Assembly: GCA_016858145.1 (NCBI GenBank)
Contig: JAEHOE010000122.1
Span: forward strand, 1 to 64,000
From: Edaphochlamys debaryana
Lineage: Eukaryota; Chlorophyta; Chlorophyceae; Chlamydomonadales
Reading direction: 5' to 3'
DNA: 64,000 nt
The notes beneath the pieces are model-generated. The model saw nothing but the letters and a program-made list of their open reading frames with translations. It searched no databases and was not told the origin of the DNA. Shown here piece after piece: positions 1 through 64,000 of this stretch. A program made the position numbers and the translations under genes. The first letter of the stretch is position 1, and every line of letters starts with the position of its first letter.

Positions 1-80
1 CCCCCCTCCCCCCTCCCCCCTCCCCCCCTCCCCCCCTCCCCCCTCCCCTCCCCTCTCCCCCTCCCCTTCCCCCCTGTCAG

Positions 81-384
81 ATCCTGGGGGTGGCCCTCAA
101 GAAGTCCAAGAGCGCCACCATGTCCAACTGGGCCGCACCCACCCTCACAAGCAGCCAGCTCAAGTACGCCAGCCTGTGAGTGGCGTGGAGGGAGGGAGGG
201 AGTGCGCACGGTAGCGGCCCCACGGCAGCTCCCTTGCTTCCTTTGCCCCGGCCGCTGCCGCGCGCCTGTGCCGCCGTCCCGTCCTTTCCCATTGCTTTAT
301 CCCCTACCTCTCTCCCGCCCCATTCGCAGGGACGTGCTTGCGGCGGGCAACATCTTCCGGGCGCTGCGGCGGCTCCGGGCTTAG
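81..384 (+). CDS. 3'-5' exonuclease domain protein, last two exons (partial)
   Basis: Exons 81-175 and 330-384, joined by a GTGAGT...GCAG intron; stop TAG at 382-384. The visible tail (48 residues) reads ILGVALKKSKSATMSNWAAP, then YASLD across the junction. This matches the end of the RNase D/WRN-type (DnaQ-like) 3'-5' exonuclease fold: the K-S-x-x-x-x-M-S-N-W stretch followed by exonuclease motif III, Y-x-x-x-D, whose Asp (first codon after the intron junction) is a metal ligand. The enzyme would remove nucleotides from 3' ends of DNA or RNA; substrate unknown. The protein ends 16 residues after motif III, so no C-terminal helicase or HRDC domain follows. The rest of the gene lies left of the window; bases 1-80 are the (CCCCCCT)n pyrimidine tract of the preceding intron. 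Confidence 0.75.
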
Positions 385-1223
385 GCCTCCGGCTATCGGC
401 TGCGTCGCGGCTGCGCATCCCTGGGGACTGCGAGCACGGCGCGTGAGGGCGGCTGCAGCCGCTAGAGGGGGCCATCCAGCCTTCCAGCGTCTTCGTCCAG
501 CCAACGTGGGGTGTAGGATGGTGGGCGAGGCGATGGGGGTCCGGGTGTGTGGGCCGCAGCTCGACTGTAGTAGCCCGACTGGCTCCTCCTGTCAGGACCA
601 GGAGTGCAGCGGGTGGGGGAGGAGCGAGTCTGGCAGGATGCTGAGGGGCTGGCCGGGCTCCATTCCAAATGCAAATTGGTCTGAGGAAGAGGTTTGAGAT
701 GTCCGGGCTGTTGGAATGTGCTGAAACGGCCGTTCGTGTGCTGCGACGGGCCAGGCCGCTTGGGTGCGATTGGTTGGACGGCCGGAGGTCAGGTCGTGTC
801 GGCTCACCCTGCGCCATGCTTTTGTTGCATGGTAGACTTGGGTGATATGTTTGGACTCGAGGATAGCGGATGTAGAGAGACCGTTGGGTACTGGTGAAGC
901 GGAGGTTGCTCGGGGGCGCCTGGGGTACGAGGCCGAGACCCGGCGCAGCTGCCGTGAGGCCGGGGGCTGCGGCGCGGTCAGGACCCTGGGCCCAGGCCCA
1001 TGCAGGCGAGCACCTCAAGGGCCCGCCCTACCTGAGGCTTACATATATTGATTCATAAGGGTACTGACATTTATAGTAGACCAGGCAAGCTTAACTTGAT
1101 AAGCAGCTCGACGGGACTTGCACAAGTTATTTAACCAAAGCCCGAAGGGCAGTTCGACAGAATACATTCATTCTGGCTGAAAGCTTTGTTACTCGTGCCA
1201 ACTCGGAGTGCACTGATCAAGCC
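385..1223. other. Spacer: exonuclease 3' UTR and promoter of the RNA-repair gene
   Basis: No convincing coding exon on either strand. No TGTAA is seen after the exonuclease stop, so the poly(A) site is unplaced. An AT-rich island at about 1038-1110, with a TATA-like TTTATAG near 1069-1075, sits about 150 bp before the ATG at 1224 and is the best core-promoter candidate. The island is conspicuous in otherwise GC-rich DNA. Confidence 0.4.
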
Positions 1224-4200
1224 ATGGCGGACCAGGGACTGCACAAGTTCCCCCGCACGCCACATTTGAGCAACCTGGGCGCTGCGACGCGCGACGACCT
1301 CGTCTTTACCCATGCAGAAGCGCTAGCCTTCCTCGCAAAGGGCGTTGTGCTGGGTGAGCCTCAGTCTGGGAGTCAGCACGCCTCAAAGCAGTTTCCATCC
1401 ATCCTCCAACCCATCCTTCCCGGGTTTGGCCCCCACCCGGCCCCCAACCTTCAGCGTCCACCCTAACCCGCCTGTCCTGGTTGCACTCCACAGAGGAGAA
1501 GGTCGATGGGGCCAACCTGGGCATCAGCTTTGCGGACGCGCACGGCGCTCCTCAGTGCCAAAAGCGGGGGCACTGGGTCAGCGCTGCCTCTGAGACGCAG
1601 TTCGCCAAGCTAAACTCTTGGCTGGGGACCCACACGGAGCAGCTCAGGCGTGTGCTAGGTGGGTGACACGTTCTGCCAGCCAGCACTCGGGCGGTGTGAG
1701 CGAGGGGGCTCGGTGGCGCGTGTGAAGGCCACGAGCCGGAAGCAGGGTGGTCAACGGGTGGTCAACGGGTGGTCCGTGATCTCCGTACGTACGCAGGCAC
1801 CCGTTACGTGCTGTACGGAGAGTGGGTGGCCGCCCGCCATTCCGTGCCGTACGACGCCCTGCCGGACTGGTTCCTCGCGTACGACGTGTACGACAAGCAG
1901 GCGGGCCGGTTCCTCAGCAGGTGCGGGCTTGGCGCCTCGAACCCACGCCTCCTGCGCCCTGGCCCCCCACAGAGCCCCTTCCTCCCTTCCGCTCTGCCCT
2001 GCCCTCACCCACCTTCACCTCTCTGCCTGCCACCGCTTATCTCCTTCATCCCCACACGCCCCCAGCTCCCGACGAGACCAGCTGCTGCGGGGCAGCGGCG
2101 TCCGCTCCGTGCCCGCCGTGGCTCCGGCCCCGGGGCGTGCCTTCACGGGGCCTGACGCGGTCGAGGCGGTGAGCAGGAGCACACGCTGCGTGCGGGAATG
2201 CGGATGGGTCCGGGTACAGTTAGCAGGGAGCTGCAAGACCGCCCAGTCTGTAATTGCCAATGGCACAAGGCGTATGGGATGCAGTGAAGAGCGCGAGGTG
2301 TTCGAGGTGGTGGGAGGCTGGCAGGCCCCCCCTAGCAGCCCGACCATGACTCACCTAGGTGCTTGGGATGGGATGGGACGCTGGCAGACCCACCATGCGG
2401 CAGTGCACCTGCCGTGGCGCTCAGCCTTGGGATCTCGATCGGCCCCGCAGGTACGGCAGCTGGTGCTGGGCCTGCGGTCCGCGCTGTGCGTGCCGGGCTC
2501 CGCGCAGTGGGCCGAGGGCGTCTACCTGCGCGCGGAGGACGGCGAGTGGCTGCTGGGCAGGGCCAAGCTGGTGCACCCAGACTTCCACCAGGTAGGTGGG
2601 GGCGGGTGGCCGTGAGGGCGGCCCGGGGCTTATGAAGGGCGCACCGGTGTGCAAGCGTCGGCTCCCACGCCTTGCCACGCCCCCTGGGCCCCGCACCATG
2701 AGCTGAAGTACGGGGCAGCCGTCGGGCTGCACATAGGCGGTGCGCAGCTGGGAATGGCGTCACCGATAAGGCCCCCGCGTGCAGTTGTCAGGCGAGCTGA
2801 GTGTCGTGGCGGTGTTCTTCCCGGTTGTGCCTGAACCCTCAGGCCATTGCGGATGGCGACGGCCCTCGCGGCTCCGGCGGCGGCACGCACTGGAGCAAGC
2901 GCGCGGTGGAGTGGAACCGACTGCGCCCCGACCTGTGGGAGCAGGCCGAGACGGGCGACGAGCAGGAGCAGGCGGAGGAGGACGGGAAGGAGGATGCAGG
3001 GAACGGCTCTGTGGCCACTGATACTCCGAGCGCAGATCTGGAGGGTGCGGGCGCGGCTGCCGGTGCCACCAAGCCACCAGGAGCACGTGCTGACGTGGCA
3101 CCAGAGCGTGCCACCCCAGCACCCGTTTTCCAAACTGCAACGGCAAAGGCGATTGCAGCCCAAACCCGCGTCGGCGGAGCCTCAGGGCCTGCTACGAAGG
3201 CCAGGTCTGCGGCTGTGACCCGGCCTGGAGCCCCGTGCGAGGCTGCGCCGGCTGCTACGGCCGTGGCGGCGCCAGAGGTGTGTCGGCTGCAGCTGTGCTG
3301 CGGCGGCGCCTACGTGGCGATGGTGGGACGGGCGGTGGACGCAGTGGCGGAGGCCGCTCTGGAGCTGGCTGGGGCCGCAGTGCCTGGGAGCTACGTGGGC
3401 AGGAGGTGCTTGAACCCGCCGGGGGGAGGGCACGGGTGGTGGTGGTGGTGGTGAGCCGGGCTCTTCTTCTTGATGTTTTTGGGGGCCCCTGGACCAGCAA
3501 GAGCGTTCGTGGTCTGATGGAGGTATGCATGCAAGCCTTGTCGTGCCCCGTCGTCGGACGCCCGAATGGCAGGGTCGCCCGCGACGGGGCTCATCACCAC
3601 GTGACCCTGATCGCGCCCCCCGAGATGGACGAGCTGCGCGAGGTGTACGGCATGGATCCGGACGAGGTGTACGAGCGGATCAAGGCCGAGGTGCGAACCC
3701 AGGTCCAAACTCTTCCTCCTCCTTACACAGCTGCGGCGGCCTCACGACCGCCCCCTTGCAGTTCTTTCCACATGCTTGCATCTCCCTCATTCCTTCAGCC
3801 CATCCCCATCCTTCAACTACCTGACACAGGTCGACCCTTCCGGCGGCCCCTGGCTGCCCCTGGGTCTGGGCCGCGCTCGGGACCCCTCCGCGGGGGACAC
3901 GGCGGTGTTCGTGCCGCTGGCCTGGCCCGCGGGCCGTGCGGCGCGTGCTGCGGTGGGGCTGGCGGACCGGGAGCAGCCCTTCCACATCACTCTGGGCTTC
4001 GACCGGGCGGTGAGTGTTTGGAACTCAGCAGCTACCAACACCACCAACACCGCCGGTAGTCAACACTAAAGTTCTCAGCTGGGCGTGCTCTGCACGCTGT
4101 AGCGTCGCATCCGTCTCCGTGACTGACCTGGGTCCCGACCCAACACGCGCAGAGAGGATCTCAAGGCCCTCACTGACCTCCCTTGCACCGCACTGCAGGA

Positions 4201-7200
4201 CGTGCACGGTCGGCCCAAGGGCCTGTCCAGCCTGGAGGGGGCCCGCCTGGACACGGCACGGGTGAAGGCGCTGGCGGCGGCCGCGGAGGCAGCGGGTGGG
4301 TGGCTGGGGCTTGCAGGCTCGCGCCAGAAGTCGGGGGCGGATTGCTGGTTCAAGCCCATCTGGCTCTGTCTAATGTGGGCCGTTTGCAGTCCTTCTAAGC
4401 CATGCGTGATCGCCCGTGCTGGTTTGCAGGTGTGCCCATGCCTCGCCACCTCTGCGGAGCGGTGGCGGTGCTGCAGGTGAGGCCGCGGCGGCTGAGGGGC
4501 ACCGGGCAGGGGCCCTGTTTGCGTGCTCTAAAGTCTTGCCCTTTTACCTCATGCCTGAACCTCACGCCCTCCCCTTGCTACCCTCCCGCGCTCGCAAGCA
4601 AACCAATCTTGTCCTTGTCCTTGCCATAGCCTCAACCTCGAGCCCTCAACCCGCCCTCGCTGTTTCCTTTCCAGGCCTTCACCGAGCTCCAGCTCAGCTC
4701 CAGCGGTGGCCCGCGCGCTGCAACCACTGAGGCCTCCACCTCGACCTCTACTGCGTCCACGTCAGCCCAATCACCCGAGGTGGTGGAGGCTCTGCGTGCC
4801 CTGCTGACCCTCGCCCTTGCCTGGACGTCTCGCGACGACGAGGAGGTGCAGCATCAGGGGGCAGCGGCGGCCCAAGGAGCTGACGGTCGGGAGCTGTTCG
4901 TGCGCGGCTGCGCACACGTGGCTCTGGCCCGACTGGCGGGCCGGTACGGCGAGTACGACGAGGTGGACGAGCATGTGGGGCAGGTACGACAGGACGGCAT
5001 GGCGGCGCACGGCGGCTATGGTCCATTGATTGCTTAGCGAACGGCAGCCTATCCCCACAGCCGGCTCCTGTTGCGATGCCTGAGCATGGTGTTGCATGCT
5101 CCCCATGCAGCCTGATCTTGGGTGCTCCCGATCCACACTCCCCGTGATGTGCCGTCTAAACCTCCTGGATCCGTGGTCCCCGTACAGGCTGCGGCAGCTG
5201 CCGCCGAGCTGGAGACTACGGCAGACTGTGTTGCGGCTCTGCCCGCCGGCGCCCCTCACGTGCTGGCTGCTGCCGCTGCGGGGCTGGTCGGCAAGGCCCT
5301 GGCGGCCCGGGAGCGGTTTGCCGAGGCGGCCGCCGCCTTCGAGACCGCAGCCGCTGAGCTGGGGTGAGTCGGGAGGGGGGGCCACGAAAGCACACTCGGG
5401 GTGTGACAGTGCTGCTGGGGGAGGTCGGGTGGGTTCCTCAACCCGGGCATGCGTACGGGGCATCTGGTCACAGTGGTCAGTCAAACGGCCCCAAGCATCT
5501 CGCCATGCCCCGAGCACAGCTTCCGCGATGGGTCCTCAGCAACCCTCTCCCCCACCCTTCCCTCCCCCCACCCATCCATTCCTTTCAGTCGCATGGGCCT
5601 CCCGGACGCTTCCGACCTCTCCGCCGCGCCCCTGCCCCTGCTGGCACGCGCCCTGGCCGACGGCTGCCTGCCCCCGGCTGAGGCCCAGCGTGCGGCCGCC
5701 GCCTGCACCCGCCGCCTCGCCAAGCAGCAACACAAACAGAGCCCGAGCCCGAGCGAGGACCAGGCGGAGCAGAAGGGAGATGTGGCGGGGGTAGATGGAG
5801 GGGCTGGAATGGGGGAGGAGGCAGGGGTGGAGGAGCAGGAGGGGGCGGGGTGTGAGGAGCTGACGGGGGAGGGCGCGGGCGCGGGCGCCGCGGCGCTGGA
5901 CCCGCGCGAGCGCTTCACGGTGCACGGCGTACAGCTGCCCGCGTCCGTACTAGCCGCTGGTACGGCAGCAGATGGTACGGCAGATGTGACGCTGATGCGC
6001 AACACCAGCTGGCTGGTGCCGGGGGCGGTCATGGGGAGCAGCACCCCGAAGCGACCCGAGCAGGTGGGTGCAGTAAGGCAAGGGAAAGGGGACTGTACTT
6101 CACAGATGGGACAACTGTGGGGGGAGCGGGGATGATTTGTGTGCAGGATGGCCGCCAGGCCACCCGGGCCCACGAATTGCGCTCATTAACGGTTCTTCCT
6201 GCCTCGCCCCCATGTCCGCAGATCTGGGCGCTTGCCGCGCTGGGCGTGGGCTTAGTCATCACCCTGACCGAGGAGGAGCCCCTGCCGGCCACGTGGTTCG
6301 CCCCCAATGCGCCTGCCGTACAAGCACGGGCTGGATCCGCGCCGCCGCCCGTACGGAACCTGTTCGTGCCCGTGCCCAACTATGAGCCGCCGTCCGTCGA
6401 GCAGATGGACGCCATCCTGCTCGCCCTGGAGCAGCAGATCGCCGGATCAGATCCTGCCGTACATGGCCGTACGGCAGCGCCGCCGTCACGTGGCGTGCTG
6501 ATCCACTGCGGCGGCGGCAAGGGCCGCGCGGGCACCGCCCTGGCCTGCTTCCTGGTGAAACACGGGCAGGACAAGCCAACCGTCAACCGCCAACCGTCAC
6601 AAGCCCCTGCCATGTCGGCCGACGCGGCGGTACGGCTGATCCGAGCTGTACGGCCTGGATCAATTGAGACGGAGCAGCAGCGCCGCTTCGTCGGGGCCTA
6701 CGCGGACGAGCTGTGGCGGCGGTACGACACGGCAGTGGCGACGGCGCCAGAGGAGGGGGCTGACAAGGATGGCCCCGCCAAGGCAGACAATGACGAGGAC
6801 AACGGAAAGGGCAAGGGCGCGACGAAGAAGAGGGAGCAGGGGAAGAAGTCCACTGGCGGCAGCTCAGGCTCGGGCACCCAGGCCGCGGCGGGAGAGCCAC
6901 GCGGCAGCGCTGGCGGCAGCGGGAGCCCGAGCTCTGCTGCGGAGCGGGCGCAAGCCCCAGATCACGGGGGAAGTGTGGCAGCGCGCGAGGAGGGCGCGGC
7001 GGCGGTGGGTGCCAAGGCGCCCTCGGCGGCACTGCCCGGCGGAAACTACCCGTCCACGCCGCACCTGCCCTTCAGCCCCCAGGTGAGGTCGGGCGGCGTC
7101 CTGGCGGCACCCTCCACACGTCTTAGCGTAGCCGCTCCCGCTTGGGCTCGCCCCCCCGTCTCCTCTCCATCCTTACTTGGTCATCCTCCCGTCCCCCCCC

Positions 7201-10200
7201 CCCACCAGGTCGCGGACGATGACTCCCAGTTGGACGCCGCCGCAGCCGCAGCTGCCTTCCTCCACCAGCCGCTGGTGAGCGCATACCGGTGTCTTGTTGC
7301 CTGCGGTTGCAAGGATGACGACGACAGTGCTCGTTGCATCCCGCTGTTGCATCCTTGTTGCCTGCTGTTGCCACGATGACGACCACCGTCCTCGTACCAC
7401 ATCAGAGCCCCCGGAGGACGGCGCGGACTGCAGCATTTCAGGGCGGTGCCCTGTGGTGTCCCGCCGGCTTCCGCACTGCTAAGCGTTCACGAACCGCCCC
7501 CCAACCGCCAACCGCCAACCGCCCGCCGCCGCAGGTGATCACGGAGAAGCTGGACGGCGGCAACTGCTGCATCATGCACGACCCAGATCAGGATCCAGAC
7601 CTGGATCCGGATCTAGATCCGTACGGCGGCGCGCTGGTCGTGTACGCGCGCACGCACAAGCACCCCGCGGCCCACGCCTCGTTCGGTCCCGTGCGGGCGC
7701 TGGTGGCGGAGCGCCTGACTGGGCGGCTGCCTCGGGGCGTGGCTCTGCTGGGTGGGTGGGGGGTTGAGGAGGGCAAGGGAGGGAGGCGGGGAGGGTCAGG
7801 AGAGGGGGAGGGGGGGAGGGGAGGGGGGGAGGGTCAGGAGAGGGGGAGGTGGGAGGGTCAGGAGAGGGGGAGGTCAAGGAGTGGCGGTAAGAGGGGCAAT
7901 GGGAATGGGGTGGTGGCCACCGCTTGGCGTGGCGTTGCTGGGCGGGTGGCGGGTTGTGGAGAATTTTGTGGAGGGGTGGATGGGGTGGAGGCTTTCGGGG
8001 TTTAGGAGGGAGTGGAGGGGGTCGGGGTGACAGGCAGAGCAGGAGAAGGCGTGGGGCCGGGGCCGGGGAAGAGGTGTGGAGGGTGGGCAGTAGGGAGGAG
8101 GTAAATGCATGTCTTCGACTGCCCAGATCGGCCTCCCACGTGGCCCCCGTGCTCATGCCGATGCAGGCGAGAACATGACTGCCGTACACAGCATCGAGTA
8201 CGGCAGCGTGCCCAGCTGCTTCTTCCTCTTCGCCGTGTGGAACGGGCGCAGGCAGGTGAGACGCACATGTGTGGTTTCGCCCCCCCGGGGCGAAGGGGCA
8301 CAGATGAGTGGGTGCAGTAGGGGCCTCTGCCTCTGCTATGGTCCGTCCCCGTTGTGCCTTACCCACCAACCATCCTGACCTCAACCCACCCACCCACCCA
8401 CCCACCCGCCCCCCCCCAGGCCTGGGCCTCCTGGTCAGAGGTGGAGCAGTGGGCCGCGGAGCTGCAGCTCCACACAGTGCCACTGCTGCACCGGGGTAAG
8501 CCCTTGGTGTGCTTGACCCTGGCGGGCAGAGGGGACCAGGAGATGCAATTGTGTGTTTCCAAGCCTTTCCATGATACGCCAATCCGGCGCTAAACCCAGC
8601 TTCTGTTCTTCCTCCCCACCCCTTCCCACCCCCCCACCCCCCCAGGCTCCTTTGCCTCGCTGCCGGCGCTGCAGGCGGCGCTCGGTGCGCTGGCGGCGCA
8701 GCCCTCGGCACTGGACGGGGCCTCACCGCGGGAGGGCTTCGTGGTGGGTTAGGCGGGGTGGGTGGGGTGGGCCGGTCCGGAGGTACGGGCGCGCTCGAAG
8801 CACAGCGGATGGACAAGGTGTGCGAGGGGCGAAGGGACTTTGCAAAGGGGCGTACCTTCACGCACCCGTCAACCCTCCCCCTCCCCTTGGCTCCATTGGC
8901 CTCCTCTGCCCCCGATCCCTCCGATTCCCCCCAGGTCCGCACCGCCAGCAGCTTCCCGGCAGCTTCCTTCGGCGCCCACGTGGCCAAGTACGTACGGCAG
9001 GGTCACGTGCAGACGCGGCCCGGCTGGCGGCGCACGTGGAGGCAGGCGCGCATCACACACCAGGAGCCCACGCCGCCGCCGGCGCCGCCGCCTCCACCGC
9101 CGCCAGCGTTGGAGTCTGAAGCGCCGATGCCGGTGCCGGCGCCGGGGCGGGGGCGGGGGCACAAGGTGGAGCAGGAGGCGGCGCAGGGGCAAGCGACGAC
9201 AGCGGTGGCAGCAGCGGACGACTCTCAGGCAAAGGCGGGGAACAAGGGAGCCGCAGCCGGTGCGGCGGGCAAGCCCGCCGCGGCCGCGGCGGCGGCGGCG
9301 GCGGCGGCAGCGCAGCCGGAGACGCCGAGGGTGCCTGTGGCGGCAGCGGTGCCGGAGACACAGCCGGGGAAGCCGGCGCCGGACGCGAACGCACCACCGG
9401 GGCCGCAGCAGGGCCGGCGCGGTGAGGGCAGCGGCGGCGGCGGCAGCGGCGGGGGCGGCCGGGGCAAAGGCCGCGGCGCTCACGGTTCCAGCGCAGGATC
9501 TGGATCTGGATCTGGATCCGGCCTGCCTCGGCTGGTGATGCTGGTGGGCCTGCCGGGCAGCGGCAAGAGCACCTTCGCGCAGGCCCTGGAGGCGAGCGGC
9601 AGGTCAGCGAGGGGCCTCCCTGGAGGGTGGTCGGCAACGATTACGTACGCAGCGACAGTCTCGGAATCACGGCATGGGGTCACGACCGGGCCCAACCTGC
9701 ATTGTATGTGCATCCATCTCACCTTCGCACTTCCTTCACCTTTCCTTCCCTCCCTCCCCTCCCCAACCCAGCTGGTCCCGCATAAGCCAGGACGACTGCG
9801 GCTCCCGGGGGGCGGCGGAGGCGGCCTTCGGGGCCGCCATGCTGCGGGGCCCGGCGGGCGGTTGGCGGGCCCACGTGGTCCTTGACCGCTGCAGCGCTGA
9901 CGTGGCGGACCGAAGGGCCTGGCTGGACCTGGGCCTGATCAGCAAGCGGGACAAGGGTGAGGGGAGTGGTTGAGGGGGAGGGAGGGAGGGGGGGTGCGAG
10001 GACGGGGCTGCGAGGAGGGTGGGGGCAAGATGGGGCCTCGGGGAAGCCGCAACGGCTGTGGAGCCACCTGGTGCGCTGGGACGGAAAGAGCACACAGCGC
10101 CTCCGGGTGCCGCCTCCCCTGCCTCCTCACATTGCTCAACCCCCCCCCCCCACACACACACACCAACCCCCCCCCCCAGGCGTGGTGGCGGTGTTCTTCG

Positions 10201-11288
10201 ATGTGGACGCCCCCACCTGCAAGGCCCGAGTGGCGGCCCGCCCCGACCACCCCACCATACCGCAGGGTGAGCGGCGGGGCAGGGCTGTGGGCAGGGTGGT
10301 GGAGGCTAGCTGTGGGGCGCTGTGGGGGGAATCTGTCCGCCAGCAGCGGCTACCGCATTTCCTGCGCCCCCCCTAGCCGCGGTATGAGCCCGTCGTTGCC
10401 CCACGTCCCGGCCAAACCACAGCCAACCTCCCACCCCGCCCAAACCCATCCCCAAACCCCACCCCCATCCAGGCCGCGGCGGTCGCGCGGTGGACTCATT
10501 CGCCGCCCGCCTGCAGCCGCCCACACCCGCGGAGGGCTTCGAGCGGGTGTACACGGTGCGGGGGCGGGGGGACGCGGAGGCGCTGCTGGCGGCGTGGGGC
10601 GCGGGCGGGCGCATGCTGGTGGACGAGGGCGTGGCGGCGGCGGCGGAGGCAGCGCTGCGTCGGGGTGCGCGCGGCAAGGGGTGCGGCTGGGACGACTGGG
10701 GCGCGTATGAGGTGGAGGGTGAGGCGGAGGCGCAGGAGGCGGGGGCCGAGGCCGGGGCCGGGGCGGGGGCGGCGGAGGAGCGGGCGGCGTGAGGGCGGTT
10801 GGAGACCGGGGTGGCCGGGGGTGAAGGTGCGCGGTGGTGGTGATGGGAGCTGCCCAGCTGGGGAGGGGGGTCGGGGGGAGGGGGCGTGCGGAGTGCGCAG
10901 CGCGGGGTGTGTGCCGAGGAAGGTGGAAGGGTCGAGGCACACGCTGAAAGCTCTGCACCCAACAGACCTTCCAGCAGCTCCAGGGGCGTCGCTGGCAGCG
11001 ACCTCCTATCCTCCCAAGCCAGAGGACATGGCGCCTCAGCCGCCAAACATGAGTCCACATGCACACATCTCGTCCACCACATGAATCCCCAGGTCCGTGG
11101 CTAAGGCTCTGAAAGCAGGGCACGGACTGGTGGTGACGCCCTACCTCACTCCCCTGGGGCGGGCGCTGCGGCTGGAGAGGGGTCCTGTGTTTAAGAAGCT
11201 GGCGGCTGGTGGCCTGACGCCCCGCTGGTGCAAGGGGGCTGACATTGAGTTCCTGGAAGGCGGCAGCTGGATGCGGTACGGGTTCTGA
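1224..11288 (+). CDS. Five-module RNA repair protein: RNA ligase - 2H phosphodiesterase - DSP-type phosphatase - RNA ligase - polynucleotide kinase
   Basis: Twenty-four exons: 1224-1353, 1494-1658, 1797-1920, 2066-2168, 2451-2591, 2843-3450, 3498-3690, 3830-4009, 4199-4295, 4430-4476, 4675-4983, 5188-5363, 5589-6063, 6222-7082, 7209-7274, 7535-7751, 8167-8255, 8420-8495, 8646-8743, 8935-9602, 9772-9956, 10180-10266, 10473-10788, 11093-11288; about 1868 residues with phase closing throughout. Modules: ligase 1 has FPRTPHL, KVDG (nucleotidyl Lys46), EGVYLR 196-201 and Lys213; the 2H fold has HVT 458-460 and HIT 540-542; the phosphatase has HCGGGKGR at 1011-1018 (CX5R); ligase 2 has YPSTPHL at 1192, KLDGGN (Lys1230), ENM...HSIEY, EGFVVR 1382-1387 and Lys1403; the kinase has GLPGSGKST 1590-1598. 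Together they could open 2',3'-cyclic phosphates, remove phosphate, phosphorylate 5'-OH ends and seal RNA. Exon 7 start (47-nt intron) and the last exon are least certain: reading through the 10789 donor gives a stop at 10790-10792 and 1804 residues. Confidence 0.8.
7918..7965 (+). repeat. Degenerate donor echo in RNA-repair intron 16
   Basis: GGCGTGGCGTTGCTGGGCGG resembles the end of the preceding exon plus its donor (GGCGTGGCTCTGCTG|GGTGGG at 7736-7756), about 190 bp downstream. The copied donor has lost its GT (GCGGGT). It lies after a G-rich minisatellite of GGGTCAGGAGAGGGGGAGG units (7793-7880). Confidence 0.5.
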
Positions 11289-11374
11289 CCTGAGCTTGGT
11301 TTGCGAGGGTGATTTCGTGAGGGCGTGAGCCCGCGGGCTGTGCCGAGGTGCTGTCAAGCACGTTTGGGCACTGG

Positions 11375-11379
11375 TGTAA
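11375..11379 (+). promoter_or_regulatory. TGTAA poly(A) signal of the RNA-repair gene
   Basis: TGTAA is the usual volvocine algal polyadenylation signal. It lies 87 nt after the stop at 11286-11288 and 583 nt after the alternative stop at 10790-10792, so it fits either gene end. The convergent SGNH gene ends at 11645. Confidence 0.55.
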
Positions 11380-11644
11380 CGCACTCACTCACTCCCCAAG
11401 ACCACCTGTGGCAGCTACAACCAGCTCGACTACAACACACCGCCAAGAGAGAACCATCCACTATCCACTCTCCAACTACTTTCAGCGCCCGCACTCCTGC
11501 CCTCCCCCTCTCACACACACCCCACCCTCGGCTGCCCTCCCGCCCCTACGCTCACCTGCCCTGCGCACCCGTACTCGGCCCATCGCCCCTAAACCTCAGC
11601 CTTCTGCTTCTGCCACTGCACCCCATACATCGCAATCCATTTCA

Positions 11645-14600
11645 TCATCCCGCCGTGCCGCTACCGGTGCCCGTTCGATTGCTCGTGAACACCAGGGCTG
11701 TGTCGATCTCGTTGCGCTCGCTCAGGCCGCCCCCGGGCCCCTGCAGCCGCTCCAGTGCCGCCACCCCAGCGCCCTCCTCCGCCACCACCACACCCGACAC
11801 CTGACAGGGGGGCAGCAGGGCCCAAGGGGCAGTGGCGGTTGCAGCAGGCGCGACGGAAGGCGGAGGCTAAGGAGCGAACGGGCTGCACATGGCACCGCAC
11901 CGTACCCTGTGAGCGTCCCCGCGTTCCCCCCCCAGTGAATGCATATGCTGCTGGCGTCCTGCCCGACCTATGTCCTCCTCGCTTCCCCCCTCCCACATCA
12001 CCCGTCCGCACCTTGAAGCGGTGCCCCCCGCTGCTGCTCCGCTCCAGCACCTCCACCCGCACCTCGCAGGCCTCCGCGGGGGTCACGTCCAGCCGCAGCT
12101 GGTACGTCTGCACGACACGTACGGCATGTACGGCGGGCACATGGCACGGTGCGTACGGGTGCAGGTACACGACTGCACGGATGCAGTCGGGGCCCCTGGG
12201 TCCTACCCACAACGCTCATCCTACCTCTCGGCCCGTACATACTCCCAAGCCCCCCCACCCCCACCACCCCCAAGTCCGTACACACTCCCAAGCCCCCCCA
12301 CCCCCACCTGTGACACACGCTCCGTGATGTGTGCGTCCACCTCCACTGCGCCGCACACACAGCCGGAGGCGCAGCTGGGGAGCGGGAGGCAGGCGGGTGG
12401 GGGAGGGTGAGCCCTGCTTTCATCCCACTCCCCCCCCCCAACCCCCCACACCCACACTCACACCCATCAACACCCACGGGACGGGCTTCGGGCATCTTAC
12501 GGACCGGCCGGCTGTTCACCGCGCCTACGCTTCCCTCGGCCAAAGCGAGCAGCCATTCAACCCCACACCCACACCTTTTGACCTGCTTCACTCGCTTCTT
12601 ACATAGGTCAGCGCACCCTACACCCCCCGAACCTTGCCCAGCCCACACAGCTACCGCTACCGCTCCCCCACCCCAGGCCGCACCTGAACCTCGCCCAGCC
12701 CATACCCTCGTAGCTCCTCAGGTGGTGTACGAACAGAGACACGTGTGACCCCGGGGCGCCCGCGGCGCGGCGGGAGTCGAGGCGGAAGGTCAGGGTAGAG
12801 CCCGTGACGTTGGCTGGGGGCATAGGGGGGGGGAGGGGGCATGGGGGCATGGGGGAGGGGACAGATGAGGAGGAGACAAGTAGGGGTTACCGTAGTTGGC
12901 TCGTTAGGGGTAGGGCGGCATGGCAAGGCACGGCTCGTGGAGGCCACATGCCGAAACTCTGCACGATTGGGAGCCCGTGTACGGAGGAGGGAGGACGGAG
13001 GATGGAGGGAGGAGACCCTGTACGGCACTCACCCGCGAACCCCCACTTGGGCTTGGCGGGGTTGGGTGAGTCATTGACGTACTCGAAGCCGTTGGCTGAC
13101 GTCACCAGGCGCCTGAACAGCTCGTCCTTGGCGCACGTGACCGAGGAGGGCGCCTCATTGTCTGGGGGCCGAGGGGGGTGAAGGTAACGGTGTGGCGTGT
13201 GAGGGTTACGGTGAATCGCTTAGCCCGCGTGACGGGGTACTCTGCGTCCTCCCTTCCCCCCCAGAAGCCCGAACTCTGCAGCGGCCCTTGCTTTGTGCGG
13301 CATGCCGTGCCGTACCCTTCGCCCCCCGATCCCGCCTGACCCAGTCCCCAGCGCCTAGCGCCCCTGGCATCAACGAAGGCTCTGCGTACCCCCGCTACGG
13401 CAACAGACTGCTCTAGTCCCGAGCAACGCACGGCCTTCCTTCCCATGCGGGCATCCCCAGATTCCCCACCACGGTACATGGGGGCGGGCAGGGACTCTGT
13501 CAGGCGCTCCTCGTCCTCGGGGCCCCAGGGGTTGAGGACCAGGTCCAGGGCTGGGGGCAGTAGGGGGGGAGGGAGGAGAGGGGGGAGTTGGAAGGTGAGA
13601 TATCCAGGAGTATGGGCCGTGTTCGGGGGAAGGCGCCCATAACCCCCCAACCCCCCCACCCACACGGCCCCCCTCCCAACTTCCACGTACGGGTGCAGGT
13701 ACACGACTGTACGGATGCAGTCGGGGTCCCCCTAAAGACCCCGCCACCCCTTCTCACCGGTCTCCTGTAGCAGGAACATGGCCAGGTCAGCCATCACGTG
13801 ATTGCCCGCGTCGCCCTGGGGGGGGAGAGAGAAGGGGTATGTGGAAGAGTGGGAGGGATCTGCTGGATCACCAACTGACAACCACCTCAACCACCTCAAC
13901 CGCCTCAACCCCCCCAACCGCCCCACCGGGTGGTGGTCAACGAAGAGCTGTCGCCAGCGGAAGCCCTCCCGGGCCTGTGTGACTGCCAGCCTGGCTTGGG
14001 GGAGGGGGGGTGCAGGGAGGGGAGGGGCGGGGGGCCAGGGTGGTCCGCACGTACCCCCCCTTCACCGCCTGTTGCCCAGTGCCCGCTGCTGGGTGCAGTC
14101 CCGCGGCTACCGCGTGCGCCTCCCCCTTCGCTGTCGGTCTTCACCTCCCTTGCACCCCCTAGCCCCCAATCCTCGGCCAGCTGTCACCCTCCTTCCCCCC
14201 CGCACACACACACCTCCACAGCGCTGCACGCAGGGACAGGGTCTGGACGTCATAGTACAGAGCCAGGGCGCCTGGGGGGAGGGGGGGAGGGAGGGTGAAA
14301 GAAGGAGGGGAGGGAACGGGGAGGGAGGGAGGGAGGGAGGGAAGGAGGGAGGGGGGGAGCTTCTCCGGGTGGGATGGCTTCCCGGTGGAAAGAGACGAGA
14401 GAGGGGTTGCGGGCGCAGGTGCACTACTACATCGTCTCCACGGCCCGCCTGCCCCCTCCAGCTGTCAGCCCTTGCCTCAATCCCTTCCGTCAGCCCCTCT
14501 CTCTGGCCACTCCCCCCCCCCCCCCCCCCCCCCCCCCCCACACCCTCCGCCTCCTCCATGCTCTCGTGGAAGGGCTCTCTAACCCCTTGCCTCCTCCCTC

Positions 14601-17040
14601 CTCTCCGCCCCCTCAGGCCCCCTCCCCCCCCTCTCAGGCCCCTCCCCCCACCCTCCGCCTCCTCCATGGTCTCGTGGAAGGGCCGGCGGTCGGGCGTCTC
14701 CACGGTCATATGCCGGAAGGGGGTCTGGAGGCGGGGGCGGGGGCGAAGGGGCGGGGGCGAAGGGGCGGGGGCGGAGGGGGGCGCAGGGATCAACAAGCAA
14801 GGCAGATTATCCCAGCGCCCGGACGGCTTTGTGTGCGCCGCTGGACGTTGAGGAACCCCCCCACACACAGACGCTGCATCGCTACCACGCAACGTAAGCT
14901 CCAACAGAGGCCGCGCGAGAGTGCTCCTGACACACAACCCGAGCTCCGCACGCCACCCAAAGGCTTCCGTTGCGTGCCCAGGGATGACCCTGGCCAACCC
15001 GCCACCCCCCAACCCTGTAGGGCCACTCACCTGCATCAGCACCACCGCCGGCCGGCCCGGCAGCCTCAGCAGGCGGCGGATGAGCCGTTCCATTGATCGT
15101 ACGACAGGGGAGTCGAAGAGCCGCTCGTCCAATCCTGCATGGGCATGCGCAAACCCACAACCGGCAGGCGCAGGCAACCGTACGGCGCAGTTACACCTGC
15201 GGCGGCTACCCGCAAGCGCTCATTTAGCCCTCGGGTCAACTGACCGTCGTTGATCAGGTACTCGACGAAGACGAGATCCACGTCTGGATCCACCGAGTGC
15301 TCCAGACACATGACCTGGGAGTGGATCCATGCAGAGGTAGCGTACGGCAAGTCCTGGTGCCCTGGGGCCCTGCAGCGGTAGTGCCGTACGGCCTCCCCCT
15401 GCATGTCCCTTGCACCCATGTGCTCTGCCACTCGGTTACCCCCGTTCCTGCTGTCGAGCCCTCAGTACCCGCACCATCCGTGAGCTGCTTACCACATCTC
15501 ACTTTTGGTCGCTTTTGGTCACTTTTGGTCACTTTCCAACCACTGCCTGGTTCGCTTATCTTGCTACTTACACGGGGTCAGCACACATCGGCACGCACCA
15601 TGAAGGCAGAAGGGGTGGCGGGAACGGCGCCGTTGCGGCAGGTGATGTTGGCGCGGGGGAAGGAGTCCACCTGGGGCGGGAGGGGGCGAGGCCGGGGAGG
15701 GTCGTAGGGGAGGCAGGCTGGGGACTCCTGCGGTGGAGCGGTTGGGGGCGGGACCGCGTAGCTGACCCGCCAGAGCCGGACAGCTCGACGGTCGCTACGT
15801 TGTAGCTGGTACCCGAACCCCTATCCCCGACGTCTTTCCCACAAGCCGCCGTGCCGCTCCTGCTTGCTAGACCACCTTTTATGTCCATATGCCCCCCCCC
15901 CGCCCTGGTGACATGGGGGGCTTCGGGGCTCGGGGCTGGCCCCCGCGGCTCTCCACTCGGCACGCGGCACCGCCCCATGCCACCCCCACTTGCCTTACCC
16001 ACCCCCACCCCCACCCCCACCCCACCATCCCCCAAGCGCACCAGGAAACGGGACACCACGCTGAACCAGGCGTGGCGGGATTTGTCGCTGGTGCCCTCTC
16101 CCCACGTGATGCTGCAGGGGGCAGAGGCGGAGGGGCCACGGGATGGAGGGGAGGGAGGGGAGGGCACGAGGCGCAGCCAAGGCCGGGGGCTTGGCCTGGT
16201 GGAGGCCGCCCCTTTCCTCCGCCCCCTATCCTCCATAGCCGGTCTAGAGCCCGTTCTGCTCTGCCCGCAAACTTCATTGCGGCTATCAAGCCCGTTACCC
16301 CGGATTTGGTCCTGTTGGATTGCATGGGCTTGGGGGGAAAGTCCCTCATGCTAACGTCTCCCAAGGCGGGTGCTCATTTTCCTGCAGCCCGCAACTCCAT
16401 CTCCAGCTATCAAGCCCGTTCCGCTCTGCCCGCACCCTCCATTGCGGCGATCACTCTCGATCCCGCGGGTTTAGGGCTTGCGCTCATCCACCCCCCCGTC
16501 ACGTCGCCCATCCGTGTCGTCCTCACCTGCCCCCCACCGCCCCAACCTTGAGGGGCCGGGACCCGCTCAGCAGCGCCCGTACGAACCGCCGTAGCCGGGC
16601 CCGCGGGCCCGCGTACGACCGCCCCGCTCGCAGCTGAGTCATGGGCAGCAGGAAGCTGTACGACATGAGGGGGGCCAGGGCGAGGCCCAGGGAGGCATCG
16701 ATCGCCGCCAGGCGGTGGGGCGGGCGCTGGCGGGACCGAGGGGGCAAGGCGAGGGTGAAGGTTCGGGTCAGCAAGCTGGGGTGACGGATGGCGCGCGTGA
16801 GGGAGCAAACAGCATGTGGGGTAAGGTGGAGACAGCGGGTGGGAGGCGGGATCCGGCCAGGTCGCGCGGGTGGGGCTAGGCGGAGGCGGGGCCATGGCGG
16901 GTGTTGCGGTCGGTGCCCAGGCGCACCTGCCACAGCAACTCCTGTCGGACAGCCGTCCGCTCGAAGGGTTTGTCAACCTCCTGTCCCGAGGCCAGCAGCA
17001 GCGTCGCCAGCGCGCCGAGCAGCGCGACGGCGAGCTGCAT
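11645..17040 (-). CDS. Secreted SGNH/GDSL-type esterase-like protein
   Basis: Sixteen exons, 5' to 3': 17040-16927, 16726-16527, 16111-16042, 15670-15599, 15314-15245, 15134-15031, 14724-14652, 14271-14214, 13990-13927, 13815-13758, 13550-13470, 13161-13033, 12813-12684, 12374-12308, 12107-12012, 11800-11645; 513 residues, all phases close. It begins with a signal peptide (MQLAVALLGALATLLLASG). Family marks in order: an LLP...LRAG...RRFVRALLSG lead, block I GGSITWGEG with the likely nucleophile Ser, CRNGAVPATPSAFM, VDLVFVEYLINDG (block III Asn), LLRLPGRPAVVLM, then FVDHHPGDAGNHVMADL (block V). After the catalytic part comes a second domain ending in a Cys-rich segment. Proteins of this build act on acyl or acetyl esters of cell-wall or extracellular glycans; the substrate here is unknown. 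The spacing of the last Asp to the His before PGD differs from the usual D-x-x-H, which could weaken catalysis. Confidence 0.72.
12497..12572. repeat. Dispersed intronic repeat, copy 1 of 3
   Basis: Contains GGCCGGCTGTTCACCGCGCC followed by TACGCTTCCCTCGGC, then GCGAGCAGCCATTCA. The same string recurs at 38914-38985 and 58645-58706. Here it lies in the SGNH intron between exons 13 and 14. Confidence 0.6.
14541..14580 (-). repeat. Donor echo of SGNH exon 7
   Basis: On the minus strand this repeats the last ~35 nt of exon 7 plus its donor: the real exon ends PFHETMEEAEG, the copy would read PFHESMEEAEG and is followed by GTGTGG. The copied junction is at 14544, 108 bp from the real one at 14652. 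It is followed by a C-run of almost 30 bases. Confidence 0.75.
16232..16460. repeat. Two-copy repeat in SGNH intron 2
   Basis: About 55 bp are repeated 165 bp apart: 16240-16294 and 16400-16455 share CCCGTTCTGCTCTGCCCGC-like and CATTGCGGC-ATCA segments. The copies are only partly identical. No coding potential is seen. Confidence 0.45.
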
Positions 17041-18257
17041 TGCCGCGCGCGCACGTCTACGTCATGGCTGGGAGCTCGTCGGCCTTTGCGTGATGGATGA
17101 TGCTACCTCGGTACATGTGATGCATTCCATACGTTCAGCTCCTGCGGCGGGTTGTTTCAAATATGCACGCGATGCACGACCAAGGTGCCGTTTCAACGCT
17201 TCTTGCGGCTGCATAGGCGAATGTGCGGTGCGTTATAGTGATCTGAGGCTAGCAAACAACATTTGGCGCTACGCCAGGATCGGTTTCAGGAGAACGGGCC
17301 CCTGCGCCTTGCCCCTGCGTGTAACTTTCTCACCCCCGGCCCCCGGCCGTCCCCAGCCGTTTCCCTTTCTCCAAGCCCCCAGCAGTGTCCGTCCCCGGTT
17401 GCCATCGTCAACCACAGCATTGTCGCATACAATTGAATGCTTGCCGGTATACAGAGGAGGTGCTGCTCAGCGAAGCTGCCTCGGCATGATATAGCCGGCC
17501 CCCGAGCCCATCAGCGGGCTGATGTTCCTAATCCGTGATGTCGCGGGCGGCGGTGGAATGTGACGATCACTTGCATACACACATTACTTGAAGGGCCTGG
17601 CCCAACCTGCCCACCCTTTCAGCCCAAAACCTTAACATGATTCCGTCCGTTGCGCCTCTTGCGAAGCCCAGCCCCTGTATATCTACCATTTTGCGGACAA
17701 GTGAGGGCTTGGGCCCCCGCGCATGCAAGCGTTCTATATGGTACTCGTCTCACCGCATTGCCAACCCCATGTCTGGGGGCGTGCTTACCGCACACAATAC
17801 TGTCGAGTTCAAAGCGAGACTTGCCACGCGCCCACCCAACTGTCAGCGGGCCATCAGCATCCTGGGCTACCGTCCGTGGGCCCAGGTCAGCACACTACTT
17901 GCTTGCTAGCTGCCTCCTGCAACCCTGCACGCCGAAGACCGTGCTAGGCGTACCGTCCCACACGACTACCCAGGCCATATCGGAATACACAAGACGCCGC
18001 CTGGCTGGTTACCGCGCATGTCATAGCCATCCGGAGGCTTGTTAGTCCAGCCAGCTAGCCGTCAGTCAACCAGACGTCCTCAGCCTCCCGTCAGCTCCAA
18101 GCGACCTTGGCTAAGTAGCTCCTCATGCAACACCAGTCAGGTCCGGTCTGTGCGTCTGTCAGCTCCTCGAGTTCGGCGACCTGGAGTTCAGGCACGGAAG
18201 ACTGCCAGCTTCACAGCAGGTTACCCTAGCGGTACTATCGTTCTGCCGAACGTATGA
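17041..18257. other. Spacer between SGNH gene start and ferredoxin gene end
   Basis: Both flanking genes are on the minus strand, so this holds the SGNH promoter/5' UTR and the ferredoxin 3' UTR. It is less GC-rich than the exons. No ORF here resembles a protein and no TTACA (TGTAA on minus) was found. Confidence 0.4.
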
Positions 18258-19358
<1,101 letters not shown>

Positions 19359-20349
19359 TGTGGGGTGTAGCAGATGCGTTCGGCAGGCGCGAGGTGATTG
19401 GCGAGGGATGTTGCGCGACAAAGAGGCAACCTGTGGTATGCTGCTTGGCTCAGGTCTGTAGTTGGACTGCTGTTGCTTGCTTTAGCTGCGTGCGAAGAGT
19501 ACGCCCAACACCTGTACGCCTGAATGAACCCTTCTTACACAATCGGTCGCATCGTGTCGGACCTCGCCAAAGGTGCGGACCACTTCCTCTCGGGTCACCG
19601 CGTCCGCAAGGCTGCGCAGTTGCAAGTTCAGCTTAAAATCTGCACTTCGATTCCGCCCCCAGCCTGTATGTCGCAGCGGCCCAGCGTCGCATGTGCGCAC
19701 GCCACAAACCCTAATGCCCCCGCTCCGCTCAAGCCCCTCCAAGCCCCCCATGCCTGCGAGCTCTACGAGGTGCACTACATGCCAATACTATCCAAAGCGC
19801 GAACATAGCAGCAGCCCACGGACCCCGTGCGACCCCAGCCACCACACCCGAAGGCGCTTGTGCCCAACGCACTAACTCACCGCGAAAGCCTGCCAACATG
19901 CCTTGCCCTCTCCCCACTCGCGATCCCCCCTTGCCTTGCCTGCTGATCCCCGCGTTCCCCTCTCGCTTGATGTCCTGCACGTCGTGCATATGCTAGCAGC
20001 CCGCTCCTGCGATCTCACCCACCTCTCCCGCTCCGTCCCGCTCCCCTCCCTCTGCATCATGCGCTCATACCCCTCACCACGGCACCGCCATGCGCTCATA
20101 CCCCTTACTACGTTACCAGCGAAAGCTGCTGTCAGATCAGACGACCCCGGGCCCAGGACCTGCAGCCATCGGCCCGCTCAGGCCCGCTCGGGCCCGCCGC
20201 ACCGACGGCCCAGGCCCAAGCCCGGGCACCTGTGCCCTGGCATCCCGTCCTGCAGAGAAGCTTCCCTCGCTCTCCCTCCGCTCCGGTGCCCCGGCATGCG
20301 CCCGTCCAGCTCCAGTGCTTCCCGCGGTCCTCCGTGTCCATCCGCCCCC
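19359..20349. other. Spacer: ferredoxin promoter and 3' UTR of the membrane-protein gene
   Basis: No supported exon. TTACA at 19535-19539 (TGTAA on minus) is a possible poly(A) signal, 811 nt after the stop of the upstream minus-strand gene. The short related words GCGCTCATACCCCTCACCA and GCGCTCATACCCCTTACTA occur at 20061-20079 and 20092-20110. Confidence 0.4.
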
Positions 20350-23300
20350 TTACTTCTTCTCGGTCGTGTACCTGGGGGAGGGTGTGAGGGGCGGGGGGCT
20401 GGCGTGAGGGTTGAAGTTGATGGCGAGGGGGCCGAGGCGGGGCCCCGGGGGCACAGGGGCACAGGGGCACAGGGGCACGCAGCTTTGGCGTGGGCACGGC
20501 GCGCCAGCGAAAAGCCAAGGCACAAGCGGCAAGACGGCGAGCGGTACAGATCAGTGGCGAGAACTTCCGGGACCCCAGGCTCCCTCGCCGGAAGCCGGCA
20601 AAGCTGGTGTGAGGCGTGGCCCTGCAGCAATGACACGCGTGCAACCGAGCCCCTGGCCCCCGGGTTCTTGTGCGTTAGATGGCAGGGCACTCCACCTTCC
20701 CCACCCTCATCCTCCCCTCCCCAACCCCCTTCCGTAAGCCTAGCTTTTCTGCCCAGCCCTCGGAGGGCCCTGACCCATGGACCGGGCGCTCACGTGTACA
20801 GGGCGAAGCTGGCGATGCCCAGAGATCCGACCAGATTGGACAGCGCAGCCGCGTCGTACATCTCCACCTGATCCGACAGCATGGCGCTGAGGGGGGGGGA
20901 GAGGGGACGGGGGAGAGCGGGAGGGGGGGGGCGGGAAGGGGGAAGCGTGAGGGAAAGGTTGCGCCTCCGCAAAGCCGCAATCGTGCCGCAATCGTACCGC
21001 AATGCGTCGTACCGCACAGGCATCCGCTGTCACATGCCGTACCTGCAGAAGATGACGGCGTAGCCGTACTCGAGCGCGGCAAGGCCTGAGCAGGAGGAGA
21101 GTTTTACAGGGAGACGGACAGATGAGTGAAGAGGCAACGTATGGCAACGGGCAGCTTCCGCCTTCCACCGCCCCATGCTCCCCCTTTTAGCTCGGTCCGT
21201 TTGACTGTTGTGCGGGGGCCTCGTCAACCGCTTCCTTCCCTTTCCTCCCTTTCCTCCCTTTCCTCCCTTTCCTCCCTTCCCTCCCTTTCCCCTCACCCAG
21301 GTTGAGGTTCTTGAAGGTGGAGGCCCCCAGCCGCCCCCGGTCGCCCGCGTCCTGGGGGAAGGGTAGGAGGAGCACGTGCAGAGGTCAGGGCAGGGCAGGA
21401 TTGGTGTGAGGTCAGGGCAGGATTTGGGGCGAGAAGCAGGTACACGTGTTGTGGCAGAGCCGGGGGTGAGGCCCGAACCCACCATCACCTAGCGCACGGC
21501 GCCGCCCATGCTTCCCGCATGCAACCCACCCCTCCCTTCTCCTCCATTCCTCCCCCCTTCCCCTCCCGACCCCCTCCCCCCCCACCTTGAGCACCCAGCT
21601 CATGACCGCTGCCAGCAGGAAGCCGGGCGCCCACACGCCCTTGACCAGGGGGGTGACCTCGGTGTAGGGGTCGCCCGTGAACAGGGTCTGGGGGGGGAGG
21701 GAGGGGGGTGGGGGGTTTGGGGGTTAGGGGAGGCGGGGGTGGAGTGAGGGCGAGGTTGGGGTTGGGGCGAGGTTTGGTGGGGGAGATGTTGGGGGGGGCA
21801 GGGAGAGGTTGGGGTCGGGAGAGGTCAGGAGTTTGGGCCAGCCGGCTGGGGGGAACCAGGGAGGGCAAGCCCGTCGCCTTCTCCCCAAACTCCAGCGCGC
21901 GGCACCAGCCCCATGACTCATTCCTGCGATCCGGCATCCCTCCGCTTCCCTCCCCCTGCTCCCTTTCCTCCACCCCCATGCCCCGTGCCCCGTGCCCCGC
22001 TCACCCCCACCCCCCCACCTCAGGAGCGAAGCACGCGGCCACTGTGAGCAGGTAGAGGGCGGTGCAGGCGGCGTAGCCCCAGGAGGCGTTGGACTTGGGG
22101 ACGGAGAGCTCCACGGCGGGGAGGGCCAGGCCGCTGCCGCTGGTGTTGGTGATGACTGGGGGGGGGGGGGCGAGAGGGCGGATGGGGGCGGGGAGGGAGC
22201 AGACCCGTGCTGCCTCCAGCCAAGCCAGGGCTCGTGTAGCTCCGCCCTGGCCCCGCCCCGCCTCCTAGCCTCCCCTTCACTGCGGGTCGCCTGCTTCCCT
22301 TTGTAACGAGCCACGGTCCCCAGCCCCGCATGAAGGCACCCGCAGCCAACATGGGTAGATCCGCTCTCACCCGCCAGGCTAACCGCCACGGACCCGCCAA
22401 CGGTCAACCACCAACCACCAACCGCTCTCACCCGCCAGGTTGACCGCCATGGACCCCACCGCCGCCACCAGGTAGCCCATCCAGGCGGGTGCGGCCCACA
22501 GCCCCGCGGTGGCAGGCAGGTTGGCCAGGAACACGGCCAGGAAGCCGGCGGACTTGAGGGCACAGCCGGCCTTGAGGGGGAGGAGGGGAGGAGGGAAGGG
22601 GGTTGAAGGGGGGTGAGGGGGTGTTTGTTGCTGAGGGGGGAGGGGTAGAGGCCAGGCAGCCGGCGGACTTGAGGAGGCACAGCCGGCCTACGGGGAAGGG
22701 TGTTGAGGATGCGAAGGGTGGGCGCGTGATGTAACGCTGTGCAGGCGCGAATGAAGGCTACGGGGAAGGGAAGAGGGTGGGTTTGAAGGAGAGGGGAAGG
22801 GAAGGGATTTGTTTGAAAGGGGGTGGAGGAAGCGAGCGGGTGAGGCTGGGTCGTTGTGAGTTGAGGGCTCTCAGGAGACAGCCTACCGCTCAGCTGATCC
22901 TCTCTCTCCTCTGCCCCTCCCCCTTTCACCCCCCCCCCACCATGAGGCGCTGGTAGCGGGGGTCAAGAGCTGGGGCTTGGGGGCTGGCAGGACACAGCCT
23001 CCCGTCCGGCCTTCCCCCTCCCCCCCTTTCCCCTCCCCCCCCCCCCCCCCACCATGAGGCGCTGGTAGGTGGCCGACTTGAGCAGCTGCGACTCAGCGGC
23101 GTGCTGCGGGGGATGCGAGGGGTGGAGAGGTTACGCATCGAGAGCGTGTGCTGACCCTGTAATACTACTATAATAGCAACTACACTGAACCCAACGCAGC
23201 AGAAAGCGAGACCCGAGAGGGTGTGTGAGCGTATCAGGAGGGTGTGTCCCTCAGCCCCAGCATAAGGCCCAACCGTTGCCTCCTCCCCTCCAGCCTCCAG

Positions 23301-26300
23301 CCATGATAGCTCGTACGGCACACGTGCGCACAGGCCCCTGTCGTACGCCCCCGTACGGCCGTACCTTGAGGCTGTACTCCACGGAGGCGCTGGCCGCCAG
23401 CGTCACTCCAATGATGCGGGTGAAGGTAACGTCCAGGTCACCGAAGTCGGCCTGGGGGAGGGAGAGAACCCGACCCTGTGTGTGCACGTGCACCGGTCCA
23501 GCACTGCATCCACCGTCAGAGGAGTTCCCTCCCCGGCCCCCCCGGACGAGTCCCCTCACCCCCATTCCTTCTCCCCACTGCCCCCCCCCCCAAATCGCCT
23601 CCCCTCCTCCTCCCCCTCGCCTGCTCCCCTTCACCCCGCGTCGGCGCGATCCCGCTCAGCAACAAACACCCCTTCACCCACCCCCTCCCCTCTCCTCCAG
23701 CCCCATCCTCCCCCCTCTTCCACACGCCCCCCCCCCCCCGGCCCCTCACCCCCGGCAGCTTCAGCTCCAGTAACCCCTTCCCCCCGCGGGCCCCGCCCTC
23801 CCCAGCCCAATCCCAACCCCCTGCAGCCCCTTCCTCTCCTACCGCCTCATCCCTCGGCCCTCCCCTCCTCCCCCTTTTCCTGCACCCCTCCCACCCCCCC
23901 CTCACCCCCGGCAGCGCCAGCTCCAGCACCGCCTCCAGCTCCACCCCCGCTCCCACGCCGTGTCAAAACACACCCTCCCCCCTCTCCCCTGCCCTCACAC
24001 CCCCGGCAGCGCCAGCTCCAGCACCGCCTCCGGCTCCATCCCGGCTCCCACGCCGTGTCAAAACACACCCTCCCCTCACCCCTCCCACCCCCCCTTACCC
24101 CCGGCAGCGCCAGCTCCAGCACGGCCTCCGGCTCCATCCCCGCTCCCACGCCGTGTCAAAACACACACTCCCCTCACCCCTCCACCCCCCCTCACCCCCG
24201 GCAGCGCCAGCTCCAGCACCGCCTCCGGCTCCATCCCCGCTCCCACGCCGTGTCAAAACACACCCTCCCCTCACCCCTCCCACCCCCCCTCACCCCCGGC
24301 AGCGCCAGCTCCAGCACCGCCTCCGGCTCCATCCCCGCTCCCACGCCGTGTCAAAACACACCCTCCCCTCACCCCTCCCACCCCCCCTCACCCCCGGCAG
24401 CGCCAGCTCCAGCACCGCCTCCGGCTCCATCCCCGCTCCCACGCCGTGTCAAAACACACCCTCCCCTCACCCCTCCCACCCCCCCTCACCCCCGGCAGCG
24501 CCAGCTCCAGCACCGCCTCCGGCTCCATCCCCGCTCCCACGCCGTGTCAAAACACACCCTCCCCTCACCCCTCCCACCCCCCCTCACCCCCGGCAGCGCC
24601 AGCTCCAGCACCGCCTCCGGCTCCATCCCCGCTCCCACGCCTTGTCAAAACACACCCTCCCCTCACCCCTCCCACCCCCCTCACCCCCGGCAGCGCCAGC
24701 TCCAGCACCGCCTCCGGCTCCATCCCCGCTCCCACGCCGTGTCAAAACACACCCTCCCCTCACCCCTCCCACCCCCCCTCACCCCCGGCAGCGCCAGCTC
24801 CAGCACCGCCTCCGGCTCCATCCCCGCTCCCACGCCGTGTCAAAACACACCCTCCCCTCACCCCTCCCACCCCCCCTCACCCCCGGCAGCGCCAGCTCCA
24901 GCACCGCCTCCGGCTCCACGGCGCACAGCAGCGCCAGCACCGCACTGCTGCCGGCCAGCACCGTGAAGGCCTGGGCCTGGCGGGCAGAGGTGGAGAAGAG
25001 GTCTGCGGGGGGAAAGGGGGCGATGTGGGTCGGGCGGGGCGGGGCGGGGGCAGGATGTGGGTCGGGTGGGGCGGGGCGGGGGCAGGATGTGGGTCGGGCG
25101 GGGCGGGGCTGCACAGCCGTGTGCAGGGGGGCAGCCTCAGCGGCTCTGGCCAGCCCCCACCCGGCAGGAGTGGTCACCCGCTTGCACGCCCCTGGCCGCC
25201 CGGGCCTGATTACCCCGCCCCTCCAGTCCTTGGCCTTTCCCCATGCCCTCCTCAGCCTCGTGTCCGTCAGGGACCAAGCCCCGTCACGGAGCTCCGGTAG
25301 CAGAGCCGCCCCTGGGCCACACGGGCCCTGTCCCTTCCTTCGATGGGTCACTGCTAGAGGCCACACACCCCTCCTCGCAGGCATGGCCTCCCTCTTCCAA
25401 GGCGGGCCCTTTCCTTGGCTCTTAGCAATTCCAAGAGTCCCCAATACGCGCGTGCTCACGCAGCCGCTCTCACGCACCGACGATATCCAGGGTGGGCAGC
25501 GAGAGGGGTTCCGCCCGGGAGCCCTCGTCCATGGAGGAAGAGGAAGACATGGAGGCGCCGCTGTCACCCGCGAAGGGGCGCTCGGGGTCCCGGGGGCGGG
25601 GCGGGGGCTGCTCCGCGGCGGTGGTGGGGGTGGTGGCGGGGAGGATGAAGGGCGCGGAGGAGGAGGAGGGGGCGGAGGGGGAGGGGGAGGGGGAGGCGGG
25701 GGCGTCCACGCTGCTCTCCACCTCGGCGCGCCAGTTGGGGCGGGCCGCGGGGACCTGTGTGCCGTGCGGGTGGGGGGGGTGGGAATTGGGTTGGGGGTTG
25801 GGGAGTGGGGGGTGGGGGCATCGGTGATGGGGGCATGGCATGGAAGGGGGTTGGTGGGTGGGTTGGACGGGGGCCGGGGACGCGGGGGGGAGGGAGTCGG
25901 AGCCGTCGTGCGAAGGCGCTACCCACGCGCTCGCCACAGCCGCCTCCCTTGGACGCTAGCACCTTCCCTGAGTTTCCTGACTTGTGAAACTATCTGGCCC
26001 CTGACAAGATGGACTCCTGCCTCGGCTTAACGCTCACCAGGCGTGCTAGCCGCTGGCAGCGTGCCACCCGGCCTGCGAGGGGTGGGGGTGAGCGGGTGGG
26101 GCCGGGGGGATGCGTGTCAGGTGAAGCCGCACTAGACACTGACTAGGGACTGATAGAACACGTCCTAGAGCCTCGTAAAGGGCTCAACCGTCTAGGCAGC
26201 AGTGCCGATGATTCGTGGCCATCCCGATGGCCCGCACCGGCCTCGGGCTAAGTCCGGCCGACGTGAAACCCACCACTGGTATACGGCGTACGTGAGAGGC

Positions 26301-26334
26301 CCAAGCTGCCGTTATGCAGCGCGAGGGCTGGCAT
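20350..26334 (-). CDS. Unrecognised plastid-targeted multi-pass membrane protein
   Basis: Thirteen exons: 26334-26292, 26072-26038, 25754-25478, 25002-24881, 23451-23365, 23103-23053, 22570-22432, 22155-22019, 21687-21586, 21351-21297, 21085-21043, 20886-20794, 20371-20350; 401 residues, phase closed throughout. The start was chosen because MPALALHNGSLGLSRR joined to VARCQRLARL makes a basic, transit-peptide-like N terminus and puts exon 3 in frame. Residues about 30-115 are Ser/Pro/Glu-rich and disordered. Hydrophobic spans follow: AFTVLAGSSAVLALLCAVEP, TRIIGVTLAASASVEYSL, SAGFLAVFLANLPATAGLWA plus MGYLVAAVGSMAVNLAV, WGYAACTALYLLTVAACFA, GFLLAAVMSWVL, and LSNLVGSLGIASFALYT near the end; polar C terminus YTTEKK. 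Probably a thylakoid or envelope protein. I do not recognise the family. The exon 7 acceptor is an unusual CAAG. Confidence 0.65.
22366..22390 (-). repeat. Donor echo of membrane-protein exon 7
   Basis: Minus strand: GCCTGGCGGGTGAGAGCGG copies the exon end AACCTGGCG|G plus donor GTGAGAGC. The copied junction (22371) is 61 bp downstream of the real one (22432). Confidence 0.6.
22655..22692 (-). repeat. Acceptor echo of membrane-protein exon 7
   Basis: Minus strand GTAG|GCCGGCTGTGCC...CTCAAGTCCGCCGG repeats the first ~30 nt of exon 7. The copy starts at 22687, 117 bp upstream of the real exon start (22570). The copied acceptor (TAG) looks better than the real CAAG. Confidence 0.65.
22936..22960 (-). 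repeat. Donor echo of membrane-protein exon 6
   Basis: Minus strand CTACCAGCGCCTCATG|GTGG copies the exon end (TYQRLM) and donor. The copied junction at 22941 is 112 bp from the real one at 23053. It is in the same intron as the exon 7 acceptor echo. Confidence 0.7.
23883..24929 (-). repeat. 98-bp tandem array, 11 copies, built on the end of exon 4 and its donor
   Basis: The anchor word GCAGCGCCAGCTCCAGCA occurs at 23911, 24006, 24104, 24201, 24299, 24397, 24495, 24593, 24690, 24788 and 24886, a spacing of 95-98 bp. The copy at 24886 is the real 3' end of exon 4 (VEPEAVLELALPG, junction 24881). The other ten sit in the following intron; each carries (M/V)EPEAVLELALPG-like sequence, a GTGAGG or GTAAGG donor, and a spacer with TTTTGACACGG. 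Copies are nearly identical, so the array is young or homogenised. One weaker, further copy may lie at about 23750-23775. A unit of 98 is not a multiple of three, so the array cannot be translated through in one frame. Confidence 0.92.
25019..25108. repeat. Three tandem ~32-36-bp units with GATGTGGGTCGG
   Basis: Three copies of GATGTGGGTCGGGYGGGGCGGGGC with a GGGGGCAG linker lie in intron 3 of the membrane-protein gene. The word GATGTGGGTCGG also occurs in spacers and introns at 18566, 30056 and 30107. Confidence 0.8.
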
Positions 26335-27547
26335 TCTTACGCGCGTGCAAGCGATGGAGGGTTCTGCTTCTACAGGCGCGCTGCCCTGTAACGACCTCTT
26401 AAGTGTGTTAGCTGGCTAGCGTGAACAAAATGCGACTCTCAACTCTGTGCGTGCGAGCGAGCGGCTGTGAACGCCACACTACCCTCACCTGGACGCGGCA
26501 GCCACTGAAGCGCTCTGGGGCCACGTCGTCTGCTTGCAAGGATTTGCTTGTGTTCAACTGGTGCACGTTGTGCTGGATAGGCACGACTAGGTCCCATGGG
26601 TCAAAGACCTTGTGCGGGTTTGGGCTCCCCTGCGCTGGGAAGGCCCCGTTTGTGCCACCCCGTGTCCTGTGGTAACCCGCCTCTCCACTTCCGTGCTTCC
26701 ACGATCCCACCCGTCCGTTCAAAAGTGCCCCGTCCTGCCGGTCGCTGCAACTCCAGTTTACTGAGTTTTCGAACGGGTTGAACCCCACCGTTGTCCCCTT
26801 CGCTGCCTTGTTGACAGACTCCCACACCCGGTCCAAATACCCTTACCGGCCTTACATACGCCTGTTTCCTCAGTCCTTCATCAACGGAGATGGTGATGTG
26901 CGGAGCTATACCTGACCAGCACAACCTTCTCATACGTGGGACGAAGGGACGAAGACAAACGAGATTGCAGAGTCCGCTTGATTGCGGAAATGGATAGCTT
27001 GGCAACAGCATGGCGCTGCTGCCCCGCATCATGCACACTAAGCCTTCAGAAGCGCACACCAGCACACAACCCTGCTGCGGAGGGATTATCCACCCCCGGT
27101 GGTAAGCCAATTCGGCTCAGCCCCGACCCGCATACACGACAGTGCACTGTGCGCGTGTTAATCATCCCATTCGTGCGTACTGCGCAACCCTTGGGTGACG
27201 TACACTGCTCCACAGGAGCCAGACACCACCCACCACACACACGACCCACGCCGCTTGGTCGCATACCCAGGTAAGACGCATGCCATGAAGTCATGTATCC
27301 ACGCCACCATTGCGTTATCTGAGCGAGCTAAGCAATGTGCTGAGCCACACTTGCTTATTCTTGCACGCCACACACGCCCATCCCACCCATGCTGATCAGG
27401 CTGCAGACGGCCATACTGTGTGTATGGCCCCTGCCCCACGCGCCACCCCGCTCGCACAAATCACTTGGCACACTCTTCACCCACCGCAAGGACACAAGAA
27501 TAACCTCCTTGCCGAATGACTGCAATGCTAGTAACGGTGGTAATCGT
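26335..27547. other. Spacer between two minus-strand genes
   Basis: Holds the promoter of the membrane-protein gene and the 3' UTR of the small plastid protein gene ending at 27548. TTACA at 26852-26856 (TGTAA on minus) is a possible poly(A) signal, about 690 nt past that stop. Lower G+C than neighbouring exons. No supported exon. Confidence 0.4.
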
Positions 27548-28189
27548 TTATGCCTTCTTGGCCTTCTCGGCCGCCTGCGAGGCGGCGTGCTTGGCGCGGG
27601 CCTCGTTGATGAGCTTCATTTGCGTCTGGTAGCCGTAGATGGGCATGGCAGCCGCCGCCAGCATGACGGGCAGGAGGGCCACGGGGAAGCCGCTGCCAGA
27701 GGCTGCAGGGGGAGGAGACGGGGAGGGGTGGGAGGGGTGGGGTAAGCGGCAGCTTGGGAGAGAGGGACGAACGGGCTGACAAGGACAAGTGGCAAGCTGG
27801 CTGAGTCCCAAGCGAGGTCATGCATTCACAGAGTGGCTGAGCAAGTAACGGATGATGGGCAGGGGCTGAACTCACGAGCTGGGGCAGCGGTGCCGGAGGT
27901 GCCCGAGGGGGTCTGCGCGGCGGTGTTGGCGCGGACGTCGGCTGCGGGAGATGGGTAGGGGCGCGCAAAGGGGGAAAGGGTGAGGAAACACCGAGCGTGC
28001 GGATGGACACGGCAGGCCCCGTGAAGGCAGGGATAGGGTGGGAAAGAGGGGCCGCTGCATACGGATTCGCACACGGGTAACCTTAGCCTTCAGGGTTTTG
28101 GCTGAGGACTCACGCTTGCGAGAGCGGGAGCTCTGGGGGCGGAAGCTCGGGCGGCCGGCGGGGACAATCGGGCGGATGACGAAGGCCAT
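27548..28189 (-). CDS. Small single-span plastid protein, paralog A
   Basis: Three exons: 28189-28114, 27941-27876 and 27702-27548; 98 residues. Residues 1 to about 32 look like a transit peptide (MAFVIRPIVPAGRPSFRPQS, ending near DVRA). The mature part is SGFPVALLPVMLAAAAMPIY followed by GYQTQMKLINEARAKH and a Lys/Ala-rich tail, that is, one short membrane span and a charged helix. The neighbour at 29831-30862 is a clear paralog, sharing SGFP, AAAAMPIYGYQ and EAR, with introns 1 and 2 at the same positions and phases. A thylakoid location is likely by analogy with other small single-span photosynthetic subunits, but I cannot name the family. Confidence 0.75.
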
Positions 28190-29830
28190 CTTGGAGCTCG
28201 ACTGCGGGCCAAACGACACATGAGGGTGGGGAGAAGTCAGCGATACTGAATCAGGCTCAGGCCTGGCGGCCAACGAGTAAAAGTCTAGGCGTTTCGGAGC
28301 ACGCATGTCAGCACGCAGAACGTGGCGCCTCTCGGCCTCCAGGGCTCGGAGTAGGGCTCGGAGATATCCAAGAATCCTGTAAGGACTCGCGGTCGGCCAT
28401 AGTATCTTGCCGAGGGCTAGGGTTGACCGCAAGCCCTGCGACACCAGCCGTGGCCGACAATCGCGCGCGAGGGCTGTGCCGTTCGCACCGGCCCTGTCCG
28501 GGTGTCTACAACTAGGAGACGAGGCACCCCGCACGAGCTCGCCGCAGGTTGCGTCGTGGCAGGCTCACCTCGGGTGATGCGGGACTTGGGGGGGCTTGGC
28601 GTCGACGGCGGGCGACGAGAGGCAGGTAATAAGCTAGAGAGACGGGCTTTGTCGGAATGTATGTTGTGGCTGTGCGGGAGCGTCTGAGGGCGTCTATATC
28701 CATAATTGCGAAATGCCGTACAATCCGCCAATGCGCTTTTTGCGGGCTCGGCTTCCGGAAGCCCCACATCGCGGCCTTTTATGCTCCGACAGCTCCAGAA
28801 TGCCAGCATCCGCTAGATGCAATGCACCTGTGCCAGTCGAAGAGGCAGGGTTTGAGAGAGGGCGTGACATGCTGCCGCGCAACACGATTCTCGCGGCACG
28901 TTTTCTCGCCACGCGTAGGTCAGCCCTGGCGCTTAGGCTCCAGCTGTTCTATCACGTCGCGCATTGATGCTGGGAGCGCCGGAGTGATGCGATGACGCGA
29001 TGGCCGAGTCAGTTGCAGGTAGCCACATGAACCCGGGCCGTGCTCTGCGGGTTTCGGCGCCCCCCAGGCGCCCCCGACCTTGTCCTCCGCCTTCCCAGGC
29101 ACCCTGCATACCCCTTATTACATGTTTCAACTGGCTGCTGCGTTCCCTCTTCAGTGTCTTGGCCCCAGCCCTCCCACGCGCACGCCAGCCCTGACCGCTA
29201 TTTCCGTCGGCCAGTAACCCCCGGACCCCGGCTGAACCCCTCCTGCCTCTGGTAGTTGGTCTGTACTCGTGCAAAGTGCTTCCCGCGCCGGGGCTTCTGA
29301 GACTGCTGCCAGGCCTCTCACACGGTAGGCTGACGCAATCACGGTACACTGGTGCAGGGGACAGTATGGGATGTTACAGCGGCAGACTTGCCCTCCACCA
29401 ATACGGCGAAGCAATACCGATACAGTCAATTCCTCAGCACGCAACGTGCACAGTGTCCAAGCCGATGCTGTTTGGGGCACTCTGTCGTCCTCAACGCGGC
29501 GCACCCCGCTGTGACGTGCACATACACACGGTAATCCTCGGTAATGATTCCCTGCCACAGTGATGTCATATCATGGCCATGTATCCTCTCCTGCGCCGCC
29601 CCGATGGCGAGCCACGGGTATGGAGTGGACCGGTGCAGCAGCGGTTTGTTGGTTTGGCGGCCATGTGAGCCACGCACATTATATTATGTTGAGAGGTGCA
29701 GCCAAGTCCACGCCACTCTCGCGCACGCGCACCCCTCTCCGGCAGGTCACCTCAGCAACACAGGGTGTGGCACCTTATCGTATATGTACGTGTTGCCGAG
29801 GACCGCCAGCTGTGTGGTACATGGGCGCCC
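28190..29830. other. Spacer between paralogs A and B
   Basis: Promoter of paralog A and 3' UTR of paralog B. TTACA at 29369-29373 (TGTAA on minus) is a plausible poly(A) signal for B. No exon could be supported on either strand. Confidence 0.4.
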
Positions 29831-30862
29831 TCACTTCTTGGCGACGGCGGGCTTGGGGGCGCCCTTGGACGCCTCGTAGCGGGCGCGCGCCTCCGCAATC
29901 TCCTTGGACTGCTTCTGGTAGCCTGTGGCGATGCACACGAGGGGGATGGGATGGCGTGAGGAGTGATGTGGCGATGTAATGGCGAGAAGGTTTCGTGTGG
30001 AGGCGGGCGACATCAGCTGGGACGGGGGGAGCAGGCAGAAGCCAAGCGCGCGGCGATGTGGGTCGGGCTAGAGGGGCGGGCTAGAGGGGCGGGCACGGTG
30101 CTGAGCCTGATGTGGGTCGGACGGCCAACCGGCCCCGACGAGTCCAGCACGCCCCACAGTCACGTGGCTATGGCGGCAGCGATGTGGTTGTGGCATGGTC
30201 TCCATGCCCCAACCACCACACCTCATGCTACGAGGACGCCAATGGGGGTTGCAACCCGTATGCCCACAAGTCTAATGCAGCTTTTCAGGGGAAGTGTCCG
30301 TGAACTTACCGTAAATGGGCATGGCGGCGGCAGCGATGAGGAGAGGCGCGCACCAGAGAGGGAAGCCGCTGGTTTGGACTGCAAGGATAAGGGTAAGGGT
30401 TCGCAGGCGCTCAGCACTTGCGACCGGTTGGAGGGCTGGGCGTGCTCAAGGCATAGGCGGATACTCGACCGGCGTATCCACTCACAGGCTTGCCAATGCA
30501 ACAGCTCGAATCCCACGCCAGAGGGCAATGTCATGGGAGTACTCACCCGTCGGGGCAGGGGCGGTGGCGGAGCGCACACGCACGTCGGCTGCGGGGGAGG
30601 GGGGACACACGGGGGGAACGTGCGAAGTCAACCGCTGGCACGGACGTAGGTGACCATACGTCCCCTGTAACCAGCCCAATCAAGGTCATCAGCGGAAAGC
30701 TGCCGTGTGGTCAATGCGCGTGTGAACGGTCGTCGTAAAGGCGCTGCGGCCGCGACGAAACTGGCGCCATCGCAGCGCAAGTCCAGACTCACGCTTGCGC
30801 GAGCGCGCGGTCTCAGGGCGGAAGTTGGGGCGAGCCAAGAACGGGCGGCTGACGAAGTCCAT
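29831..30862 (-). CDS. Small single-span plastid protein, paralog B
   Basis: Four exons: 30862-30793, 30588-30547, 30378-30310 and 29922-29831; 90 residues, phases consistent (each intron after the first base of a codon). The N terminus (MDFVSRPFLARPNFRPETAR) is a transit peptide. The mature part has TSGFPLWCAPLLIAAAAMPI, then YGYQKQSKEIAEARARYEAS and a Lys-rich end. It is the tandem paralog of the gene at 27548-28189. Introns 1 and 2 match that gene; the third, splitting the Gly codon of PIYGYQ, is missing there, so one intron was gained or lost after the duplication. Family not recognised. Confidence 0.75.
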
Positions 30863-31887
30863 CCTGCAAGGGCAGGAAAGGGGCCGAGGCGGGGCCAAAA
30901 AGCGTCAGCGTCAATTGCGGATGCGTTGGCTCGCGCTTTCCAGAAGCGGGCCAGCAACGGCTAGGCCGCGTGGCCTGAGGGCCTTGCGCTGATAGGACGT
31001 GTAAGATGCCATCTGAGAAGCCCGCAATGCGGGGAGACCACGGCAGACTGCAACCGCAACACCGATGCACCCAGAGTCGCTTCCGCAGCACGCAGCGGGC
31101 CCACCCCGCCCCTCAAGAGAACCGTGACCGCTCCCAAAGCCCAAAGCGACCGGTCGTGGGCGGATACAGTGCGTCTCTGCTCACCTGGAGGGGCCGACGA
31201 CGAGCTTCCGAAACCTTGACTCGCGCGCGGGGACTCGAGAACGCAGGCCTGAGCGCTGAGCGTTGGTGGAGTTGTCTCTGTATTGCAATGGCGATCACCG
31301 GGGCTCGCGCGTGATAAATAAGCGTTTCAGCGACTGTACGGGAGCTCTCGATGCGCCGGGTCTAGAATCGGCGAGCGTTGGCTGCGCGATGGGAAGGGAA
31401 CGGCGCCCCGACATAGCGCAGCGCTTGGGCCATCAAATGCAGGCGCTCGGCGCTTGTGGGTCGGCAGCGCGGCTCATGGCTTGCATGCTTACACGTGCCG
31501 AGAACGCGAGCTTTTGCCTGGCCACATCGTTGGTATGATGAGTTGCAGGGCGCGGGGTTGCGCAACTCGGTGACATCACGCCACCTGCACTTGAGTTCGC
31601 CTGAGGCTGGGGGCCTGCTTCCGGGAGCCAAGGAGAGGACTCCCCTCAAGTCTCCACAGAGTGCCGGGCTGTGCCGCACCCCGACGTCCTCTCAAGGACT
31701 TGGATGGCCATGCAGCTTTGCAAGCTTCGCGGATGCCATGCCCAACACCACGCTGTAGCCAAGGCTTACAGACACAAGTCTCGTGCCACGCTGCCACCGC
31801 TGCCGGGTGGCAGGGGCCGTCAGCCCGACCGATCGCCCCACCGCACGCCATGGCCACCCCTCTCTCTGACCGCTCCTCCCTTCCTCC
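30863..31887. other. Spacer: promoter of paralog B and NOC3 3' UTR
   Basis: TTACA at 31766-31770 is TGTAA on the minus strand, 118 nt past the NOC3 stop, and is a good poly(A) signal. No supported exon elsewhere. Confidence 0.45.
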
Positions 31888-34800
31888 CTACCGCCGGGCC
31901 TTGCCCACCCGCCCCTGCCCCTGCGCCTGCCCCTGCGCCGCCCCCGCCGCAGCTGACGGCACCCCCGCCCCCAGCCCCCCCAGCCCCGCCTGCCGCTGCT
32001 GCAGATGGATGTGGAAGCGCTTCAGCCGCTCCACCGCCGCCGCCTTCTCCCGCCTCAGCACACGGTTGTCTGAGAACCGCCTAGCCTCCAGAAACATCCG
32101 CCGTAGGGAAGAGCCCACCACCGCCTCCGCCTCGGCACCGGCCTCGTTGGCGCCGGCGCCGGAGGTTGCCGCGCCGTTGCTGAGGGCCCGCTGCCGGCGG
32201 GCGTCGGCGTCGGAGCTGCCGGAAGCTGCCAGATCCAGATCCAGATCCGCGACGTCGGCGGCGGTGAATCCGGGCGCGTCGTCGTCCGAATCCACGCCCA
32301 GCCCCACCCAGCTGCCGCCAGCTGCCGTGTACTCCAGCCCCTGTCGCGCCACCTCCTCCAGGAACTCCTCCGACAGCTCCGCCGCGCCTCCGCCGCCGCG
32401 ACGGTTCCTCTTCTTACCCCCGCCGCCGCCGCCGCCGCCGGAGCGGCGCGGCTTGTGCGGCGGCGGCCGGATCAGGCCGCGAGATGTGTCGTACGCCTCC
32501 GCCAGCTCCGTGATCGTGGCGGGGGTCCCGAGCGGGCCCGACAGCGCGATCGCGCCGCCGGCGGTTGACCCGCCGCCACCGGAGGCGGCGGCGCCGGGCC
32601 GTAACGCCAGCAGCGACGCTGCCGCCGCCGCCAGGTGCGGGTGCACGTGGGGCTGGGCGCCCGACGCGTGGCAGATCTCCCACAGCGTCGTGGACAGGGC
32701 GCCCGCCTCTGAGGGGTCCGTACTCCAGGGGTCGTACGTACGGCCGCCAACGGTGGGCGCCTCGCCCTCGTACTCGAGCATGTTGGCCAGGCGGGGGTAG
32801 CGCCGCAGCATCCTGGTGGGTGAGGGTCACGTGGGGGGGTACGCGAGGGTTACGTCGAGGGTTTCTTGAGTATGGCGGTTGACGGGCGAAGGGTACGTTC
32901 CCGGGGGACAACGTCGTGTCCGGAGCGCGCAACAAGCAAAAATACAAGCACAACACGGCAGCCGCAGCCGCACTGCCGCAGCCGCAACCACAACCGCAAC
33001 CACGCAAGCCCGCTCCCACCTGCCGACCGCCGCCCACAGCGCCATGGCCTCCCCGGGCCCCGCGTGCAGCGCCGCCGAGGCCATGCGCTTGGTGAAGGCC
33101 GCCGCGCGCTGCATGTCGGGCTGGCGGGGGTCCACCAGCAGCGCCTCGAGCACACCGGCCAGGCAGGCGGCGGCGGAGGGGGTTGCGGAGGAGTCCTGGG
33201 GTGGGAAAGGGGAGGGAGATGGGGTGGAGGGGGAGGGGGGGGGGTGGAGGGGGGAGGGGGGGGCGGTGCAAGAGGAGGAGAGATGCTCCCGAGCCCCGAC
33301 CAACGAGTGAGTGCGTTTCAGGGTGTTCAGGTGCCTCCTCCTCCTCCGCCGCCTCTCCGCCCCCTTAGCCGGCCGGGCAGGCGCCTGCGTGGAGCCTCCT
33401 TCTTGACCCTCCCCCCTGCCCCTTGCCATTCCTGACCCCCCCCCCCCCTTGCCCCCCAGCGGCTGCCCCTACGGCCCCCTCAGCCCCACCTGGCCCGGGG
33501 GCGGCGGGGCGCTGGCCGAGTCAGCATCCGCCGCCTGGCAGGCGGCGGCGGCCGCAAAGTCGGCTGCGTCGTCCGCCTCGTCGTCCTCGTCATCCGCGGC
33601 GGTTGGCGGTTGGTCGTTGGCGGCGGCGCCGTTGGGCTGGATGGGCGCGGGGTCGTTGGAGAGGAGGCTGTGTAATGGCACCTGAGAGAGGAGGGGAGGT
33701 ATCGGTAAGCAAGCAGCTTGATAATACAAGTGTGCGTGCCCCATCCAAACTCCAACCCCATTGCACAGCTAACAGCAAGTGCATGCCGTACAAACCTGCA
33801 GCAGGATGTCGTACAGCTGCACGTACAGCTCCCGGCGGTCCACGTTGAGCGCCTCGCCCTGGCCCTGGGGGTGTGTGGTACGGCAGCATGGGGGGACGGA
33901 GGGGTTGGGAGGTGGGGACCTGACCAGCGCACCCAACTGCCTTCTGGGCGCCCCGCCACCGCACACTGCCGTACAAACGCCACCGCACACTGCCGTACAC
34001 GTGCCGTACCTTGAGCAGCGCGGCGATGGTGGCCAGCAGCCTGAGCCGCTCGTTGAGCGGCAGCCCGGGGCCCGACAGCAGATCCATGAAGCAGGCCATG
34101 AGATCTGCCATGTAGTCCACACTGATCAGGTGCGTGTACCTGACGGGGGGGGGTGGATCAGGGGGGGGTGGATCAGGGGGGGGGATACAGGGGAGGGTAG
34201 ATGAGTGGGTCCGACGCGGCAACCGGTTGGTGGCGCTGGGGTGGTGAGGCAGCGCTCTGGTGCCCGCCCCGCCCCGCCCCTTCCCGCGCCCCCCCCCAGC
34301 TTCCACCCCCAGCTTCCACCCCCCACCCCCCCACCCCGCCCCACCTGGCCAGTCCGTCCAGCACCGCGTGCAGCAGCGGGCACTTCTTGAGCAGCCGGGT
34401 GCGGGACCAGGCCAAGCCCAGGCTGCAGCTGGCAACCGCGTCGCCACCCGGCGGCCCCGCCGCCCCCGCCCCCGCCCCCGCCCCCGGCCCCGCCCCCGCC
34501 CCTGCCCGGCTGCTGCCGCCGCTGCCGCTGCCGCCCGCCGGCCCCTCGCCCGCTCCCGACAGGTCCGCGCTGCCGGCCTGCCCCCGGCCCAGCCCCACGG
34601 CGCATGCGTGCTTGAGGACCCGGAAGTAGACCTCGAACAGGGCCTCGAGCATGGCGCTCTGGGGGGGGGAGGGGTAGGGTAAGGGGGGGGGGTAGGGTGA
34701 GAGGGTGAGGATAGGGGGTGAGTTGGAACAAGCGGAGGGGGGGGGGTAGGCCTCGAACGGGGCCTCGAACATGGTGCTCTGGGGGTGGGGGGGAGGGGGG

Positions 34801-37800
34801 TAAGAGTGAGAGAGGGGAGATGAGATCAGACGAGGATGAAAGAGCGTAGGATGGGAGGGGGGGGTAGACCTTGAACGGGGCCTCCGGTATGGCGCTCTGG
34901 GTGGGTGGGCGGGAAAGGTGGTGATAAGGAGGGAGGGCGACGGGGGAGGCTCCTCCTCGGCCGTGCCCCTTTCTCACGGCTCCCTCGAGCACACGCCGCG
35001 CCCCAATTCCCCTTCGCCTCTACCTTCCTCACCCAATCCTTCCCTCCAACCCCCTTACCACCCCACCCCACCTGCTGCCGCGCCAGCTCCTCCCGGTCCG
35101 GCCCCGCCTGCGACTCCTTGAAGGCCCGCGCCACTTCGTCCTCCTTGCGCCGCCGCTTCACGTCACGCTTCTCGGCCTTCTTGCCTGGGAGGGGCGGGCG
35201 GAGGCGGGGCAGGCAGGTGGGTGGGTACAGGAAAGCGCTCTCCTCCCGATAACCAGAAGAGCTCGGGAGCGTTGAGCGGACATCTCGGCATGTATCCTGT
35301 CGAACCTTATCGACCCTTTCCAAAATGAACTAACAAGAACGACAGGTACGTTGAAAGGGTAAGACGGCAATCTCTGTATGGGCCCCACCGCCTCATGCAC
35401 CCGGAAGGTTGAAGCCCTCATGTCAGTCATTTGTCCGTGTACAGAGGCGGCGTGGGCCTGTACGGCACGCCGCCTCCTAACATGGACGAACGAAGACTTC
35501 AAGCCGCCGGTGCACAGGGCCCAGGCCCTGAGACAACCATTCCCTCCGCAACCCCTCGACCGCAGACACGCGCTCTCTGGCCCTCGCCCTCAAGCGGCCC
35601 TTCCCTCCTCCCCGGCACCGCTCGCCCTCGAACCCCACGGCGACCGAACCACGATCGTACACGTCTCAATGTTGCAGAGGAGATGAGCCCTCCCCACCCC
35701 CTCACCCTTGCGCTTGCGCCCCTCCTCCTCCTCCTCGGGCGCCTTCCGCTTCACCTCCCGGAAGCGGAGCACGGTGAGGGCGCGGACCAGCTCGGGGGGG
35801 GCCACGCACTTGCGCTTGCGGACCTGGGGGGGGGAGGGGGGGTGTTTGTTGCTGAGCGGGGACGCGCCGACGCCAGGGAAACCTTGTATGGAGAGGTACA
35901 TACCGCCGTGTTAACCTAATGGTGAGGGGGGAGGGGGGAGGGGGTGTTTGACCCTGAGCGAGAGAGCGTCTAGTTGTTAGTGGGATTGGGGGGAGGAGGG
36001 ACGCGGGAGGAGGGAGGGGGCAGAGCGTGGCGGGAGGTGGTGGCAAGTGAGAGTGCGATTCTGGCGCGGAAAATACACACCCATACCGCCATACGTGGGG
36101 ATCGCTCTCGACCGGAGCTCCTCCGTCCCCCTCTTCCCCCCCCCCCCCTACCAGCCACCAGCTGCACCGCCTCCAGCCCAACCCCCCTCCCCCACACCGT
36201 GTCAAAATACACCCTTCCCTCCCCTCCCCCCTCCCCCCCGCCCCCCCCTCACCAGGTCCGCGACCAGCTGCACCGCCTCCAGCCCCGCCTTGCCCGCGCC
36301 CCCGTCGTCCCCCCCCTCCGCCCCCGCCGCCAGCAGCGCCCGCACGGCCTCGCAGGCCATGGAGCGTGTCTCGGGGTCGTGGGCGGCCATCCGGGGGACC
36401 ACGGCCTGAGGGGGGGGAGGAGAGGGGAGGGGGGGAAGGGGAAAGGGGGGAGCGGAGGATGAAGGGGAAGGGGAGGGCTCCCGACGCGCACCCCGCACCC
36501 GACCCTCGGCACCTCGTGCGGCGCACGCAACCTCAACAACAGCCCGCCTGCGTTGTCCAACTGGTCCGTCGTTCAGCGGGTAGGGGAAACGTCCAAGCGC
36601 GCCGCATCGCCCCCCAGCCCAGAGGCAAGCAGGCCACGCACGCACCAACGCACGCACGCACGGCACGCACGGCACGCCCGCGCGCGCACCTGCAGTATGT
36701 CTGACGTGTAGTTGAAGTGCGGGTGCGCCGCCAGCAGGCCGCTCAGGCAGCGCACCGCCACGCGTGAGTGGCTGAGTGTGCCGGTGCCGGCGCGGACGCA
36801 GTTGGCTGCGTCGAGGAGGGAGCGGAGGTAGGTCTGGGGGGTGGGGGGGTGGGGGGGTCGGTGGGGGGGGATTGGGGCCACAGCCGGGATTTACGAGATG
36901 GCCGTCGCCCGTTCCAAACCCTCACCTCACACCGCCTTCCTCTTCTGTCCCCGCCATTACCCACACTCCCCAACCGTCCAAACGCTCCCCCCCAGCCAAG
37001 CCCCCCCCCCCTCCCCCTCCCCATCCACCCACTCCCACTCCCACTCCCCCTTCTCCGGCTAACCCACTCGCAGCTTGACGCTCTCCCGCTCAGCTCAAAC
37101 ACTCCCCACCCCACCTGGTAGGCCTTGAGCAGAGCCTGCTCGTGGTCCCGCAGCTTGGCAACCTCCTTGCTGACCTGGCGGTTGGTTGGAGCGGTTGGCG
37201 GTTGGGGCGGTCAGCGGTGGAGATCCAGGACCCTGCTCACCTGTAAGCCCCCTTGCCCCCTTCCCCCGCTCCTCACCCGCCTACCCACCCTCCTCGCCCC
37301 TGACCGCAACCCCTCAAACCCCCGGCCATGTCCCCCTGCCCCACGCCCCTGCCCCCCCCCTGCCCCCACCTTGACCTCCAGCTCCTTTTCCGTGGGCGGG
37401 CGGATGCGGTACCCCGGCAGGATGTCCTTGAACACGGCCAGGAGGGACAGCATGGCGAGGCGGGAGACCTGACAGGGGGGGGGGAGGAGGGGAAGGGGGG
37501 GAGGGGAGGCATGTTTGAGTGCTGAGTGGGATCGCGTCGCCTGCGTCCGAGGAGCATAGCAGAACGGGCGGGGCAGGGGAGGAGGCAGGAGGGGGTGGGG
37601 GTGCGGGGCCGCGGTGCCCCGCCCTGCGCCAGCAACCCACCACCAACCGCCAACTACCAGCCACCAACCGCCAACCGACCCACCATGGAATCGCCGTCCG
37701 TTACCAGGGCCTGCAGCGTGCGCAGCTCCCCCATGCCCGCCTCAGGGGAGGCCAGCAACTTCTGGGCGGCAGTGGCCATGACCTGACAGGGGGGGGAGGG

Positions 37801-40655
37801 GGGGGGAGGGGGGGGAGATTTTCGGGGCATTGGAGAGCGGAGGAAGAGATAGAGCGGCCGCCAGCGAGCCCGAGGGGAGGGGGTTTGTTTGAAGCTGATA
37901 AGCGGGGGAGGGGGGGAGGGGGTGGCTTTGCGGGTCGCCTCGCCACGGGATGAGGGGGCAGAGAGATGACATGGGACGTTCGGAGGGGGCTGCACGACCT
38001 GCACCACGCCCGCCCAACCCGCATCCAGTGACCTCCACGCCCCACCCCCCCGCGCCCCCACCTCCTGCAGCTTGGTCCTCCGCTCTGCCGCGTCAAGGCC
38101 CGACAGGTTGAGACCGCGGAGCGCCGGGGGCAGGGCAGCCTCTGGGGGGGGGGGGGCAGGGCAGGGGAAATCTTCGTACGAAAGTGGAGAGCGCAAGGAG
38201 AGGAGGAGGGGAAGAGGCCAGGCGTGGCAGGCAGGCAAGGCGCCCCGCACAGCACCCCGGCCCCACCGGTTCGCCACGGAGTCTTCTTTCCCCCCGTCCA
38301 CCCCACCCCCAGCCCACCCTCGGCCTCCCGCTCGGCAGCCCCAACCCCGCATCCGACCCGAACCTCCCCCCTCCCCCCTCAAGTCCTAAACCCCTAAACC
38401 CACCCTCGGCCTTCTTTGCCGCCGCCGCCGCCCTCCGCTTCTCCTCCTTGGCCCGCGCCTCCGCCTCCTCCGCCGCCTTCCGCTTGTTCTCCGCCAGCGC
38501 CGTCTCCATGTCATCGGTGATGGTCACTCCCTCCACCTAGGGGGGGGGGGGTGGAGGCAGCGGGGGTTGCGGACAAGGGGCATTGTGCGGCCCTCCACGC
38601 TTGCCACCCGCAGCCCCCTAACCGCTTCCTCAAGCTCCCTCCTCCCGGCCCCTCCTCCGCCACCACACACACCACACCACCCCGGGATTGCATCGGTCGG
38701 GGTGCGCTTCGGTACCGCGGGCTGCTCGGTTCGCATGTCTGCTCTGCTCTGCTGTGCCCTTCTGCGCCGCCGGCGGGCTGCACCAGCTCTAGCTTACCCC
38801 ACTATTACCAGCTACACACAAAGGCTCTGACGCGGCTGCAGCGGCGACACAAACGTAACGGGTTCGGGATGGGCGGGATGGGTCGGGCTTCGGAGTCCCC
38901 GGGCTTTCGGCGCCGTATCTAAGGCCGGCCGGCTAGTCACCGCACCTACGTTTTCTCGGGCTTCACACGAGCAGCCACTCACACCCCACCCCACCCCCCG
39001 CACCTGAATGGCTGCCACCGCCGCCAGAGCCTCCTGCATAGCCTCGTCCGCCTCCCCCTTGCCCCGGCGGCCCCCGCGGCGGCCCTCGCCCTCCTTTGTG
39101 AACACCACCTGGCGGGGGGGGGGAGGGGGGGAGGGAGGGGGGTGGAGGGGATGAAGGACAGGCAAGCACGGGGAGTAGTTCGATTGCTGACTAGGCCCCC
39201 ACACGTATCTTAAACCCCGTCGCTCCAACCCCTACGTCCCCAGCCCCATCGGTCCCCACCTCCCCGGCCGAATGCCCACCACATGCCCACCATCCCGGGC
39301 CTCCCCACCCACCCCATCCCAGCCCCCCCCCCCCCCGCACCTCGCCCGTTATCGTCTTGATGGGCAGCCCCCCCGCAGCAGCCGCCCGGTCCTTGGGGTC
39401 AACCTGGAGGAGGTTGGTTAGCGGTCAGCGGTTGGTAGCGGTCGGTTGCGTGCATGCTCCCCATCCTCCTCCCACCGTGCCTGGCCCGATGCAGCCCAGC
39501 CTAGCCTCTTGCACCGCCAGCCGTTGATGGATCGTGGGCCAACACAGCCCCCAGCTGCCCAGGGCGTCTTTCCCGCGCGCCCCATTCGGTCTGGCCGTCC
39601 GCCGCCCTCCCGCTGGCCGCACCCACTCCCGCCCGTGGCACCCATCCCCTCACCCCATTCCCCCGGTAACACAGGGCCCGACCTGCATGCACCTCCTCTC
39701 TGTCTATAGATGCTCAGGACTGTGCCTTAGTGCAGTCTACGCCCCAACCCCAGCCCCCAACCTCCAAACTCCAACCGTCAAACCCCAACCGCCCCGCGCC
39801 GCACCTTGTGGCGGCGGGGCGCCTGCTCGTACGCCTCCTCCTCCTCGTCGGACCCGGCGGCGCGGTGCCGCGACGCCTTGCGGGCCCCCTCCTCATCCTC
39901 GTCCTCGTCATCCTCGCTCCCCCCCTCCTCGCCCTCGCCCCCCTCCCCCGCCTCCGCCGCCGCCTTGCGCGCCTCCGCCGCGTCCCGCGCCTGCTTCTCC
40001 TGCTTAGCCCGAATTGACCTGACGGGGGCGGAGACAGGTTAGGGGGAGGATGGGCTTACGTAAGAGCACGGGGTCCCCGGAAAAGGAACCCTAGCGTGCT
40101 GGACCGGCACGGGTTGTGACGGCACAGCGACCCCCAACCCCCGCCCCACCCCGCGTCGACGCCCCCTCTTGCTGGGCTGTTTACCCCCCGCCCGCCCCTA
40201 GCACTAGCTTCCCAGCTGGAGGCGTCCCCCGCTCGACGCACTTGTCTAGCTCCTTGCTGTCGAGGTTCTCCAGGAAGCCGATGCGTCGGCCATGCTCCTT
40301 GACGAACTCCAGGTCCTCGTCGCTGACGTCCAGGTCGGACGCCTGGGCGTCTACGCCGGCAGCGTCCACCTCAGGCAACTCGATGTCCTGCAGAGACGCG
40401 CCGCCGCCGCCCTTCTGCATGGCGATGACAGCCCGAAGCGCGTTAGCGAGCTTCCGCGACATGGCGATTTGAGAACGCGATAAACACCAAGCGCAGTCGT
40501 AGATACGTTATCAAACTTACGTTGGGCTTTGGCTTCTTGCCCTTGTGCGCATGCTGAGGCTTCTTCTTCTGCGCGCCGCCCCCGGCACTGCCTCCACCTT
40601 GTCGCGGCCCTCCTTGCTTGCCCTGTGGCTTCCCGCCCTTGGGCTTCTTGCCCAT
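31888..40655 (-). CDS. NOC3: Nucleolar complex protein 3 homolog
   Basis: Twenty exons: 40655-40521, 40450-40242, 40018-39805, 39403-39341, 39108-39004, 38536-38404, 38141-38062, 37782-37684, 37468-37370, 37174-37115, 36833-36690, 36405-36253, 35823-35706, 35184-35072, 34658-34345, 34139-34010, 33864-33796, 33681-33490, 33195-33020, 32812-31888; 1176 residues, phase closed throughout. Noc3 with Noc2 escorts pre-60S ribosomes through nucleolus and nucleoplasm, and has replication-licensing roles in yeast. Family marks: basic N terminus MGKKPKGGKPQGKQ; SRLAMLSLLAVFKDILPGYR then IRPPTEKE; LRDHEQALLKAYQ; LSGLLAAHPHFNY; VPRMAAHDPETRSMACEAVR; LRFREVKRKAPEE; YTHLISVDYMADLMACFMDL; and, in the CBF/Mak21-like part, PSEAGALSTTLWEICHASGA. 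Long Asp/Glu, Gly/Ser and Ala inserts are lineage padding. Exon 2's acceptor (GGAAG) is weak. It shares an upstream region with RBM34. Confidence 0.88.
34745..34905 (-). repeat. Two acceptor echoes of NOC3 exon 15
   Basis: The real exon starts CAG|AGCGCCATGCTCGAGG (SAMLEALFEVYF) at 34658. Copies start at 34778 (reads STMFEAPFEAY) and 34896 (reads SAIPEAPFKVY), each behind a CAG acceptor. Spacings are 120 and 118 bp. Each copy keeps about 35 nt of exon start before running into C-rich sequence. Confidence 0.78.
35840..35880. repeat. Dispersed element GTGTTTGTTGCTGAGCGGGR
   Basis: GGGGTGTTTGTTGCTGAGCGGGGACGCGCCGACGC-like sequence in a NOC3 intron. An inverted near-identical copy is at 23636-23674, and shorter ones at 22617-22636 and 37503-37550. 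All lie in introns. Confidence 0.6.
36149..36215 (-). repeat. Donor-side echo of NOC3 exon 12 with TTTTGACACGG spacer
   Basis: Minus strand GGGCTGGAGGCGGTGCAGCTGG (GLEAVQLV) repeats the end of exon 12; the shared word at 36161 lies 107 bp from the real one at 36268. Between them is GTGTATTTTGACACGGTGTG, the same spacer as in the 98-bp array at 23.9-24.9 kb, in the same position relative to the echo. Confidence 0.78.
38914..38985. repeat. Dispersed intronic repeat, copy 2 of 3
   Basis: GGCCGGCCGGCTAGTCACCG followed by CACCTACGTTTTCTCGGGC and ACGAGCAGCCACTCACACC. It matches 12497-12572 and 58645-58706, and lies in a NOC3 intron. Confidence 0.6.
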
Positions 40656-41222
40656 TCTTCAACTACCGTTGTTCTACCCGCCGCGGATGGGTTCGTGTGA
40701 CAGCTTTGGCAAGAGGTGCGCTAATCTACGCTACACTAGCTGCGTGTGAGAGTCGACGGGTGAACAGTAGGTGCGAGACGGCCGGTAATGGCGAGATAGG
40801 GCAGGGGGAACCTGCCGGACCTCAGGGGTGCGATCGCGTCGGCCGGGATGCACGCCTCCAAAACTGTTCCTCGCAGTCTGGGAAGTTGGCACTTGGACTT
40901 GGACGCTGCATCAGCACTGGCAGGTGCTTGAGAGGGCAGGGGTGATGTGTCGCATCGCTGGGCGGAGGCGCCTGCACGCCGGGGAGTGCCGGAACTTCGG
41001 GCACGGGGTGTCGCCGGGTTCGTGTGGCCCGTCCGGGCGTCCCTCTCAACCTGGAACACCCACACACTTCACTCTCGGGTCCCATATCCACACGAGTGTT
41101 ACGCAGCACCTACGTCTGTCGCGTTGTCCGTCGTCGCGGCCATGCGCATGCCCCCAGGCAACTTGTGATATTTACGCTTCGACAGGCTGAACTAGTAGGA
41201 ATTGTTCTGTGACCGTGTTGCC
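40656..41222. promoter_or_regulatory. Shared divergent promoter of NOC3 and RBM34
   Basis: 567 bp separate the two start codons, which face away from each other. Both genes encode nucleolar pre-60S assembly factors, so shared control is plausible. No specific binding site could be assigned. Confidence 0.55.
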
Positions 41223-44200
41223 ATGTCATTATTCGGAAACCTGTTTGGTGCAAAAGGCGGCGGTTCGGGAGCCGGCGCAAGCCTGTTCGCTACCGACAGC
41301 AAGTTCAAGGCTTCCGAGGAAGCTCCAAAGACCATATTTACGGCCGACAAGCCCGCTGATACCGACGGAGCCAAGTCAGGCAAGAAGCGGAAGGCAAATG
41401 TCGATGCCGCCGCCGACACAGCCAAACCGACCGCCAAGCCGGCAGCTGCTGTAGACGCGGACGGTGGCGGCAAGAAGAAAGACAAGAAGCGGGCAGCGGC
41501 GGAGGAGCCGGCTCCGGTTGCTGCTGCAGGCGGGAAGGCCAAGAAAGGCGCTGCCGCGGCTGCTGCTGCTGTAGCTGCTGTGCCCCAGCCCAAAGCCGCC
41601 CAGGGCAACGCGGCGGCGGAGGCCCGGCCCGGCAAGAAACAGAAGGCCAGTGCTGAGCCCCCCGCCCCCGCCCCCGCCAAGCCTGCCCCCGCCAAGCCTG
41701 CCGCCGCGGCCAAGCCCGCCGGCAAGGCCGCCGCTCCCGCCGGCAAGGCCGCTGCTGCCGCCGCCAGGCTGCCCGCCGCCACCGTCGGCGCGGCGGCTTC
41801 CAAGCAGGCCGGCAAGGCCGCCGCCAAGGCAGCGCTCGCCAGCCGGGCCCTGGAGGCCAGCCTTGATGCCAAGGGCAAGGGCAAGGGCGGTGGCGGGGCC
41901 GCTGCGGGCGGCAAGCGCAAGGGCGCGCCGCCGCCGCAGCCCGAGCCCGACTCTGGGTCGGACGCGGACGACGAGGACGAGGGCAGCGGGGATGACGTGG
42001 ACCTGTCTGACGTGGACGATGAGCTGGACGAGATGGACGAGTTGGACGAGATGGAGGATGGGGAGGACGAGGAGGATGAGGGCGAGGACGAGGAGGAGGG
42101 CATGAGGGCTGACTACGGCCCCGGCAGCAGCGAGGATGAGGAGATGGTCGGGATGGACGGGGACGGGGATGAGGACGAGGACGAGGATGACTTAGAGGAG
42201 GATGCCGGGGAGGGCGAGGAGGGCGACGATGAGGAGGCTGGCTCGGACGGGGACGCGGAGGAGGACGCCGAGGCGGAGGAGGGGGCTGCGGCAGAGCCCG
42301 CCGCGGCCGCGGCGGAGGGTGGCGAGCCGGCGGCCAAGCGGCCGCGCCTGAGCGCGCAGCAGGAGGCGGAGAAGCTATCCCGCACCGTGTTTGTGGGCAA
42401 CCTGCCGCCCTCGCTGGTGGGAGCCGCCAACGCGCGCAGGACGCTCAAGCGCCTGTTCGCGGGGTTCGGGGAGGTGGAGACGGTGCGGCTGCGGGCGGTG
42501 CCGCTGCAGGTGGGGAGGGGCGGGGGAGGGGGTGTGGGGAGGGGAGGGGAGGGAATTGGGTGGGGAGATGGGGGCGGGGGAGAGGGGAGGCGCCCTGCTG
42601 CCGATAGTGCCGATTGCCTCCGCTCTGCTTTCCCGCCTCTTGGTCTCCCCAGACGCAAGGCCCTGTCCCCCGCCCACACCCCTGACCCCACCAACTCACG
42701 CCCGGCCCCCGCACCCCGCCTGCCCCCGCCTCCCGCACCCCTCTCCCCCCCCCAGCCCGACGTGGGCCTCCCCCGCCGCACTGCCATTCTGGCGGGCAAG
42801 CTGGACTCGGAGCGGGGGCTGCCGGGGGCTGCCTACGTGGTCTTCAAGTCACAGGCGAGTGGGGGGGAGCTGCAGGAGGTTTGAAGGGGTTTAACTAGGG
42901 CTTTGATGGGGGTTTTGACCCCGCACCCTACCCTCTTGCAGGCGGGAGCCACGGCGGCTCTGGCGGCCAACATGCAGGTGGGTGGGGGCCGGAAGGGCAC
43001 GGGCGGGGGGCTTCTCCCATGACTTCCAAGGACTTGCGGTAGGCGCCGGGGCGCGTCCCTGACCGACTCATCCACTCGCCAACCCTTCCCACAACTCCTG
43101 ACTTGCCCTGCCCTAACCAACTCCCCGCCTTTCGGCCCAGGTGGTGGAGGGCAACACCCTCCCCCGTTCCCACACCTCCTGACCTCCTCCCCACCCCCCA
43201 ACTCCCCCACCCTCCTTTCCCCACCCCTTCCCCCTTCCCCCGCCCCAGGTGGTGGAGGGCAACCACATCCGAGTGGATCGCGCCGCTCCGCCCTCGGGCT
43301 CGGCCGCCGCCAAGGCCGCCAAGGAGGCAGCGGCCAGGAAGAAGCGGGGGGCGCGGGGCGAGGGCGGCGACAGCGGCAGCAGCGACGACGAGGAGGCGGC
43401 CGCGGGCAACGTGTACGACCCCACGCGCTCCGTGTTCGTGGGCAACATGCCCTTCCAGGTCGGCAGGGGGGGTGCAAGGGGGTGGCAGGGGGTTGGGTTG
43501 GGGACACGGGGGCGGGTGCGGGGTAGCGGGAGCGGGAGCGAGGGCGTTTTGGAGGGGCGTGGTACTTGGGGGTCGGGGTGTTGGGGGTTGCTGGACGGCC
43601 CCTCCGCCCGTACCCCTACCCCAACCCCAGCTCGCGTTGGTAGAGGGCTTGACATCTTCCCCTCGTCCTTCCCCCCGCACCCTCCCCCTCTCCTCTTCCC
43701 CTGCGGCCCCAGCTCATCTCTTGCCGCTCGTAAAGATACCCCCGTACCCCTCCCTCCCTCCCAGCCCATTCCCTTCTCCCTGCACCTCTCTCCATACCCC
43801 CCTCTCCTCCCATTCCTCCCCCCCCCCCAGGTCACCGACGAGGAGCTCATCTCGCTGCTGCTGGAGCAGGCGCCCGCGCACCCCGCCCTGGCGGACAGCG
43901 TGGAGGCGGTGCGGGTGGTGCGGGACAAGGCCACAAACATCGGCAAGGTGGGGGCGGGGGATGCGGGCGGGTTGGGGGCGGGCGGGTTGGGGGCGGGCGG
44001 GTTGGGGGCGGGCGGGTTGGGGGCGGGGGTGAGGGCGGGGGCCGGGGCGGAGGGAAGGGGGAGGGGGTCCTGGAGCTTCGCGGGCCGAGGCAAACAGCGT
44101 GGGCAAGGTGGGGGATGAGCCGGAGCGGAAGACAGGAAAGGGGAGTGGCGCGGGCTCCCCAACGACTCCTGTGCCTCTACTCCTATCCCAAGAGCTCCCG

Positions 44201-45381
44201 CACCCCTCCCCCTCCTCCCTCCTCCGCAGGGCTTCGCCTTCGTGCTCTTCAAGACCCCGGCCGCCGCGCGCGCCGCGCTCTCCCTCAACGGCACACCCCT
44301 GCGCAAGCGCCCGCTGCGCATCAAGAAGGCCTCGCTGGCAGCGGCCGCCGCCGCCAAGGGCGTCGAGGTCGGCGGCCGGGGCCGCGGCGGCGCGGCGGGG
44401 CGGGGCGGCCGGGGCGGCCGCGGGGGCCGCGGCGGCCGGGGCGCGGTCGCGGCCGACCCCAGCACCTGGCGCGGTCTGCAGACCAAGGGCACAGTCACAA
44501 CAGGGCTGCGACAGAAGAAGGAGAAGCCCTCGCAGAAGGACGCGCCTTCGAACCGGGTGCGATCGGACAAGCGGCCGGCGGTGGCGGCGCGCAAGGCGGC
44601 GGCGAAGGAGGGAGGCGAGACGGTGGGGGCGCGCGCGGCCGCGGCCGCGCCGGAGTTCCGGCGGGGGCGGGACGAGGAGGCCGGCGAGGGCGGCGGCCGG
44701 GGCCGCGGCCGCGGCGGGTTCCGCGGCGGCCGGGGCGGGGAGGGGCGCGGCGGCCGGTTCGGGGGGCGCGGGCGCAGCTCCGGCTTTGGCGGTGAGGACA
44801 GGGGTGACGGCGGCCGGGGCCGCGGCCGGGGCCGCAGCGCCGGGTTCGGAGGCGAGGGCCGGGGCGACGGCGGCCGGGGCCGGGGCCGCAGCTCTGGTTT
44901 CGGCGGGGAGGGCCGTGGCCGCGGCCGGAGCTCGGGCTTTGGCGGAGAGGGCAGGGGTGACGGTGGCCGCGGCCGGGGCCGCGGCCGGAGCTCGGGCTTT
45001 GGCGGGGAGGGCCGCGGTGACGGCGGTCGCGGCCGCGGGCGGGGCCGCGGTTTCTCTTCCAGCCCCGGGCGCGGCGGCTTTTCGTCCAGTCCTGGGCGCG
45101 GGTTCAGCCGTGACGGCGGCGACGGCGGCGGCGGCCGGGGCCGCGGCGGGTTCAGCCGTGACGGCGGCGAGGGGGGTGGCGGCTTCCGGGGCCGCGGCGG
45201 CTTCGGCGGTCGGAGCAGCCGGGGCGGCCGCGGCGGCTTCGGACGGGATGGCGGCGGCCGGGGCGGGGGTGGCCGGGACGGGGGCGGCCGCGGCGGCGGC
45301 TTCCGCGGCGGCCGGGGCGGCGGCTTCAGGGGTGGGCGGGGCGGGGGCCGCGGGGGCGGCCGGGGCAGGGGCAGGGGGTAA
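41223..45381 (+). CDS. RBM34: RBM34/Nop12-type nucleolar RNA-binding protein
   Basis: Six exons: 41223-42509, 42756-42854, 42942-42977, 43249-43458, 43831-43947, 44230-45381; 966 residues. Nop12/RBM34 proteins bind rRNA precursors in 60S biogenesis (5.8S processing in yeast). The N terminus (about 385 residues) is Lys/Ala-rich, then acidic Asp/Glu runs. RRM1 begins RTVFVGNLPPSL near residue 387 (RNP2 VFVGNL) and continues with GFGEVETVRLRAVPL and AAYVVFKSQ (RNP1-like). RRM2 has RSVFVGNMPF near 535, VRVVRDKATNIGKGFAFVLF and LRIKKASL. Two RRMs with a long first one and the V-R-D-x-x-T-x-x-G-K-G-F signature are typical of the family. The last ~320 residues are RGG/GRG/FGG repeats, an arginine-methylation type tail longer than usual. 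Exon 2 ends at CAG|GCGAGT, a likely GC-AG intron; using a GT 33 nt later would add 11 residues that do not fit the RRM. Confidence 0.86.
43133..43157 (+). repeat. Acceptor echo of RBM34 exon 4
   Basis: CCCAG|GTGGTGGAGGGCAAC at 43136-43155 exactly repeats the start of exon 4 (43249) with its acceptor, 108 bp upstream. After the copy the sequence turns C-rich. Confidence 0.8.
43963..44025. repeat. 15-bp minisatellite, 4 copies
   Basis: GCGGGCGGGTTGGGG repeated four times at the start of RBM34 intron 5. G-rich, with quadruplex-forming potential. Confidence 0.85.
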
Positions 45382-46471
45382 GCTGGGGGTCGGGTGGGCC
45401 GGTGCGGGCCGGTGCAGTTGGGCAGCTGTTGTTGCTTGTTTGACTCAGCATAGGTTTGATGGCGACCCGATGGGGCTGATTGGGCCGTTGGGCAGAGCGA
45501 TGCCTGTCACAGGAGTGCCATGCTGCTAGGAGCCAAAAGCTACACGCCTGTTATCGTTGTGGCTGTTGTCGGACTTGTGGCCTGTTTGTGATGGCCAATG
45601 TCTTGAATACGAGGCGCCTGGTGGCGCGGGGGAGGGCCTAGTGGGGCTGGCAACGCTCCAGCGAAGCGATTCGCACTTTGGCAGGCTCGAGCCCGGCTGG
45701 CGGGGGCTGGTTCGGTCTTTGGTGGCAGCAGCGCTGAGCTGAGGTGTTTGTCAGGGTCGGGTTTGAAGCAAAGCGCAATGCAGCGCAGTGCACGATGGCA
45801 CGCTTGGTATTCGTCAGGGTCGGGTTGGGGAGGGTCGTGGCATGATGCTCGGAACGTAGCGGTTGTAAGCACGTCAGTGGGCTCTGTGCGCTCTGCCCGG
45901 CCCTCACTCTGCTGGTGCGACGGGGCGTGCTCCTGTGCTCCGGCTCCCCTCCCCGCCTCGGTCGCCAGCCTGCAGCAGGCTTGGCAGCGACCGCATCGAC
46001 AGCGGCCTGCGGGGTCCCTCAAGCGCTGCGCTTCATTGATGTCTTTTACTCCCTCACTGGAGCCCCTTGGCAGTCAGGCGGAGGTGCCGGCGTGCGAAGG
46101 CCGCGCAAAGCTGACCAGATTGCTCGTATTGCCGTCGAAGAGTCCAGTGTGGACAGGTTCCGGAGGGGGATGCCGAGGTTGAGGCAGGGAGGCGGAGATG
46201 CCTCAGCGCTCAGCCCTAGGCTAGCCGGCTAGGGGGGCCAGAGTGACGTGTGGCCGTGTGCCCAATGAAGCGGGAACGAATGTTGGCGTCCGCCAGTCCA
46301 GCCTGAATGGCATCGACAGGGCTGGGCCTGGGCCTGGGCTGCAGTCCGCTGAGGGTGCCCACAGCACCCGTCCCGCCCCCTCCCTGGCGCCTGGCAGCAA
46401 CCGGGCGACGGTACCGCCTGCGCTGCATGTCCATGGCCCCCTGTCGCAACTAGCCTCACGGCAAGCCGAAC
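45382..46471. other. RBM34 3' region
   Basis: TGTAA at 45864-45868 is the likely poly(A) signal, 483 nt after the stop. A direct repeat around 45744-45762 and 45805-45822 shares GTCAGGGTCGGGTTTG/GTCAGGGTCGGGTTGG. No supported exon. Confidence 0.45.
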
Positions 46472-46880
46472 CGCAGTGGGGCCACCGTGGGCTGGGCAGC
46501 CGTGCATCACGGGAAGCAGCAAGCATCATTCGGACGGGTAGGCGCGCGGGAAGTCCATGTTTAGGCACACGTCAGCTCGCCATGGGCGCGCTCTGCCCTG
46601 ACAGCATCTCCGCAGCCGCCCCTGCTGTCCCGCCACTTGCTCCTCGCAGCTGCACCAACACCATGACGTAGCGACAGGCCCCCCCTGCCACGCAGATTTC
46701 CAGCCTCCTTCCGCCGACGCGCTCATGGTAACTCTGGCCCCATCTTTGCACCACGTCTCGTAGGGGAGCCTCCCAGCCCTGGGTGCAGCGCCAATGGCAT
46801 CCAGCCGTAAGCGGACGAAAGTGGACGTTTGCGAGGCCTTCCTAGCAAATCTCCAAACTAGGGGCGATGTCGAGCTGGAC
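46472..46880 (+). pseudogene. Truncated duplicate of the kinase promoter and first exon
   Basis: 409 bp match 49149-49557 almost base for base. They include about 320 bp upstream of the kinase ATG and the first 29 codons (MASSRKRTKVDVCEAFLANL...). Homology stops abruptly after GAGCTGGAC at 46880. The copied frame then reads LYVDTYRGLE and stops, so only a 39-residue peptide could be made from ATG 46794. The rest of the kinase gene is absent here. Confidence 0.85.
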
Positions 46881-46986
46881 CTATACGTTGACACGTACCG
46901 GGGGCTCGAGTAAGGGGGGTTACACCAGTGCCCTGTCGTGCCTTCTGGCACCCCAGCACAGCCCCCTCGAGGGGATCCTAGGAGGC

Positions 46987-47112
46987 CGCCCACAGCCTCC
47001 TTCCGCCCCGACGTGCTCATGGTGACACTGGGGTCACTGGCCCCGTCGCTGCACCATGTCTCGTATGGACGTATGGTAGCCTCCCAGCCCTGGGTGCAGC
47101 GCCAGTGGCATC
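46987..47112 (+). repeat. Third partial copy of the kinase 5' region
   Basis: CCTCCTTCCGCC...CGTGCTCATGGTGACACTGG, then CACCATGTCTCGTATGG, GTAGCCTCCCAGCCCTGGGT and GCAGCGCCAGTGGCATC repeat the ~90 bp just upstream of the kinase ATG. The copy is more diverged than 46472-46880, and its ATGGCATC has become GTGGCATC. Confidence 0.75.
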
Positions 47113-47589
47113 AGTGACAATCCATTTGGCGAGAGTGGTGACCTCTCGGCCCACGGCTTGAGGAATGGGGCCGCCTGGCTTGCGGCCGTAGTTGCAGCTG
47201 TTGGCCATAGTCGCAAGGCAGTTGAATGGCTCTGCCCCCTGCTGGTCCGGCGGCCGCAGAACCGCTACCGCCTGCCCTGCCGGTGACTAGCGCCTGTCCT
47301 TGTCGAGTGGCATCGACAGACACCGTTGGATGCTCCAGAAAGTTGATTCCTCACAGCCCCAAGTCGCATACAGAAACATGGCAACTCACCATTAACGCTC
47401 TACTCACAGCAGCGCGATCCCTGTCAGCAGCAGACGTGTACTATACCCTCCCCCGCCGGGCACACATGCCGACCACAAGCCGGCCTCGAGCGGCAGTAGC
47501 CAGGGGCCTCCAGAGGACACCAACACAGCTGCCGCTGCGGCCGCAGCTCCATCAAGGGCATAACTGGACGGGAGATCAGGGAAGCTGCC

Positions 47590-48245
47590 GCTTCGGCCGC
47601 TTGCCGCAGGGGCGCAGCTGGAGACAGGTGGGGACAGCGGCTTGGGTGCGGTCCAGCCAGGGTGCCAGCGCGGTACGCCCCACGACAGGGGGAGGCAGTG
47701 GTGGCGGGGGTGCCTACCCCGCTCCGGCCTGGCCGCCTCGGTGCAGCCAGGGGGCGGCGCGAGGCGTGTGGCCCACATGGCGCCGCCTTCCGTGGCAACA
47801 GTGCTGCCACCGGTGACGTGGCTTGCGGTCGGTGCTACTGCGGAGGGCAGGGCAGGGCGAGACTCTTGAGCTGCCAGCGGACCTCTGACGCTCGGACTGT
47901 AGAGAGGGCCAGAGGACACGTTACGGTCGCTGGCCGCAGGGGCGTAGCTGGAGTCAGGTGGGCAGAGCGGCCAGCCAAGCCGCCAGCGCGGTGCGTGCCA
48001 CGGAAGAGGGAGGGCGCCGTTGGGGCAGATGGGGAGGGGGCGCCTACCCCGCTCGGGCCTGCCCGGGGCCTCGCCGCCGCCTCGGTGCAGCTAGTTGTCG
48101 GCACAATGCGTGTGGAGGCACTCCCTCCTTGACAAATACGAGGCCAGCACTAACGTAGCTTGCTGTTTGGTGCAATTGAGGAAGGCGGGGCAGGGCAGGG
48201 CGTGCCTCTGAACTGCCGTCCAACGGCTGACTGGGACTGTACTCT
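47590..48245. repeat. Diverged ~330-bp tandem duplication
   Basis: Two units (about 47590-47920 and 47920-48245) share, in order, CCGCAGGGGCG-AGCTGGAG-CAGGTGG, GCCAGCGCGGT-CG, GGGGGYGCCTACCCCGCTC, CCGCCTCGGTGCAGC and GCTTGC-GT-GGTGC. No long shared reading frame is kept. Possibly remains of a mobile element; no terminal repeats were found. Confidence 0.6.
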
Positions 48246-49148
48246 GGGGCCAGGCGGGCGGGCAGCTTGGCGGTGCAACAAAGTCCAAAGCTCGGCTGAG
48301 CGCTACGCTTGACGCCTCCGGAGCAGCATCACTGCTGCCTGCACCACAGGCTGTCTCCGTAGGCGGAGACGGGGCTGCGGGGAATTGCGGGCCATACATT
48401 GAATTGGGGCGCATAAAGGCTGGGCTAGGAGGTACCCTGGCTTGTGGGGGTCCCCACCCCGGCTCTGCTCCCTGTCCGCTGCTGCGCACCGCCTCCTGCC
48501 TCAGACCGTCAGCGCAAGGCCGCACCCCCGCTGTTGCCATGCCCCGGGCAGCAGGCGACTGGTTCCCCGGGCCGTGCCCTCGCGCACTCGCTTGCCTGGC
48601 ACCCCTGTTCATAACCCCCGCTGTCGCCTGCCGCAGCGTAAGGGCGGGAGGGGACGCGGGAGGGCAACGAGCAGGTGGGACTTTGCGACTTTGCGACAGC
48701 GGTTGGCGTTTCTGCCCTCGTAACTACGAGTGCTCCCGCGGCGCCCTTCTCCAAGACTTCATTTTGATGCAGGCTACGGTTGCTGAGATTGTCTACCCCT
48801 CCCCTCCCGCCCGCTTACCCCAACGTTCCCGCCCGGACTCGGCGTGCCCCCGGGGCCGGTTCGGTGTGAGGCGTGGTCGGTCGTCAGGACGCTCGCACGC
48901 GGCGTCCAGGCCTCGAACACAGGCGTAGGCTCTGCGGGTCTTGTCCGAGAACACTTGTTGACGTGGACCACGTGAGCTAGCTTTCTGTGCGCGGAGAAGG
49001 ATTTCTGCTGACCCTCGCCCCTGCTTGTCGCCTGGTGTGTTACGTTTTTCTCTTCATAGCAGATCTGTTGCACGCAGCGTTACAAGCTCGCGGCAAACCG
49101 AACCGACGCCGGCAAACAAACAACAGTACCCCGGCTCTAACCGCCATA
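48246..49148. other. Spacer before the kinase 5' duplication unit
   Basis: No exon, RNA gene or repeat that I can support. The ORFs here have no recognisable protein features. Confidence 0.35.
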
Positions 49149-49470
49149 CGCAGTGGGGCCACCGTGGGCTGGGCAGCCGTGCATCACGGGAAGCAGCAAG
49201 CATCATTCGGACGGGTAGGCGCGCGGGAAGTCCATGTTTAGGCACACGTCAGCTCGCCATGGGCGCGCTCTGCCCTGACAGCATCTCCGCAGCCGCCCCT
49301 GCTGTCCCGCCCCTTGCTCCTCGCAGCTGCACCAACACCATGACGTAGCGACAGGCCCTCCCTGCCACGCAGATTTCCAGCCTCCTTCCGCCGACGCGCT
49401 CATGGTGACACTGGCTCCCTCGTTACAACACGTCTCGTATGGTAGCCTCCTATCCCTGGGTGCAGCGCCA

Positions 49471-53701
<4,231 letters not shown>

Positions 53702-55682
53702 AGCGGCCCGCCGGGCTGGCCGCGGCGCCGGAACGCGGCCGAGCCCCGGACGCTGGGCGGGCGGGCTCGTGGCCGGGGCTGTTGCCGCCCGCACAGCGCG
53801 TGCGGCGGCGACGGGCCGTGGCCTGGAGCGAGCTGCCTGTGGCGGTCGGGCGGTCCGCGGCACCCGCGCCCATGCATTAATGGGAACGCAACAGGCGTGC
53901 GGCGCGGGCTCGGGAGCCTGGCGCACGCAACCGGGGTGCCGCGCGGGGCCGTGCAACCGCAGTGCGCGGCCGGGAGGGAAGCCAGGGCCTGGGCCGCGCA
54001 GCGCAGGCGTCGGGCACTTGGCGGCTTCACACGAGTGGCATCACCCCTGATCGCGAGGGGCTTTCGGCCTCGGGGGCAGCATCGCTAAATAGCTGGAGAG
54101 CAGGCGCCTTGGCTGAGTGGGCGCATCCTGTGCTCGCCATTCACTGGATCTCAGATGTCAGATCGCTCATTTTTGCGCGCCTGCGCCGCGCGGGGCGCGG
54201 GGGCGCAGCCCGACCACCCGCGCCTTGGCTAAGGGCGTCGGGCCGGGACTGAGTGCGTCTGGACGGATTGCGAGGCGGCGTGGAGGCTGGGAATGCACTA
54301 CCGGCCTGTCGCTCGCGGTGGCGCTTGTCTCTCGTTGCCGCGGAGGATAGGTCAGTAAATCATGCGAGTGCTCGTTCGGCTGTGTCATTGGTCCCGGGAG
54401 CAATCTGGCGCAAGGCCGGCAGGGCGGCGGAGGCACGAGAGGCACGCCCGTCGAATCGTCAACCCCACACTCCATTCCGCATTGCATACGATTCCCGCGC
54501 CGCCTTTGATTAGGGCATCGTATGGGTGTGCCCAGTTTTGTTTGGCGGACGGGGGAAAGGTAGGGATGAGTGGGTCATCGCTGATGTGATGGGGGAAAGA
54601 GGTTAGAGCTGACTAGGGGATGGCAAACCGAACGGCTGCGCCTGCGCTGGAGGCTTTAGCTGGAGTGGAGACGGGGCCGGCACCCCGAGATAAACAAACG
54701 AGTTGTGGGAGAAGTGTTGGCAGGGCGTGCGGTGGTCGCGGGTGTATGTGTGGGAGTGAGCAATGACTTTCGAGGAGCGGTCGGTGGCTGGAATGCCGTG
54801 CCGGTTGAACCGATGTTGCGTTCTTTCCGGGGCCGCTTCGCTGCTCCAGGCTAGCGAGCGGCCAGCGAGCAGAGGCTGCAGGCTTAGAGACTCCCCGGAG
54901 GGTAAGGGTACGGGAGATGTGGATGGCCTTCCCATGTGCTACAGTAGCAGTACCGTGGTGCATACACGTGAGGGTCATTGCAGACCGGATGCCGGGAGCG
55001 GCGTCAGAGTGAGGAGCGGGGTGAGGGGCGCCCCTTTCGCCCCTCGGCCCACTGGAGTGTAAGGCCGGAAGGCTGGTTCGTGGTTCGTTCGACCTCTCCC
55101 ACACCAAGCAATGACACGTTGATGGAACAAGGCTGCGACTGAATCCTGGACGTTCAGCCTCCATGCTCCAGCTTCACACAAAGCTTGCGGGCACTGCAAG
55201 CCTAGGATACGGCCGCAGGCCTGCAGCCTGACCCGGTCAGACGGTGCATGTCCAGGGGTCCAAGCCACACGGATTTCTTTCCTCCTCTCCTTCGCCTTCA
55301 CGCAGTCAGCAGTTCCTATCCCGGTATCTCCCATCCGTCCGCAGGTGTGTCCAAATGACAGCGGACACAACAGCCGCTCTGGATGGATGCCACCGACCCC
55401 AGCGGTGGCTCTACTGTCGCCAGCTCCGACCGAAGCCAGCGCAAATAAGCTATCTTAAGCTCCGCCCTTCTGCATCTCCTCCTCATCCAAACCGTATGTA
55501 TGAATAGCCGTGCCCGTCAGGCCCTCCGCGCTTCCCCACCTGCCCACGGCCTGCACTCTCAGCTCTCCTCTCTAGCACTCCTCCTGCCCACTAGCTCTCA
55601 TCCGTCCCTAACCTGCCCCTCGCCCGCCCAACCCTGTCTGTCCCCGGAACCCAGAGCACACGAAGCAATTGGCTATCGCAGC
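53702..55682. other. Convergent spacer between kinase and cytochrome b5 genes
   Basis: Both neighbours end here. TGTAA at 55058-55062 (+) is the first poly(A)-like signal after the kinase stop and would imply a 1.36-kb 3' UTR. No supported exon on either strand. Confidence 0.4.
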
Positions 55683-56714
55683 TCACTTCTTGAGGCTAGC
55701 ATAGTAGAAGTTGATTGCTAGCGCCGCTAGGAGGATGAGGAGGGGCAGGACCACGTGGAAGGCGCGCGTAGCTGCGCCCTTCGGAGCCTCCCGCGCTGCC
55801 GCGTTGGCACTCTTGGGCGGCACCTTGGCGGCAGGTGGTGCGCTGTCGCCGCCCTGCAGGGTGGCGGAGGGCAGCACAGTGGCAGCGTTGGCTTAACCAG
55901 CGCATGACAATCCCGCTTGAGGCTCCTCGAGGACTTGGCATGGGGTGGGCCGGGAAAGGTTGCTAGAGGCCCGAGGCAACGTGGGCTCAGGGCCTTCACG
56001 GAGCCCGGCCGGCTTGCCAGGGCCGGCTGGCCAGGCTGGACTCCCCTCTGATGGACCAAGACCCGTGTCCGCATTGCACATGGCTTTGACCCCTCCCCTC
56101 CACCGCTGTGCAGCGCTGTACCTCGGGGGCGCCCAGAAGCTGCCTTTGGTACCTGCGGCCCCCGCCCCGCTGGGCCTCCCCACCTCGTATTCGCCAATGT
56201 AGTACTTGTCAAGCAGCTTCTTTGCCGAGTTGCTGTGCCCAATCTCCTCAAAGTCCTGGGTCGCGTCCTTGCCTGCGGCGAGGGCACATCGGACAAGCAC
56301 ATCGGGCGGGCAGCGCGTGACAGAAGCGCTGTTGCCTTGGAGCGGCCCCTCACGCACGCCACGGGGCTTTTAGATGGCTGATGCGCGCGTGAGCGCTACA
56401 GGGCCGCGACTGCGACAGCTGGCGCGCGTTTTCTGCGCGGCTGTACCGGTCGCGGAGCCGCGTTGACGCGAATTGGGCCCCCAGATCGCTCCTGCACACC
56501 CCTCTCGCCCCACGTGTGCGCCAGGGTGCATCAGCGAAGCCTGACAGGCGCGACAGGAGGGGAACGCACCCGTCGATGACAGGATGATATCGTAGCCGCC
56601 CGGGTGCTCCTCGAGGAAAGCCGTAACGTCGTAAACCTTGCCGTGGACTACAATCCAGCAGTCCTTGTCCTTGGTGTGTTGCTTAATATCAGCGAGCGCA
56701 TAGGTCTTGGCCAT
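55683..56714 (-). CDS. Tail-anchored cytochrome b5
   Basis: Three exons: 56714-56570, 56272-56184, 55853-55683; 134 residues, phase consistent. The heme domain has CWIVVHGKVYDVTAFLEEHP with HPGG (axial His37), GGYDIIL, and FEEIGHS with the second axial His61; the 24-residue gap between the histidines is canonical. IGEYE closes the fold. A Lys/Ala/Pro-rich linker leads to a C-terminal anchor, AFHVVLPLLILLAALAINFY, ending ASLKK, typical of ER or mitochondrial outer-membrane b5. It passes electrons from NADH/NADPH reductases to desaturases and P450s. It is divergently transcribed from a P450 gene only 315 bp away, so that P450 is the obvious candidate partner. Confidence 0.94.
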
Positions 56715-57029
56715 TTTGATCGACCGCTTTGGTGAGGGCGGGAAAGGCGGGTAGGGGTGTAGCAGCGGCTTTAAGCGGAGCGCAGTGGAGTGTGAAGGTT
56801 CGCTGCAGAGCTGTACCCTCGGCCGCTCAGGATTACTCGCTGCCCAATGATGCTCCCCATCGTCGGGCACCAGCCACACACGACAGACCCAGGCGCTTGC
56901 GTTTAACGAAATAGAGTCCACTCGATACTCAGCACACTCGTTGGCTTTGGGAAAAGGAACGTCAACGCATCCATCACCGTTCTCACCGCGCCGTCTCTCT
57001 CTGGACCCTGGACGCGCGATACTGTTTGT
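56715..57029. promoter_or_regulatory. Shared divergent promoter of cytochrome b5 and P450
   Basis: 315 bp separate the two ATGs (56714 on minus, 57030 on plus), so both 5' UTRs and core promoters must fit here. It contains GCCCAATGATG near 56841-56851, a CCAAT-like word. No other site could be assigned. Confidence 0.55.
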
Positions 57030-60000
57030 ATGAAACCCGTAACAGCGCGGCCGCCAGCGGCTGTGCAGGCACCGCCCAAGCCATTACCCGGGCCAAGGGG
57101 ATTGCCGTGGCTGGGCCAACTACCCGCCTTTTTGAAGACGAAGTTCTTCCCCAAGACCATACTGGAGTGGAGCGAGCAGTATGTGAGCGTTGTTAAGGAG
57201 GGTGTTAGAGGGGGTTGGGGGGGACCGGGGGGGGGGGAACCGCAGGGGGGGGGGCAGAACGGAGGGGGCACAACGGGGCAGAGAGCAAGGGGAGCCTTGG
57301 CGAGACACTCTTGACAACCCGCCTGGTATGGCCTTGGCGGGGCTGCTCGCTGCAACCTGGTACCTCACTTCACACCGCGCAGGACGGCGTGTTCGAGTTC
57401 CAGATTGTGGGCAAGAAGTACATCGTGGTGACAGGTGCGTTAGAACGGACATCCCGGGGTCGGCACTTTGCGACGGTGCAGAGACATGCCTGGCCCTGTG
57501 GGCTCTAGACCTTACAGCGGGCAGGGAGCAGGGGCTTTCTGTCCGAGTCTTGAAACCAGTTGAAAGCCTGAAAGCTTTTACGATTAACCTGCCCCCAGAC
57601 CCCGGCCTCATCCCCCCCATCGTGGGCCGGGGCGGGCCCGGGCTGCCCAAGTCCGACGGCTACGCCATGTGGGACCCCGCCATCAGGCGAGTGTAACGGT
57701 CGGCGGCGGTTGACGTTGACCGTTGGCGGGCGGGCCGTCGGTCGATTGGGCCCCACCTCTGGCCAGGCCCTTGCACATGCGCTGATCCACCCACGCCGAA
57801 ATACCACTGCCCACCCCGATGTCCCCCCACCCCCGCCCCCCGCGCAGCCCCCACACGGGCGTGCAGGGGCTGTTCACGGTGGCGGAGAACACGGACACGT
57901 GGCGGGCGGTACGGCGGGCGTACGGCCCCGCCATGGGTCCAGGCAGCCTGGAGTGAGCGAGCGGTTGCCACGGGGCCGCGGGGCGAGGTCGGGTCACAGG
58001 TTGGAGGTCCAAGGGCTCGGGGCCAGCAGTCCCAGTGCAGCCGCGACTAGACGCCCTGGTCCGGGAGTGTGGGGAGACTTGGGGCTCGGCGTGGCCGCCC
58101 GCCCCATGCCATGGCACGGCTTGGGCCAGTGCCCACGAACCGGCGGGCCGGGGTTCTGGGACCTGGATCCCCCAGCACCCTCGCCCGCCCCGGGTTCTAC
58201 CTCCCTCCACCAGCCCCTGTGCCCGCACCTCCCCCACACACACGCCCCGTCCCCCCAGGTTTCACTACCCCATCGTGCTGGCCTGCATGACTAAGCTGGG
58301 GGCGCACCTGGACCGACTGGCGGCCGAGGGTGGGGCCGTGCGGGCCGTGGGGATGGGTGGGAGGGCGCTTGAGCGTGGATGGGGGTGGATGAAGCTTGGC
58401 AGAGACAGAGAGCCTGTCGAGGGGCACGCCTGAGGAAGGGGTCGGGTCAGGGCGCGGACTAGGCGACGGAGGCAGGCTCGGGGAAAGGAGCCAGGGCCAA
58501 CCGCGCAGCCGTTATTCCGAGTACGGCGTGGAGGCTCGGGTTGTGTGTGTGCGGATCGCGGAGCTGGTGGACAGGGGCAATACCGTAGCGGCCAGGATCT
58601 CCCTGCACCCCAACCGCACCCCACCCACCCGTCCTCACGAAGCCGCTCCGTCGCACAAACCGCGCCTACGCTTCCCTCGGCTCAAGCGAGCAGCCATTCA
58701 CACCCCGCCCCACACCGCCCTCCCAGGCGGCGGCGTGACGCGGCCCCTGGAGGTGAACCGGCTCATCAAGTGCCTGACGCTGGACATGCTAGGCCTGAGC
58801 GCCTTCGGACTGGACTTCGGCTGCCTGGACGACCCGGAGGCGGCCGCACTGCCGCACTACGTGGAGGGGGTAGGGGGGTGGTGAGGGGGGGGTTGAGGGG
58901 TGACCAGGTGCGGGGCGGGGAGTTGAGTTCAATCACCCGCCCGTGCTGGGGTTTGAGCCTGGGAGGTGGGAGCTCGTCTCGCGCTTCCAGGCTTGATTTG
59001 CGTTTACCCGGGGACCCAGGTACACTGACTGCCGGTGGGCGCTACACGAACAGGCCCTAGCTCCCTGAAAAGTGCCAACACACAGCCCGCCCAGCCCACC
59101 CACCCACCGACCATGCACCCCATCCCCGCCCAGGCCATGCGCGAGTGCGGCTGCGCTGACCGGCACGCGGCACGCACCAACACACGCTGAAACACACTCC
59201 CCTCCCCCGCAACCCCCTCTCCCCCGCAACCCGCCAGGCCATGCGCGAGTGCGGCGAGCGGGGCCGGGGCGTGGGCCGCCGCCTGCTGCCCTGGCTGTTC
59301 CAGGAGGAGGTGCGGAGGGGCGAGGCCGCCATGGCCGAGGTGCACCGCGTCGCACGGGTGAGTCATCTGCCGTACCGGATCGGATGTGCTGCTGCCGTAC
59401 CGTACGGCACGGGCTCCGCATCTCGATCCCCATCAATGCCGTGTGGTTGCCGTCTGCCGGGCCCACGACCTCCCACCATCGCGCCCGGCTGGCTAGCTGG
59501 CGGCTCGCCCCACAACCTCCGACCGCTCCCGGGTGTCTCCGCTTCCCTTCTCTCCAACTGCAGGAGGTGTGGGAGGGCATCCGCGCGCAGGGCCCCCCCG
59601 CCCAGGAGGACACGAGCATGGGGGCGCAGCTGCTGCGCTTGGCGGACCCCGCACGAGGTGGGACGAGCACGGGGGGGCAGCGGTTGGTCGTTTGACGTGG
59701 ACGAGCACCCACGGAGGGTGCACCCACGGAGTCCTGGAGAGTGTTCTGGAGGCGGGTGGGCCCAATCGGTCTGGCCGGACCAAGGGGTTGCACGCATGCA
59801 CCCACACAGCCGTGCGTCCACGCAGCGGGCGGAGCGAGTGTGCAGGGGGAGCGGGGGGCTCAGGGCCGTGGCGGGTTCCAGGCCTTGACGCCCAGCGAGC
59901 TTGACCTTAGTGCGGCCCTCGTCCCGTACCGCCAGGATCTGCGGCGCTGAGTGATGAGCAGATCTGCGCCGAGATCGCCACCATCGTGATTGCTGGCTTC

Positions 60001-62373
60001 GAGACGACGGCCAAGTGAGCGCGGAGATTTCGTTGTTGCATGACAATGCGTAGGTCCGAGCGCCGGAATGTGCAAGTAGTAGTTGGCCGAAGCGCGGCAC
60101 TCGGAAGCCTATTGCGCGCAACAATGTCCTGCCCTACACCCTGTCGTACACCCGCAGTACGCTGACGTGGATGATCTTCGGGCTGTACGCCCATGGCGAT
60201 GCGAGCAGGGCGCTGCAGGAGGAGCTGCGGGAGGCGGGTGAGGGGGGTGAGGGGGTGGGTGGGGGGTGGGAAGAGGCAGCGGGGAAGCCCATGCCCCCTG
60301 CCCTGCGATGGCAAGCACGACTTTCCCTCAAACCGAACGCCCCCCTCCGACCCTCCTATGCTGGCTTCCGCGCTCGCAGGCCTCACCGTCCCGCCCTCCG
60401 CCTACGCCTCCACCTCCCCCGCCTCCACCCCTGCCGCCTCTTCCTCGCCCCACACCTCCACCACCTCCTTCCCATCCTCCTCCCCCGCCCGCTACGTGCC
60501 CCGACCCGCCGCGGAGGTCGAGGCGAAGGCGCTGGCCGCCGCCCAGTCAGACCCCTTGGCCGCCGCCTTCCTGGGCCTGCCCGGGTCCTCTGAGGGCCTG
60601 GGGGCCCTGCCCGTACTTGACGCGTACATCCGGGAGTGCCTGCGCATGTACTCCACGGCGCCCAACGGTCTGCTCAAGGTGGGGCTTGGGCCTGGGCTTG
60701 GGCCTGGGTGGCGGTTGCACTTTGTCGCAGGGGTTGGCAGCTCGTTCGGGGTTGGGCCGGCGCTGGGAGCTGGGGATAAGACGAGAACAACTTGGCGACC
60801 CGCTTGGGCTGGGGGCTGGGGATGGGGACGGGGTGGGGGCTGTACTTGTGAGCTTTTGCTGCAATGCTAGTTGTGCCGGCGCGCGCTCTCTCTCTTGGCG
60901 TGGCCGCGGGCCCGCAAGGACGTCATAGCCACCTACCGTCTTCCCAACTTGAAAGGACCGCTACGCCCCCATGAATCGACCTCCCTGCCAGGCGGTGCCC
61001 CGCTCGGGCCCACCGGCCCGCATCGGGCCCTACGAGGCCCCGCCCGGGTCCACCGTTTGGATCCCGTTCTGGTCGCTGCACATGTCGGCGCTCAACTGGG
61101 ACGCGCCGTACGACTTCCGGCTGGTACGAACAAGCGCTTAGCGGTTGTAGGCGTCCTCCCGCCGAGGCTGGAGCTGATACCGCTCGACTTGAGATTCTGA
61201 TCTGCGGTTAGCGGTTGGCGGTCCTCCTCCCTTCAATGTAAACCCACACCGGTCCGTTCGCTCCACCCGTTGCATCTTGCAGGACCGCTGGCTTGGGCAC
61301 GACCCCCGCACGGCAGGCGCCATCAGTGCCTCCCGCTGCCCCGTGGCAACCGTCACCAACGCCATCCGCGCCGCCACCGGCGCCGTCCCCATCTCACCAT
61401 CACCAACCTCCTCTGCCCCTGAGCCTGTTTCCGGGGCCTCCACCTCGACCGCCGGCCCCTCCGCAACCGCCGCCGCCGCCACGTCAGCAGCGGCGGTTGC
61501 TGGAAGCCGTACGGTGGCGGCGGCGGCGGCTGTCATGGAGCGGCCGGGGCGCTCGGCCCTGGGCAGCGGGTCTGACTCGGGCTCCGGGTCTGACTCCGAG
61601 GCCCCCGGCTCCTCGTCTTCCAACGGCGCTGCGAGGAACGGCCGCCGCTCCCAAGGTGCGCGCACGCCTTAAGCTTGCCCGCTCTAGGGTCTCTGCCTCC
61701 AGCGCCGGTTTGCGCGGCCTCGGTCGCTTACCGCTAGCGTCCACACTTCGTCCACAACCGAACATTGTGATCTTCGACACGTGGTGCGTAGCACCTCAGA
61801 CCCCACACCCCACACCCCACACCCCACACACCCGCCCCCGGCGTCCGCAGGCGCCGGCGCGGGCCCCAGCGGCCGCGCCATCCGCTACATGCCGTTCGGG
61901 GACGGCGCGCGCAACTGCGTGGGGCAGCACCTGGGCATGCTACAGCTCAAGGTGGGGGGCCGATCTGCCTTTAGTTCGTAGATGCGTCCTGAAAGGAAGG
62001 TCTAGACTTGTCAGGAGACCCTCGCATGAGGGCCGCTGTGTGTGCGGCTGCGCCTGGAGGGGGCCGGGATGGGGGTTCGGGTGCCGAGTCCGGGCCCCAG
62101 AGGCGGTGGGGCTCTGCGAGGGAGGACCCAGCTGGCAGCTGTCAGGCCTCCCAACTCCATTCCCTCGCCCCCCCCACCCCGTCTCCCGACTCACCGCCAA
62201 CCGTCAACCGCCTCCAACCGCCGCAGGTGGTTGTGTCGTACCTGGCGTCCCGGTACGAGTGGGCCCTGGACGAGGGGGAGATGGGGGGCGTGGCGGGGGC
62301 GCTGGGGCGGCAGCGGGTCAACCTGCTGCTCGAGGTTGAGGGGGGCATGTGGATGACGGCCAGGCCCAGGTAG
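57030..62373 (+). CDS. Cytochrome P450
   Basis: Fifteen exons: 57030-57182, 57383-57434, 57599-57686, 57848-57952, 58259-58329, 58727-58869, 59238-59357, 59564-59657, 59936-60014, 60158-60237, 60380-60678, 60992-61123, 61283-61655, 61851-61951, 62227-62373; 678 residues. Family marks: Pro-rich PPKPLPGPRGLPWLG near the N terminus, C-helix WRAVRRAYGP, I-helix AGFETT (295-300), K-helix ECLR (Glu414, Arg417), APYDFRLDRW, and the heme loop FGDGARNCVG with thiolate Cys619. A heme monooxygenase; substrate unknown. At 678 residues it is longer than the usual ~500 because of two low-complexity inserts, before the K-helix (exon 11) and between the meander and heme loop (exon 13, Ser/Ala/Gly-rich). No N-terminal membrane anchor is seen: the Pro-rich hinge starts about residue 8. 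Exon 3 ends at CAG|GCGAGT, a GC-AG intron; no GT there keeps phase. Confidence 0.9.
58645..58706. repeat. Dispersed intronic repeat, copy 3 of 3
   Basis: CCGCGCCTACGCTTCCCTCG, GCTCAAGCGAGCAGCCATTC and ACACC in P450 intron 5, closest to the copy at 12497-12572. Confidence 0.65.
59127..59156 (+). repeat. Acceptor echo of P450 exon 7
   Basis: CCCAG|GCCATGCGCGAGTGCGGC at 59130-59151 repeats the acceptor and first 18 nt of exon 7 (real start 59238), 104 bp upstream. Confidence 0.8.
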
Positions 62374-63270
62374 GCCCTTGGGTGGGCCCAGGGTGGGCCC
62401 AGGTAGGCCCAGGCAGGTCCAGAAGGGGATGCGGGTTTGGAAGATTCGTGGCAGGTGTGTGTGCAGGTGGTAGCGGTCCTCGAGGTGAGGGTCCGCGCTT
62501 GAAAAGGAGCCGAGCGGCGTGAGACGGGTGCGGTGAGCGAGCTCGGACCGGCTGAGGCAGGGATAGGGGCAGGCGGGGCAACCTGCCTTGCTGTTGACAG
62601 AAGGCCAAGGCAGGGTCATGTGGGAGAGCCCGGTAAGGGCCAGGCGGTGCACGGAGGGGCCTGCTGTGAAGCGGGTCGCCAAATGAAGGGCAGGCATGTG
62701 GGCAGGGCGCAGCAGGTGCTCAGGCATGAGCCCCGTTGAAGGGCGCTCGGACGCACGGTACCGTGGTAGAGGCTCGTAGTGAACTGATGAGGCTGTAACG
62801 TCTCTATGTGATGATTGGACTCCCGGTGGCCCTGTGGCCTAATTGGCGAGTATGCTATTGCTGGGGAGCCCCTTGCAAGCTGAGGCACGCACGTGGGATT
62901 GCGGTGCAACTCCTTATACCCCTTGCCAGCTGGGGGTTCTGTGCTCGCAGGGGCCGTGCAGCGTAGTCCGGACGACGACGAAGGGGGATGCAGCTGAACG
63001 CAACTAGGCCAGCTGGGGGGCAGGCACATTGGAGTGTCCTGAAGGGCCTTACAGGGATTGACGGTGCAATGTTGGGCCCACCGCAACGCAGCCCGTCACA
63101 CAACCCCGTCGTCCCGCCAAGCGCACGCACATGCCGGTCCTCTACTTCTCCACAATATCACTCACAACGTGCTTGACAGCTACGGCGCGTGGCCGTGTCT
63201 AGTGTACAGCGCTGTTGAGTTCAAAAGCCTAGATAGGGGCATAGCGCATAGGGTGCGAGCAGGGGTCTCC
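62374..63270. other. Convergent spacer with poly(A) signals of both neighbours
   Basis: TGTAA at 62794-62798 (+) fits the P450 gene, 421 nt after its stop. TTACA at 63049-63053 (TGTAA on minus) fits the small secreted protein gene, about 220 nt after its stop. GGCCCAGGTAGGCCCAGG-like short repeats are at 62362-62420. No exon seen. Confidence 0.5.
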
Positions 63271-63700
63271 TCAGGCCGAAGGCGTCAGCCCCGCTGCCAC
63301 GCAGGAGCTCATGCAGGCGCCCAGGGCCTTGTTGCAGCCCAGGATGGAGGCAGGCGCACCAAAGGCTGCAGGCGGCGGGGGGGTGGCGGGGGGGATTAGA
63401 GAGGGGGAGAGAGTCAGGGCACTGCTCACACGGGTGAGACCAGATGCCCTTGGCGCCCGCGGAAACACGGGTGGCTAGCCCCTGAACCTCGGGCCGTGAG
63501 AGCTGGCGCCCCGTGGGCCCCACCTCACCGGCAGCCACGGTGCCGAACACGGAGCCCCCGGCTCCGTAGCACGCCGCAGCCAGGGAGTTGCAGCCGGTCT
63601 GGCAGATGCCGTACGCAGCCACGCCGGCGTCGGCGCCGTGGAGGGCGGCGCCGAGGGCGAGGCACAGCAGCAGCGGCAGGGCGAGGCTGATGCGGGCCAT
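63271..63700 (-). CDS. Small Cys-rich secreted protein
   Basis: Two exons: 63700-63529 and 63365-63271; 88 residues. Signal peptide MARISLALPLLLCLALGAAL, then a compact domain: VAAYGICQTGCNSLAAACYG, AGGSVFGTVAAG, PASILGCNKALGACMSSCVA. The five-plus cysteines are spaced as C-x3-C-x6-C and C-x6-C-x3-C, a pseudo-symmetric pattern that would fit a disulfide-bonded alpha-helical hairpin. Similar small secreted proteins occur in algae and some animals; I recall, without being sure, that some are labelled zygote-specific class V. Function unknown. Confidence 0.75.
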
Positions 63701-64000
63701 TCTGGCGAGGTCGGGGTGGGCGTAATGGGGGCGGGTACCGTATCCGCAGGTGAGCCGGCTTGGAATGATGAGCGGCAGCAGACGGCAGAGCACCTGGCTT
63801 ATAACATCAGCTCCGCCGCCGCTCTTATGCGTGCGGCCACCACGCCGCGTTGTACGACAGTAAACCATGGGGCGCCTCGCTCACGGGGCGCCCTGCTCAC
63901 GGTTGGTGCCGCCAACGGTTGGTGCCGCCAACGGTTGGTGCCGCCAACGGTCACGACCAGGTCACGGGTCATCACGGGCCGCTTGCTCTTGCTCGCCGGT
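63701..64000. repeat. Promoter region with 16-bp tandem repeat
   Basis: ACGGTTGGTGCCGCCA is repeated three times at 63899-63946 and followed by ACGGT. It belongs to the family of AACCGCC/GGCGGTT words found in many introns here. A TATA-like CTTATAAC lies at 63797-63804 on the plus strand. Confidence 0.75.

What the first reader, a model, noticed from the sequence alone, without database searches (positions are those of the whole stretch)
1224..11288. One gene seems to encode a complete RNA repair pathway
Seen: in-phase exons join KVDG ligase motifs, two HxT motifs, an HCX5R phosphatase loop, KLDGGN ligase motifs and a GxxGSGKST P-loop in one ~1870-residue chain. Known: KxDG nucleotidyltransferases seal RNA, 2H proteins open 2',3'-cyclic phosphates, P-loop kinases phosphorylate 5'-OH ends. 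Inference: the protein heals and seals broken RNA, either as the alga's tRNA-splicing ligase or as a response to ribonuclease damage. Plant tRNA ligase joins ligase, kinase and phosphodiesterase; I know of no described protein with this five-part order and two ligases.
Basis: partly seen in the sequence, partly recalled or inferred. Interest (0 to 1): 0.92.

Follow-up and report, generated by a model that had tools for sequence, protein, structure and literature searches.

The report
All-in-one algal RNA repair protein
A green-alga gene appears to encode one large protein carrying every enzyme predicted to be needed to mend broken RNA, including two different ligases; it is an unusual variant of a family already named 'Swiss Army Knife' proteins.

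Summary
On the + strand, 23 exons (1224-10792) join in phase through 22 GT..CAG introns into a 1764-residue chain. Pfam finds two RNA_ligase domains, 2H-SAK, PTP-SAK and a P-loop kinase; expected catalytic residues are present.

It belongs to a family Pfam names 'Swiss Army Knife'. Of 172 proteins examined, 100 have the order 2H-PTP-kinase-ligase A, 15 have two ligases, 10 have all five modules, and this order occurs once. The two ligases are separate lineages; ligase B has standalone bacterial relatives.

Most likely mechanism: 2H opens 2',3'-cyclic phosphates, PTP removes the phosphate, the kinase phosphorylates 5'-OH ends, the ligases seal. The chemistry is inferred. The genome also encodes RtcB, which makes damage repair likelier than tRNA splicing. 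New variant of a known kind.

The parts
1224..10792 (+). Whole coding region, 23 exons: 1224-1353, 1494-1658, 1797-1920, 2066-2168, 2451-2591, 2843-3405, 3573-3690, 3830-4009, 4199-4295, 4430-4476, 4675-4983, 5188-5363, 5589-6063, 6222-7082, 7209-7274, 7535-7751, 8167-8255, 8420-8495, 8646-8743, 8935-9602, 9772-9956, 10180-10266, 10473-10792; 1764 aa, TGA at 10790-10792
   Evidence: all 22 introns GT..CAG, one terminal stop; two homologues align across several splices
1230..2920 (+). Ligase A (residues about 3-247): ATP-dependent RNA ligase domain PF09414; K46 (motif I), E107 (III), E196 (IV), R211xK213 (V); motif names recalled
   Evidence: own-genome search with PF09414 found exons of this module only, and missed ligase B, so it is not sensitive to split domains
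3296..4246 (+). 2H phosphoesterase, 2H-SAK PF22547 (residues about 373-524): H418xT420 and H500xT502
   Evidence: paralogue with similar exon borders on contig C99
4675..5730 (+). Region between 2H and PTP, possibly helical and TPR-like
   Evidence: TPR hits below the curated cut-off in relatives P0002, P0006 and P0009 only; inference
5965..6728 (+). DSP/PTP-type phosphatase, PTP-SAK PF22784 (residues about 844-1045), loop HCGGGKGRAG at 6504-6533
7029..9054 (+). Ligase B (residues about 1146-1385): second PF09414 domain; K1190, R1224, E1259, E1342, K1363
9520..10606 (+). P-loop polynucleotide kinase-like module AAA_33 (residues about 1541-1703): GLPGSGKS, D1575, D1606, R1607, R1650
11090..11394 (+).

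Best explanation
The gene encodes a Swiss-Army-Knife-family RNA repair enzyme of 1764 residues in the order ligase A - 2H - helical region - PTP - ligase B - kinase. On RNA cut so as to leave 2',3'-cyclic phosphate and 5'-OH ends, the 2H module opens the cyclic phosphate, the PTP module removes the remaining phosphomonoester, the kinase adds phosphate from ATP to the 5'-OH, and an ATP-dependent ligase seals the 3'-OH and 5'-phosphate ends. 2H plus PTP would thus do what the phosphatase of T4 Pnkp does. The two ligases probably serve different broken substrates. Shown here: gene structure by prediction, family membership, intact catalytic residues, separate ancestry of the two ligases. Inferred: every chemical step, the division of labour, and the biological role (repair of damage rather than tRNA splicing).
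For: One in-phase chain with 22 GT..CAG introns. Pfam profiles over their curated cut-offs for all five modules, two of them named for this family. Homologues with the same modules in single predicted proteins, among them MMETSP transcript ORFs: P0002 is labelled complete; the labels of P0003, P0094 and P0095 are cut off in the listing after 'comple' or 'com'. Catalytic residues present in the window protein at columns conserved in the family: 2H 116 rows, PTP 170, kinase 170, ligase A 164, ligase B 16. Kinase module's nearest solved chains: 9d8a 'Rhizopus azygosporus Kinase' E 7e-19, 9drz 1.4e-18, then PNKP (1yj5) E 2.5e-7. A kinase-profile ORF lies in 40 of 76 bacterial loci with a ligase-B relative; in L057, the only one of the 40 whose neighbours I scanned with Pfam, these are a kinase with HAD_PNKP phosphatase and a T4-Rnl1-like ligase. 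RtcB is encoded elsewhere in the genome.
Against: No transcript of this gene was seen; the exon 6 donor (GTGCTT) is weak and the linkers are low-complexity, so details may differ. No enzymatic data. The PTP module's nearest solved relatives by sequence are labelled dual-specificity phosphatases, among them DUSP23, so a protein or 5'-triphosphate substrate is possible. The window departs from some conserved columns, for example S1609 in the kinase (N in 160 of 170 rows) and R1030 in PTP (E in 167 of 170). Single-sequence searches of either ligase gave no meaningful PDB match; profiles gave weak ones only, and for ligase A the three best are labelled DNA ligase. The related Chlamydomonas eustigma protein P0006 lacks ligase A and 2H, by a truncated gene model or by real absence. 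The paper that I recall as describing the family (10.1093/nar/gkw722) is not held, so what it says of two-ligase forms is unchecked.
Confidence: 0.72

Rival explanations
1. It is the alga's tRNA-splicing ligase, a functional stand-in for the plant or fungal Trl1-type enzyme.
For: Similar set of activities (ligase, kinase, 2H) to plant and yeast tRNA ligases, which carry all healing and sealing activities in one protein (PMC3400036, passages). No T4_1-type ligase profile (PF09511) was found in the genome. A weak, partial Tpt1 match exists (one stretch, profile positions 4-61 of 177, 27.8 bits against cut-off 26); Tpt1 would remove a 2'-phosphate left at a splice.
Against: RtcB is encoded on C9 (five exon-sized hits) and could splice tRNA without it. 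The negative is uninformative because no control genome rang. A PTP module that strips the phosphate would be redundant with Tpt1. The family's occurrence is patchy (fungi, rotifers, moss, fern, liverwort, oomycetes, some algae).
Confidence: 0.12
2. Two genes lie here: ligase A-2H (to about 5.7 kb) and PTP-ligase B-kinase (from about 5.6 kb).
For: P0006 of C. eustigma holds only PTP-ligase B-kinase. A separate 2H-plus-following-region paralogue exists on C99.
Against: P0093 (ligA-2H-PTP-kinase), P0002 (ligA-PTP-ligB-kinase), P0013 and P0023 (2H-ligA-PTP-ligB-kinase) cross this point in one predicted protein. The splices keep phase throughout.
Confidence: 0.07
3. The PTP module is not an RNA-end phosphatase. 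It acts on protein or on 5'-triphosphates, and the repair pathway ends with a 2'-phosphate that another enzyme such as Tpt1 removes.
For: Nearest solved relatives by sequence are dual-specificity phosphatases (25xa E 6e-12, DUSP23 2img E 1.5e-10). Yeast and plant CPD domains leave 2'-phosphate (PMC3400036, passage). A weak, partial Tpt1 match is present in the genome.
Against: PTP is fused to the other modules in 170 of 172 proteins examined, and the loop HCGGGKGRAG is nearly invariant in 170 rows. This count is biased upward: whose query was the PTP region, returned 91 of the proteins (79 of them new), and the query also holds PTP. Residues typical of 5'-triphosphatases were compared from recall only.
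Confidence: 0.25
4. It is a DNA-break repair protein (PNKP- and ligase-like).
For: The kinase also matches PNKP. The three best profile matches of ligase A among solved chains are labelled DNA ligase, though weak (E 0.004-0.006).
Against: 2H-SAK and PTP-SAK modules; both ligase domains match Pfam RNA_ligase; Naegleria RNA ligase follows the DNA ligases at nearly the same E-value (0.0064).
Confidence: 0.04

Closest known systems
Swiss Army Knife (SAK) proteins (Pfam PF22784 PTP-SAK, PF22547 2H-SAK)
   Same: 2H, PTP, P-loop kinase and RNA ligase in one chain; curated cut-offs passed.
   Different: The commonest order is 2H-PTP-kinase-ligase A (100 of 172). Here ligase A is N-terminal and a second, distantly related ligase B is added; this order was found once in 172.
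Two-ligase, five-module SAK-type proteins (P0001, P0003, P0004, P0094, P0095, P0096, P0099, P0013, P0023 of Amoebophrya)
   Same: All five modules, with ligase A and ligase B of the same two lineages.
   Different: 2H stands at the N-terminus; in seven of the nine, ligase B follows ligase A directly.
Bacterial cassette in an Actinoplanes-type genome (L057): T4-Rnl1-like ligase, T4-Pnkp-like kinase-HAD phosphatase, ligase-B-like RNA ligase
   Same: A ligase-B homologue is encoded beside another ligase and a kinase.
   Different: Separate genes; HAD phosphatase in place of 2H plus PTP; first ligase of another family (PF09511).
Plant and fungal tRNA ligases (Trl1/RNL)
   Same: Healing and sealing in one polypeptide with ligase, kinase and 2H (PMC3400036, passages).
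   Different: No PTP and one ligase there (recalled). The Pfam tRNA-ligase families PF09511, PF08302 and PF08303 are not among the window protein's hits; relatives P0001 and P0093 match PF08303 below its cut-off.
T4 Pnkp plus Rnl1
   Same: Same overall chemistry predicted: 3' end to OH, 5' end to phosphate, then sealing (PMC3400036, passage).
   Different: Two phage proteins; HAD phosphatase (recalled) instead of 2H plus PTP.

Membership tests
Swiss Army Knife (SAK) RNA repair | PTP-SAK phosphatase domain with HCX5R loop | tested here: met
   PF22784 E 7.1e-47, 159.7 bits against cut-off 27; H971, C972, R978
Swiss Army Knife (SAK) RNA repair | 2H-SAK domain with two HxT motifs | tested here: met
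   PF22547 E 3.3e-16, 60.1 bits against cut-off 27; H418xT420, H500xT502
Swiss Army Knife (SAK) RNA repair | PF09414 RNA ligase with catalytic lysine | tested here: met
   two stretches, E 1.7e-56; K46 and K1190
Swiss Army Knife (SAK) RNA repair | P-loop polynucleotide kinase-like domain | tested here: met
   AAA_33 E 6.1e-11; nearest solved chains are kinases
Swiss Army Knife (SAK) RNA repair | all modules in one polypeptide | tested here: met
   met by the spliced prediction and in homologous predicted proteins; no transcript of this gene seen
Swiss Army Knife (SAK) RNA repair | RNA end healing and sealing activity | not testable with these tools
   needs enzymology
Plant/fungal tRNA ligase (Trl1/RNL) | order ligase-kinase-CPD with one ligase of the Trl1/T4_1 type (order recalled) | tested here: not met
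   observed order ligA-2H-PTP-ligB-kinase; no PF09511, PF08302 or PF08303 hit in the window protein at E up to 1. Plant RNL may not be covered by these profiles
T4 Pnkp-type kinase-phosphatase | HAD_PNKP phosphatase fused to kinase | tested here: not met
   no HAD_PNKP (PF25109) hit, while it is found in bacterial L057
RtcB 3'-5' ligase | RtcB fold PF01139 | tested here: not met
   absent; RtcB is a separate gene on C9

The most novel reading that the evidence does not exclude
Some algae and other protists have fused into one enzyme two RNA ligases of separate descent: the SAK-lineage ligase A and a bacterial-type ligase B, whose relatives in Actinoplanes-type bacteria lie beside a T4-like kinase-phosphatase. 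Each ligase is kept for a different class of broken RNA (for example single-stranded loop breaks and nicked duplexes). The protein would be a complete repair pathway that leaves no 2'-phosphate and needs no partner enzyme.
Probability: 0.4. Interest if true: 0.68.

Novelty: new variant of a known kind. Interest (0 to 1): 0.5.

Why it matters
If the reading is right, one polypeptide takes RNA from the raw ends left by a ribonuclease to a sealed strand, with no other protein. That gives a single recombinant protein on which the whole heal-and-seal route, the role of a PTP-type phosphatase in RNA-end healing, and the reason for two ligases of separate lineage can all be tested. It would also bear on how eukaryotic microbes answer attack by RNA-cutting toxins, a role that has been suggested for RNA ligases in rotifers facing a fungal pathogen (PMC11258130, passages).

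Tried and rejected
It splices in phase, but lies in a repeat (150 of 241 candidate places scored, all 150 matched, the window's own included; DNA copies at up to 98%), has no Pfam match and no counterpart in the alignments with two relatives. An exonised repeat cannot be excluded without cDNA.

Rejected: 'no relatives with two ligases' (15 of 172 have both).

Led nowhere or stayed open: PDB matches for the ligases by single sequence; profile matches to solved ligases were weak. Search for a T4_1/Trl1-type ligase in the genome: none, but no control rang, so it shows nothing. The own-genome PF09414 search found ligase A exons but not ligase B, so it cannot show that no further ligase exists. The own-genome Tpt1 match is weak and partial. 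PTP-SAK gave eight further, weaker places in the genome (E 1.1e-7 to 5.5e-4), not examined. Whether eukaryotic ligase B sits inside the bacterial ones: the tree does not decide (bacterial rows as one clade not rejected, p-AU 0.634). The first homologue search with the whole model gave two hits only, probably because low-complexity words filled the candidate list; later searches used P0002 and the PTP region. NCBIfam gave only matches far below its cut-offs. Structure prediction was not run. No paper describing two-ligase SAK proteins turned up in the listings; the paper recalled as describing the family is not held, so this is not a claim that none exists. Window tRNA and Rfam scans found nothing.

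Counts and their limits: the 172 proteins are all 171 returned plus the window model. Some are fragments, so a missing module can be truncation. Searches scored only the 7975 and 7995 candidates sharing most words; one search scored 3154. The ligase trees used chosen proteins, leaving out segments of 150 residues or less: 69 segments, 65 (39 of 76 bacterial loci), both by the quick method. In one search, ligase A profile hits on the same ORF as a better ligase B hit were dropped.

Full report
What was checked. The window is the first 64 kb of contig C122 of a 141.9 Mb, 502-contig genome, with GC of 61-76% in 2-kb steps. Size and GC resemble Edaphochlamys debaryana (142.14 Mb, 527 contigs, GC 67.1%, in a passage of PMC8226300); this identity is an inference.

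Gene model. Reading the + strand from 1224, I placed exon borders by frame and by GT/AG sites. Ending at the TGA at 10790-10792 leaves 23 exons and 1764 residues. All 22 introns are GT..CAG. If read through, 16 of the 22 give at least one in-frame stop; of the other six, four shift the frame and two (introns 4 and 14) would stay open. Codon third-position GC is 0.83 against intron GC of 0.65. ATG 1224 is the first ATG in its open frame. BLAST against two homologues runs across several of the splices, including the one with the weak exon 6 donor (P0001). A 2H paralogue on contig C99 has, by eye, a similar acceptor and similar borders.

The last exon. The 64 residues at 11093-11288 match many places in the genome: the protein search scored 150 of 241 candidates and all 150 matched, the window's own place included. 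DNA matches in many copies stop at 11090, and window 11090-11394 is the longest shared piece, at 89-98% in the 11 other places fetched, some of them matching only part. Ten of the eleven had their flanks printed: all ten share sequence upstream of that point that the window lacks, and six end in or near an (ACTC)n run. One copy on C37 lies in a 415-residue open frame. The window copy is thus probably a truncated repeat, and the gene most likely ends before it. The repeat contains a TGTAA at 11375, which could serve as a poly(A) signal (motif recalled).

What the protein is. Pfam gives RNA_ligase twice, PTP-SAK, 2H-SAK and AAA_33, all over their curated cut-offs. Two of these are described by Pfam as 'Swiss Army Knife' domains; that the name stands for RNA repair proteins is recalled. 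Three homologue searches returned 171 proteins from, among others, fungi, bdelloid rotifers, a moss, a fern, a liverwort, oomycetes, green and red algae and other protists, including Chlamydomonas eustigma and Amoebophrya. Module profiles built here gave these orders for 172 proteins, window included: 2H-PTP-KIN-LA 100; PTP-KIN-LA 42; 2H-LA-PTP-KIN 10; 2H-LA-LB-PTP-KIN 7; LA-PTP-KIN 3; LA-LB-PTP-KIN 2; 2H-LA-PTP-LB-KIN 2; and one each of LA-PTP-LB-KIN, PTP-LB-KIN, LB-KIN-LA, KIN-LA-LB, LA-2H-PTP-KIN and LA-2H-PTP-LB-KIN (the window). Two ligases occur in 15, all five modules in 10. The nearest orders are P0093 (the window's order without ligase B) and P0002 (without 2H).

Active sites. In alignments of 116 (2H), 170 (PTP), 170 (kinase), 164 (ligase A) and 16 (ligase B) rows, the window protein has the conserved residues expected to be catalytic in each module: H418xT420 and H500xT502; H971, C972 and R978; the P-loop 1550-1557 with D1575, D1606, R1607 and R1650; K46, E107, E196, R211 and K213; K1190, R1224, E1259, E1342 and K1363. 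Which residues are catalytic is recalled. It departs from the family at some conserved columns: M854, T857, M866 and R1030 in PTP (R1030 is E in 167 of 170 rows), S1609 in the kinase (N in 160 of 170), K67, Y127, S140 and H216 in ligase A, and F1277 in ligase B.

Two ligase lineages. In a tree of 69 ligase segments, all 16 ligase B rows form one side of a branch with SH-aLRT 100, and the window's ligase A pairs with that of P0093 (92, not starred). Ligase B has standalone bacterial relatives in 76 loci, at 33-40% identity in 75 of them and 50% over the best segment in one. In 40 of the 76 an ORF matches the kinase profile. In L057 three neighbouring genes are a T4-Rnl1-like ligase (PF09511), a kinase with HAD_PNKP phosphatase, and the ligase B homologue. 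Of the other bacterial loci only L030 had any protein scanned with Pfam, its ligase alone. Whether eukaryotic ligase B arose from within bacteria is unresolved. Ligase A and ligase B relatives also occur in viral contigs (25 and 5 loci), mostly as single ORFs; L105 holds a ligase A next to a 2H-PTP-KIN protein on the other strand.

How it probably works. T4 Pnkp turns 2',3'-cyclic phosphate and 5'-OH into 2',3'-diol and 5'-phosphate, and Rnl1 seals; yeast and plant CPD domains instead leave a 2'-phosphate (PMC3400036, passages). Here 2H would open the ring and PTP would take off the phosphate, the kinase would supply the 5'-phosphate, and ligase A or B would seal. That each step happens is inferred. 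The kinase is closest to a solved kinase labelled Rhizopus azygosporus and to PNKP; the PTP to DUSP23-type phosphatases, which leaves its substrate open.

Role. The genome holds RtcB and a weak, partial match to Tpt1, so tRNA splicing need not depend on this protein, though that is not excluded. RNA ligases thought to be horizontally acquired are strongly upregulated in two bdelloid species attacked by a fungal pathogen, and a defence against ribotoxins has been proposed (PMC11258130, passages). For desiccation and radiation the reports differ: PMC11258130 found no RNA-ligase enrichment after desiccation, while PMC10809525 (passages) reports RNA ligases overexpressed, two of them only in the radiation response. 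Whether any of those are SAK proteins was not checked; SAK proteins do occur in Adineta and Rotaria.

Verdict. Real and nearly as described, minus the last exon; a member of a named family in an arrangement seen once in this sample, within a two-ligase subgroup. New variant of a known kind.

Noticed in passing
window 11090-11394: Apparently truncated copy of a high-copy interspersed repeat just 3' of the gene, carrying an open 64-aa stretch and a TGTAA; one fuller copy (C37, L011) lies in a 415-residue open frame.
   Followed up: partly
G000 contig C99, about 323.9-325.7 kb (L144, L145): Separate paralogue of the 2H and following region with similar exon borders; no ligase, PTP or kinase module scored significantly in the 19.8 kb examined.
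   Followed up: partly
L057 2028-4615 and other Actinoplanes-type loci: Three-gene bacterial RNA repair cassette in L057: T4-Rnl1-like ligase, kinase-HAD phosphatase, ligase-B-like ligase; kinase-profile ORFs in 40 of 76 loci.
   Followed up: partly
L105 4929-7392: Viral contig with a ligase A ORF beside an opposite-strand 2H-PTP-kinase ORF, like a SAK protein split in two.
   Followed up: no
P0016, P0075, P0115 and P0008, P0097, P0123: Fungal SAK proteins whose precomputed domains include a pfkB-type kinase (PF00294: P0016, P0075, P0115); others carry PF05773 (P0008, P0097, P0123).
   Followed up: no
42 proteins of the PTP-KIN-LA group, many from Mortierella relatives: SAK-like proteins, many of them long, without a recognised 2H module; truncation, divergence and loss were not separated.
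   Followed up: no
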